Origin: a bacterium
GTDB lineage: Bacteria; UBP6; UBA1177
Reading direction: 5' to 3'
Length of the DNA: 44,928 bases
Assembly: GCA_016290135.1 (NCBI GenBank)
Contig: JAEESW010000017.1
Coordinates: 1 to 44,928, forward strand
The notes beneath the pieces were generated by a model that had not been told where the DNA came from, made no database searches, and worked only from the letters and a program-made list of their open reading frames with translations. Position numbers and translations under genes: made by a program. Position 1 is the stretch's first letter; each line of letters opens with the position of its first letter. Positions 1 to 44,928 of this stretch are shown here, piece by piece.

Positions 1-2978
1 ATGAAGGGATGACACTCTCTTCCGTAGGCGTATTTGAGCCCCAGATTCCAGCTTTCATCGTCTGTCGGCGGAAGGAGGACGACTTTGCAGCCGCTTGCTT
101 TGAGCGCGCCGCTTATGGCAAGGGCGTGATCCATGAAACTCGGAATGTAGTAGGTGTATTCGCGGAGCGGGATCTTCGGTTTTCCCGGGTCGATCCCGTC
201 GATTACGGATCTTTCTTTGTCTGAGATCCTGAAATTGCGCGAGAAGGCTTCAAGTCTTGTCACAAGCCCTGCTTCGGCGCGGTGGTCGTCAAATTCGAGG
301 ACAAGATGCGGCGTGTCTGAAAGTTCGTATTCAAGATACTGGTCGATGAATGCATCGGGGCCGCAGCCGAAATTCGTGACGATGACTCCGCCTAAATTTT
401 TGTGCCTTTTCAGGACTCTCGCGGCTTTCACGAGTTTTCTGCCGTAACCCCAGCGGACGCGGTCCCAGATGTGCGGAAGTTCTTCTGATTCAAGGGGAAG
501 AAAGTCGGCAGGGATCGTTGAAATGCCCAGATCGGTGAGCCTTTCGGCGATATTCAGGCTGATGTGGCGGTCTCCGGTGTTGTAAGGACGCCCCAGAAGG
601 ACGACTCCGCGGCCGTTTTCACGCTCGATCCTTTCAATGATCTCCTTTCCTTTTGCAATGCATCTGTTCGCGAATTCCCGCTGTGCCGCACGCGCTTTGA
701 CAAAGGCGCAGTCGATCTCTTCAAAAGTGAGATGAAGAGTTTTTGCGGTCTCTTCGATCCAGAAATTTTCCTCTCCTTCGACAGGGTATTTCAAAGTCAG
801 TATTTCGGCATCGCTGCTCAGGTTTTCCTTGATGACATAAGGTGCGGCCTGAGTGTAGGGGCAGGCATACTGCAGATGCTTTCCTTTCGGCGGCGCGAAA
901 AACTGCATGTGCGGGATGAAGATGCGCTTACAGCCTTTGTCCAAAAGGGTCTTGACGTGTCCGAAAAGAACTTTCATCGGATAGCAGAACTCCGCCGGAA
1001 CGTGGATCAGACCGGCTTGAACGATCTCAGAATTCGTTTCTGGAGAAAGGACAAGCTCGTAGTTGAGCTCGCCGAAAAATGCTGCCCAAAATGGGAGGAA
1101 CTCTTTCAGATTGAGGGCGAACGGCATCGCTATCACCCCTTTGCAGTCAGGGGTATGCGGGTTGTCATCGTATTCTCTGAGGTATGACAGAAGAAGCTCG
1201 TCGCGGATCACGAAACCGTCAACAGCTCTGGCCTCTTTCTGCTCTGTTTCCGGTGCGAAATGCTTTTCCAGCGCAGAGATCGCGGCTCCGATGGCACCGG
1301 AGATCTCAGGATACGGGTGGATATTCACCGGTTTTTCCAAAAGTTTCGCAAAGACTGCCGCAACAGCTTTGTTTTTTGCGACTCCTCCCTGGAAAACTAT
1401 ATTTTCTCCGAATTTTGAGGAACCCGCCACTTTTTCTATGTAGTTCTCGCATGTCGCATAGGCAAGTCCGGCACACAGATCTTCTGTCTTTGCACCGCGC
1501 TGAAGGTGGTGGACAAGGTCGGAATCCATGAATACCGTGCATCTGCTGCCAAGTCTCACAGGGTGTCCGGAAGAAAATGCAAGGTCGGCAAAATCCTCTC
1601 TTATGCTGATCTTAAGGCGGTTCGACTGCTCTTCCAGAAACGAACCGGTTCCTGCCGCGCATGCCCTGTTCATCTTGAAGTGGGCGATCTTTCCGTTCTC
1701 CATCTTTATGAATTTTGAATCCTGGCCGCCGATCTCGATAATCGTATCGCATTCAGGGAAAAAGTATCCGCATGAAATGGACTGGGCCGAGATTTCGTCT
1801 ATCGTCAGATCTGTTTTCAGGTGCTTAGCAGCCAGAACTCTTCCCGAGCCTGTTGCTGCAACAGCCGCGAAAGGTGCATGGGAAGGAGCTTTTGCGTTGA
1901 TTTCAGCGACAACTTTTTCAACTGCCTCAATCGGTTTTCCTGCTGTCGGAAGATATGCGGATGCGATGACGTTTCTGTTTTTATCGATGAGAGCCCCTTT
2001 CGTGCTGACTGATCCTACGTCTATCCCCAAAAAAAGTGCCGATGGATCTTTCGGTCTTTCTTCTTTTTGGACTTCTGAAACATTTTCGAATTTTATCGGG
2101 CTTAAATCGCTTTCTTCAATAAAATCAGAACTTTGCTTAAAATTTTCGGCGATCTCGGAAATAGTGGTCCTTTTTCCGTTTTTGCTTTCCAAAGCTGAAA
2201 GTGCCGCTCCTGTCGCACCCATGACACCGAAATTTTCAGGAATCATGAGTTCGCTTTCATTCAGATCCAGGATCTCTCTGAAAGCGCGCGCCACCCCTTT
2301 GTTTGCGGCGACTCCGCCCTGGAAAAGTATCGGCGGCTGCGGTATTTTGCCGCGGCACAAGGCTGAAAGATAGTTTCTTGCAAGCGAAAAGCAGAGTCCT
2401 GCCGCTATCTCATCTTTCGGAACGCCTTTCTGCTGCAAATGTATCATGTCGGATTTGGCGAAAACGGAGCATCTCCCCGCAACGCTCGGCACATTTTTTG
2501 CCGAAAACGCGATCGTTCCCAACTCTTCAGTTGTGAGTCCCAGCCTTTGCGCCTGCTGGTCGAGAAAAGCGCCTGTTCCAGCCGCGCAGAGCTCGTTGAA
2601 AGCGTGGTCTTTGAGATAGTGCCTGCCGTTTTTGTCAGTTCCTATCGTTATGAATTTTGAATCCTGACCGCCTATCTCGATTATGTGTTTTACATCGGGA
2701 TAAAGCGTCCATGCGGCTGTTGCGTGGGCGACGATTTCGTTTGTCGTATCAAAACCGAACTGATTCGCGATGAGCTCCTTGCCGGAACCAGTCACACAAA
2801 CTCCTGAAAACTCAATGTTTTCACATGTTTGCGCCATTTCGGCAAAAAGTTCTGCTGCCGCGTTCAGAGGCCTGCCGTTCGTCCGACGGTAACTTTTATA
2901 AATTATATTTTTCTCATCATTCAGAATAACGCAGTCAAGGCTCACAGAGCCTAAATCAAGTCCGAGATAGTGTTTCAT
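1..2978 (-). CDS. Tandem BcrA/BadF-type CoA-dehydratase activase with DUF2229-like region (3' end outside window)
   Basis: The frame is open from ATG at 2978 to the left edge, about 992 codons, so the carboxyl end is missing. I see two consecutive ASKHA activase halves. Each has a DLGSVS/DVGSVS phosphate loop, an EIGGQDSKF segment, a CAAGTG motif, an RCSVF or RCTVF motif, and FQGGVA. In HgdC-type activases the two cysteines (CAAGTG and RCxVF) hold a [4Fe-4S] cluster across a homodimer; here both halves are fused, which could form a pseudo-dimer. After them comes a DUF2229-like stretch (IAMPFALNLKEFLPFW, HVPAEFCYP) and then an HgdB-like part (LLGRPYNTGDRHISLN). The family uses ATP to drive low-potential electron transfer to 2-hydroxyacyl-CoA or benzoyl-CoA type reductases. 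No dehydratase subunits are in the window, so the substrate is unknown. An AGG site six bases upstream supports the start; the previous gene ends 3 nt before it. Confidence 0.88.
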   Translation of the reverse strand, partial: MKHYLGLDLGSVSLDCVILNDEKNIIYKSYRRTNGRPLNAAAELFAEMAQTCENIEFSGVCVTGSGKELIANQFGFDTTNEIVAHATAAWTLYPDVKHIIEIGGQDSKFITIGTDKNGRHYLKDHAFNELCAAGTGAFLDQQAQRLGLTTEELGTIAFSAKNVPSVAGRCSVFAKSDMIHLQQKGVPKDEIAAGLCFSLARNYLSALCRGKIPQPPILFQGGVAANKGVARAFREILDLNESELMIPENFGVMGATGAALSALESKNGKRTTISEIAENFKQSSDFIEESDLSPIKFENVSEVQKEERPKDPSALFLGIDVGSVSTKGALIDKNRNVIASAYLPTAGKPIEAVEKVVAEINAKAPSHAPFAAVAATGSGRVLAAKHLKTDLTIDEISAQSISCGYFFPECDTIIEIGGQDSKFIKMENGKIAHFKMNRACAAGTGSFLEEQSNRLKISIREDFADLAFSSGHPVRLGSRCTVFMDSDLVHHLQRGAKTEDLCAGLAYATCENYIEKVAGSSKFGENIVFQGGVAKNKAVAAVFAKLLEKPVNIHPYPEISGAIGAAISALEKHFAPETEQKEARAVDGFVIRDELLLSYLREYDDNPHTPDCKGVIAMPFALNLKEFLPFWAAFFGELNYELVLSPETNSEIVQAGLIHVPAEFCYPMKVLFGHVKTLLDKGCKRIFIPHMQFFAPPKGKHLQYACPYTQAAPYVIKENLSSDAEILTLKYPVEGEENFWIEETAKTLHLTFEEIDCAFVKARAAQREFANRCIAKGKEIIERIERENGRGVVLLGRPYNTGDRHISLNIAERLTDLGISTIPADFLPLESEELPHIWDRVRWGYGRKLVKAARVLKRHKNLGGVIVTNFGCGPDAFIDQYLEYELSDTPHLVLEFDDHRAEAGLVTRLEAFSRNFRISDKERSVIDGIDPGKPKIPLREYTYYIPSFMDHALAISGALKASGCKVVLLPPTDDESWNLGLKYAYGRECHPF

Positions 2979-2981
2979 GTT

Positions 2982-3932
2982 TCACCTGAGAAATATGTTT
3001 ATGAATTTCATGCCAGCCTTTGTCTCGCGGAGTATCGCGCCGAGATAGTTCTTTATTCCGAGCGGAAGAGTTTTTCCGTGGAAGATATTTCGGTGTATTT
3101 TCCGCGGATGTTTCACGTGAAACCCTGTGCCGCATCTTTCGATCAGACCGAACTCTCCGCGTATTTTGAACATATTTTGCGGGAAAAAAGTTTTTTCGAG
3201 CATCGTCCATATCATGAAAAGCTGCATGTCGAGAATTCTGTCGAAATCGAATCCGGCCGCGATTTTTCTTAGTTCGTCAATATCTGCGCGGCTGAGAAGT
3301 ATGTAGAATTCAAGAAGGCGGCGGACCGAAAAATTGAGCAGGCTCGATGCGGTGTAGTCGTGCATCAGCATGATAACAAGGGCATATTCGATTTTCGGGA
3401 CCAGCATTTTTCTGCCGGAAGCATCGGTCGTTTCCGCGGTGTTTTCAAAAATTTCATCTATAAGGCCGTAAACCGGCATCGTCGTTATCCGCGAGTGGAG
3501 TTCGGTGAGAGTTTTGCCGGAGATCACGCAAAAGGCTTCGTGGCTGTGTTCCAGAAACGAATGTCTGCCGTGGGATGGCGGAAATTCGGTGTGCTTTGCA
3601 AGAAAATTTTTCAGTTTTCTGTATTCTTCCGGAGCAAAAAGGAGGTCTATGTCTGACATAGGCCTCAAGCCGAGATGATCTGCAAAAATCGTGTTGAAGA
3701 CGAACATCCCTTTGACCGGGATGAAACGCGTTATCCCTTCGGCGTTCAGAGCGTCGCAGATCTTGCGGAGATCCCTGCATTTGAGCAGGTTGGATGCGGC
3801 GTTAGCATTATATTTTTTTGTGAAAGCATCGTTCTTTCCGAGAATAAAGTCGACCGCCTGAACGAACTGATCTTTTGAGAAGTCTGAGAACTCTTTCCTA
3901 AAAACTATTTCGGGGAAAATGTCATTTTTCAT
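2982..3932 (-). CDS. Nucleotidyltransferase family protein (NTP_transf_5-like)
   Basis: This 316-residue protein has the layout of the uncharacterised NTP_transf_5 nucleotidyltransferase family. It shows a 'PVKGMFVF' segment followed by 'LRPMSDIDLLF', which carries the paired acidic residues (DxD) expected at the metal site of a polymerase-beta fold. A later 'LTELHSRI' matches the usual third-strand region. Such proteins often occur beside surface-polysaccharide or peptide-modification genes, but their substrates are mostly unknown. The frame could start at a TTG at 3965; I prefer the ATG at 3932, which overlaps the end of recD by 11 nt. It sits between recD and the activase gene, separated from the latter by 3 nt, so it is probably cotranscribed. 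Nothing links its function to either neighbour. Family placement is fairly secure; function is not. Confidence 0.72.
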   Translation of the reverse strand: MKNDIFPEIVFRKEFSDFSKDQFVQAVDFILGKNDAFTKKYNANAASNLLKCRDLRKICDALNAEGITRFIPVKGMFVFNTIFADHLGLRPMSDIDLLFAPEEYRKLKNFLAKHTEFPPSHGRHSFLEHSHEAFCVISGKTLTELHSRITTMPVYGLIDEIFENTAETTDASGRKMLVPKIEYALVIMLMHDYTASSLLNFSVRRLLEFYILLSRADIDELRKIAAGFDFDRILDMQLFMIWTMLEKTFFPQNMFKIRGEFGLIERCGTGFHVKHPRKIHRNIFHGKTLPLGIKNYLGAILRETKAGMKFINIFLR

Positions 3933-5679
3933 CGCTTTTCTTGAGTTTTTTAAGCGCGTTGACAAAACCGCTGTTTCTTGCTGCCGATCTTTTGAGAGTG
4001 TATTCCAGAACGCTTTCCTGCGCAGTTATCGCCACCCTTTCTTTAGCCCTCGTTATCGCGGTGTAGAGCAGTTCTTTCGTCAGCATCGGCATATTGTTTT
4101 CCGGCATGACTACAAGAACTGAGTCGTATTCGCTCCCCTGGCTTTTGTGGATCGTCATCGCGTAGACCGTTTCGAGCGGCGGCAGGACTGATACAGGGAA
4201 GGATTTTACGCCGCTGTCTGTCTTGAAATATGCTCTGTTTCCCAGAATAACGCCGCAGTCACCGTTCATCAGATTGTTCGAATAATCGTTTTTTGTGATC
4301 ATTATCGGACGGCCGTTGTAAAAATCGTCTGAACCGTTTCTGCCGAGAGCCCTTTCTATAGCCTCGTTGAGTTTCGCGACTCCGAAAGAGTCCTCTTTCG
4401 ACGGGCACAATATTTTGAAATTGTTGAGTTTGTCTAAAATTTCCGCAGGTTTGAGGGTCTTGTCGGAAAGGAATCCGTAATTTTCCGCAGCCTTGCCGAC
4501 GATCTCCGCTGTGGTTTTTGACATGAAATCAAGATCAGGCTCTTCAGTGCATATCCTGATGATTTCCTTGGCATCTTTCTGCCCGTTGACCGCATCAGCC
4601 AGTCTCCCGATAGAGGGATGTTCCTCGAACCGGTGGCTTTTTGTAAGTTTCGCCTCGATCTGACGCTCGAAAAGCCCCGCTTCTGCCGCGTTGCATATAT
4701 CGCAGAGGACGTTGCCGGCATCGACGCTTGCAAGCTGGTCCTTGTCTCCGAGAAGAACAAGTGAAGTGTTATCGGAAATAGCGTCAAGAAGGCTCGAAAA
4801 CATTGTGATGTCCACCATGCTCGCTTCATCGATTATGATAAGATCGGCGTATATCGGATCTTCCCTGTTTTTCTCCGGTCTGCCGAACATCCAGTTCAGA
4901 AGCTTGTGAATGGTCTTTCCTTCAAGAGAATTCATTTTTTCAAATATCTCCGGGGCTTCCGCCAGACCTTGTCCTTCCATTCTTTTTATAGCTTCTCTGA
5001 GTGCTTCGGTCATTCGCGCAGCCGCTTTGCCGGTAGGTGCGGCGAGAACGATCCTTTCTTCGGGGAAGACGCTGAGGATCCCTGCGATTATCTTTGCGAC
5101 AGTCGTTGTCTTTCCAGTCCCGGGACCGCCCGTGATGACGGAGAATCTGTTTTCAATGACTTTATCGGCAGCATTTTTCTGCTCGATGCTCTGCGGATCT
5201 TTAAAAAGTTTGATGAAAGCGTTTTTTATCGGCAGAGCTCTTTCCAGGTATTTTCCGGGCAGCCTGGACAATTTCAGCACTTTTTCGGCAAGGGATGTCT
5301 CATAAAGCCAGTATTTATAGAAATATATCCTCTCTCCCTCCAGGACGACCGGTCTTTGTTCCTTTTCAGGGTCTGAAGTGCAGCACGAACTTTTTGAAAG
5401 GATGCTTCCGATCTTTTCCCAATTCGGAAAACCGATGCCTGAAAGAGCCTCTCCGTTTGTTTCGATAAAGGTTTTGATGTCATCTTTCGTAAGACAGATG
5501 CTGCCGGACGAGATCCATTCGTAAAGAAGCGCCGAAACTGCGGCAAGAGTCGTTTTTTCCTCTCCTGAAAGATTCTTTTCAAGCCCGCAGAGAAACTCGG
5601 CGATATTTATCGCCAGTGAAGAAACGAGTTTTTTTTCTGCCATTTCATGCAGCAGTTCGATCTTATTACCGAATATCAT
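3922..5679 (-). CDS. recD: Exodeoxyribonuclease V alpha subunit RecD (helicase)
   Basis: A 585-residue SF1B helicase, close to the usual RecD length (E. coli 608). Walker A is 'GGPGTGKT' near residues 184-191, Walker B 'LIIIDEASMV' near 280-289, and motif III is 'LLGDKDQLASVDAG'. Motif V 'TIHKSQGSEYDSVLV' lies near 509 and motif VI 'LLYTAITRAKERV' near 537. The first about 170 residues form the RecD-type amino-terminal domain that contacts RecC in the E. coli complex. RecD is the 5'-3' motor of the RecBCD end-resection nuclease. The start ATG overlaps the recB stop by 4 nt (ATGA), typical of translational coupling. No recC is in the window, so whether this pair works in a full RecBCD complex cannot be told here. 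RecD2-type helicases are longer and usually stand alone, which argues against that reading. Confidence 0.93.
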   Translation of the reverse strand: MIFGNKIELLHEMAEKKLVSSLAINIAEFLCGLEKNLSGEEKTTLAAVSALLYEWISSGSICLTKDDIKTFIETNGEALSGIGFPNWEKIGSILSKSSCCTSDPEKEQRPVVLEGERIYFYKYWLYETSLAEKVLKLSRLPGKYLERALPIKNAFIKLFKDPQSIEQKNAADKVIENRFSVITGGPGTGKTTTVAKIIAGILSVFPEERIVLAAPTGKAAARMTEALREAIKRMEGQGLAEAPEIFEKMNSLEGKTIHKLLNWMFGRPEKNREDPIYADLIIIDEASMVDITMFSSLLDAISDNTSLVLLGDKDQLASVDAGNVLCDICNAAEAGLFERQIEAKLTKSHRFEEHPSIGRLADAVNGQKDAKEIIRICTEEPDLDFMSKTTAEIVGKAAENYGFLSDKTLKPAEILDKLNNFKILCPSKEDSFGVAKLNEAIERALGRNGSDDFYNGRPIMITKNDYSNNLMNGDCGVILGNRAYFKTDSGVKSFPVSVLPPLETVYAMTIHKSQGSEYDSVLVVMPENNMPMLTKELLYTAITRAKERVAITAQESVLEYTLKRSAARNSGFVNALKKLKKSDEK

Positions 5680-8600
5680 ATTTTCACCTTCAAAAGTTCC
5701 TGGATCTTTCTCAGTTCGGATCCGTCAGGTCTCTCTGAATAAATACCCGTTGCATTCTCTCCCTTTTTGACCCCGCGCAGAAAAACATACCTTATCCCGC
5801 CGAAATCCTTTTCGTATGAATAACTGCTGTCGACTTTGTGCATATAGCTGTCAAAAGCCGTAAGATAGAGCATATACTGCAGGTAATAGTTGTGTTTTTT
5901 CATCTCTTCCTTGATGCCTTTTTCATCGTAATCTGAGAAACTGCCTCCTAAATTGTTCGATTTCCAGTCGATGATGTAGTATTTGCCGTCGATTTTCGCG
6001 ACAAGATCTATGAAACCGTGGAGAAAACCCTGCTCGATACTGCCTTCTCCGAGATCGTAGGTGTGATAGTTTTCTTTGATCATTTCGGAAAGCTGCTGTG
6101 TTTCAAAATCACCTGTTTTTATGAAAAACTCCATTTCGGTGATCTTTCCGTCTTCAGGGATGTCCCGCAGCGTCCTGTTGTTCGGGAATATCGGTGCGGA
6201 AAAGACATTCTGCAGGCACGTTTCAACATCTTTCACCATGTTTCTTAGATCGTTTTCCTTAAAATTCATCTTCCTTTTCAGTATCGATTCTACCAGCTCT
6301 GTGTTGTCTTCTTTCCTGAAATCTGCCTTTTCAAAGATGGAGTGGAGAACGTTTCCAGCCTCTGCTCCGCGCGGAAATTCAGCCAGCGGGAGATCAGGAT
6401 CCTTTGTTTCCTCTTTGGAGATCCCGCCGTCATCATGCGTGTTTGAATTTATGCTGCTGAAGCTCGAGATCGCCCACTCCGGCTTTATCCTGCGCCCGGA
6501 TTCCGCCTGCGGGAGAAGTTCTGTTTCAGATCCGGAGTCTTCCTTATTTTTAAATTCAAGGATCTCACATTCAGAGTCTTTAAGCCTGCAGGTGTCGATC
6601 GATCCCTTTTCTTCCCGTTCAAAAAGGGAGGTCGGCTCCAGATAGCCCTTTGTTTTCTGAGTATAGCACACTGTGAGGTATCTCGCCCTTGTGAGAGCGA
6701 CATATATCCTGCGGTTCTCTTCAAGATTTTCATCGAACGGAGGCTCTCCGGGAACACGGCTCTCGATATTCTTTGACGACATGAAGATCATTTCCCGCTC
6801 GTAACCTTTTTCTGTCTTTATATGCCGCGTAAACCAGTCGCTTCCTCTAGGCTGCTTGATTATCATCGGGAAAAAAACGATGTTGAATTCAAGCCCTTTG
6901 CTTTTGTGGAGCGTCATTATCCTTACGCATTCCTTTTTTTCATTTTCGGCGCGGATATTCTCCTCTTCAGTGCCTTTTTTTGAATTCATTTTTTCATCGA
7001 ACCACTTTTGCGTCCAAAGCGGAGACGATCCTTCATCGAATTCGTGTTTATGGATCAGTTCCGAGAGCTGGCGCAGGATCCCGATAGTTTTTTTGCCTTT
7101 CTTTGCGATGTTGGCAAGGATCTCCTTTTCTCCGATAAATTTTGAAAAAGCGTAATAAAATCCTTTGTTTTCCCAGTCAGCGAAACATTCCCTGAATTTT
7201 TCGTGCAGAACCGGCAAAGAGCCGCTTTCATCCGCGATCTCCTCAACGCTTTTGTTATAGAAAAAGGTGAGCAGGAGCGTTCTGAATGCAGACTCACTGT
7301 CCGATGATGCCGCGTGGATGAGTTTCTGCACAGCTTCGGCTTCTTCTGACAAGAATATATAAAGCTGCTGCTGCGGTTCGACTTCTACGGCCGCGGGGAT
7401 GCCGGCTTGAGTCAGTTCTTTGCACACTTCCAGCGCGAAATCGTTCCTGGCGACAAGGACGGCGATGTCCGAAAACCTGACAGGCCTTTCCGAAATTTTA
7501 TCTTTACTGCCGTCCTTTTCCCTGATCTTAAAAGCAGAGTCCTCTTTTACCAGTTCCGATATCATCTGCGATATATTGCCGACCATTATTTCTTTGACAT
7601 CGTCCTGGTTTTTCACATTTTTGCCTTTGTAAGCATCCGGTATCTCGCGCACGAGCAGCCCGTGAAAAACGGAGCCGTTATTGAGCAGCGCATACTCTCC
7701 GGTCTTTTTAGCGGCTGTGACAGGTTCGTATTTTATGAGCGAATCGTCGCCGAAGATGTTTTTCCGGCTGAAGACATCGTTTGCCGCTTCTACAGCCGCG
7801 GAGGAGGAACGGAAATTCGTTCCCATGACATATTTTTTGATGTCAGGAGCGTTCGCGGTCTCAAGATATGTGAAAATATCGGCTTTTCTGAAAGCGTATA
7901 TCGACTGTTTCGGGTCTCCGATGAAAAAAACTGTGTGCTTTCCGTTCATGAAAAGTTCTTTGAAGATGGAATACTGCATCGGGTCCGTATCCTGAAATTC
8001 ATCAATAAGAACAAGAGAATAGCGTTCTTCCATGCTTTTCCGGAGGCGGTCGCTCTCCTTTTTCAGAACTTCGTAAAGTATCAGCAGGATATCGTCGTAG
8101 CCCATGAGATTCTTCCTGTTGCGGTTCTTTTGTGCGAGCTCCGGTGCCTTTAGAAGCAGATCCTTATAAATTTCAGTCAGTTTGTCCGAGACTTCCTTTG
8201 TTCCGACAGGAATCTTCAAGTTTGTGTTTCCGGTCCCGATCCCGGCTTTTGAGATGAAATTATGCAGACTTTCGCGCGATATATTTTGCTTGAAGTCTTT
8301 GTCGCCGAGCAGCCCGGGGCCCTCTGTTTCAAACAGTACGCTGTTTGAGATGTTCTCTCTGAAAAAAGTCGTTGCGGCATCCTTTGCGGTGTCGGTATCC
8401 TCTGAAAGTTTCAGGTCAAAGTCGGTCCCGAGTTCGAAAGCGTGCTCCCTGATGAGTTTCTGACAGAAGCCGTGGATCGTGGATATCGAAGCGGCATCGA
8501 AGTCGTTTATCGCTGCTCTCAGCTTTTTGACAGCCTTTTCCTTGTCGTGGATGCTGCGGCAGACTTTCCTTATCGTTTCATCGGTCTCCTTATGGCTGCC

Positions 8601-8849
8601 GTTCGGTTCAAAGAAGGCGAGCGCTCCTTCGAGAAAGGCGAGGATCCTTTCCTTGAGTTCTGCGGTGGCATAGTTCGTGAAAGTCACGGCGAGCACGGAA
8701 TCTATCTTGTTTTCAGTCTCAAGTATCCAGCGCAGCACCATTATCGCGATAGAGTAGGTCTTGCCTGTCCCTGCGGCGGCTTCGATAAGTTTTGTCCCTT
8801 CAAGTTTTACTTCAAGAACATTGAAAATGTCAGTATCTGCGGCAGTCAT
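5676..8849 (-). CDS. recB: Exodeoxyribonuclease V beta subunit RecB (helicase-nuclease)
   Basis: A 1057-residue UvrD-like SF1A helicase with a carboxyl RecB nuclease domain. Visible motifs are 'EAAAGTGKTYS' (Walker A, about 23-33), 'SISTIHGFCQKLIREHAF' (motif Ib region typical of RecB, about 121), 'LIDEFQDTDPMQ' (motif II, about 281), 'GDPKQSIYAFRKADI' (III), 'TLHKSKGLEFNIVFF' (V) and 'YVALTRARYL' (VI). The nuclease keeps its catalytic set: His in 'GNVLHSIFE' (about 836), Asp in 'GFIDL' (about 948), and Asp and Lys in 'IIDWKSN' (about 960-963). The helicase is 3'-5' and the nuclease degrades DNA from double-strand ends until Chi in model organisms. An AddA identity is possible in principle, but the RecD gene overlapping by 4 nt favours RecB. 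A GGAG ribosome site lies just upstream of the ATG. Confidence 0.93.
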   Translation of the reverse strand: MTAADTDIFNVLEVKLEGTKLIEAAAGTGKTYSIAIMVLRWILETENKIDSVLAVTFTNYATAELKERILAFLEGALAFFEPNGSHKETDETIRKVCRSIHDKEKAVKKLRAAINDFDAASISTIHGFCQKLIREHAFELGTDFDLKLSEDTDTAKDAATTFFRENISNSVLFETEGPGLLGDKDFKQNISRESLHNFISKAGIGTGNTNLKIPVGTKEVSDKLTEIYKDLLLKAPELAQKNRNRKNLMGYDDILLILYEVLKKESDRLRKSMEERYSLVLIDEFQDTDPMQYSIFKELFMNGKHTVFFIGDPKQSIYAFRKADIFTYLETANAPDIKKYVMGTNFRSSSAAVEAANDVFSRKNIFGDDSLIKYEPVTAAKKTGEYALLNNGSVFHGLLVREIPDAYKGKNVKNQDDVKEIMVGNISQMISELVKEDSAFKIREKDGSKDKISERPVRFSDIAVLVARNDFALEVCKELTQAGIPAAVEVEPQQQLYIFLSEEAEAVQKLIHAASSDSESAFRTLLLTFFYNKSVEEIADESGSLPVLHEKFRECFADWENKGFYYAFSKFIGEKEILANIAKKGKKTIGILRQLSELIHKHEFDEGSSPLWTQKWFDEKMNSKKGTEEENIRAENEKKECVRIMTLHKSKGLEFNIVFFPMIIKQPRGSDWFTRHIKTEKGYEREMIFMSSKNIESRVPGEPPFDENLEENRRIYVALTRARYLTVCYTQKTKGYLEPTSLFEREEKGSIDTCRLKDSECEILEFKNKEDSGSETELLPQAESGRRIKPEWAISSFSSINSNTHDDGGISKEETKDPDLPLAEFPRGAEAGNVLHSIFEKADFRKEDNTELVESILKRKMNFKENDLRNMVKDVETCLQNVFSAPIFPNNRTLRDIPEDGKITEMEFFIKTGDFETQQLSEMIKENYHTYDLGEGSIEQGFLHGFIDLVAKIDGKYYIIDWKSNNLGGSFSDYDEKGIKEEMKKHNYYLQYMLYLTAFDSYMHKVDSSYSYEKDFGGIRYVFLRGVKKGENATGIYSERPDGSELRKIQELLKVKI

Positions 8850-8920
8850 TTTTTCTCCGTTTATGTGGAAATGTTCAAGCGCCGGAATGTCCGGTCTTCG
8901 GCATGAAACGTTTCCGGACC

Positions 8921-11900
8921 TCAGAAATTCATGCAGTTTTTGTATTCAAGGAACGGTTCGACCCAATCCCTGTTTTCAAGCTCCTGTTCTTCAAAGAAAT
9001 GCAGGAATGCCTTGATGATGGAGAAATCCATGCTGATAAGGGCATTCGAAAAACCGTCTTTGATAAGGTCTTCCCACGGCTCATGGTTCATCATCCTGAT
9101 TTTTCCGAGCAGGAACATGATCTTCGACTTAAAGTATGAAACACCGAATTTTTCTGCGTAGTTGAGAGCTTCTTCCAAAATCGTGGTAGCCTGCGGATAA
9201 TTTTTGAGCATTATGCAGATCTCCGCAAGTTTGCATGCGCTCCTGATGTAGAGGATATAGATGAATTCTGCCGGACGTACCCCTTTGCCGTCGGATTTGA
9301 CGATGACATCGCGCAGGAGTTTGTAGCCTCTGACTGCAAAAGTGTTTGCTTCAAGATGGTTTCCGTTGCCGATGAGTATGTCCGTGGTCTTGTCGATGAG
9401 ACGGAACTCATCCTCGTAACATCCTGCGATATGGAATTTTTTGATAATGTCGGCTACGGCGGCAAAATTGATGTTCTTTTCGTCAAGAAGGAGGATCTCC
9501 GATTTTGCAAGCAGCTCGAGATGGTAGTCAAAATGCTGCTTTGCGTATGTCAGCAGTTTTTCCCAGAAGATCTTCGCCCACTGAGGCTCGACTATGCGCC
9601 AGAGTCTCGCGTTTTTGATCTCGGGCAGGATCCTGAAACTGTCTTCGGCATCGTCGGCTTCGAAAGATGAGATTATTGTCTGGTAGCTTCTCTGGGCTAT
9701 TTCGAAAAATCCCAGTTTTTCCATATATGCCGCTGACGAGAAGAGGAAGGAGTTCATTTTTTTGTCAACGATACCTCCCAAATTTATGTAGCTCAAAAGC
9801 AGCCAGTGCTTGTTGAGCGAGCCGGTGTCGAACTGTGATGACGCCAGTTTGTCGACAATGGTGCGGTAAAAGGCGCGCTCTGACTTGCCGATCTTTATCA
9901 TTTTCTTGAGGACGTTCATTATCGCTCTTGATGCGAATCTCACCGAATCGCCGTCTGAAAGGAGATAACCTTTCTTAACGAGCTCGTCGACGCATGCGGC
10001 GCCGGTCGTCGAGACTACAGCAAAAAACTCTCTCGGAATGGAGTAGAGGTTGAGGAGCGTTATTTCCTTCAAGGTGAGAAGAAGGTCTTCCGAAAGCATG
10101 GATATGCGCTTTGCGATAAGTTCATCGATATCGGAAGGACATGCGAAATCGTCGGGAAGTTTTGAAAAACGCCAGCTTCCTTTCATTTCGAAAATGAGCC
10201 CGAGATCTTTGAGATATTCAGTGAGCTGAATGGTAAAGAGCATGTTCCCGGCGGCCTTTTCGCGCAGAAGTTTTTCTATTTCCGCAGGGATCCTTTTTGT
10301 TTCCAGTGACTCATAGATCGTCTCCTCGAGTTTCTTTTCACCGAAACCGCTGAAATCATAGATGTTTTCCGGAGCGGCGTTGGCCAATACCGGAGCATCT
10401 GGATCGACTATGCAGACGACTGCCATCGGCGCGTAGTCGAAGAGCGAGTTGAGATTCGAGAGGAACCTTACCGTCCTGACGTTCAGCGCATTCGCGTTGT
10501 TTATTATCCAGAGGACCGGTTTGTTGCGGCTCAGACAGTAGAGAACATAAGAAAGGAGATACTCCATGTCGTGTTTAGGCAGTTTTGTCTTGAGCGGCAC
10601 GAAATTGAGGCAGATAAGAGCTGTGAGACACTCCTTCTTTCCGTCCGGAAGGGCATCTCCGAAAAGAGAATCAAATTTTTCCGAGACCTGGGCAGGATCA
10701 TCGGAAGATATCTTCAAGAGCTTTTTGATAAGATTGATGAAGATCATGAAGTCAAAATCAAAGATGTTGGCGTCGCTTGTGATGACCCTGAAAGTCAGAT
10801 CGTCCGCATCTTCCGTTTTTTGGGAAAAAGCGCTCATACTACTGAACAGACGGCTTTTACCGATGCCCGACTGGCCGCGCAGGAAAAACGAACCGCCTTT
10901 GCACACTCTGAAATTCTGCTCGATCTTCCGCAGCATCGGCACGCACGACTCTTCAAATTCAGGCGGCAGTGTCTCGCTTATGAGTTCGTCGAAGGAGACA
11001 TCGTACGTTTCGTGGACCTGACGCGGATGCAGTTTATACGGATCTTTATTGTTTACGGTTATGCTGGTCCCTACAGCCGCAGCCGCAGCCGTAAAAGGAT
11101 CTTCAGTCTCATGTGTCGCGGCTGCCGCCGGCTCTTCGGTGAAGAGATGAGCCTGCAGTTCTTCGGTATCTTTTGCCTGTGGAGCTTGTTCTCCGGAAGA
11201 CTCTATCTCGAGAGTAAGTTCTTCGCCTGAGGGTGCTTCAGTTTTATTTTGTATGTGGTCTGAAGCGGAGAATAACGGCTGATCTTCAGGTGTTTCCTTT
11301 TTATCTTTTTGATCGACCTTTATCGTCAAGGATGTAAGTTCCTCGAAAAGTTCGTCGAAGCTGTCTCCGGTCTTTTTAGGTTTCGCGCTTTTGGGAGTTT
11401 CTTTGACGATCTCTTTCGTCGAATCCCATTTCGTTATGAAATCAGTAGCGCTCTTTTCGCTTTCGATGGATTCGAGAGTGGTCCTTTTGTGCACACGGGG
11501 CTCTTCGCTGCGCCTGCGCTGTTCCGCGACCTTTTTTTCAAATTCGAGTTCCGGTCCAGTATCGTCTTTTTTTGCAGGTTCATCGTCCATTTTTATTTCG
11601 ATCGTGACGCGCGGTTTTCTTTCCGGCTGAGTCTCGACTTTGAGTGTCTTGTCTGCGAAGTCTTCCTCATGGTCTTCTATGCCGAGATCTATCTCGAGGA
11701 ATTCCTCTTTTTCTTTCGGCGGCTGGCTGTGGCTGGATGCGCCGCGCGGAATGTCATCGTCGAATTCGATCTTTATGCCGTCATCCACGGCCTGTTTCGG
11801 TTCAGGCGCCGTATTTTCAGCTTTCCGTGCAGGGAGATCTTCGAGTTTTCCGCCGCACGACATGCAGAATTTTGCGTTCTTTTCATACTTTATGCCGCAG

Positions 11901-11992
11901 ACCGGGCATATCCTGGCGAGTTCTTTGCCGCAGTTGCGGCAAAAACCGGCGTCCTTGTTTTCATCTGTGGATGAACAATAAAAACATCTCAT
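8921..11992 (-). CDS. Zinc-ribbon STAND/AAA-like ATPase with degenerate Walker B
   Basis: A 1023-residue protein. Residues 1-50 form two treble Cys pairs (C3/C6/C18/C21 and C29/C32/C43/C46), a double zinc-ribbon. Residues about 52-320 are acidic, low-complexity and probably disordered. A P-loop 'GQSGIGKS' at 373-380 opens an AAA_16/STAND-type NTPase. The matching Walker B segment 'PVLWIINNANALN' (about 492-503) has Asn-Asn where these ATPases normally have acidic residues, so hydrolysis may be lost. The remaining about 450 residues look helical and TPR-like (for example the segment near 'QATTILEEALNYAEKFG'). The architecture recalls ATPases fused to class III cyclases or Ser/Thr kinases in signalling. 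It lies 71 nt upstream of recB and 27 nt after apbE. It is not RecC by any motif I can see. Function unknown; a scaffold or signalling role is inference. Confidence 0.75.
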   Translation of the reverse strand: MRCFYCSSTDENKDAGFCRNCGKELARICPVCGIKYEKNAKFCMSCGGKLEDLPARKAENTAPEPKQAVDDGIKIEFDDDIPRGASSHSQPPKEKEEFLEIDLGIEDHEEDFADKTLKVETQPERKPRVTIEIKMDDEPAKKDDTGPELEFEKKVAEQRRRSEEPRVHKRTTLESIESEKSATDFITKWDSTKEIVKETPKSAKPKKTGDSFDELFEELTSLTIKVDQKDKKETPEDQPLFSASDHIQNKTEAPSGEELTLEIESSGEQAPQAKDTEELQAHLFTEEPAAAATHETEDPFTAAAAAVGTSITVNNKDPYKLHPRQVHETYDVSFDELISETLPPEFEESCVPMLRKIEQNFRVCKGGSFFLRGQSGIGKSRLFSSMSAFSQKTEDADDLTFRVITSDANIFDFDFMIFINLIKKLLKISSDDPAQVSEKFDSLFGDALPDGKKECLTALICLNFVPLKTKLPKHDMEYLLSYVLYCLSRNKPVLWIINNANALNVRTVRFLSNLNSLFDYAPMAVVCIVDPDAPVLANAAPENIYDFSGFGEKKLEETIYESLETKRIPAEIEKLLREKAAGNMLFTIQLTEYLKDLGLIFEMKGSWRFSKLPDDFACPSDIDELIAKRISMLSEDLLLTLKEITLLNLYSIPREFFAVVSTTGAACVDELVKKGYLLSDGDSVRFASRAIMNVLKKMIKIGKSERAFYRTIVDKLASSQFDTGSLNKHWLLLSYINLGGIVDKKMNSFLFSSAAYMEKLGFFEIAQRSYQTIISSFEADDAEDSFRILPEIKNARLWRIVEPQWAKIFWEKLLTYAKQHFDYHLELLAKSEILLLDEKNINFAAVADIIKKFHIAGCYEDEFRLIDKTTDILIGNGNHLEANTFAVRGYKLLRDVIVKSDGKGVRPAEFIYILYIRSACKLAEICIMLKNYPQATTILEEALNYAEKFGVSYFKSKIMFLLGKIRMMNHEPWEDLIKDGFSNALISMDFSIIKAFLHFFEEQELENRDWVEPFLEYKNCMNF

Positions 11993-12019
11993 TTGCCGAC
12001 CTATTTTTCCGATACTATT

Positions 12020-12997
12020 TTACCACTCTTTTAAAAATGAAGCATCACCGCTCAAAGTATATATTTTTACGCGGAAATTTTCCATAATTTTTTCAACGCT
12101 CTCTTTTTCGTGCAGAGCGACCGAGACAGCAGTCGCCGCAGCGTCCGCGACAGTCGCGTCATCCCCGATCACAGTGACTGACCTTGCGTCCTTTACCGGT
12201 CTTCCGGTCTTCGGATCCATTATATGCGAGAAGGTCTCTCCTTCTATTATAAAAAAGCGCTCGTAATCGCCGCTTGTGGCAACGCCTTTGCAGCCTGAAG
12301 TGCCGAGTTCGAGTTTTTTCAGTATTTCCGAAGGCTTGTCCGGATTCCTTATTCCTATCGACCACGGTCTGCCGCCTTTGTTCCCGCAGAAAAGCATGTC
12401 TCCGCCGTAATTCACGATGAAGTTTTCCACCCCGTGCTTTTTCAGGATTTCTCCGGCTCTGTCTATCGCGTAGCCCTTTGCGATCCCGCCAAGATCGATC
12501 TTGACCCCCTTGCCGGCAAATTTTATTTTGTTTCCGGCGCAGTCCACACTCAGTTTGTCCCCGCCTACGAAACGCTGTTTTTCTTCGATCGTTTTTTCGT
12601 CCGGGATCTTGTTTCCGTTGTTTTCCCAGAGTTCGCCTGTACTTTTGTAGGTTATGTCGAAAACTCCGCCGCTCATTTTTCCGTATTCGAGACTCTGCTC
12701 TATAAGTCTGCAGACATGCGCCGGCACGGAGACCTCCTTTTCATGCGCCTCGCGGTTGAGAATGGAGACAAAACTCGATCCTTTGTAGTAACTGAACTCG
12801 TTTTCAACAGTTTCTGCGTCTTTTTTTACAGCATTTTCGGCTGTTTCGTTCTTTTCACCGGTATAGATCACGCTGAGGACCGTTCCCATGCCCGAAAAAG
12901 TGAAGCTCTGGACTTCCGTCCGGTTTGCGCAGCTGCAGAAGAGGCCCGGCAGAAAAAGGAGAAAAAAGATTTTTGCCAGACTCTCCGCTTTTTTCAT
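12020..12997 (-). CDS. apbE: FAD:protein FMN transferase (ApbE), lipoprotein
   Basis: The product is about 325 residues from ATG 12997. The frame extends to 13036, but the ATG at 12997 begins a clear signal peptide with a Cys-containing end (LPGLFCSC), fitting an outer-membrane-biogenesis neighbourhood. ApbE proteins use Mg2+ and FAD to attach FMN to Thr residues of Rnf/Nqr and related flavoproteins outside the cytoplasmic membrane. Visible family motifs are 'SFTFSGMGTVLSV' near the amino end, 'KIDLGGIAKGYAID', 'NYGGDML', 'HIMDPKTGRPV' and 'VADAAATAVSVAL' (the metal-binding Asp/Thr region). It starts 10 nt after the bamA stop with a GGAG site between, so it is very likely translated from the same message. 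None of its usual targets (RnfG/D, NqrB/C) is in the window, so the flavinylated partner is unknown. Confidence 0.92.
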   Translation of the reverse strand: MKKAESLAKIFFLLFLPGLFCSCANRTEVQSFTFSGMGTVLSVIYTGEKNETAENAVKKDAETVENEFSYYKGSSFVSILNREAHEKEVSVPAHVCRLIEQSLEYGKMSGGVFDITYKSTGELWENNGNKIPDEKTIEEKQRFVGGDKLSVDCAGNKIKFAGKGVKIDLGGIAKGYAIDRAGEILKKHGVENFIVNYGGDMLFCGNKGGRPWSIGIRNPDKPSEILKKLELGTSGCKGVATSGDYERFFIIEGETFSHIMDPKTGRPVKDARSVTVIGDDATVADAAATAVSVALHEKESVEKIMENFRVKIYTLSGDASFLKEW

Positions 12998-13007
12998 GTG
13001 CGCTCCG

Positions 13008-15341
13008 TCAGAACGAGTTTTTAATGTTGAATTCAAACTGGAATTTCGGGTCGCCCGGCCTCGGAGTGAGCGGGAATCCCCATTCGAACGAAAGCGGTGC
13101 CATCGGTGTTACCCAGCGCAGACCGAATCCGGCGCTCCACAGAACACCGAGCGGAAGATCATAAATATCCTTATCCTTCGAATTGATGTAGAAAAGGTGC
13201 TCGTCTTTTGCCCACGAGTTCCCGAGATCGACAAACCCGACGATACTGATCCTCATCGATTTGACGACAGGGATCTCGATTTCGTTGTTCATTATGAACT
13301 GTTTGTCGCCGCCTATAATATAAGGATATGTCGAACTTGTCGGATCTTTTCCGTCCGACGGGATGTTGTAGTCCGTGTCCGATCTGTCGTGGTTCGGCCC
13401 GATCGAATAGAACGGATATCCGCGGACGCTGTACATTCCGCCGAGCTTGAACCTTTCGGCATAGGGCAGAGGCTTGTTCTGAAGGTGTATGTTGTAGCCG
13501 AGTTCGATATTCGTTCTGAATATCACTCCTAAGAAAAGCTCCTGATACCATCTGAAGTTGAAGTCGAGATTGAGGATGTCCTCGTCGCTTCCCATCCAGC
13601 GCGGGAAGTATTCGAGCCCGCCGATGACATAGATGCCTTTCGTCGCATACATTCTGTCGTTCCTCATGTCGAGGGCGAGACGCGCCGTGAGGCCTGAAGA
13701 GAAGATATCGCGGTAGAGATAGTTCATCTGATGCTCTGTCGCGCCGTTGATATCGACTTTTTTCAGCTTGTAGCCCAAATATGCCCGCAGATACTTCACG
13801 ATCGGGATACCGAATGTCACGCTGAAGCCGAAACTGTTCTGGCTGTAATCGGCGTAGTATTCGTAAATGTCTGAATCGTAGTTGAGGTATCTGTAATAGA
13901 ATGAAATGTTGAATGAAACATTGGAATCTACGAACCACGGCTCGTAGAAACTGAGGCTCACTTCACGCCTCATCCTGCTGAGCTGACCGGCGAGACTCAG
14001 GCTCTGTCCGTAGCCCAGGAAGTTGTTCTGCTCTACTTTCGCGTTGAAAAGGAAACTTTCGAACGACGAGAAACCTGCACCGACATTGAAAGTCCCGCTT
14101 TTACGCTCTTTGACTGTGACGACCATCTTCGCCATGTGCGGAGAGGAGCCTTTGACGACCTCGATCTTTACTTCGTCGTAGAAACCAGTCCTTTTCAGGT
14201 TGAATTCGCTCTCTTTCTGCCGTGAATAGTTGTAGAGATCTCCTTCCGAAATATCCATTTCGCGGCGCAGGACTTTGTCACGCGTCTTGTCGTTACCTGT
14301 GAACGAGACTTCTTCAATAAAGCATTTTTCTCCTTTCCTGACGATGAAATTCATGTTGACGGACTGCTTTTTTTCGTCAAGCTGCCTGCCGGGGAGAATT
14401 TCGACAAAAGGGTATCCTTCATTGCCGTAAATTTTCTTTAAGGTCTCGAAATCTTTGATGGTTTTTGAATGTTTGTACCACTCGCCGGGTTTCTGCGAAA
14501 ACTTCATGTCGGGCATTTTCCCGCTGTCCAGAGGATCGCCGTCGACAGAATATTCGCCGACATGATAGCGCAGGCCTTCCTCGACGATGTATGAAATATA
14601 GATATCCCGTTTGTCTTTCGAGATCGTTACTGTCGGCTTGGAGACTTTGACATCGACGAAACCGTTTTCGTTGTAAAGGTAGGTTATCGCACCCATGCTC
14701 TCTTCGAGCGCGCTCTTTTTGTAGCCGCCGTCGTTGAAGATGGAGAATAGTCCGTCCTCCTGAACTGACATGTATTTCTTGAGTTCTGCCTCCTCAAGGT
14801 ATTTGTTGCCGACGATAGTCACCTTTTTGACGCGGCTTTTCTTCCCCTCGGAGATCTTGAAATCGATATTGACTTCCTGCTTTTCCTTGTTGAGCGCGAC
14901 ATCGGCGTCGACTGTTGCCGAAAGGTATCCTTTGTCGTGGTAGACAGCGAGTATCGCAGCGGTGTTCTTGGAGATCTTGTTCATGTCGAGAAGCTCGTTT
15001 TTCTTTACCGTGAGAGCTTCCTTGATGTCGTCGTTGTCGATTTTCTTGTTGCCTGAAAATTTGACAGAGCGGATTATCGGGAACTCGACAACTTTGAATT
15101 TCAGAAGATGTTTCGCGTCATCGTAGTAGATCGCGACATCCTCAAAGATCTCTATCGCTACGATCTTTTCAAGGATCTCGTTTATCTCTTTTTCGCTGTA
15201 ATCCCGCTTTTCTTTGAAATACTGCGTCAGGATGGACTGCTCGGTCCTGATGGTCCCTTCGACCGCGACATCGTCTATCTGCAGTGAAAGAAGCGGCAGA
15301 AAAGCAAAAAATATAGCGAAAAAAAGAAAAAACCTATTCAT
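13008..15341 (-). CDS. bamA: Outer membrane protein assembly factor BamA
   Basis: A 777-residue Omp85 protein, close to the normal BamA size. It begins with a short signal peptide (FFAFLPLLSLQ) and then about five POTRA repeats up to about residue 410. These show recurrent 'V..V...G....' starts such as 'SVKFSGNKKIDNDDI' and 'EVSFTGNDKTRDKVL'. The carboxyl half is the D15/Omp85 beta-barrel, with 'FKLGGMYSVRGYPF' matching the conserved VRGY/F lid-lock loop and a final Phe (KNSF) as the beta-signal. BamA inserts beta-barrel proteins into the outer membrane. The start overlaps the lolD stop by 4 nt (ATGA). The lolC-lolD-bamA order is common in several diderm groups; skp/ompH, often next, is replaced here by apbE. 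It is good evidence for a diderm host. Confidence 0.96.
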   Translation of the reverse strand: MNRFFLFFAIFFAFLPLLSLQIDDVAVEGTIRTEQSILTQYFKEKRDYSEKEINEILEKIVAIEIFEDVAIYYDDAKHLLKFKVVEFPIIRSVKFSGNKKIDNDDIKEALTVKKNELLDMNKISKNTAAILAVYHDKGYLSATVDADVALNKEKQEVNIDFKISEGKKSRVKKVTIVGNKYLEEAELKKYMSVQEDGLFSIFNDGGYKKSALEESMGAITYLYNENGFVDVKVSKPTVTISKDKRDIYISYIVEEGLRYHVGEYSVDGDPLDSGKMPDMKFSQKPGEWYKHSKTIKDFETLKKIYGNEGYPFVEILPGRQLDEKKQSVNMNFIVRKGEKCFIEEVSFTGNDKTRDKVLRREMDISEGDLYNYSRQKESEFNLKRTGFYDEVKIEVVKGSSPHMAKMVVTVKERKSGTFNVGAGFSSFESFLFNAKVEQNNFLGYGQSLSLAGQLSRMRREVSLSFYEPWFVDSNVSFNISFYYRYLNYDSDIYEYYADYSQNSFGFSVTFGIPIVKYLRAYLGYKLKKVDINGATEHQMNYLYRDIFSSGLTARLALDMRNDRMYATKGIYVIGGLEYFPRWMGSDEDILNLDFNFRWYQELFLGVIFRTNIELGYNIHLQNKPLPYAERFKLGGMYSVRGYPFYSIGPNHDRSDTDYNIPSDGKDPTSSTYPYIIGGDKQFIMNNEIEIPVVKSMRISIVGFVDLGNSWAKDEHLFYINSKDKDIYDLPLGVLWSAGFGLRWVTPMAPLSFEWGFPLTPRPGDPKFQFEFNIKNSF

Positions 15342-16051
15342 ATATTGCGGACTACTCCTTCGCTTATCTCAATGACTCTTCCCATTTCCGCGGCAAAATC
15401 CTGATTGTGCGTCACGAAAAGAGTCGTCAAATTTCTTTCCTCGGCAATGGAAAGAATGAGTGCTATTATCATTTTTCCTGTCTCATTGTCCAGATTTCCC
15501 GTAGGTTCGTCCATCAAAAGAAGGGCAGGCTCCGTGACAAGCGCCCTTGCGATGGCGACACGCTGCTGTTCTCCTCCCGAAAGTTCAGCCGGCTTGTGGT
15601 TCAGACGGTGCGACAGTCCGACTCTTTCGAGCATTTTTTCTGCTTTTTCAAGAGAACTTTTTTTCGACTGTGTGAGCATCAGAGGTATCGCGACATTTTC
15701 AAGAGCCGTAAATTCGGGAAGAAGGTGGTGAAACTGGAAAACGATGCCGACCTCGCGGTTCCTGAAAGCGCTCAGCTTCGAATCCGGCATTTTTGCCGGA
15801 TTTTCGCCTTTGAGCAGAAGTTTTCCTGAATCGGGCTTTTCCAAAGTCGCCATGATGTTGAGCAGGGTAGACTTCCCTGAGCCGCTTTTTCCTGTGAGGG
15901 AAAGGCGTTCGCCTTCTCTCATTTCAAGATCCACGCCGCGGAGGACATCTATCCTGCGGCCTTCGACAAAGTAGGATTTCTTTATGTTTTCCAAAGCAAG
16001 GATCACATTGTCTGCAGGCGATCCGCCCGCGCTCCGACAATTTTCATTCAT
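15338..16051 (-). CDS. lolD: Lipoprotein-releasing ABC transporter ATPase LolD
   Basis: A 237-residue ABC ATPase of the LolD/MacB class. Walker A is 'GKSGSGKS', the Q-loop lies in 'VGIVFQFHHLLPEFTALEN', the signature is 'LSGGEQQRVAIARAL', Walker B is 'LLLMDEPTGNLD', and the switch His is in 'TLFVTHNQ'. The 'FQFHHLLPEFTALENV' sequence is typical of LolD rather than of other MacB-type ATPases. LolD powers extraction of lipoproteins from the inner membrane for transfer to LolA. It overlaps the permease gene by 8 nt and bamA by 4 nt, so the three are almost surely one transcription unit. The lipoprotein genes around (lipoprotein at 17382, apbE) are possible clients, which is inference. Confidence 0.95.
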   Translation of the reverse strand: MNENCRSAGGSPADNVILALENIKKSYFVEGRRIDVLRGVDLEMREGERLSLTGKSGSGKSTLLNIMATLEKPDSGKLLLKGENPAKMPDSKLSAFRNREVGIVFQFHHLLPEFTALENVAIPLMLTQSKKSSLEKAEKMLERVGLSHRLNHKPAELSGGEQQRVAIARALVTEPALLLMDEPTGNLDNETGKMIIALILSIAEERNLTTLFVTHNQDFAAEMGRVIEISEGVVRNI

Positions 16052-17342
16052 GCCTGAGTCCCTCCACCGGAGTGATGCCGGAAGCTTTGATGCTCGGATA
16101 AAGCGTTGCCGCTACCGAGATCGTGAGTGTTGAAAATATAACGACGGCGAACGTCGAGAACGACATCTGCACAGGCAGAGCCGAAAAGAAGTAGACCTCC
16201 TTGCTTATGCCGAATTCGACATTTTTGAGCAGAAGACAGACGATCACCGCAAAAACAGAGCCGAATAATGTCCCCAAAAGCCCGATTATGAAGCCGTCGA
16301 ACATGAAGATCCCGCGGATCACCCGTTTCTTCGCGCCGACTGAACGCAGGATCGAGACTTCGCGGGTCTTGTCGATGACGAGCATGATAAGAGTCGTGAT
16401 TATCCCGAACGAAGCCACTACGGCGATGAAAACGAGGATTATGAACATTATCAGCTTCTGCAGACGGAAGAATTTGAAAGTCGTCTTGTGAAGGTCGCGC
16501 CAGTCCTGTACGGCAAAAGGAAAGCCTCCGACGCGCTCGGTCATCATGCTCTTGAAATCGAGTATTTTTCCGGGCTCGTCCACTTTCGTTGAAACAAAAC
16601 TGACATTGCGGCCTATATCGAGGAGCTTTTGTGTCTCTTCAAGTCCGGTGTAGATGTATCGCGAATCGTAATCGTACATCCCGGACTCGAATATCCCTGC
16701 AACGACAAGATTCCCGCTCACCGGCACGGCATCTTCCCCGACAGAGCTTCTCGACCCTGATGTGACGAGCGAGATCACCGATCCGGGGACGACCTGCAGT
16801 CTGGCTGCAAGATCGACTCCGAGGACAGCCGGGAAAATCTGCGGCTTTTCGCCGAGGAAATCGTCCATCTCACTCGTTGCGGCGATGCTTTTTTCGACAT
16901 ATCCGCATTTTTCTCCTTTCGCCAGACATTCGTAATCTCCTTCGGTCACAAGTTCGTTGAGGTCGGAGATCGTTTTGTAGCCGCCAGGATCGATCCCGTT
17001 GAGGAATGCGGTGGCGAGCCCTTTTTCCGACATCAGGAGCACTTCTCTGAAAACGACCGGAGTGGCTCCGAGCACGCCCGGGATCGAACGCACCTGACGA
17101 GTGACTTCGTCGTAGGTGTCGAAATTCCCGATAAGTCTGTAGACATTGGCGTGAGTGGTCGATTTGAGAACGATCTCTTCAGTCTTCGCGATCAGTCCGT
17201 CCATGACCGAAAGGACGATTATCAGTGTCGCGACTCCGAGCGAAAGACCGAGCACCGATATCAGCGAGATCAGAGAAAGTGTATGCCTGCGGTGGCTTTG
17301 AGTGAAGTATCTTAAAGCGATAAACCTGACAAATTCACTCAT
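16044..17342 (-). CDS. Lipoprotein-releasing system permease LolC/LolE
   Basis: A 432-residue FtsX/MacB-type permease. The first TM segment follows 'RRHTLSLISLISVLGLSLGVATLIIVLSV'-type sequence, then a large periplasmic domain (about 50-270) and three carboxyl TM segments. The last part, 'REVSILRSVGAKKRVI', matches the coupling region of LolC/LolE, and 'GVDLAARLQVVPGSVI' the MacB-like periplasmic core. One permease only is present, so the transporter may use it as a homodimer (LolF-like) or the second subunit may be elsewhere; for that reason I leave the C/E letter open. LolCDE releases mature lipoproteins to LolA. It overlaps lolD by 8 nt and follows a lipoprotein gene by 39 nt on the same strand. 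Confidence 0.93.
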   Translation of the reverse strand: MSEFVRFIALRYFTQSHRRHTLSLISLISVLGLSLGVATLIIVLSVMDGLIAKTEEIVLKSTTHANVYRLIGNFDTYDEVTRQVRSIPGVLGATPVVFREVLLMSEKGLATAFLNGIDPGGYKTISDLNELVTEGDYECLAKGEKCGYVEKSIAATSEMDDFLGEKPQIFPAVLGVDLAARLQVVPGSVISLVTSGSRSSVGEDAVPVSGNLVVAGIFESGMYDYDSRYIYTGLEETQKLLDIGRNVSFVSTKVDEPGKILDFKSMMTERVGGFPFAVQDWRDLHKTTFKFFRLQKLIMFIILVFIAVVASFGIITTLIMLVIDKTREVSILRSVGAKKRVIRGIFMFDGFIIGLLGTLFGSVFAVIVCLLLKNVEFGISKEVYFFSALPVQMSFSTFAVVIFSTLTISVAATLYPSIKASGITPVEGLRHE

Positions 17343-17381
17343 TCGGATCTCTTGAAAGGGAGAAAAAAGAGTGGAGGAAAA

Positions 17382-18269
17382 CTATTTGGATCCTTCCGCC
17401 GGTTTCGGTTCTTCCTGCTTCGGTTCTTCCTTTGCAGGCTGAGCTTCTGCCGGTTTCGGTTCTTCTTTTACCTGCTCTTTGGCGTTCTGGGAAGCCTGTG
17501 CCGCAGCGGGTTCGGGCTCTTCGGAAGTCTCGATCTCGACTTTTATCTCGTCTTCGGGCTTTTCCTGAATGTTTTCTGCAGGTTTCGCCTCAAGTTTTTC
17601 GTCAACAGGAGCCGCGCTCTTGAAATCGTCGTCTCCCGGCATTTTGGAGACATCCGGCCTGCCGTCTTTGTTCGTGTCCTTTTCGATCTTTTCTATAACG
17701 CCGTTCCTGTAGTATTCCCAGTAATCGATAACGCCGTCGCCGTTCTGGTCTGATTCTATCGAAAGGATCTGGCCGAATTCGTCATAACTTTTGATGAGAT
17801 CGGGTTTTTCATCGAACTGGAAATCGAATTCGCTCCTTCTTACGACTCCGCCGATGAAGTAGTCGATGCGGTCGATATTGTTGTCGAAATCAAGGTCGAG
17901 CTCTTCTTTTACGACAGCACCGGTCTCCTCGTTGAAATAGCGCCATACATCGATCTTGGAATCGTGGTTGAGATCCATCATTTTGACCGAAACAAAAAGG
18001 TCGTGGCCGCCTTTTTCATTTGGAACTTTCTTGAAAACATTGATGATGTCGGGCTTTTTGTCTTTGTTGACATCATACTGCTTGAGTTCGTAGACTTTGC
18101 CGTCGAATCTGATCTCGTCGCCTTTCGAAGTGAGCTGGTAACGCTCTTGTGCCGCTTTAGCCGCAGCCGACGATCTTGAGGAAGCGGGCTTGCCGTCCTT
18201 GACGGAAGATTCGGAGCCGCATGAACAAAAAACAACCGAAAAAATCAAAAAAATCACAAACTTTAACAT
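17382..18269 (-). CDS. Lipoprotein with Asp-rich calcium-site-like repeats and P/E/K-rich tail
   Basis: The frame runs to 18497, but the ATG at 18269 opens a lipoprotein signal (FLIFSVVFCSC; lipid Cys likely residue 17) and has a TGAGG site, so I place the start there (295 residues). Residues 66-206 hold six spaced Asp/Asn motifs, 'DVNKDKKPD', 'DLNHDSKID', 'DLDFDNNID', 'DFQFDEKPD', 'DQNGDGVID' and 'DTNKDGRPD', each near a hydrophobic/aromatic strand. These resemble DxDxDG loops of calcium-binding or dockerin/thrombospondin type 3 repeats. The last about 80 residues are rich in Pro, Glu, Ala and Lys with KPAE/KEEPK units, possibly a spacer in the periplasm or on the surface. It is the first gene of the minus-strand run that continues into lolC. 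Function unknown; calcium binding is an inference from the motif spacing. Confidence 0.8.
   Translation of the reverse strand: MLKFVIFLIFSVVFCSCGSESSVKDGKPASSRSSAAAKAAQERYQLTSKGDEIRFDGKVYELKQYDVNKDKKPDIINVFKKVPNEKGGHDLFVSVKMMDLNHDSKIDVWRYFNEETGAVVKEELDLDFDNNIDRIDYFIGGVVRRSEFDFQFDEKPDLIKSYDEFGQILSIESDQNGDGVIDYWEYYRNGVIEKIEKDTNKDGRPDVSKMPGDDDFKSAAPVDEKLEAKPAENIQEKPEDEIKVEIETSEEPEPAAAQASQNAKEQVKEEPKPAEAQPAKEEPKQEEPKPAEGSK
17652..18074 (-). repeat. Six Asp/Asn-rich repeats inside the lipoprotein gene
   Basis: Six in-frame units with pattern D-x-[ND]-x-[DN]-x-x-x-D spread over residues 66-206, separated by beta-strand-like stretches. The units are diverged at the DNA level, so this is a protein repeat rather than a recent DNA duplication. 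Confidence 0.7.
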
Positions 18270-18350
18270 TGCAAACCTCAAATATGATACAAACAAAAAA
18301 ATCGGGCGCGATAATACATTAAAAAGGGCAAAAAGCAATTTTTTAAAAGA

Positions 18351-18364
18351 ACCGGCCGGCCGGT
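18351..18364. repeat. Perfect 14-bp GC palindrome between divergent genes
   Basis: The bases ACCGGCCGGCCGGT read the same on both strands. It lies between the start of the minus-strand lipoprotein gene (18269) and the plus-strand permease gene (18453), in otherwise A/T-rich DNA. It could be an operator-like site or a hairpin; no T-run suited to a terminator follows directly on the plus strand. Confidence 0.6.
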
Positions 18365-18420
18365 CTCCGCCTTGAATGTCCTTGAGCACAAAAAAATCTG
18401 TCCATTTTTTATTTTTTGAA

Positions 18421-18426
18421 TAAAAT
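18421..18426 (+). promoter_or_regulatory. Possible -10 element (TAAAAT) for the MalG-type permease gene
   Basis: TAAAAT lies 26 nt before the ATG at 18453, with an A/T-rich block upstream but no good -35 hexamer at the normal distance. A GGAGG-type ribosome site follows. Confidence 0.35.
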
Positions 18427-18452
18427 ACAGCGTTTCTTTTCGGAGGTTCGTT

Positions 18453-19307
18453 ATGGCAAAAAAGGAAGTCAGTCTCGGAAAGGCAGTGCTTATGCACCTT
18501 TCACTGATTGTTATATGCGCGATCGTTATTTATCCTGTGCTCTGGGTCATAAAAATGGCTCTTTCGAGCGGCCAGGGATTTTCGCTTTCGGCAAATCCGA
18601 TCCCGACCGAGTTTACCTTGAGCAACTTCAAGGATGTCATTTTTACTACGGATTCGAACGGAAGCTGGCTTTTCGGCAGGCAGTTCCTGAACAGCGTCAT
18701 TATTTCGGCGGCGACGACTCTTTTGGGGATAACTCTTGCAACTACGGCAGGTTACGCATTTTCGCGTTTTGAGTTCCCCGGAAAAAACTTCGGAATGAAG
18801 ATGTTCCTCGTGAGCCAGATGTTCCCGGGCGTCGTCATGGCGATCCCGCTTTACATCCTGCTTGACAAGCTCGGTCTCCTCAACAGCATGGCTGGGCTCG
18901 TTCTCGTTTATTCGACGACGGCGATCCCTTTCTGTGTCTGGATGCTCAAAGGCTATTTCGACACGATCCCGAAGGATCTCGAGGAGGCGGCGATCATGGA
19001 CGGAGCTTCGCAGTGGACGATCTTCATAAAAATCGTCATGCCGCTTGCAAGACCGGCGATAGTCGTGACTGCGCTTTTCAGCTTCATGACGGCTTGGAAC
19101 GAGTTCATCCTTGCAGCAACTTTCCTTGGTGACGAAAAGGCGTTCACGCTTCCGGTAACGCTTCAGCACTATGTCGGAAGCTATTCGACCGAGTGGGGAC
19201 ACTTTGCAGCCGGCGCAATAATCGTTTCGCTTCCCGTAATGATCCTTTTCTTTATTCTGCAGAAAAGTCTTATCGGCGGACTCACTGCCGGCGGCGTGAA
19301 AGGATAG
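18453..19307 (+). CDS. Carbohydrate ABC transporter permease, MalG-type
   Basis: A 284-residue inner-membrane permease with about six TM segments. The cytoplasmic EAA loop 'EEAAIMDGASQWTIFIKIV' and following 'PLARPAIV' contact the ATPase subunit. 'AWNEFILAATFL' and the ending 'GLTAGGVKG' are very like MalG of maltose/maltodextrin systems, which end in TAGGVKG. MalG normally pairs with MalF and works with MalE and MalK. None of these is in the window: the upstream gene is divergent and an SDR gene with its own -10-like site follows. It must therefore use partners encoded elsewhere, or be left from a broken operon. No frameshift or missing part is seen. The sugar cannot be assigned with certainty; maltodextrins are the best guess. 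Confidence 0.9.
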   Translation: MAKKEVSLGKAVLMHLSLIVICAIVIYPVLWVIKMALSSGQGFSLSANPIPTEFTLSNFKDVIFTTDSNGSWLFGRQFLNSVIISAATTLLGITLATTAGYAFSRFEFPGKNFGMKMFLVSQMFPGVVMAIPLYILLDKLGLLNSMAGLVLVYSTTAIPFCVWMLKGYFDTIPKDLEEAAIMDGASQWTIFIKIVMPLARPAIVVTALFSFMTAWNEFILAATFLGDEKAFTLPVTLQHYVGSYSTEWGHFAAGAIIVSLPVMILFFILQKSLIGGLTAGGVKG

Positions 19308-19331
19308 CGGCTGAAGTTTTGAAAATTTGAG

Positions 19332-19337
19332 TATAAT
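19332..19337 (+). promoter_or_regulatory. Possible -10 element (TATAAT) for the SDR gene
   Basis: A perfect TATAAT lies 41 nt before the ATG at 19379. The -35 position holds no clear TTGACA-like hexamer. Confidence 0.4.
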
Positions 19338-19378
19338 CGGTGCGTTTTTGTTGTTTATAAACTTCTTTGAGGTGGAAA

Positions 19379-20152
19379 ATGTTCGATATTTCAGGAAAGA
19401 TCGCGTGTGTCACAGGGGCAAGCTCGGGGATCGGTGCGGCGATCGCCGAATCTTTGGCGGAAGCCGGCTGTGATCTTGTCATTTCGGCGAGAAGAGGAGA
19501 AAAGATCAGAGAATTTTCGCAGTATTTAAGTGACAAATACGAAATCAGATGTTTTGCCGGAGTTCTTGATGTCAGAAATCAGAAAGATGTCGAAAAGTTT
19601 TTTGCGGAACTTCCGGAAGAGTTCAAGAATATTGAGATCTTAGTCAACAATGCCGGACTTGCCAAAGACATGACTCCCCTTTACGACAACAAAATTTCGG
19701 ACTGGGAGCAGATGATCGACACCAATGTCAAAGGTCTGCTTTATGTCACGAAAGCGGTCCTTCCCGGAATGGTCGCACGCGACAAAGGGCACATCGTGAA
19801 CATCGGTTCGACTGCAGGACGCGGGACATACCCCGGCGGCACGGTCTACTGTGCTACGAAACACGCAGTCAACGCGATAACCAACGGCCTCAGGAAGGAT
19901 CTCCTCAAAACTTCTCTCAGGGTCACGACGATCGATCCGGGCGCAGTCGAAACTGAGTTCAGCATGGTCCGTTTTGAAGGAGATCAGGCGCGCGCCGACA
20001 AAGTTTACGAAGGTTACGAGCCGCTTCACGCCGAAGATATCGCAGATGCAGTGCTTTATGTCGTAACAAGACCTCCGCACGTCAATGTTTCAGACATGAT
20101 AATCTATCCGACAGCTCAGCGCGATTATCACTTGGTTAATAGAAAAGCGTAA
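19379..20152 (+). CDS. Short-chain dehydrogenase, YdfG-like 3-hydroxy acid/serine dehydrogenase
   Basis: A 257-residue classical SDR. The cofactor motif is 'TGASSGIG' with 'SARRGE' after strand 2, where the Arg residues favour NADP(H). 'NNAGLA' marks strand 4, and the catalytic set is Ser in 'NIGSTAG' and Tyr/Lys in 'YCATK'. Long stretches follow E. coli YdfG closely: 'EILVNNAGLA..M.P', 'DWEQMIDTN.KGLLY.T', 'AVLPGMV.R..GHI.NIGSTAG', 'TEFS.VRF.GD' and 'AHVN/PHVN' near the end. YdfG oxidises L-allo-threonine, serine and 3-hydroxy acids. A TTG 12 nt earlier is in frame, but the ATG at 19379 sits correctly after GAGGTGG. The gene is 29 nt upstream of the NrdG-like gene, so the two may be cotranscribed, though no pathway link is obvious. 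Confidence 0.92.
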   Translation: MFDISGKIACVTGASSGIGAAIAESLAEAGCDLVISARRGEKIREFSQYLSDKYEIRCFAGVLDVRNQKDVEKFFAELPEEFKNIEILVNNAGLAKDMTPLYDNKISDWEQMIDTNVKGLLYVTKAVLPGMVARDKGHIVNIGSTAGRGTYPGGTVYCATKHAVNAITNGLRKDLLKTSLRVTTIDPGAVETEFSMVRFEGDQARADKVYEGYEPLHAEDIADAVLYVVTRPPHVNVSDMIIYPTAQRDYHLVNRKA

Positions 20153-20181
20153 TGTTTTTGCATGTTTAACAGGAGAATGCA

Positions 20182-20901
20182 ATGCTTCCGATCACCGGTC
20201 ATGTCCAGACTTCGTTAGTCGATTTTCCGGAAAAAATCGCGACCCTTTTTTTCTTTTCGGGCTGCAATCTGCGCTGTCCTTACTGCCACAATTCGTCGCT
20301 TTTTGAGGTCCCGCCTCAGGAAAAATGGCTTTCGAGGGATCATATAATTTCCGATATTCAGAAAAGGCTGAAATTCATCGACGGCGTTTCGTTTTCTGGC
20401 GGGGAAACTTCGCTTTACGACGAGCTTATCGACCTCGTGAAAGAGATAAAAGAGCGTTTCGCTATCGACGTAAAAATTGATTCGAACGGTTTGAAGCCTG
20501 AATTTATCGAGAAGATACTTCCGTATCTTTCCTATATCGCGATCGACATAAAAACGACTCCCGATCTTTACGGCGAACTCGGCTGCAAGCTGCCGAAAAA
20601 CGAAGTCGGGGAAAAGCTGCTTGCGACGAAAAAACTTCTGGAAGATCAGAGTCATGCGAAAGTCGAATACCGGACAACGATGTATCCGAAACTTGTGGAA
20701 AGTTACGAGCGTCTTTGCAAAATGGCTGATTTTATTCCGGAAAACGCCGTTTACTATCTGCAGAAGTTTATCAGCGACAATGCATTCCTGCCGGAAGCGA
20801 AAGCGGCTGAAAGCTATTCGCTGGAGCAGCTTGAAAGAATGGCAATGGAAATGAGGCGCATCACGAAGCGCGATAAAATATTCGTCAGGACTTATCTGTA
20901 A
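20182..20901 (+). CDS. Radical SAM activase, anaerobic ribonucleotide reductase activator-like (NrdG type)
   Basis: A 239-residue radical SAM protein with the cluster motif C28-x3-C32-x2-C35 in 'SGCNLRCPYCHN' and a 'FSGGET' SAM-binding segment. The start 'ITGHVQTSLVDFPEKIATLFFFSGC' matches the NrdG subfamily (TIGR02495-like), whose members make the glycyl radical of anaerobic ribonucleoside-triphosphate reductase NrdD. No nrdD is in the window, so the target remains an inference; some related activases serve other glycyl-radical enzymes. An AGGAG site precedes the ATG. It stands 10 nt before the UbiB-family gene and 29 nt after the SDR gene. Its presence suggests growth without oxygen. Confidence 0.87.
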   Translation: MLPITGHVQTSLVDFPEKIATLFFFSGCNLRCPYCHNSSLFEVPPQEKWLSRDHIISDIQKRLKFIDGVSFSGGETSLYDELIDLVKEIKERFAIDVKIDSNGLKPEFIEKILPYLSYIAIDIKTTPDLYGELGCKLPKNEVGEKLLATKKLLEDQSHAKVEYRTTMYPKLVESYERLCKMADFIPENAVYYLQKFISDNAFLPEAKAAESYSLEQLERMAMEMRRITKRDKIFVRTYL

Positions 20902-20911
20902 AGGGTGAAAA

Positions 20912-22528
20912 ATGGATCTGAACAAACTCAAAAGGATCAGGGAGATCATCACCGTTCTCAACAAACACGGGCTCGGAAAATATCTTCCGCAGACATTTTT
21001 CAAAAAATTCGGGATCTCAAGGCTTTCCGATGAAACGGACGATCCGAGACTCGAAAAAAATATACGCGAGGCTTTTGAAGAACTCGGCACCACCTTCATC
21101 AAACTGGGACAGATGATGTCTCTAAGAAGCGATATCATTCCTGCCTCGATGGCTGAAGAGTTCAAAAAACTTACCGACAATGTCAAGCCGATCGCATTCG
21201 ACAGGATAAAACCGATAATCGAAAGCGAACTTTGCGCCGAAATAGGCGATGTTTTTTCGGAGTTCGATGAAAATCCCATCGCTGCCGCTTCGATCTCGCA
21301 GGTTTACGGCGCGACTTTGAAAGAGACAGGCGAAAAAGTTGTCGTAAAAGTGAGAAAACCCGGGATAACCGAGACTATACGCGACGATATGGCGCTCATC
21401 TTCACGATAGCGCACTACATCAACAAGACTTCCTATTCGAAAAACATAGATTTCGAGGCGATCGCGGAAGAATTTTTCCAGACGATGAACATGGAGCTCG
21501 ACCTTATGCTCGAGAAGTCGAACAACGAGAGATTCGTCAAAAATTTCAGTTCGCCGAAGTGGAGCTGGCTGCATTTCCCGAAAATGTTCGGAACGCTCTG
21601 CACCAACAAGATCCTGGTCATGGAGAGGATCTTCGCACTCAAGCTCGACGATGTCGTAAAGCCGGAAAACAAAGAAACTTTTGACAGAAAAGTCATCGCC
21701 GGCAGAGGAGCGGAAGTCTTGATGAAAATGATCCTGAACGACGGATTTTTCCATGCCGATCTGCATGAAGGGAATATTTTCTTTAAAGAAAACAACGAGA
21801 TAGCTGTTATCGACACCGGGATGTGCGGATATGTCGACAAGTTTATGCGCAGCAAACTGGCAGATCTTTTTATAGCTTTTGTTGCGAAAGACTGGGAAAA
21901 GACCGCCCGCATCTGCCTGGAACTCAGCGATGGCGGCGAAATTTCTGACAAAGAACTGTTCGTGCGTGATCTGCGCAATATTTTCGAGGACTTGCCTGAT
22001 AATCTGGCTGAGATAAATACGGCGGAAGTAGTCGGAAAAATTTCTGGCGTTATATTCAAATATAAGTTGAAAGTGCCGAGAGAGCTGACCCAGCTCATCA
22101 GAAGTTTTTCGATGATCGAGGGGCTTTGCAGGAAGCTTGATCCCGATTTCGAGCTTATGACAGTCGCCGGAAAACTTTCGAAAGAGATAATCATGCAGAA
22201 GTTCACTCCCGAAAACATTGCGGCCGAGGCGACGGGAGCGCTTGAAAAGATCGTGGATACAGTCCACACGATGCCGGGAACGATAACGAATATCACGGAA
22301 AAACTCGAAAACGGCACTATCCAGCATAGGATCATGGTGCTTTTGAACGATTCGGAGCGCGGATTCGTTTCAAAAATGGTGACGAGAACGGCAGCTTCCC
22401 TGCTGATGACAGGAACCGTTATTGCCGGCGCTTTTATGACAGGCGACCTTTTTAAGGCGGACGCAGTAGTCTTTTTTGCCGCTTTGATACTGTTTTTCTC
22501 AACTTTTTTTAAAAATAAACATAGTTGA
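20912..22528 (+). CDS. ABC1/UbiB-family atypical protein kinase-like protein
   Basis: A 538-residue UbiB/ADCK-type protein. Motifs include 'FIKLGQMMSLRSDIIP' (the KxGQ motif, here KLGQ), an Ala-rich loop 'PIAAASISQVYGA', 'VVVKVRKPGI' (catalytic Lys region), 'FHADLHEGNIF' (catalytic loop) and 'IAVIDTGMCGYVD' (metal site; IDTG in place of IDFG, as often in the family). The last about 50 residues contain two hydrophobic segments, as in bacterial UbiB, anchoring it to the inner membrane. UbiB-family ATPases help isoprenoid quinone synthesis or lipid handling. No ubi or men genes are near. It is the last gene of a tight group with the SDR and NrdG-like genes. Only the family is certain. Confidence 0.9.
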   Translation: MDLNKLKRIREIITVLNKHGLGKYLPQTFFKKFGISRLSDETDDPRLEKNIREAFEELGTTFIKLGQMMSLRSDIIPASMAEEFKKLTDNVKPIAFDRIKPIIESELCAEIGDVFSEFDENPIAAASISQVYGATLKETGEKVVVKVRKPGITETIRDDMALIFTIAHYINKTSYSKNIDFEAIAEEFFQTMNMELDLMLEKSNNERFVKNFSSPKWSWLHFPKMFGTLCTNKILVMERIFALKLDDVVKPENKETFDRKVIAGRGAEVLMKMILNDGFFHADLHEGNIFFKENNEIAVIDTGMCGYVDKFMRSKLADLFIAFVAKDWEKTARICLELSDGGEISDKELFVRDLRNIFEDLPDNLAEINTAEVVGKISGVIFKYKLKVPRELTQLIRSFSMIEGLCRKLDPDFELMTVAGKLSKEIIMQKFTPENIAAEATGALEKIVDTVHTMPGTITNITEKLENGTIQHRIMVLLNDSERGFVSKMVTRTAASLLMTGTVIAGAFMTGDLFKADAVVFFAALILFFSTFFKNKHS

Positions 22529-22630
22529 TTTTGTTGAGGTTTTCCTGGTGAGCTCGATTTTTTTTGAATTTTTTTCATTTTTTTTCAATAAAAAACGGGT
22601 GGAAGTGCAACTAAATACGAGGATTTTTGG

Positions 22631-23206
22631 GTGGTGAAGAAAAACCTGGCTTTGAAAGATCTCGATGACAACATTCTCATTGATCTCGCACTGCTCGAAA
22701 AAAACCAGAAGGCGTGGAGTGAACTTGTGACGCGCTACTACGGCAAAGTCGCGGCCACAGTTTACAGGATCGTCGGCAAAAGTGCCGATGCGGAGGATAT
22801 TGTGCAGGAAGTTTTCACTGAAATGGCGAGGTCGATCAAAACTTACCGGAAAGATTCGCTTTTTTCGACTTTTCTCTACAGGATCGCGGTGAATACGGCT
22901 TACCAGTATGTCCGCAAGCATTTTGACCGCGGCGAAACGGCGGAGGAGCCGGAATTCTTCCTTCAGATCAGTGACAGATCGGCAGGAAGCGAATCTTCGA
23001 TGATAAAGCAGGAAAAAGCACAGATGGTGAACGGCGCGATGAAAAAGATATCGCCCGAAAAACGCCTTGTCCTCACCCTTTACGAAGTCGAGGGCGTGCC
23101 GCTGAAGGATATCGCCGGGATTTTGAAACAACCGCTCCAGACAGTCTGGTCAAGGATAAACCAGGCCAAAAAGGAGCTTTATGAAATATTGAACGGAAGT
23201 ATGTAG
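22631..23206 (+). CDS. ECF-type RNA polymerase sigma factor
   Basis: A 191-residue sigma-70 family protein of ECF type. Region 2 is 'AWSELVTRYYGKVAATVYRI' followed by 'DAEDIVQEVFTEMAR' and 'FSTFLYRIAVNTAYQYVRK'. Region 4 is 'ISPEKRLVLTLYEVEGVPLKDIA' with the helix-turn-helix 'LKQPLQTVWSRINQAKKEL'. Two GTG codons in a row (22631 and 22634) are possible starts, after a GAGGA site; no ATG fits. The 102 nt upstream are strikingly T-rich, with three T-runs and an AATAAAA stretch, and probably contain the promoter. The next gene, 11 nt downstream, encodes a membrane anti-sigma factor, so activity is probably controlled by an envelope signal. Targets unknown. Confidence 0.93.
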   Translation: MVKKNLALKDLDDNILIDLALLEKNQKAWSELVTRYYGKVAATVYRIVGKSADAEDIVQEVFTEMARSIKTYRKDSLFSTFLYRIAVNTAYQYVRKHFDRGETAEEPEFFLQISDRSAGSESSMIKQEKAQMVNGAMKKISPEKRLVLTLYEVEGVPLKDIAGILKQPLQTVWSRINQAKKELYEILNGSM

Positions 23207-23217
23207 AGGTTTTTTTA

Positions 23218-24438
23218 ATGGCATCCTTTAAACACATAACAGTAGAAGAAGCCATCGCTCTCGCTGACGGCAGATATGTTCTTCTGCCGGTAACGGAAGA
23301 ACACATAAAAAACTGTCCGGAATGTGCGGCGATGATAAAAAGTTTCTCTGACTGTAAGGAGATATTCGCCGAGGCCCGGGAGTTCATTCCGGCAGTAGAA
23401 GAGGCGAAAGTCGCTGAAATCGCTGCAAAATCGTTTGCAAATCTGCCTTTTGAAGAAGAAAATGAGCCTGAAAAGGAGAAAGGTTTCAGTCTTTCCGCTC
23501 TTTTCGCTTCATGGTTCAAACCGGCTCTGGCGTTTTCGCTTGCACTTGCCGTAATAGTTGCGGTCACACTTTTTAACCGTGAAAAACCGTCTGAAAACAC
23601 CGAAAACGAAGTCGAAGTCGCAACTGCCGCAGGCGCTGAGACAGCGGCCGAAACTAAAGAAGACTATGCTCCGGGCGAAAGGGAAAGCGGTGCCGAAGTC
23701 AAACTTGCAAAAGCTACGATTTCAGTAATATCAAAGACTTATCTTGATAAGGTCAGCGACACCGATGTCACGATGAAAAGCGGAAAGGCGAAGTTCGATG
23801 TCGTTACGGGCAACGATTTCAGGATAGATGTCGACGGAAAATTCCTTGTCAGAGTCCTCGGAACGTCGTTCACGCTCGACTATTCGGACGGAAGGCTTAC
23901 AGCCGAAGTCTTCAGCGGACTTGTCGAGATCATTGAAAAATCCAACGGTTCGGCGACGCAGCTTTCCAAGGATATGAACAGAACTTTTGAATACACCAGC
24001 AATAAAGACAGACTCAATGCCATAACGACCACTGGAAAAAAGACAAAAAACAATCCTAAGAAACATGACTTTGCGCTGACTCCCGGAAAATCCTTCCTGT
24101 TCCAGGGAAGAGAAGCCCTTGCAGCAGGAAAGACCGGGGCCGCGCAACAGTTGTTCACGATGGAGATCGAGAAAGGCAAAGAGCCCGACAAAGCGCTTTT
24201 CGAGCTTGTTTCCATCCACGAATCGAAAAAGGATTGGGGAGAGATCGCAAATCTGGTCAAGAAATACGGCGGCGTTATGCGCGAAAGCCGGGTCTATAAA
24301 GAAGAACTTATGATAAAGGGCTGCATTTCGCAGAAGAGATCGGGCAACAAGGCTCTCCCGCTCTGCCACGACTACCTCAGAGAGTTTCCGAGAAGTTTCC
24401 GCAGCCGCGAAATTAAGGGCATAATCGATGAAAAGTAG
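23218..24438 (+). CDS. Membrane anti-sigma factor with zinc site, FecR-like domain and TPR-like tail
   Basis: A 406-residue protein. The amino end has H29-x3-C33-x2-C36 ('EEHIKNCPECAAM'), the zinc-binding anti-sigma (ZAS) signature that holds the sigma factor. A single TM helix follows at about 101-119 ('PALAFSLALAVIVAVTLF'), so the rest lies in the periplasm. Residues about 160-240 form a FecR-like domain ending in 'VRVLGTSFTLDYSDG' and 'LTAEVFSGLVEI'. Residues about 285-400 are helical with TPR-like spacing ('QGREALAAGKTGAAQQLF'). FecR-type anti-sigmas relay a signal across the membrane, often by proteolysis; the TPR part could bind a partner such as the lipoprotein encoded next. It lies 11 nt after the sigma gene and overlaps the lipoprotein gene by 11 nt. 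The FecR-TPR combination is inferred from sequence shape. Confidence 0.85.
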   Translation: MASFKHITVEEAIALADGRYVLLPVTEEHIKNCPECAAMIKSFSDCKEIFAEAREFIPAVEEAKVAEIAAKSFANLPFEEENEPEKEKGFSLSALFASWFKPALAFSLALAVIVAVTLFNREKPSENTENEVEVATAAGAETAAETKEDYAPGERESGAEVKLAKATISVISKTYLDKVSDTDVTMKSGKAKFDVVTGNDFRIDVDGKFLVRVLGTSFTLDYSDGRLTAEVFSGLVEIIEKSNGSATQLSKDMNRTFEYTSNKDRLNAITTTGKKTKNNPKKHDFALTPGKSFLFQGREALAAGKTGAAQQLFTMEIEKGKEPDKALFELVSIHESKKDWGEIANLVKKYGGVMRESRVYKEELMIKGCISQKRSGNKALPLCHDYLREFPRSFRSREIKGIIDEK

Positions 24439-25210
24439 ATTCCTTATAGTTGTTTTAGCGGTTTTCCTTATTTTTTCATGTGACCATTTTGTAAATTTGG
24501 GCGACAAGTCGCTTGACGATGCGGACTATACCGAGGGACTGCCCGACGAGATCTACGAAGGTGAAAATTCCGACTCGGCAGACGCCGGGAATTACGACGA
24601 TTGGAACGAAGACAGCGGCGCCGATACCGACGCTGAGGAAAACGGCGCTGATGGCGGAGCGCCGGCCGCCGAACCTACTGACAGCTGGAACGACGATGAT
24701 CTGCCGGGGGCTGACAGTGACAGCAACGATGACGCAGAAATTCCTGATGAAGATGGTGAGGTCTATGTTTTTCCTGAAAGTGACCCGTTCCCTGAAGGAT
24801 TCTCGAATGCCGGCTGCGGCTGCGGCGGGACTCCCGACTATCTTCCGGTCTGCTGCGACGGCAAGATCTCTGTTTTCAACGCGTGCTTTGCGAACTGCTA
24901 TGCCGTCAATTCAGGCAATAAGATCTGCGTTTCCTACGAAAACGGACTTTGCGGCGAAGCAGCAGGGATCACCAGAGATCCGGACGAAGAGGGCGGAGAT
25001 CCGGAATCGGCTGATGATGAAGATGCTGAGACGGACGACGATACCGAACTTCCTGACGAAGATGCCGATCCGGCCGGGATCTCTAACGAATGCGGCTGTT
25101 ATCCTGAAGACGAACCGTCGATATTCAGTTGTGCCGATAACTCATTTTATTTTATAACCGAATGTCTTGCGACGTGTCATTGCGAAAATCCGCAGAAACT
25201 CTTTCTTTGA
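24428..25210 (+). CDS. Acidic lipoprotein with two Kazal-like Cys-rich segments
   Basis: A 260-residue protein beginning with a lipoprotein signal ('VVLAVFLIFSC', lipid Cys about residue 18). Residues about 25-120 and 180-215 are very rich in Asp, Glu, Gly and Asn, like acidic linkers of surface lipoproteins. Two Cys-rich segments resemble Kazal domains: one with 'PVCCDGKISVFNACFANC' (compare PVCGxDGxTYxNxCxAxC) and one with 'FSCADNSFYFITECLATC' near the end. The frame ends shortly after the second, so that copy is shortened. Kazal domains inhibit serine proteases, which is noteworthy because anti-sigma factors are often cleaved by proteases; that link is a guess. Its ATG overlaps the anti-sigma gene by 11 nt, so the three genes form one unit. 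It would be exported by Lol if outer-membrane bound. Confidence 0.8.
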   Translation: MKSRFLIVVLAVFLIFSCDHFVNLGDKSLDDADYTEGLPDEIYEGENSDSADAGNYDDWNEDSGADTDAEENGADGGAPAAEPTDSWNDDDLPGADSDSNDDAEIPDEDGEVYVFPESDPFPEGFSNAGCGCGGTPDYLPVCCDGKISVFNACFANCYAVNSGNKICVSYENGLCGEAAGITRDPDEEGGDPESADDEDAETDDDTELPDEDADPAGISNECGCYPEDEPSIFSCADNSFYFITECLATCHCENPQKLFL

Positions 25211-25217
25211 AAAATCC

Positions 25218-25230
25218 TGCCGTTACGGCA
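25218..25230. terminator. Small hairpin between convergent genes (weak terminator candidate)
   Basis: TGCCG-TTA-CGGCA forms a 5-bp stem with 3-base loop between the lipoprotein gene and the convergent cyclase gene. A 12-bp A/T palindrome (25235-25246) follows and overlaps the cyclase stop. Flanks are A/T-rich but the stem is short, so termination is uncertain. Confidence 0.35.
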
Positions 25231-25238
25231 CAAAATTC

Positions 25239-27317
25239 TTAAGAATAAAGCTTGATCCGTTTCTCTTTGCCGCGGATCTCCGATTCGGCTATGAATGTCA
25301 GAGAGACGTCGTCAGGAAGAAGCGATTTCGTCTGCTCGGATATGAGCAGGTCTGTTTTGTAGGTTTTGCAAAGGCTTTCAATGCGGCTTGCGGTGTTTAC
25401 GGTATCGCCGATAACGGTATATTCAAGCCTGTTCGACGTTCCGATATTTCCGGCGAGCACTGTGCCTGAACATAAACCTATCCCGAAGCGGATCTCCGGC
25501 TGTCCTTCGCTTTTCAGTTCCTCGTTAAGATCTGCAAGCTGCGCTCTCATTCCCTGAGCGGCTTTCCATGCGTCGTAAGCGTGCGTTTCCGACTTGAGCG
25601 GAACGCCGAAAACCGCCATTATCGCGTCGCCGATGTACTTGTTTATGATACCGCCGTTTTCAACGATCGGTTTCTCAAGACGGGTGAAATAGCGGTTCAG
25701 AAGAAGGACTATCTCCTTGGGTTCGAGCTTTTCGGAGAGAGTGGTGAATCCTCGGATATCGCAGAACATTACGGTGACATCGAGATCCTGGCCGCCGAGA
25801 TCGGGATTGTCGGAAAGCAGGAAATCCCTGACCTGAGGCGAAACGACCTTTCCGAAAGTGCTGTGGATCTGCGCTATATGCTCTGCCGAACTGACGATCT
25901 TGTCGACGTAACCCATCGTATCCTCGGTCATCTTTGTGAAAGCCTTATACAGATTTTCCACCTCGTCCCCGGTGTGGATATCGAGCCGGCGGATCTTTTC
26001 GATGTTCTCTTCCAGCGCGTTGTTGCCGCTGTAGGCAAACTCGCTCGTACGCATCGTCATGGAGTTGATCGGAAAGACAACGTTGTAATCGACGAACCAG
26101 ACGACGATCGCGATGATCAGTATTACGAAGCCAAGAAAGAGGAATACCATCTGAGTCAGGAAGTTCAGTTCCTTGCCGACGATCATGGACATCGGGATGT
26201 CCGCTCCGATGTAGCTGACAGTCTTTCCGGCGGAATTCTTTACTGGAGTGTAGACCGAAAGAAGCTCTCCGAAAGCGCTGTCTGAAATGACCGGTTCGAT
26301 CTCGCCTCCCTCAAGAAGTGTCGGAATATAAGGTTCGAAAGCGGGATCGAATTTTACCAGTTTGCCCGGGATGGAATCACTCTCGTTGTTTGAATGAAGG
26401 TCAAACACCACATGTCCTCCGTCCTCTTCGATCTTGTAGATGTAGATGAACTTTACGGTGTGGGAGGAGGTCTTGATGTCTTCAAGTTTGTGCATGACTT
26501 CGAGATACAGCTGATCCTTGCCTTTGCTTGAGATGTATTCGTCGATCTTCTCGTGATCCAGGACCTCGGAGACCGCGATCGTGACTTCGCGGGCAAATTC
26601 GGAATATTCGTCGAGAAGCGCGTTCCTGTAGAGTATAAAGCTGATCGTTGATGCTGTTACTGCCAGCGTGACGAGTGCAGCCGCCAGAATAAAGATTATT
26701 TTTGATCTTAAAAAAACTGAACGGCACTGGATCGTCTTTTTGATCTCTTCCAGATCGTTTTTCGTCAGCGGTGTCTGCTTCCAGCCGTTGAAACGGAGCG
26801 TCTCCCGCGTTGCAGGCGGGATCGCCCGGACGATTGTGACGACTAAGAGTACCGAGATAGTTTTATCCGCCAGATCCCACAGCAGATCATGCAGAAATCC
26901 GGCTGACGGAATGGAGTTGACGATACTTGGAAGGATACCGCCGATCACACCGCCGATAAAAGCCATGACAAGTATGAAAAACGGGATCTTCCACTTTTTC
27001 GTAAGAAAACCGTGGTTTGCCAGAAGGGCGGAAGTCGCGGCTATAAGAACGTTCATGGCAGAGTAGTATATCGATGCAAAATCCATGAAACCCTTCATGA
27101 AATTTGTGACGAGACCGACGAAAATGCCCGGAAGGTAGCCGCCCAGTGCTGCGGCGAGAATAGTCCCGATAGTGTCGAACCAAAGCTGCATGCCCGAATG
27201 CTGGGATAAAAACTGCGCCATACGCGCAAAAACGACATTTATCAGAACGGAGGCAATACAGAGCAAAACAACATTCCGATGATTCCTACGTATCTCGCTC
27301 CTATAGTCATCAACCAT
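25239..27317 (-). CDS. Membrane-bound class III adenylate cyclase with multi-TM N-terminal module
   Basis: The frame reaches 27353, but the ATG at 27317 follows a strong AGGAGG site (692 residues). The first about 190 residues have five or six TM segments with 'DTIGTILAAALGGYLPGIFVG', resembling ECF-transporter S-component-like or MASE-type membrane modules. A further TM (about 207-229) leads to an extracytoplasmic sensor-like region (Cache-like: 'SVYTPVKNSAGKTVSYIGAD'), then a TM and a HAMP-like linker. The catalytic domain shows 'VMFCDIRGFTTLS' (metal Asp), 'NKYIGDAIMAVFG' (adenine-selecting Lys and second metal Asp), 'YTVIGDTVNTASRIE' (Thr in the adenine site, plus transition-state Asn and Arg). 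This set fits class IIIb adenylate cyclase with all key residues present. It should make cAMP in response to an external ligand. The gene is divergent from trkA and convergent to the anti-sigma operon. Confidence 0.9.
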   Translation of the reverse strand: MVDDYRSEIRRNHRNVVLLCIASVLINVVFARMAQFLSQHSGMQLWFDTIGTILAAALGGYLPGIFVGLVTNFMKGFMDFASIYYSAMNVLIAATSALLANHGFLTKKWKIPFFILVMAFIGGVIGGILPSIVNSIPSAGFLHDLLWDLADKTISVLLVVTIVRAIPPATRETLRFNGWKQTPLTKNDLEEIKKTIQCRSVFLRSKIIFILAAALVTLAVTASTISFILYRNALLDEYSEFAREVTIAVSEVLDHEKIDEYISSKGKDQLYLEVMHKLEDIKTSSHTVKFIYIYKIEEDGGHVVFDLHSNNESDSIPGKLVKFDPAFEPYIPTLLEGGEIEPVISDSAFGELLSVYTPVKNSAGKTVSYIGADIPMSMIVGKELNFLTQMVFLFLGFVILIIAIVVWFVDYNVVFPINSMTMRTSEFAYSGNNALEENIEKIRRLDIHTGDEVENLYKAFTKMTEDTMGYVDKIVSSAEHIAQIHSTFGKVVSPQVRDFLLSDNPDLGGQDLDVTVMFCDIRGFTTLSEKLEPKEIVLLLNRYFTRLEKPIVENGGIINKYIGDAIMAVFGVPLKSETHAYDAWKAAQGMRAQLADLNEELKSEGQPEIRFGIGLCSGTVLAGNIGTSNRLEYTVIGDTVNTASRIESLCKTYKTDLLISEQTKSLLPDDVSLTFIAESEIRGKEKRIKLYS

Positions 27318-27413
27318 GTCAACCTCCTGACTAAATGCAAAAAACATGACCAAACCGTGAATATATTATCACTAATCGATCATATTAAAAGGAAAATCTG
27401 TATTTGACCCAAA

Positions 27414-27441
27414 ATTTGACAATCCGCTTTCTGATTGTAAT
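27414..27441 (+). promoter_or_regulatory. Sigma-70-type promoter for trkA-trkH
   Basis: TTGACA (27414-27419), a 16-bp spacer and TAATAT (27436-27441) lie 33 nt before the trkA ATG. A second TTGAC-like copy (TTGACC) stands 12 nt upstream of the first. This is the best -35/-10 match I see in the window. Confidence 0.7.
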
Positions 27442-27474
27442 ATTTTCGGTTTTTTCAATGTTCTTGGAGTTTTA

Positions 27475-28836
27475 ATGAAATTTGTCATTGCCGGAGCCGG
27501 TGCTGTCGGCTACGATATTGCCAGACATCTGGTCAAAGAAGGAAAGGATGTCGTCGTCATAGAGCGTGATCCGATACGCGCGAAGTTTCTTGAAAGCAAC
27601 CTCGACTGCCTTGTCCTCAATAAAGAAATAAACAGAAGTCAGACTATGCAGGAACTTGACCTTTCCGACGGGGATTACTTCATCGCGGCAACCAACAAGG
27701 ATGAAACCAACCTCATCGCGTGTTCGATCGCGGCTTCGTCTTCTTCGGACGGATCGATGCTGAAACTCAAAAAGATCGCGCGTGTCAGCAACCTGGATTA
27801 TTCCCATGCCGAGTTTCAGGGCAATCCTTTCCTCGGTGCGGACTACATCATTTCACCGGAGATGGCTGCCGCGAGCCATATCGCCGAAGTCGTCAAACAG
27901 GGGGCGCTGAGCGACGTCCTGGCTTTTGAAGGGAGCAACATCACTGTCCGGAATGAGATCGTTGACAGAAATTCGGCCTTCAGGAACAAAAACCTCATAA
28001 GGATCAGGAAAGAAATAAACAAACAGTTCATCATAGCTTTGATAAAACGAGGCGAATCGGTGCTCATCCCTTCCGGAAACACGGTAGTCCGCGAAGGTGA
28101 CGAGGTCTATATCGTCGCAGACGAGAAGGCTATGGACTATATTTTTGCGAAGACGGGCAAAAAGATAAAAAAGATCGAGACTGCGCTTATTGTCGGAACG
28201 ACCAAGATCGCAAGAAATCTTCTCCGTACTCTTTCGATGATGCAGATAAACATCAAACTTCTTTCTGAAGACTACGAGGAGGCTAAAGAGATCTCAAGAA
28301 GATATCCGAACGTCCTTGTCATAAACGGCGATGTCAGGAATGAGTCGATCTTTGAAGAAGAACGGCTGAACGAGGTCGACCTTATCATCACGGTCACTGA
28401 AAATCAGGAGCTCAATGTCCTTTCTGCACTTTACGCAAAAAGTATCGGAGTCGAAAGGGCTGTCGCGTCGGTCAGCAAGGAAAGCTACATCTCGATCGCG
28501 CAGAAACTCGGAGTCGATGCCACGGTAAGTCCGAAACGAAGCACGGTCGACGCTATCCTGAAATACATCAGGCGCGGAAAGATAATCACGCTGCACACTC
28601 TTTTCGACGGAGAGGCGGAAGCCGTCGAGATTCTTGTCTCGGGAGAATGCAACGCCTGCGGAAAGCAGATAAAAGAGCTCAATATGCCCGAAAACTCGAT
28701 CATCGCAGCTGTCACGAGAAACAAGGAGATCTCGATCCCCAACGGTAACTTCGAGATAAAATCGGGTGACAGTGTTATTATAATTATGAAAAAACAAAAC
28801 GTTCCCAAAGTTGAAATGATTTTTTCTGACTTATGA
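27475..28836 (+). CDS. trkA: Trk potassium uptake regulatory subunit TrkA
   Basis: A 453-residue cytoplasmic protein with two RCK modules (TrkA-N plus TrkA-C, twice), the full-length TrkA form. The first Rossmann domain has 'GAGAVGYDIA' and an acidic residue at the end of strand 2 ('VVVIERD') for NAD(H). The second begins with 'LIVGTTKIARNLL', where the glycine-rich loop is degenerate, so that copy may bind nucleotide poorly. The TrkA-C parts include 'RIRKEINKQFIIALIKRGES' and the last about 70 residues. TrkA gates the TrkH channel with nucleotides. The trkH start overlaps the trkA stop by 4 nt, so both are translated together. A good promoter precedes it. Confidence 0.95.
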   Translation: MKFVIAGAGAVGYDIARHLVKEGKDVVVIERDPIRAKFLESNLDCLVLNKEINRSQTMQELDLSDGDYFIAATNKDETNLIACSIAASSSSDGSMLKLKKIARVSNLDYSHAEFQGNPFLGADYIISPEMAAASHIAEVVKQGALSDVLAFEGSNITVRNEIVDRNSAFRNKNLIRIRKEINKQFIIALIKRGESVLIPSGNTVVREGDEVYIVADEKAMDYIFAKTGKKIKKIETALIVGTTKIARNLLRTLSMMQINIKLLSEDYEEAKEISRRYPNVLVINGDVRNESIFEEERLNEVDLIITVTENQELNVLSALYAKSIGVERAVASVSKESYISIAQKLGVDATVSPKRSTVDAILKYIRRGKIITLHTLFDGEAEAVEILVSGECNACGKQIKELNMPENSIIAAVTRNKEISIPNGNFEIKSGDSVIIIMKKQNVPKVEMIFSDL

Positions 28837-30284
28837 ATTTCAGGACGATATTAAAACCTTTAATCCTTATTGTTTCTTTCGTCGCAGTCGCGATGGTGCT
28901 TCCGTCTATGGTCGCGGTCTACTACCGTGAACCTGTTGCCCTCAGTGCTTTTCTCTATGTCATGATCTCGACAAGTGCCGTCTGTGCTGCAGCATTCTAC
29001 TTCTCGAGAAGGTGGCAGATAACAAAGATTGCCGTGAAGGAGAGTTTCGTTCTTGTCGTTCTGTGCTGGGTCATGATCTCTTTTGTCGGAGCGCTTCCTT
29101 TCTATATTTCCGGGGCGATACCGAACTTTTCGGAGGCGTTTTTCGAGACAGTTTCCGGATTTTCGACAACAGGGGCAACGATCCTGACCGATATCGAGGT
29201 CTTGCCGAAGTCGATGCTCTTCTGGCGCAGCCTTACACACTGGCTGGGCGGTATGGGTATCATCGTTCTTGCTGTTGCCATCCTTCCGCTTCTGGGTGTC
29301 GGAGGCCTCCAGCTCCTCAAAGCCGAGGCGCCGGGTCCCACGGTCGATAAAATATCGCCAAGGATAAGCGAGACCGCAAAAACGCTCTGGGGGATCTATG
29401 TCGGACTTACGGTCGTCGAGGCGATGCTGCTCAATCTTGCCGGAATGTCGTATTTCGATGCCTTCAACCACGCTTTTGCGACCATAGCGACAGGCGGATT
29501 TTCCCCGAAAAACGCTTCGGTCGGCGCATACAACTCCCCCTTCATCGAGTGGATAGTCATAGTTTTTATGATCCTTGCCGGCATGAGTTTTACTCTGCAC
29601 TACAAAATAATCACGGGAAGGACCAAGCGGATCTTCAAAAACACCGAACTCAGGGTCTATCTTGCGGTCATCGTGATCGGAACGATAATAGTGGCGCACA
29701 GTCTTTTGTATCACAAACTCTATTCTGTTCACGGTTCGATCAGACAGGCAATGTTCCAGGTCGTTTCGATCCTGACGACGACAGGTTTTGCGACAGCCGA
29801 TTACAAGCAGTGGCCGCCGTTTGCACAGTATATCATTTTTCTTTTAATGTTTGCAGGTGCATGCAGCGGTTCGACCAGCGGCGGCGTGAAACTTATACGC
29901 ATAGTCACGCTCATGAAACTTGCAATAAACGAACTCAAGTATCTTGTCCATCCTAAAGCCATAATGACGATCTTCATCGACGGCAATGTTGTCAAAAAGG
30001 ACATGATCTATTCGATCTCGGCGTTCGTATTTCTTTACGCCGTCTGCGTTCTTACCACCGCATGTATCTGCGCCGCTTCAGGAGTCAGCGTTCTGACCGC
30101 TTTCACGGCGGCACTCTCGACTGTCGGAAATATCGGCCCGGGATTCGGCAGGATCGGTCCGGTTGAGAACTATCACTTCTTTAAAGACTGGGTAAAGTGG
30201 TTCCTGTCCGCTGCGATGATCATGGGACGACTTGAAGTCTTCACCGTCATGGTAGTTTTTACAAGAGCATTCTGGAAAAAGTAA
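28833..30284 (+). CDS. trkH: Trk potassium uptake channel subunit TrkH
   Basis: A 483-residue membrane protein of the TrkH/TrkG/KtrB superfamily with about ten TM helices in four pore repeats. Filter loops with their central Gly are seen in 'SGFSTTGATI', 'ATGGFSPKN', 'LTTTGFATADY' and 'STVGNIGPGF'. 'SLTHWLGGMGIIVLAVAILPLLGVGG' is highly typical of TrkH, and 'GACSGSTSGGVKLIRI' marks the gating-loop region. It moves K+ across the inner membrane under TrkA control. The gene is coupled to trkA by an ATGA overlap and ends 101 nt before a convergent gene. Confidence 0.95.
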   Translation: MNFRTILKPLILIVSFVAVAMVLPSMVAVYYREPVALSAFLYVMISTSAVCAAAFYFSRRWQITKIAVKESFVLVVLCWVMISFVGALPFYISGAIPNFSEAFFETVSGFSTTGATILTDIEVLPKSMLFWRSLTHWLGGMGIIVLAVAILPLLGVGGLQLLKAEAPGPTVDKISPRISETAKTLWGIYVGLTVVEAMLLNLAGMSYFDAFNHAFATIATGGFSPKNASVGAYNSPFIEWIVIVFMILAGMSFTLHYKIITGRTKRIFKNTELRVYLAVIVIGTIIVAHSLLYHKLYSVHGSIRQAMFQVVSILTTTGFATADYKQWPPFAQYIIFLLMFAGACSGSTSGGVKLIRIVTLMKLAINELKYLVHPKAIMTIFIDGNVVKKDMIYSISAFVFLYAVCVLTTACICAASGVSVLTAFTAALSTVGNIGPGFGRIGPVENYHFFKDWVKWFLSAAMIMGRLEVFTVMVVFTRAFWKK

Positions 30285-30353
30285 AACTACTGACGTTACG
30301 TCGTTACATCGTCACGTCATTACGATTGACTGAATTTGATTGATAAGAACGAA

Positions 30354-30374
30354 GCGCCGCCATGCAGACGGCGC
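30354..30374 (-). terminator. Probable intrinsic terminator of the thioredoxin-like lipoprotein gene
   Basis: On the minus strand an 8-bp GC-rich stem (7 Watson-Crick pairs and one G-T) with a 5-base loop starts about 12 nt after the stop codon at 30386, followed by a T-rich stretch (TTCGTTCTT). On the plus strand the wobble becomes a C-A mismatch, so the hairpin better serves the minus-strand gene. Confidence 0.55.
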
Positions 30375-30385
30375 GTCAAAGAGAA

Positions 30386-31960
30386 TTATTCGCCGCAGCC
30401 GCCCTGAGGAGCAGGTTTGTCGCCGGCTTTGATAGCTTTGTCAGCCGCGCAGCCTTTGAGGTTCGGGTTGTGAGCGCAGATCTGTCTCTGGATGTCGTTT
30501 GCAGCAACGCCGCCGCCCTGGAACTTGTTGTTGATGAGCCAGGTCGGGCTGCCGCCGATGCCGATAGCGTTTCCGATCTTGATGTTTTCGCTGTGAAGTT
30601 TTACACCTTCGCCGCCGGTGAAGCATTTTTCGATGACGTCAGCTTTGATCTTGCCCGTTGCGCATTTCTGCCAGTCGGTGCTTCTGATGTTCTCGTTGCG
30701 GCACCAGATGTAGTCCATGTAATCCTTCGGATAGTGTTTGATAGCGCAGAGTTCGCGGATGTTTTCGTCAACTTCGCCCTGTCCGTGGAGTGCCTGGAAT
30801 TTGCCGGGTTCGAGTTCGTTTGCGATGTAGTTTACGTGGAAGTCAAGTTTGTCGCCTTTGAAAGCTTCGAAGACTTCTTTCATCGCGTTGAGCGCCATAA
30901 CGCCGTAGGGGCACTGGCTCATAACGAAAAGGTCGACTCTTGCCGGGATCTCTTTTCTGCAGACCATTTCTTCTTTGCAGTCGTCATCGGCGCAGTCAAC
31001 TTTGCCGTTGTTCGTGTCGTCGATGCCGTTGTCGCAGATCTCTTTGGTCGGGTCGAATTTAGCGCCGACTCTGAGAAGGACAGCACCGCCGCCTTTTACC
31101 GCCCAGCGTGCGATCTTCTGGTATTCTTCGGTCTTTTCGACAGATTCTTCGAAAGCGATGATGGGAAGTGTCTTGAAACCCGCTTCAGCGAATTTCTTAT
31201 ACATTTCCTGAGCTTTTGCATCCGAGTAGTCGATGATCTCGGGGATGAGTCCCGGGAACATTCCTTTAAGCTGGTTTACAAGGCCTTCCGGTCTGCACTC
31301 TTTGCATCTTTTGTCGGAAATGACGGTAACATTTACTTTCGCCGGTTCCGGGATCGAGTTGCAGACTTCGGGTTTCGCGGTCTTGTATTCGCCGCAGACA
31401 GCTCTGAGGAAGTCGTTGGAAGTTCTTCCGCCTCTGTAGGGATTTCCTGCGAGGAAGATGGTCGGAGAGCCGTTTGCATTTTTGCTCTTCGAGAACTTGT
31501 AGCTTTCGATAAGAAGGCCTTCGCCTTCGTCGCCGTCAGCGCATGCCTTTACTTTTGCGATGTCGAGTTTGAGTTCACCTGCGCAGCTTTCAAAGTTTTC
31601 GGGGATCTTTCTCGACTCTTTGTTCATGCAGACGATAAGGTTCATGTAGTCTTTCGGGAGATACTTCTTTGCGCAGAGGGATGTTTTGTCGCCCTGACGC
31701 TCTGTTGCTCCGTGCATCGGCATCCAGTTGCCGTCCTTTTCGTTTGCGATGTAGTTGAGTTCGAAATCAACAGCGTTGCCGAGCTGGTCTAGAGCCGGTT
31801 TTACTGCGTTCAGGACCTGAACACCATAGGGACACTTACTCATAACGTGGAAAGAAAGTTTGACTTTCTCTTTCGCTTCGGGCTCTTTCTTTTCGCCGCA
31901 TGAAACTATCATGCTGAGGCAAAGAGCAAAGACGGAAGCAAGAATCAATAATTTTTTCAA
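30386..31960 (-). CDS. Lipoprotein with two GILT/DsbA-like domains flanking a CxxC thioredoxin-fold domain
   Basis: A 524-residue lipoprotein (lipobox 'SMIVSC', lipid Cys 21). Domain 1 (about 33-200) and domain 3 (about 340-505) are alike: 'HVMSKCPYGVQVLNAV' versus 'FVMSQCPYGVMALNAM', then 'NYIAN', 'MHG/LHG', a 'LCA' Cys, 'VCMN/WCRN', and a cis-Pro motif 'GSPTIFL/GSPTWLI'. This order of Cys, HG and SPT resembles GILT thiol reductases, but the active site is CPYG, with only one Cys. Domain 2 (about 207-305) has 'ISDKRCKECRPEG', a CxxC motif, with 'KTLPIIAF' as the cis-Pro loop. A MopE-like segment 'EICDNGIDD' to 'VDCADDDC' (308-328) links domains 2 and 3. It is probably an envelope thiol-disulfide protein; substrate unknown. 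The gene stands alone with its own promoter and terminator. Confidence 0.8.
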   Translation of the reverse strand: MKKLLILASVFALCLSMIVSCGEKKEPEAKEKVKLSFHVMSKCPYGVQVLNAVKPALDQLGNAVDFELNYIANEKDGNWMPMHGATERQGDKTSLCAKKYLPKDYMNLIVCMNKESRKIPENFESCAGELKLDIAKVKACADGDEGEGLLIESYKFSKSKNANGSPTIFLAGNPYRGGRTSNDFLRAVCGEYKTAKPEVCNSIPEPAKVNVTVISDKRCKECRPEGLVNQLKGMFPGLIPEIIDYSDAKAQEMYKKFAEAGFKTLPIIAFEESVEKTEEYQKIARWAVKGGGAVLLRVGAKFDPTKEICDNGIDDTNNGKVDCADDDCKEEMVCRKEIPARVDLFVMSQCPYGVMALNAMKEVFEAFKGDKLDFHVNYIANELEPGKFQALHGQGEVDENIRELCAIKHYPKDYMDYIWCRNENIRSTDWQKCATGKIKADVIEKCFTGGEGVKLHSENIKIGNAIGIGGSPTWLINNKFQGGGVAANDIQRQICAHNPNLKGCAADKAIKAGDKPAPQGGCGE

Positions 31961-32013
31961 GAAATCCTCCTTTGATAGGTTATCAAAATAACATAAACAA
32001 AAAAACGACGGAT

Positions 32014-32042
32014 ATTATATGGTTTTTATACTGAAAAAGCAA
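32014..32042 (-). promoter_or_regulatory. Sigma-70-type promoter for the thioredoxin-like lipoprotein
   Basis: On the minus strand TTGCTT (32037-32042), a 17-bp spacer and a perfect TATAAT (32014-32019) lie 53 nt before the start codon at 31960. Confidence 0.6.
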
Positions 32043-32130
32043 ATATTCGCCGCAAATATCCGTTTTTACGCCGGATCACACTCTTCAACAGCTTGATTTT
32101 AAAAATTATTCCAAAATTTCAAAATTCTGC

Positions 32131-32136
32131 TAAAAT
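32131..32136 (+). promoter_or_regulatory. Possible -10 element (TAAAAT) for the wlbA-like operon
   Basis: TAAAAT lies 40 nt before the ATG at 32177 in A/T-rich DNA. No convincing -35 hexamer is at the normal spacing. Confidence 0.35.
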
Positions 32137-32176
32137 ACCGCGTTTTTTTGTTTGATTGCTAAAAAAGGAGACATAA

Positions 32177-33124
32177 ATGAAGAATTTTGCCCTTATCGGC
32201 GCGGCAGGTTATATCGCTCCGAGGCACATGCGCGCCATCAAAGACACAGGAAACAATCTGATCGCAATAATGGATCCGTGCGACAGTATCGGGATAATCG
32301 ACTCATACTTTCCCGAAGCCGAATTCTTTACCGAATTCGAGCGGTTCGACCGTCATCTTGACAAACTGAGAAGGCGCGAGACGAAGATCGACTACGTGAG
32401 CATAACTTCGCCGAACTATCTGCACGACGCACATATCAGGATCGCTCTGAGAAACGATGCCGACGCGATCTGCGAGAAGCCGCTCGTCCTCAATCCGTGG
32501 ACAGTTGACAATCTCAAGATCATCGAAAATGAGACCGGGCATCATGTGAACACTATCCTCCAGCTCAGGCTCCATCCGACAATCATGGAACTTAAAAAGA
32601 GGATCGAGGAAGGGCCTAAAGACAAAATTTACGACATCGACCTCACATACATCACGAGCCGCGGAAGATGGTATGATGTTTCGTGGAAAGGCGACATCTC
32701 GAAATCGGGCGGAATGGCTACCAACATCGGTATCCATTTTTTCGATATGCTTCAGTGGATCTTCGGGTATGTCCAGAAGAATATCCTTCACGTTCAGGAA
32801 AAGGATGTCGCGGCGGGTTTCATGCAGTTCCAGCGCGCAAGGGTCCGCTGGTTCCTCAGCATAAACGACAATATGCTGCCGAAAGCTGTTAAAGAGGCTG
32901 GAAAACGCACTTTCCGCTCCATCACGATCGACGGCGAAGAATTGGAATTCAGCGAAGGTTTCACTGAGCTTCACACAAAAAGTTATGAAAAAATTCTTGC
33001 CGGCGAGGGTTTTTCGCTTGAAGACGCAAGAACGGCGGTCGAGATCGCTTTCAACATCAGAAACGCCATTCCGATCGGGTTGCGCGGCGAATATCACCCG
33101 TTCCTGAAAAGCTGGGGAAAATAA
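32177..33124 (+). CDS. wlbA: Gfo/Idh/MocA oxidoreductase, WlbA/WbpB-like UDP-GlcNAcA 3-oxidase
   Basis: A 315-residue dehydrogenase. The Rossmann loop is 'LIGAAGYIAPRHMRAI', 'ICEKPLVLNPW' carries the EKP motif with the catalytic Lys, and 'GGMATNIGIHFFDMLQWIFG' holds the conserved His. 'AGYIAPRHMRAIKDTGNNLIA..D' and 'NTILQLRLHP' are very like WlbA/WbpB, which oxidises UDP-N-acetylglucosaminuronic acid at C3 using NAD+ recycled by 2-oxoglutarate. The product is then aminated (WbpE) and N-acetylated (WlbB/WbpD) to give UDP-GlcNAc(3NAc)A for O-antigen or lipid A. The acetyltransferase gene follows with a 1-nt overlap, which supports the assignment. The aminotransferase and the UDP-GlcNAc 6-dehydrogenase are not in the window. 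An AGGAG site precedes the ATG. Confidence 0.87.
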   Translation: MKNFALIGAAGYIAPRHMRAIKDTGNNLIAIMDPCDSIGIIDSYFPEAEFFTEFERFDRHLDKLRRRETKIDYVSITSPNYLHDAHIRIALRNDADAICEKPLVLNPWTVDNLKIIENETGHHVNTILQLRLHPTIMELKKRIEEGPKDKIYDIDLTYITSRGRWYDVSWKGDISKSGGMATNIGIHFFDMLQWIFGYVQKNILHVQEKDVAAGFMQFQRARVRWFLSINDNMLPKAVKEAGKRTFRSITIDGEELEFSEGFTELHTKSYEKILAGEGFSLEDARTAVEIAFNIRNAIPIGLRGEYHPFLKSWGK

Positions 33125-33720
33125 TGGAAAAAGATTATTTCGTTCATGAAACGGCTATCGTCGATGACGGCGTAACTATCGGAAAAAACACGAAGATCTG
33201 GTGCTTTTCGCACATTTTGAAAAACACGAGGATCGGAGAAAGGTGCAACATTGGTCAGAACTGCGTTGTCGGTGCGAATGTCAATATCGGCAACGGTGTC
33301 AAGGTGCAGAACAACATTTCGATCTACGACGGCGTGGAAGTGGAAGACGATGTTTTTCTCGGGCCGTCAATGGTTTTTACGAATGTCATCAATCCGCGGG
33401 CTTTCGTTGAACGCAAGCACGAATTTAAAAGGACTTTGATGAAAAAAGGGTGTTCCGTCGGCGCAAACGCGACGATCGTGTGCGGTGTGACTGTCGGAAA
33501 ATACTCGCTTGTCGGAGCCGGGAGCGTTGTGACACAGGATGTTCCCGATTTTGCTCTTGTCTACGGAGTTCCTGCCAAAATACACGGCTGGGTCTCGAAA
33601 AACGGTTATAAACTTGAATTTGACGGAAACGGCGCGGCTGTTGACGCTTCTGACGGAAGCAGATACCTTCTGAGCAACGGGAAAGTCACAGTGATTTCCG
33701 AAAATACGGAGGAAAAATGA
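33124..33720 (+). CDS. wlbB: Left-handed beta-helix N-acetyltransferase, WlbB/WbpD-like
   Basis: A 198-residue hexapeptide-repeat acetyltransferase. Repeats are clear from residue about 10 to 145 ('TIGKNTKIWCFSHI', 'RIGERCNIGQNCVVGANVNIG', 'VEVEDDVFLGPSMVFTNV', 'SVGANATIVCGVTVG', 'SLVGAGSVVTQDVP'). The segment 'FTNVINPRA' followed by 'RTLMKKGCSVGANATIVCG' is typical of WbpD/WlbB, which acetylate the 3-amino group of UDP-GlcNAc(3N)A with acetyl-CoA. The last about 45 residues extend past the helix. The overlap with the wlbA-like gene (1 nt) and with the next thioredoxin-like gene (4 nt) indicates one message. Confidence 0.87.
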   Translation: MEKDYFVHETAIVDDGVTIGKNTKIWCFSHILKNTRIGERCNIGQNCVVGANVNIGNGVKVQNNISIYDGVEVEDDVFLGPSMVFTNVINPRAFVERKHEFKRTLMKKGCSVGANATIVCGVTVGKYSLVGAGSVVTQDVPDFALVYGVPAKIHGWVSKNGYKLEFDGNGAAVDASDGSRYLLSNGKVTVISENTEEK

Positions 33721-34124
33721 GTTTTTTTGATGTTTTGAAAAGTATTTTGCCGCATGAAAAGGTCTATCCGGTCGAACTTTCGATGGAGACTTTCTATCCT
33801 TCGCTCAAAAACTCTCCCGTTCCTGTAATTGTCGATTTTTATGTCGAAAAATCACAGCCGTGCAATATGGTCTATTCGACTTTGACCAAGTTCGCGACCG
33901 ATTTCAAAGGGCGTGCCCGTGTCGGAGCGTTCAATCTGGCGCAGGATACCGAAGGCAAAGTCATAGTTCCGTGCAAGATAAAGGCGGTGCCGACGATCGG
34001 GATCTTCATCAAGGACGAGCCGGTGGAGATGCTTGAGGGCGTTGCCGGATATCTGAAGATCCAGGAAGCTTTTGAAAAAGCTGAAGAAATCATAAGCAAA
34101 AAAAGCGGTTCCAAACAACATTAA
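33717..34124 (+). CDS. Thioredoxin-like protein lacking the first active-site cysteine
   Basis: A 135-residue thioredoxin-fold protein without a signal peptide. 'PVPVIVDFYVEKSQPCNMVYSTLTKFA' matches thioredoxin strand 2 and helix 2, but the WCGPC site reads K-S-Q-P-C: only the second Cys (C49) remains. The 'AVPTIGIFIKDEPVEMLEGVAG' part matches the cis-Pro loop and end of the fold (P92). A further Cys (C86) lies before it. Without the nucleophilic Cys it probably cannot reduce disulfides in the usual way; a binding or chaperone role, or use of C86, is possible. Its start overlaps the wlbB-like stop (ATGA) and the ZU5-like lipoprotein gene follows by 18 nt. Confidence 0.82.
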   Translation: MSFFDVLKSILPHEKVYPVELSMETFYPSLKNSPVPVIVDFYVEKSQPCNMVYSTLTKFATDFKGRARVGAFNLAQDTEGKVIVPCKIKAVPTIGIFIKDEPVEMLEGVAGYLKIQEAFEKAEEIISKKSGSKQH

Positions 34125-34142
34125 TCATTTGCGGAGGTTGTT

Positions 34143-35624
34143 ATGAAAAAAATTTTGGTTCTTGTTATCGCAGCCATGTTTCTTGCTGTAAGCTGCGGCG
34201 GCGGCGAAAGCAAAAAGATCGTTGAAGAAAAATCGCAGACTGTCAAAGCTGAAGAAGGCGGTGAAATCGAAATCGCAGGCGGTGAAGCAAAGATAAAAAT
34301 CCCTGCCGGCGCACTCGACAAAGACACCGAAATCTCGGTAACACTCTATAAAACAGACGGATTCAACAACAAAAAAGCGCTTGCATCCAATGTCGTTGAA
34401 TTCGGTCCTTCAGGCACGAAATTCAAAAAACCTGTTATAATCACGATCAATGCGGAAAAGGCTGTAAAAGGCAAAACTGTTGCGGCGGCCGTTATGAAAA
34501 GCGACGGAACGTGGAGCTACAGCGAAAAAGGAGCTTATGCGCTGTTCGGCGGATTTGACGAAGCTGGAGATCCGATAATGACGACTGCAGCCGGCGATCC
34601 TATAATGATCAGCAACGGAAATCTTACGACCGCTGCGGGAGACCCGATCATGAATGCGGCCGCAGGTGATCCCATCATGCTTGCTTCGGCAGGAGACCCG
34701 ATCATGACCAATGCTGCGGGAGACCCGATCATGAATGCAGCGGCAGGCGATCCGATCATGATGACGACCGGACACTTCTCAGACTATACTTTCATTGTTG
34801 TTGACGAAGTCGAAGAAGAAAATTCCAGCAATAACGGCGGCGGCTCGTCAGGCAAGGTCACATGCAAGACCGCGCGTGAGTGGGATAAGCTCGACGGGAC
34901 AGCAGACGATGAATATGAAGAAGATAACGAATCTATTTACTGCCAGAAAACAGGCGAAGAGATAGTTTACTGCATCGAAGGGGCTTTCACCGGCGAAAAT
35001 ACCAAGATCTATTCGGTAAAAGTCGACGGCAAGGAGTTCAAATGCAAAACTGACAATAATTATGACTGCATCATGGAAATGGAGCAGTACTGTGGAGCTC
35101 TTGACGGCGAATATGAAGACGGTTACTACTGCGAAGATCAGGGAATATGTGAAAATACCGGAGAAATGTCGAAATACTGCGCTTCGATGAGCGGCGACGG
35201 AAAAAACTACTATCAGGCAGGTGACCGGAAATTCGAATGCACGAACGAGAATGTCGAACAGTGCTATATGGATTACTATGAATACTGCGGCGACACCGTG
35301 TATGAAGAAGATCCCGAAGAACCCGACTTCGGTCTCATCTGCAGAACGGAGACTGAATGGGCTGAAGAATTCAGCAACGAGGATCACCACCAGTGGATCT
35401 GCGAAACAACGGGGCTTGAGATCTCGATCTGCATTCCGGACACATTCAGCATGGAAGAGATGGAAGAGGGCGAATTCCCGCCTTTCTATTCGATCGAAAC
35501 AGGCGGAGGAACGATCCTCTGCGATCCGTCGACTGCGCGTACCGACGGCACTATCGGGGACTATGCGACCAGCATGGACTGCTACAGCGAAGCTATTGAA
35601 TACTGTACACCTATGGTTTTTTAA
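34143..35624 (+). CDS. Lipoprotein with ZU5-like domain, seven AGDPIM repeats and three Cys-rich repeats
   Basis: A 493-residue lipoprotein ('AAMFLAVSC', lipid Cys 18). Residues about 36-135 resemble a ZU5-type beta domain ('AKIKIPAGALDKDTEISVTL', 'PVIITIN'). Residues 141-206 contain seven AGDPIM motifs spaced 8 to 14 residues apart, with Thr, Ala and Asn between. After a Ser/Asn/Gly linker, three Cys-rich repeats follow (residues 241-317, 330-382 and 400-488), each with the pattern of a first Cys, 'YCxxTGxE' or 'ICExTG', an 'F/YxC' strand and a final 'YC'. All Cys suggest disulfides in the envelope or outside the cell. I know no function for AGDPIM. A GGAGG site precedes the ATG. It follows the thioredoxin-like gene by 18 nt and precedes the aquaporin gene by 22 nt. 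Confidence 0.82.
   Translation: MKKILVLVIAAMFLAVSCGGGESKKIVEEKSQTVKAEEGGEIEIAGGEAKIKIPAGALDKDTEISVTLYKTDGFNNKKALASNVVEFGPSGTKFKKPVIITINAEKAVKGKTVAAAVMKSDGTWSYSEKGAYALFGGFDEAGDPIMTTAAGDPIMISNGNLTTAAGDPIMNAAAGDPIMLASAGDPIMTNAAGDPIMNAAAGDPIMMTTGHFSDYTFIVVDEVEEENSSNNGGGSSGKVTCKTAREWDKLDGTADDEYEEDNESIYCQKTGEEIVYCIEGAFTGENTKIYSVKVDGKEFKCKTDNNYDCIMEMEQYCGALDGEYEDGYYCEDQGICENTGEMSKYCASMSGDGKNYYQAGDRKFECTNENVEQCYMDYYEYCGDTVYEEDPEEPDFGLICRTETEWAEEFSNEDHHQWICETTGLEISICIPDTFSMEEMEEGEFPPFYSIETGGGTILCDPSTARTDGTIGDYATSMDCYSEAIEYCTPMVF
34563..34760 (+). repeat. AGDPIM tandem repeat array (7 copies, in frame)
   Basis: Seven copies of a GC[N]GG[N]GATCC[N]AT[N]ATG-type unit encode AGDPIM. Codons vary between copies at third positions, while the six residues are unchanged, which suggests selection on the protein. 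Confidence 0.9.
34863..35606 (+). repeat. Three diverged Cys-rich protein repeats
   Basis: Units at 34863-35093, 35130-35288 and 35340-35606. Each shares C...C-x-x-TG-x-E/M, a middle Cys pair, 'FxC' or 'ILC', and ends with E/Y-YC. The middle unit is shorter. The repeats are visible only in translation. Confidence 0.65.
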
Positions 35625-35646
35625 TTAATTTTTGGAGGAATTTATT

Positions 35647-36339
35647 ATGAGATCTTACATTGCTGAATTTATCGGCACTTGTGCACTTGTAACTTTGGGC
35701 TGCGGTACGGCAATGCTTGTCGGCTGCGATGCGGCTGCGGGCTGCGGCTATCTTCTTACTGCTTTTGCTTTCGGTCTTACGATCGTCGGAATGGCTTACT
35801 GTGTAGGCAACATTTCCGGCTGTCACATCAATCCTGCTGTTTCACTCGGTGTCCTCATGACCGGCGGAATGACGATCAAAGACTTTTTCGGCTACTGGAT
35901 CTCCCAGTGCCTCGGCGCACTTGCAGGCTCCGGACTCCTTGCTCTCATCTTCGGTCTCGGCGGGATCGCTGACAAAACCGGCGGATTCGGCTCGAACGGT
36001 CTCGCAGGCGTGAACGGAAGCGCAGCGGCAGGTCTTATCGTTGAGATCCTGCTTACGTTCTTCTTCGTTTTCACGATCCTTGGCGTAACGTCGAAGAAGG
36101 GCAACCACGGCTCGTTTGCAGGCATAGTCATCGGTTTCACCCTTGTCCTTGTCCATATCCTGGGCATCGGTCTTACCGGAACATCGGTCAACCCGGCAAG
36201 AAGTTTCGGTCCCGCGATAGCGGCTGCGATCAACGGAAACTTCGCTCCGTGCGCGTCTCTCTGGGTTTTTGTAGTCGGTCCTTTCATCGGTGCGGCTCTT
36301 GCAGCATGCATCTGGAATTTCCTTTCGAAAGAGAAGTAA
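35647..36339 (+). CDS. aqpZ: Aquaporin (AqpZ-like water channel)
   Basis: A 230-residue MIP channel with six TM segments and two NPA half-helices: 'GCHINPAVSLGV' and 'GTSVNPARSFGPA'. The selectivity-filter residues match water-selective AqpZ: Phe in 'FAFGLTIVGMAY', His in 'LVHILGIGLTGTSVNPAR', Thr two residues before the SVNPAR, and the Arg of NPAR. The Gly-rich extra residues of glycerol facilitators (GlpF) are missing. It moves water rapidly across the inner membrane. A TTG at 35632 is in frame, but the ATG at 35647 follows GGAGG at the proper distance. It is 22 nt after the lipoprotein gene on the same strand and might be cotranscribed. Confidence 0.93.
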   Translation: MRSYIAEFIGTCALVTLGCGTAMLVGCDAAAGCGYLLTAFAFGLTIVGMAYCVGNISGCHINPAVSLGVLMTGGMTIKDFFGYWISQCLGALAGSGLLALIFGLGGIADKTGGFGSNGLAGVNGSAAAGLIVEILLTFFFVFTILGVTSKKGNHGSFAGIVIGFTLVLVHILGIGLTGTSVNPARSFGPAIAAAINGNFAPCASLWVFVVGPFIGAALAACIWNFLSKEK

Positions 36340-36385
36340 CAGCCGGCTTCGCTCATCCTAAATTTCATTTTTCAGATTTTCCTGT

Positions 36386-36391
36386 ATAATT
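36386..36391 (+). promoter_or_regulatory. Possible -10 element (TATAAT) for the nucleoside phosphorylase gene
   Basis: A perfect TATAAT directly after TG lies 30 nt before the ATG at 36422; the -35 region is not clear. Confidence 0.45.
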
Positions 36392-36421
36392 CATAGTTTT
36401 AATTGTTTAACGGAGGGATCC

Positions 36422-37726
36422 ATGCGCCTGTTTTACGACATTATCGCAGACAAAAGGGACAAAAAGGTTCTTTCAAAAGAGGATATTTCTGACTTCCTGC
36501 AAAGCTATCTCGACGGAACTCTTAAGGATTACCAGATGTCGGCCATGCTTATGGCGGTATTCTTCAACTCTCTGAACAACGAAGAGCTCGAGACCTGGAC
36601 CGAAAAGATGCTTTACAGCGGCGAAGTCCTCGATTTCTCGGATATCGACGGCATTGTAGTCGACAAACATTCGACAGGCGGCGTCGGCGACAAAATTTCG
36701 ATCCCTCTCGCTCCTCTCCTTGCAGAACTCGGGTTTTATGTGCCGATGATCTCAGGGCGCGGGCTCGGCCACACGGGCGGAACTCTCGACAAACTTGAAT
36801 CTATCCCCGGTTTTTCGGTAAATATCGACAAAGAGACTTTCAAAAAGATCGTGAGGACGAACAAAATGTCGCTCATCGGTCAGACTCCCGAGATCGCGCC
36901 GCTCGACAAAAGGCTCTACGCCCTCCGCGACGTGACGGGAACTATCGAATCGGTGCCGCTCATCGCATCTTCGATCATGAGCAAAAAGCTGGCTGAAGGG
37001 ATAAACGGTCTTATTCTCGATATAAAAATCGGCGAAGGTGCTTTCATGAAGGATCTCGCTTCGGGAACGCGTCTCGCCAAGACGATGCAGGCAATAGGCA
37101 GGCGTTTCGGAAGGAGTGTCGATGTCCTTTTCACAAATATGGACGAGCCGTTGGGCTACACTGTCGGAAACGCCCTCGAGATCAAGGAATCGCTTGATGT
37201 GATGCAGGGAAAATATGTGCCGCAGGTCACGGAACTCACTCTTCGCATGGCAGCGGTCTTAATGAAAACTTTCAAAATGACCGGATCCGTCGAAGAGGGC
37301 GAAGAAAAGGCGCGGAAGATGCTCGAAACGGGCAGAGTTCTTGAAAGGTTCGCAAAAACAGTCCTGCTTCAAGGGGGAGATCCGAGAGTCACCGAAAACT
37401 ACTCGCTTCTTCCTGAAAGCCGCTTTAAAAAAGAGGTCTATGCAGCAAACGGCGGTTTTATCGGCAGGATCAACGCGCTCGATTTCGGCAAGGCGCTCAT
37501 CCGCTTAGGCGGCGGCAGACTGCGCAAGGAAGACAGCGTCAACAAAGCGGTCGGATTTGTATTTGCAAAGAAGGCCGGTGAGAAAGTCGCAAAAGGAGAT
37601 CTCCTCTACACGATACACTTCGACGATGAAGAGAGGCTGAAAAGCGCGGAAGAATATCTGAAGGACGCTGTTTCCATTTCGGAAAACCGGACAAAAGGGA
37701 GAGATCTTATCCTCGGTAGTCTTTAG
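36422..37726 (+). CDS. Pyrimidine/thymidine nucleoside phosphorylase
   Basis: A 434-residue enzyme of the nucleoside phosphorylase family II. The family signature 'SGRGLGHTGGTLDKLESIPG' is present (about residues 117-136), along with 'DKHSTGGVGDKISIPLAPLLA', which binds phosphate. 'SLIGQTPEIAPLDKRLYALRDVTGTIES' and 'SSIMSKKLAEGINGLILDIKIG' follow the usual order. It splits thymidine, deoxyuridine or uridine with phosphate to base plus (deoxy)ribose-1-phosphate. DeoA (thymidine only) and Pdp (broad) cannot be told apart safely by eye; the length suits both. An ACGGAGGG site precedes the start. The radical SAM gene follows after 12 nt and is likely cotranscribed. Confidence 0.93.
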   Translation: MRLFYDIIADKRDKKVLSKEDISDFLQSYLDGTLKDYQMSAMLMAVFFNSLNNEELETWTEKMLYSGEVLDFSDIDGIVVDKHSTGGVGDKISIPLAPLLAELGFYVPMISGRGLGHTGGTLDKLESIPGFSVNIDKETFKKIVRTNKMSLIGQTPEIAPLDKRLYALRDVTGTIESVPLIASSIMSKKLAEGINGLILDIKIGEGAFMKDLASGTRLAKTMQAIGRRFGRSVDVLFTNMDEPLGYTVGNALEIKESLDVMQGKYVPQVTELTLRMAAVLMKTFKMTGSVEEGEEKARKMLETGRVLERFAKTVLLQGGDPRVTENYSLLPESRFKKEVYAANGGFIGRINALDFGKALIRLGGGRLRKEDSVNKAVGFVFAKKAGEKVAKGDLLYTIHFDDEERLKSAEEYLKDAVSISENRTKGRDLILGSL

Positions 37727-37738
37727 GCAGAGGCTGAA

Positions 37739-38662
37739 ATGCTTGACGATAAGATCTTCACGTTCAACAGCTACATGAAGCAGAAATTCGGCGGCAGAGT
37801 CGCCCGTATCTCGATGAGCACAGGCTTTGACTGCCCATGGAACAAGTGCATTTTCTGCAGGAAAGAGTCGTTTTCGCCCAATGTTTCGGTCGATATGACG
37901 AAGGATGACCGCCTGAAAACGCTTGAAAGAAGCATGAACTTTCTCAAAAACCGCTACGGCAACAAATTTTTCGCAGCATATTTTCAAAGCGGGACCTCCA
38001 CTTTCGGCGACAAGGAAACTTTGGCGGAAATGTACCGCGAAGCCGCATCGATAAAAGGTGTCGTGGCAATGATCTTTTCGACGCGTCCCGATTATTTGGG
38101 AAAAGAAGAAATCCGGCTGATCCTCGAAAATGTGCCTGAAAACATCGATGAGATCTGGATAGAACTCGGACTTCAGTCAACGAACGACCATTCTTTAAAG
38201 TGGATAAACCGCGGTCACGACGCGGCCTGCTACTTCAAGGCGGTCGAAAATGTCGAAAAATACGGCGAGAACAAAATAAAGGTCGCTCCTCACATAATTT
38301 TAGGACTTCCCGGCGAGACTGAAGAAGACATGATGAATACCGTGCTTCAAAGCACGCAAAGCCCCGTCGCAAAAGGGCTCAAGCTCCATCACCTGCAGAT
38401 CCACAACTGCACTCCGCTTGAAAAGATCTATGCCGAAGATCCGTTTCCGCTCCTCTCGGTCGAAAAATATATCGAGATCACGGCTAAGATCATCGCGAAA
38501 CTGCCGCCCGACAAAGTTCTTTTCAGACTTTTCACCACTGCACCGGCGGAATATCTCATCGCTCCGAAGTGGAATCTCGGAACTCAGGAAGCACTCCGTA
38601 AATTCGAGGAATATCTGGACGCCAACCACATCACGCAGGGCTGCGAAAGGTGCATGGAATAA
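37739..38662 (+). CDS. Radical SAM protein, YhcC-like
   Basis: A 307-residue radical SAM protein related to YhcC (TIGR01212-type). The family's features are 'INRGHDAACYFKAVE', 'APHIILGLPGETEEDMMNT', 'GLKLHHLQIHNCTPLE' and 'WIELGLQSTNDHSLKWINRGH'. The cluster motif is compact: C32-x4-C37-x2-C40 in 'DCPWNKCIFC', whereas most radical SAM proteins have CxxxCxxC and YhcC proteins often have a longer first gap. The last Cys pair 'GCERCME' at the end might hold metal. The function of YhcC is not established. It follows the nucleoside phosphorylase gene after 12 nt. Confidence 0.85.
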   Translation: MLDDKIFTFNSYMKQKFGGRVARISMSTGFDCPWNKCIFCRKESFSPNVSVDMTKDDRLKTLERSMNFLKNRYGNKFFAAYFQSGTSTFGDKETLAEMYREAASIKGVVAMIFSTRPDYLGKEEIRLILENVPENIDEIWIELGLQSTNDHSLKWINRGHDAACYFKAVENVEKYGENKIKVAPHIILGLPGETEEDMMNTVLQSTQSPVAKGLKLHHLQIHNCTPLEKIYAEDPFPLLSVEKYIEITAKIIAKLPPDKVLFRLFTTAPAEYLIAPKWNLGTQEALRKFEEYLDANHITQGCERCME

Positions 38663-38716
38663 GGGCTTATCCTTCAGAAAATCTAAAACTGCGCGGCACG
38701 CACAATCTGCCTGATA

Positions 38717-38735
38717 CTTGCTGCATTAAAGCAAG
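38717..38735 (+). terminator. Weak inverted repeat after the YhcC-like gene
   Basis: CTTGCT and AGCAAG form a 6-bp stem around a 7-base loop, about 55 nt after the stop. There is no direct T-run (one lies about 20 nt further), so this is only a weak terminator candidate. Confidence 0.25.
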
Positions 38736-38770
38736 GTAAAGGATATTATTGCATTTTTTACAGAATACGC

Positions 38771-38798
38771 TTGCGAAAAATCTGACTTTCAATAAAAT
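38771..38798 (+). promoter_or_regulatory. Putative promoter of the EGF/LRR/YD-repeat gene
   Basis: TTGCGA (38771-38776), a 16-bp spacer and TAAAAT (38793-38798) lie 36 nt before the ATG at 38835; a GGAGGG ribosome site follows. Confidence 0.5.
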
Positions 38799-38834
38799 AC
38801 TTTGTTTGTTTTTTTGAAGCCGTGGAGGGAAAAC

Positions 38835-41800
38835 ATGAAAAAATGTATGTTGTTTGCTGCCGTATTCTTTTGTTTTACATCTCTTTCTGCTGACTGGGGA
38901 GAAGAACTCTGTGAAAATGTGACCTGTTCCGGTCACGGTGAATGTCATGATGACGGTGAAGACGAGTGGTGCGTCTGTGATGAAGGCTATATCGCAGACG
39001 GATTGGACTGTATTTTAGGCTGCGACGGCGTTACCTGCAGCGGTCACGGGTCATGCTCGGTCGTGAGCGGTGCCGAGGTGTGCACCTGCGAGGCGGGATT
39101 TTATGCAACTGGCTTGAATTGTATTCTGAACGAGGCTTCGACTGTCGATACTCTTGCAATTCTCAACGAAACGGAGTGCTACAATACGGGAAACTGCCAT
39201 TACAGGCTGATTTTTGCGACGGGTGCTTACGATTTTACTCCGGCACTTGCGTCTCTTTACGACATAATCGTAAATGTTCTGGACTCGGAAAACGTGTGGC
39301 ATAATTACCGGAAAACAGTGGCGCAATGCGTGACGGAAGGAGTCTGCGACAATGTTGATGCTCAGTATATTGATTTCTGGTTTCAGCACGAAGTGAACGG
39401 CAATCAGTATATAACTGTTGAGGTTCTGGGCAACGGCGACGATGCTTATGATGACATGTATCATGATGTCCAGATTGACTACTGCTACGGTGTTGACTGC
39501 GGAACGGGCGGCAGTTGCGACGGAACTTCGGGTTATCCGGTGTGTTCCTGCGATTACGGCTATGTTCTTCGTAATAATTATTGTGAGGAAGGCTGGTTTG
39601 AAGACGAAAATCTTGCGGCAGCGGTAGTGGAACTGCTTCAATACAAAGGTTATGATGTTGAAACGGAAACGGATATCGATCCTGAAATTCTTGAAGATAT
39701 CACGTATCTTCCGCTCAGGGGAAAGAATATTTCATCTTTAGCCGGGACCGGGCTCTTCCCTTCGTTAAGTGTTCTTGATATTTCAGGCAACAATATCAGA
39801 GACTTGTCTCCGCTTGCGGACTGTGAAGAACTTGTGATTCTCAATATGTCCGGCAATCCTGCAAGTGATTTGTCTCCCTTGAGTACTCTTCCGCTTGTAA
39901 GCCTTGATATTTCATATTCGGGAGTTTTTGATATGCAGCCTCTAGCTGATATGAATACGCTTGAGGAAATCATATTTGCCGACAGGGATAACGGAAAATA
40001 CGAAATGCTTCTGCATGAAAACTTCAATGCTATTGACTGGCTGATCGATAAAAACGGTACGGCCTGTTTGAAACCGGTCTATAATTCAAGAACAGGAATG
40101 AATGTTCCTGTGAGCAATCCGGACTGTTCGGGCGGCGGAATCTGTCTGAACGGCCGTTGTCTGTGCAGCGAAGGGTATTATTATGACAACGGAGACTGTC
40201 ATGCCGTCAGCAACTGCGCTTCAGACGAACACTGGGATTCCGACAGACATTATTGTATGCCTGATAAAAAGGATGCCGATTGTCCCGAACCGCCGGAAAA
40301 TGCAGTCATTTCTGACAAGGATCAGCTTGAGTGGAACGGAACGGAATATGTTCTTCCGGCAGGACGCACCCTTGAGCTGTGCAGATACGGAGATTCTTCA
40401 TGTGCAAACAGTGCCTGTCATTGGAAATGTGCCGGCGGATACCATTTTGTAAAAGATGATATATGCGCATCAGATGCTGCAAGGAATATTCCGGACAGTG
40501 CATATAACCAGCTGATCCTGCCGAATATCTCGAGGCATGATGTTGCGCTTGAGCCGGTTCCCGGGGTTCCGTCGTTCGCTCCGGTACTGAAGGCGGGGAT
40601 TTATTACGATGAAAAGAAAAATCTTGTTGCCGGATGGCATTTTGATTTACCGAGAGTTGAATTTGCCATTGACGGTGTCGGAAAGATTGTCCCGTTGGAA
40701 AGCTGGGATCAGAAAACAGTCTATGTCACCATGCCGTGGGGAAAAGAGGAATATTCTCTTCCTGTAGAAAAAAAATGTTTCGATTCGAATGACGGACCGG
40801 TCGACTGCGGGAGATATTCAAGCGTAAAGAGTGTGCAGGTGACATATTATCCTGCGCCTGGTCAGAATGTTTTTTCGTACATAATTCTGGGAACCACGGC
40901 AGAAGCCTATGAATCCTTTACGAACAATTTCGGTCATGCAATCAGCGGCAGTGATGATGTCTGGACAGTTACCCGTTACGGGGAAGACGGTTCTGTCACG
41001 GAGTTTTCAAGAGGAAGGATCTTCACAGCCGGAGAAGAGGAAGATTACGCAAAAAGGCCGGCTTATTACACCTTTATGGACTACATTCCGATATCCAAGC
41101 ACACAACGAGAGAGGGTCGCGAGACTTCATTCAGCTACGAATGGGACCGTACGGAGATGAAGGGAAGCTATCATCACTACAACATACGGTCGGCAAGAAT
41201 TACAGATCCTCTGAAAAGGGTCATAAAAATCGAATCTCTGTCAAATTCGGAAAATCCGTCATACGGTCTCATTGGAAGACCTGACGACGATCATAAGACA
41301 GTATGCAGACCGCTTGAAGGCAGTCTCGAAATATCTATCGGTAAAGTAAACATAAATAATACTCCTGTTGAACCTTTGAGGAAAATTGTTGAATACAATT
41401 TCTCAGGCGGATTTGATATGTCTGCCGAAATATATGTGAAGAACGGCTGGATCAGAAGAGACAGCTATTCGAGGAACGGGAATATTTTTTATCTTTCATC
41501 CATGGCAGGAAAGGATTCTATCGGAGAAACGACATGGGAATTCACAGAAGAGAACGATACGCCGGACGGCTACATTGAAAGGAAAAAAGTCAAAAATCAG
41601 GAATACATCGTTAAAACGGTAAAAGGAAATTTCTATTCACCGAAGCAGGGAAAAAATCCGAAATATTATTCACTTTCAGATGCGCCTTACAAAACAGCAG
41701 CGGTCTATTCCATTGACGGAAGCGGGATCTCCGGTAAGAAAAGAATAGTTGAAGATTATTTTACGAACTGGCTGCAGCCTGCGAAAAAAGTGACATGCGA

Positions 41801-44800
41801 GCGGAATTACAGTGATGAAGAGGAAGATTGTGACGGTATCTCAAACACAGTAACCGAAGAGATCAGATACAATGTTCCCGGTTCCCCGGTATACTTCAAA
41901 AATGCAGACGGTCAGGTGACAGTCAATCTTTACGATACGACAGATGAAGCAAGTCCCCTCAATTACATAATTCATTTTCTTTCGGATCCGTTGAATTACA
42001 GCAATGCAATAAATTTAAATATTACCTTGCCTGTGCCTGATTTTATAAGAGCAGATAATTTACATAAATCCGGGACAATGGCTTGTTCTGCTGTTTACAG
42101 CCTTGACGCGAATGAAAATATCATAAGCGCGATGCTGTCGCAGTACATATCGGACGGTATTGTCCCGAACTTGGGCTGGTGCAGCAACTCGGCATACCGC
42201 AGAGTAACGAACTACGAATGGAAAAGAGAAGACGACGACTGGGAAAAGCCTTATGATCTGAAGAGCGTTACTTATCCTGACGGAAAAGAGCGGGAATTTA
42301 CCTACGACTACGAGATATCAGAGGGCAGTGCCGGCAAAGTGTGGGGAGAAACCATAACCGGCAGCAACAATCAGAACACGCTTCAGACATGTTATGAATA
42401 CGACGAAAATTATCAGCTTGTTGCCCAGGGCATAGGTCCGGCAGGAAACTCCTGTATCCCTAAAAAGGGTTTCGGTTTTGATTCTTCAGGACTGTTGATG
42501 ACCCGTGATTATTCAATTGATGAAAATGACAGCGAAGTTCTTGAAAACAACTACATTTACGACTATCTCGGCAGAAAACTCGTTGAAAGAAATTCCGCAG
42601 GAGTATCGACGGTTTATGTCTACGACAGCCTTGACCGCGTAGTTTTCACATTTTTCGGCTGCAATGTCGACTCCAATTCTTTCGGGACAGTCTATAATCC
42701 ATACAATTTTGATGACAACAGTAATGCAGGAGAAGACGGAAGAGGAGTTGCATTTGACTATCACAACGATGAATTTCCGTATGCACGCTATATAAATCTC
42801 AACACCTGTGAATACTACCGCAAATACAAATACGATGTCATGAGCAATCTCGTCGAGACATATTTCTTTGAATACTGGGGAGCAGGCTCAAACAATCAGA
42901 TAGTTAAAAACACTACATCTCCCAAGATCATCAAGCAGAAAACTGAATACGACATGCTGGGCAGAGCAATAAGAAGCTGCCAGTTCGATGCAACAACTGC
43001 CGACCCGCAAAGAAGGTGCATAGAAACTGAGCATGACGCATTCGGAAACATCGTGAAAAAGAGTGAAAACGGTGAAGAGAGAATAATCACCTACGATCAC
43101 AGAAACAGACCGCTCACAGTGACAGTTGACGGACTTCCGACGGAACAATATTCCTACAGCAACAGCACTGCGGGCGGTTATTTCGGCTACGACTCGATCA
43201 GAAACAAATATGAAAACATCGATCCTCTTACGACCTACAAAGACAAATGGGGCAGAGCCGCGAAAAGCGTCGATCCGTTCGGAAACGAGACGGAAACAAC
43301 TTACGAAAGTGATTATTCCGACAACATCACTTCCCAGACCACGACTTCATCCACTATAAAAACAGGCGAAACAGCCTGGACTTATGATGATCTGGACAGA
43401 AAATTAAGTGAAACAAGAAAGCAGTTCATTCCCGGTTCGGAAAGCACGACCAATGTCAATCATGTGACCTGGTGGGATTATGACAGCATCGGTAATGTCA
43501 TTTCGGTAGAATCGAGTGACGGCACGAAACAGACTTATTCCTACGACACCTTGAACAGACCGGTAGAAACTGTAAATTATGAAAGGATCAATTCAAACTG
43601 GGTCGAAACATCCTCTTCTGAAAACTCCTACGACGCAAGCGGCAGGCTTTTCCGCACTGAGACGACAAAAGACAACAAAACCATTCGTGAAGACTACAGC
43701 TTCGACACTTTCGGGAGAATCACTTCGGTCAAAACGACCGATCCGGCAAATTCATCGCGCTACCGCGTCAAATTCTACAATACGGGCGGTCAGGTCATCT
43801 GGGAAACCGACGAGGAATCAGACAGTGATCCGCGCAATCTTGAAGACCTTGGCCTTTGGCATGTCGAAGTCGGCAACCAGAAATACTACACATACAACGC
43901 GTTCGGCGATCTTGAAAAGACTGTTTATGTTATGACCAATAACGGTAAAGGTTTCGGCTCTCCCGACATAAATCCGTGGCTTAATGACAGTCAGATCACG
44001 ACAAATTTCACCTATGACATTTTCGGGCGCATCACATCGAGGATTAACGACCGTTCCGGTGTTACGGAGTATAACTATTACGACACCAACGCAGCATCAA
44101 GCCACCGCCGCAACAAGCTCGAAAGCATTCAGATCACTCCGGCACTGACGGACAATGATACAGGGTATCAGGATTCAGACAGCAGCACTCAGACATACAC
44201 TTACACCTACAATGACAAAGGCGATGAATCAAGTGTCGAATACACTGAAGGCAACAGCTATTCAATGGAATTTGCTTTCACGCGTGACGATTACGGCAGG
44301 ATTACAGGCAAAACTTCGAACGGTTCAGTTCCGGTGACACAGACATTCACCTACAACAACAGAAACCTGCTTGAAACAGCGACAGACACAGTCGGCAACG
44401 CCGCGACAAGCGTGACAAGATACTACGATTCATTCGGCAACCCGTATTCAGAAGCGGTTTCGGCGAACAACATCACAAAAACAGTTTCACGCCGGATGAC
44501 CGATGCAAAAACATATCAGTTCACCTATCCTGACGGAAAAACTCTCCGCAAAACTGCAACCGGCAGCGATCTTGATTTGATTGAATACAACAATTCCGAA
44601 ATCGCTTCATACAGCCGCGCAAACGGCGTTCTGACTGCCGTCACAAAAGGTCAGAACCTCATCGAAACATTCAGCTACAACAACTGGAACATGCTCGACA
44701 ATCACACTGTCAGCAACGCAAACGCCGATATTTACGATATGAACTACGGCTATTCCCGCGGCTGGCACTTGATCGAGAAAGCTGACGGCATCAGGAACAC

Positions 44801-44928
44801 TTCCGATAAATACAGCTACGATTCATATTACCGCCTGAAGGAAGTCAAATACGATTTTGCGAACAATACAGCTGCACGAACCGACAGCTTCTTTGCTGAC
44901 GGCGTCCACAACATCGAACAGAGCACCG
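38835..44928 (+). CDS. Giant secreted EGF-like/LRR/YD-repeat (RHS-like) protein, 3' end outside window
   Basis: From ATG 38835 the frame stays open to the right edge (2031 codons, no stop). The signal peptide 'MKKCMLFAAVFFCFTSLSA' precedes the EGF-like units: 'VTCSGHGECHDDG' and 'CVCDEGY' (from C26), 'VTCSGHGSCSVV' and 'CTCEAGF', 'GVDCGTGGSC' and 'CSCDYGY', and later 'GGGICLNGRCLCSEGY'. Between the third and fourth, residues about 289-385 hold internalin-like leucine-rich repeats ('PSLSVLDISGNNIRDLSPLADCEEL'). From about residue 1130 on there are many YD-type repeats ('YDYLGRKLVERNSAGVSTVY', 'YDSLDRVV', 'YDHRNRPLTVTVDG', 'YDDLDRKLSETR'), as in RHS and teneurin-like shells. RHS proteins often enclose a variable carboxyl toxin; that part, if present, is beyond 44928. 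The protein is probably on the cell surface or released. No VgrG, immunity gene or secretion genes are seen in the window. Confidence 0.85.
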   Translation, partial: MKKCMLFAAVFFCFTSLSADWGEELCENVTCSGHGECHDDGEDEWCVCDEGYIADGLDCILGCDGVTCSGHGSCSVVSGAEVCTCEAGFYATGLNCILNEASTVDTLAILNETECYNTGNCHYRLIFATGAYDFTPALASLYDIIVNVLDSENVWHNYRKTVAQCVTEGVCDNVDAQYIDFWFQHEVNGNQYITVEVLGNGDDAYDDMYHDVQIDYCYGVDCGTGGSCDGTSGYPVCSCDYGYVLRNNYCEEGWFEDENLAAAVVELLQYKGYDVETETDIDPEILEDITYLPLRGKNISSLAGTGLFPSLSVLDISGNNIRDLSPLADCEELVILNMSGNPASDLSPLSTLPLVSLDISYSGVFDMQPLADMNTLEEIIFADRDNGKYEMLLHENFNAIDWLIDKNGTACLKPVYNSRTGMNVPVSNPDCSGGGICLNGRCLCSEGYYYDNGDCHAVSNCASDEHWDSDRHYCMPDKKDADCPEPPENAVISDKDQLEWNGTEYVLPAGRTLELCRYGDSSCANSACHWKCAGGYHFVKDDICASDAARNIPDSAYNQLILPNISRHDVALEPVPGVPSFAPVLKAGIYYDEKKNLVAGWHFDLPRVEFAIDGVGKIVPLESWDQKTVYVTMPWGKEEYSLPVEKKCFDSNDGPVDCGRYSSVKSVQVTYYPAPGQNVFSYIILGTTAEAYESFTNNFGHAISGSDDVWTVTRYGEDGSVTEFSRGRIFTAGEEEDYAKRPAYYTFMDYIPISKHTTREGRETSFSYEWDRTEMKGSYHHYNIRSARITDPLKRVIKIESLSNSENPSYGLIGRPDDDHKTVCRPLEGSLEISIGKVNINNTPVEPLRKIVEYNFSGGFDMSAEIYVKNGWIRRDSYSRNGNIFYLSSMAGKDSIGETTWEFTEENDTPDGYIERKKVKNQEYIVKTVKGNFYSPKQGKNPKYYSLSDAPYKTAAVYSIDGSGISGKKRIVEDYFTNWLQPAKKVTCERNYSDEEEDCDGISNTVTEEIRYNVPGSPVYFKNADGQVTVNLYDTTDEASPLNYIIHFLSDPLNYSNAINLNITLPVPDFIRADNLHKSGTMACSAVYSLDANENIISAMLSQYISDGIVPNLGWCSNSAYRRVTNYEWKREDDDWEKPYDLKSVTYPDGKEREFTYDYEISEGSAGKVWGETITGSNNQNTLQTCYEYDENYQLVAQGIGPAGNSCIPKKGFGFDSSGLLMTRDYSIDENDSEVLENNYIYDYLGRKLVERNSAGVSTVYVYDSLDRVVFTFFGCNVDSNSFGTVYNPYNFDDNSNAGEDGRGVAFDYHNDEFPYARYINLNTCEYYRKYKYDVMSNLVETYFFEYWGAGSNNQIVKNTTSPKIIKQKTEYDMLGRAIRSCQFDATTADPQRRCIETEHDAFGNIVKKSENGEERIITYDHRNRPLTVTVDGLPTEQYSYSNSTAGGYFGYDSIRNKYENIDPLTTYKDKWGRAAKSVDPFGNETETTYESDYSDNITSQTTTSSTIKTGETAWTYDDLDRKLSETRKQFIPGSESTTNVNHVTWWDYDSIGNVISVESSDGTKQTYSYDTLNRPVETVNYERINSNWVETSSSENSYDASGRLFRTETTKDNKTIREDYSFDTFGRITSVKTTDPANSSRYRVKFYNTGGQVIWETDEESDSDPRNLEDLGLWHVEVGNQKYYTYNAFGDLEKTVYVMTNNGKGFGSPDINPWLNDSQITTNFTYDIFGRITSRINDRSGVTEYNYYDTNAASSHRRNKLESIQITPALTDNDTGYQDSDSSTQTYTYTYNDKGDESSVEYTEGNSYSMEFAFTRDDYGRITGKTSNGSVPVTQTFTYNNRNLLETATDTVGNAATSVTRYYDSFGNPYSEAVSANNITKTVSRRMTDAKTYQFTYPDGKTLRKTATGSDLDLIEYNNSEIASYSRANGVLTAVTKGQNLIETFSYNNWNMLDNHTVSNANADIYDMNYGYSRGWHLIEKADGIRNTSDKYSYDSYYRLKEVKYDFANNTAARTDSFFADGVHNIEQST

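What the first reader, a model, noticed from the sequence alone, without database searches (positions are those of the whole stretch)
38835..44928. EGF-like + internalin-type LRR + YD-repeat giant with unseen carboxyl end
EGF units interrupted by LRRs and followed by over 800 residues of YD-repeat shell resemble a teneurin-like order in a bacterium. Many adhesion-type modules plus an RHS-type shell suggest contact-dependent delivery or adhesion; the missing 3' end would show whether a toxin is present.
Basis: partly seen in the sequence, partly recalled or inferred. Interest (0 to 1): 0.62.

Follow-up and report, generated by a model that had tools for sequence, protein, structure and literature searches.

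The report
Rhs toxin with swappable internal warhead
A giant secreted protein of a rumen bacterium is one copy of a family of interbacterial Rhs toxins in which the variable, toxin-like segment lies between two conserved blocks, so it appears to be exchanged like a cassette while the old immunity genes are kept as a downstream row.

Summary
ORF 38835-44927 (2,031 aa, cut by the contig end) has a signal peptide, EGF-like modules split by an internalin-type LRR, and an RHS/YD shell. The organism belongs to a rumen/gut genus of candidate phylum UBP6. The contig breaks because the last ~170 codons recur in other copies in the genome. Three complete relatives (2,700-2,730 aa) and the genome's other contigs show the missing end: an Rhs core end (DPIG-(23)-DP[ST]GL), a variable tip of ~140-235 aa, and a conserved C-terminal tail of ~110-140 aa with no Pfam or NCBIfam match. 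Known Rhs toxins end in the toxin. Synteny places the window's own missing end on contig C11. Arrays of orphan core-tip-tail cassettes, immunity-like envelope proteins and stand-alone tail ORFs follow. Median pairwise identity is 78% for core, 11% for tip and 42% for tail. Between genomes, flanks switch from ~100% identical to unrelated inside the tail. The tail's 3' end carries the downstream gene's ribosome-binding site. Best reading: an Rhs polymorphic toxin, probably acting in the target envelope, whose warhead is exchanged through core and tail homology. The teneurin resemblance is superficial on present tests. New variant of a known kind; toxicity is inferred, not shown.

The parts
38824..38829 (+). 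Shine-Dalgarno GGAGGG, 5 nt before the ATG
   Evidence: sequence read
38835..44927 (+). Full visible ORF P0001, 2031 aa, 3' end cut by the contig end
38835..38891 (+). Sec-type signal peptide (residues 1-19), by eye
   Evidence: sequence; N-terminus conserved in six species
38910..39122 (+). EGF-like modules 1 and 2 (residues 26-96)
   Evidence: six-Cys spacing, invariant in alignment A6; weak Pfam EGF hits
39123..39482 (+). Unnamed ~120-aa domain, the most conserved part (residues 97-216)
   Evidence: 90-94% identity over residues 101-200 across relatives
39483..39584 (+). EGF-like module 3 (residues 217-250)
39693..39977 (+). Internalin-type LRR (residues 287-381)
40125..40469 (+). Fourth EGF-like and Cys-rich region (residues 431-545); includes part of the fast-changing stretch 401-500
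40512..42824 (+). N-terminal part of the shell (residues 560-1330), no known domain detected
42825..44927 (+). YD/RHS shell (residues 1331-2031); RHS_repeat matches at 43479-43574 and 43629-43742
44418..44927 (+). Segment repeated in the genome's cassettes (residues 1862-2031, 94% identical on C11); explains the contig break
37739..38662 (+). Radical-SAM-like flank gene (identified by eye); in two relatives directly followed by the GNAT gene found after the array on contig C11, which ties C11 to the window

Best explanation
The ORF is the 5' three quarters of an Rhs polymorphic toxin. A Sec-exported protein carries EGF/LRR adhesion-type modules, which probably bind a neighbouring cell, and a YD shell. 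The shell ends in the aspartate-motif core end (self-cleavage inferred) and encloses a variable tip followed by a conserved C-terminal tail (enclosure inferred). Tips are probably envelope-directed enzymes, because cognate immunity-like genes encode lipoproteins, secreted proteins or membrane proteins, and five tip families show peptidase- or amidase-like motifs. Shown at sequence level: the tip-coding DNA is the only non-homologous part; it is bracketed by ~1.2 kb of core and ~0.2-0.35 kb of tail; orphan copies lie in arrays; and crossovers between genomes fall inside the tail. Inferred: recombination at core and tail installs a new tip with its immunity gene and pushes the old immunity gene, with a tail remnant supplying its ribosome-binding site, into a downstream memory array. 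The window's own missing end is most likely on contig C11 (tip family F, tail, then a membrane-ankyrin immunity-like gene).
For: Complete relatives with core end, tip and tail. DNA homology stops within about 5 nt of the DPxGL codons and resumes in the tail up to its stop codon. Median amino-acid identity core 77.7%, tip 10.8%, tail 42.1%. 49 tails, 30 attached and 19 stand-alone. Flank pairs: 10 match on both sides, 14 on the left only, 33 on the right only. Sliding identity shows switches inside the tail in the clearest of 10 inspected pairs; e.g. one immunity gene is 98.5% identical behind an attached tail in G013 and a stand-alone tail in G004. Shine-Dalgarno at or just after the tail stop in 35/49 and within tail codons in 10/49; TAG stop 27/49 against 4/27 window genes. 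Downstream genes pass the lipobox/hydrophobic-segment rule in 40/44, against 26/50 control genes. HExxH in 9 of 10 members of two tip families; M15-like and His/Cys motifs in three others. Synteny: radical-SAM gene next to GNAT gene in G004 and G013 links the window to C11; the 424-aa gene next to rpoN in G004 and G007 links C38 to C47.
Against: No toxicity, export or recombination was tested. Tips have no significant Pfam match (M15 0.029 and DUF5675 0.12 are below cut-off). AlphaFold models were poor (pLDDT 44.5 and 48.7), so neither enzyme folds nor the tail fold are supported. The counts are not independent because cassettes are related, so the p-values are only indicative. The link to C11 rests on synteny plus pairing of two 5' and two 3' fragments; about 62 codons are unsequenced and were not bridged. 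Long-read data could show other arrangements.
Confidence: 0.8

Rival explanations
1. A bacterial teneurin-like protein (TLP): an adhesion receptor or toxin on the teneurin superfold, with EGF stalk, FN-plug, NHL propeller, YD shell and C-terminal toxin.
For: EGF-like repeats before a YD shell; weak EGF_Teneurin/EGF_TEN matches; bacterial TLPs also have polymorphic C-termini with a downstream immunity gene (PMC13018210).
Against: No NHL or FN-plug match; the profile of residues 560-1330 finds nothing credible in the PDB; the YD core profile finds Rhs effectors but no teneurin. EGF units are split by an LRR, and a conserved tail follows the tip.
Confidence: 0.1
2. A large surface adhesin that uses EGF, LRR and YD modules for attachment; the variable C-terminus is an antigenic or ligand-binding tip rather than a toxin.
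For: Adhesion-type N-terminal modules; no confident toxin-domain match; LRR and EGF occur in adhesins (general knowledge).
Against: Each tip type is usually followed by its own downstream gene, inherited with it (10 pairs match on both sides); hydrolase-like motifs; orphan arrays typical of polymorphic toxins (PMC2935791, PMC3482391).
Confidence: 0.08
3. The conserved tail is only a protein secretion or sorting signal, and the breakpoints in it are incidental to ordinary C-terminal displacement driven by the core.
For: Tails are constrained as protein (median dN/dS about 0.15-0.2) and are last in the protein; sorting signals are typically conserved C-termini.
Against: In the own genome and phylum, the tails inspected are attached to RHS cores or sit in immunity-type arrays, not on unrelated exported proteins; right-only and left-only flank pairs outnumber both-side pairs. 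The two roles are not exclusive.
Confidence: 0.25
4. Stand-alone tails are functional small genes (for example leader ORFs or decoys) rather than scars.
For: 18 of 19 end at the usual tail stop or motif; dN/dS not relaxed (0.148 against 0.195); they carry the immunity ribosome-binding site.
Against: The detection rule favours intact copies; disrupted copies exist (own C27 with three stops); dS is near saturation, so constraint may date from when they were attached.
Confidence: 0.3

Closest known systems
Rhs polymorphic toxins with C-terminal displacement (Jackson et al. 2009, PMC2935791; Poole et al. 2011, PMC3150448; Koskiniemi et al. 2014, PMC3967940)
   Same: YD core, conserved core end with two DPxG motifs, non-homologous tips, arrays of core-fragment-plus-tip cassettes, adjacent immunity genes.
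   Different: Those tips run to the C-terminus. Here a conserved ~110-140 aa tail follows every intact tip and recurs alone before immunity genes; the core-end spacing is DPIG-(23)-DP rather than DPxG-(18)-DPxG; a signal peptide with EGF/LRR modules replaces a T6SS N-terminus, and no VipB was found.
Bacterial teneurin-like proteins (PMC13018210)
   Same: Large YD-shell proteins, often with signal peptides, polymorphic C-terminal toxins and downstream immunity genes.
   Different: TLPs are defined by the teneurin superfold (FN-plug, NHL propeller), not detected here; the passages read mention EGF repeats only for metazoan teneurins.
Vibrio cholerae T6SS effector displacement and immunity arrays (PMC5361080)
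   Same: Sequential displacement leaves old immunity genes downstream, some with effector 3'-end remnants.
   Different: Effectors there are T6SS effectors and insertion was attributed to homology-facilitated illegitimate recombination; here a shared tail provides homology on the right-hand side.
MafB/MafI islands of Neisseria (PMC4287609)
   Same: Signal-peptide toxin followed by alternative C-terminal cassettes with immunity genes.
   Different: DUF1020 N-terminus, no YD shell; variable region at the C-terminus, with conserved motifs described only at the 5' side of cassettes in the passages read.

Membership tests
Rhs polymorphic toxin | YD/RHS repeat shell | tested here: met
   RHS_repeat 1.6e-14; PDB Rhs cores 2.7e-26
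Rhs polymorphic toxin | Conserved core end with two aspartate motifs | tested here: met
   RNRYYHIDMHRFINQDPIG...DP[ST]GL in 29/29 C-termini checked; read in relatives and own contigs, not in the window itself, which stops short
Rhs polymorphic toxin | Variable tip after the core | tested here: met
   median 10.8% identity; 11 tip groups assigned from blastp
Rhs polymorphic toxin | Immunity gene directly downstream | tested here: met
   44/49 tails followed by a gene, mostly 9 nt after the stop or overlapping it; protective function not tested
Rhs polymorphic toxin | Toxin forms the extreme C-terminus | tested here: not met
   a conserved tail follows the tip; this is why it is filed as a variant
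Rhs polymorphic toxin | Toxic activity of the tip | not testable with these tools
T6SS Rhs effector | T6SS in the genome | tested here: not met
   no VipB (control E. coli rings); genome 98% complete
Teneurin / teneurin-like protein | NHL beta-propeller and FN-plug | tested here: inconclusive
   no Pfam or PDB-profile match; sequence search can miss these folds
Teneurin / teneurin-like protein | Eight EGF repeats in tandem (metazoan) | tested here: not met
   about four, split by another domain and an LRR
Teneurin / teneurin-like protein | Tox-GHH C-terminal domain (metazoan) | tested here: not met
   no such match in the 12 tips scanned

The most novel reading that the evidence does not exclude
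A two-armed Rhs exchange system: a conserved C-terminal tail domain, unknown to Pfam and NCBIfam and so far found only in this order of UBP6, serves at once as the right-hand homology arm for swapping toxin tips, as the ribosome-binding and coupling element of the immunity gene, and as a constrained protein domain delivered with or needed by the toxin. Repeated swaps build a genomic record of past toxins as [tail-immunity] units.
Probability: 0.5. Interest if true: 0.7.

Novelty: new variant of a known kind. Interest (0 to 1): 0.6.

Why it matters
How an Rhs locus gains a new tip without losing the old immunity gene has been modelled with circular intermediates or illegitimate recombination. 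A family in which homology brackets the toxin on both sides makes that question directly testable, because breakpoints can be read off genomes. It also breaks the working rule that the toxin is the last domain of a polymorphic toxin, so automatic toxin finders that take the C-terminus would report the tail instead of the warhead. It reveals polymorphic toxin warfare in an uncultured rumen phylum.

Tried and rejected
C47 as direct continuation of the window: rejected, because the 151-bp overlap is only 90.7% identical and synteny places C47 with C38. Teneurin membership: not supported. AlphaFold of two tip+tail proteins: pLDDT 44.5 and 48.7, so no fold search was run. PHROGs and PADLOC: only weak coiled-coil-like matches. 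T9SS SprA search: uninformative, since no control rang. Tail profile against the PDB: nothing credible. Known enzyme families for tips: only sub-threshold hints. Selection test on stand-alone tails: not decisive, because dS is near saturation. Literature searches for a conserved domain after an Rhs toxin returned nothing describing it (the library lacks most subscription journals).

Full report
What is there. The window is a complete contig (G000:C28, 44,928 bp) of a 2.47-Mb draft genome. Relatives carrying homologues are ruminant MAGs, two named UBP6 (UBA1177, UBA1209) in their public titles. The ORF 38835-44927 encodes 2,031 residues and is cut by the contig end. Its order is signal peptide, two EGF-like modules, a very conserved ~120-aa domain, a third EGF-like module, an internalin-type LRR, a Cys-rich EGF-like stretch, a ~770-aa shell part with no recognised domain, and a YD/RHS core.

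Why the end is missing. The last ~170 residues recur at 88-94% identity on contigs C11 and C47, and a second N-terminus (88% identical over 362 aa) sits at the end of C38. This is a repeat-induced assembly break. C38 and C47 belong together: the 424-aa gene before the C38 copy directly abuts rpoN (the C47 flank) in G004 and G007. The window and C11 belong together: the radical-SAM-like gene before the window ORF is directly followed by the GNAT gene (the C11 flank) in G004 and G013 (L101, L105, L129). So the window gene most likely continues, after about 62 unsequenced codons, into C11:1-1358. The pieces were read separately and not joined.

What the end looks like. Three relatives are complete: G004 2,700 aa, G011 2,722 aa and G006 2,730 aa. 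Across 29 C-termini the last 130 core residues have a median identity of 77.7%, the tip 10.8% and the tail 42.1%. The core ends in RNRYYHIDMHRFINQDPIG-(23)-DP[ST]GL in all 29. Published Rhs cores end in DPXG-(18)-DPXG (PMC2935791). The tail has 12 invariant columns, including N-P-x-Y, D-P-x-K and a final D-P. It has no Pfam or NCBIfam match, and its PDB matches are not credible. It occurs in 18 of 28 genomes of the phylum held, attached to RHS cores also in another genus of the family and another family of the order.

Arrays. Behind the full-length gene stand orphan cassettes (core fragment, tip, tail), each followed by an immunity-like gene, plus stand-alone tail ORFs of 66-174 aa in front of further immunity-like genes. 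DNA homology between cassettes covers ~1.2 kb of core, stops within about 5 nt of the DPxGL codons, is absent in the tip, and resumes in the tail up to its stop codon. Of the 49 tails, 30 are attached and 19 stand alone.

Evidence for exchange at the tail. Among pairs of tails, 10 share both flanks, 14 only the left and 33 only the right. Sliding identity in 10 pairs shows 96-100% on one side and unrelated sequence on the other, with the drop inside the tail block in the clearest cases. One immunity gene is 98.5% identical in G013, behind an attached tail, and in G004, behind a stand-alone tail; another is 96.5% identical between G012 and G007 in the same two states. These look like before-and-after snapshots of displacement.

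Coupling. In 35 of 49 cases a Shine-Dalgarno sequence overlaps or directly follows the tail stop (often TAGGAGG). In 10 more it lies in the tail codons for PEV, and the immunity ATG lies within the tail frame. TAG stops are 27/49 in tails against 4/27 in window genes. This gives a DNA-level reason why a tail stays in front of each immunity gene. Protein-level constraint is also strong (median dN/dS 0.15-0.2), with the caveat of saturated dS.

Likely target. 40 of 44 downstream genes pass a lipobox or hydrophobic-segment rule, against 26 of 50 control genes; three of the four failures have a visible signal peptide. They include WG-repeat lipoproteins, ankyrin proteins and DUF4424-like secreted proteins. 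Tip families show HExxH (5/6 and 4/4 members), an M15-like HxxGxAxD...HxxHxGW, HQIH...GC, and GHIS...NNCGQ, with sub-threshold Pfam hints to M15 peptidase and DUF5675. I infer action in the target envelope, probably on peptidoglycan or membrane. Tip F, the window's likely own tip, has no motif; its neighbour is a membrane-ankyrin protein.

Mechanism, marked. Shown by sequence: modular anatomy, bracketed tip, arrays, breakpoints in the tail, ribosome-binding sites in or at the tail. Inferred: export by Sec and display by an unknown outer-membrane route (no T6SS marker), binding through EGF/LRR, self-cleavage after DPxGL, delivery, toxicity, immunity.

Comparison. It meets the Rhs features tested except that the toxin is not the last domain, so it is a variant of Rhs polymorphic toxins. 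The general displacement idea is known (PMC2935791, PMC3482391, PMC5361080, PMC4287609). New here are the conserved tail, its double role, and the EGF/LRR-bearing front in this phylum. It is not shown to be a teneurin-like protein (PMC13018210), although that group works in a similar way.

Noticed in passing
window 34143-35624 (+); also locus L008 1-3936 (-): Lipoprotein-like proteins with many copies of the short repeat AAGDPIM / GGDPIM; two unrelated-looking genes of this genome share it.
   Followed up: no
L151 (G000:C27), L150 (G007:C2:79000-90000), L152 (G007:C11): Runs of immunity-like genes, some with tail remnants, without an intact full-length toxin gene; on C27 a remnant of the toxin's first 39 codons lies next to the last third of a tail, as if the gene between had been deleted.
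   Followed up: partly
P0001 residues 1501-2031; Two divergent core types (NQTCYATNLHNFLWGG and FTPKSTAAISPFLWGG), about 35-45% identical over this stretch, coexist in the genus; some genomes carry both.
   Followed up: partly
P0001 residues 401-500: Fast-changing stretch (26-29% identity) behind the LRR, flanked by regions far more conserved; possible target-binding variation.
   Followed up: no
L008 15928-17709 (-) and L053 2-2785 (+): The tips on G000:C47 and G007:C2 are 99.7% identical in protein and ~97% in DNA over 3.7 kb with the immunity gene, though the genomes are different species and the loci have different flanks: probable recent transfer.
   Followed up: partly
L046-L059, between tip and tail: Many C-termini carry a small beta-hairpin-like linker with a C-x-G-x-C type motif just before the tail.
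   Followed up: no
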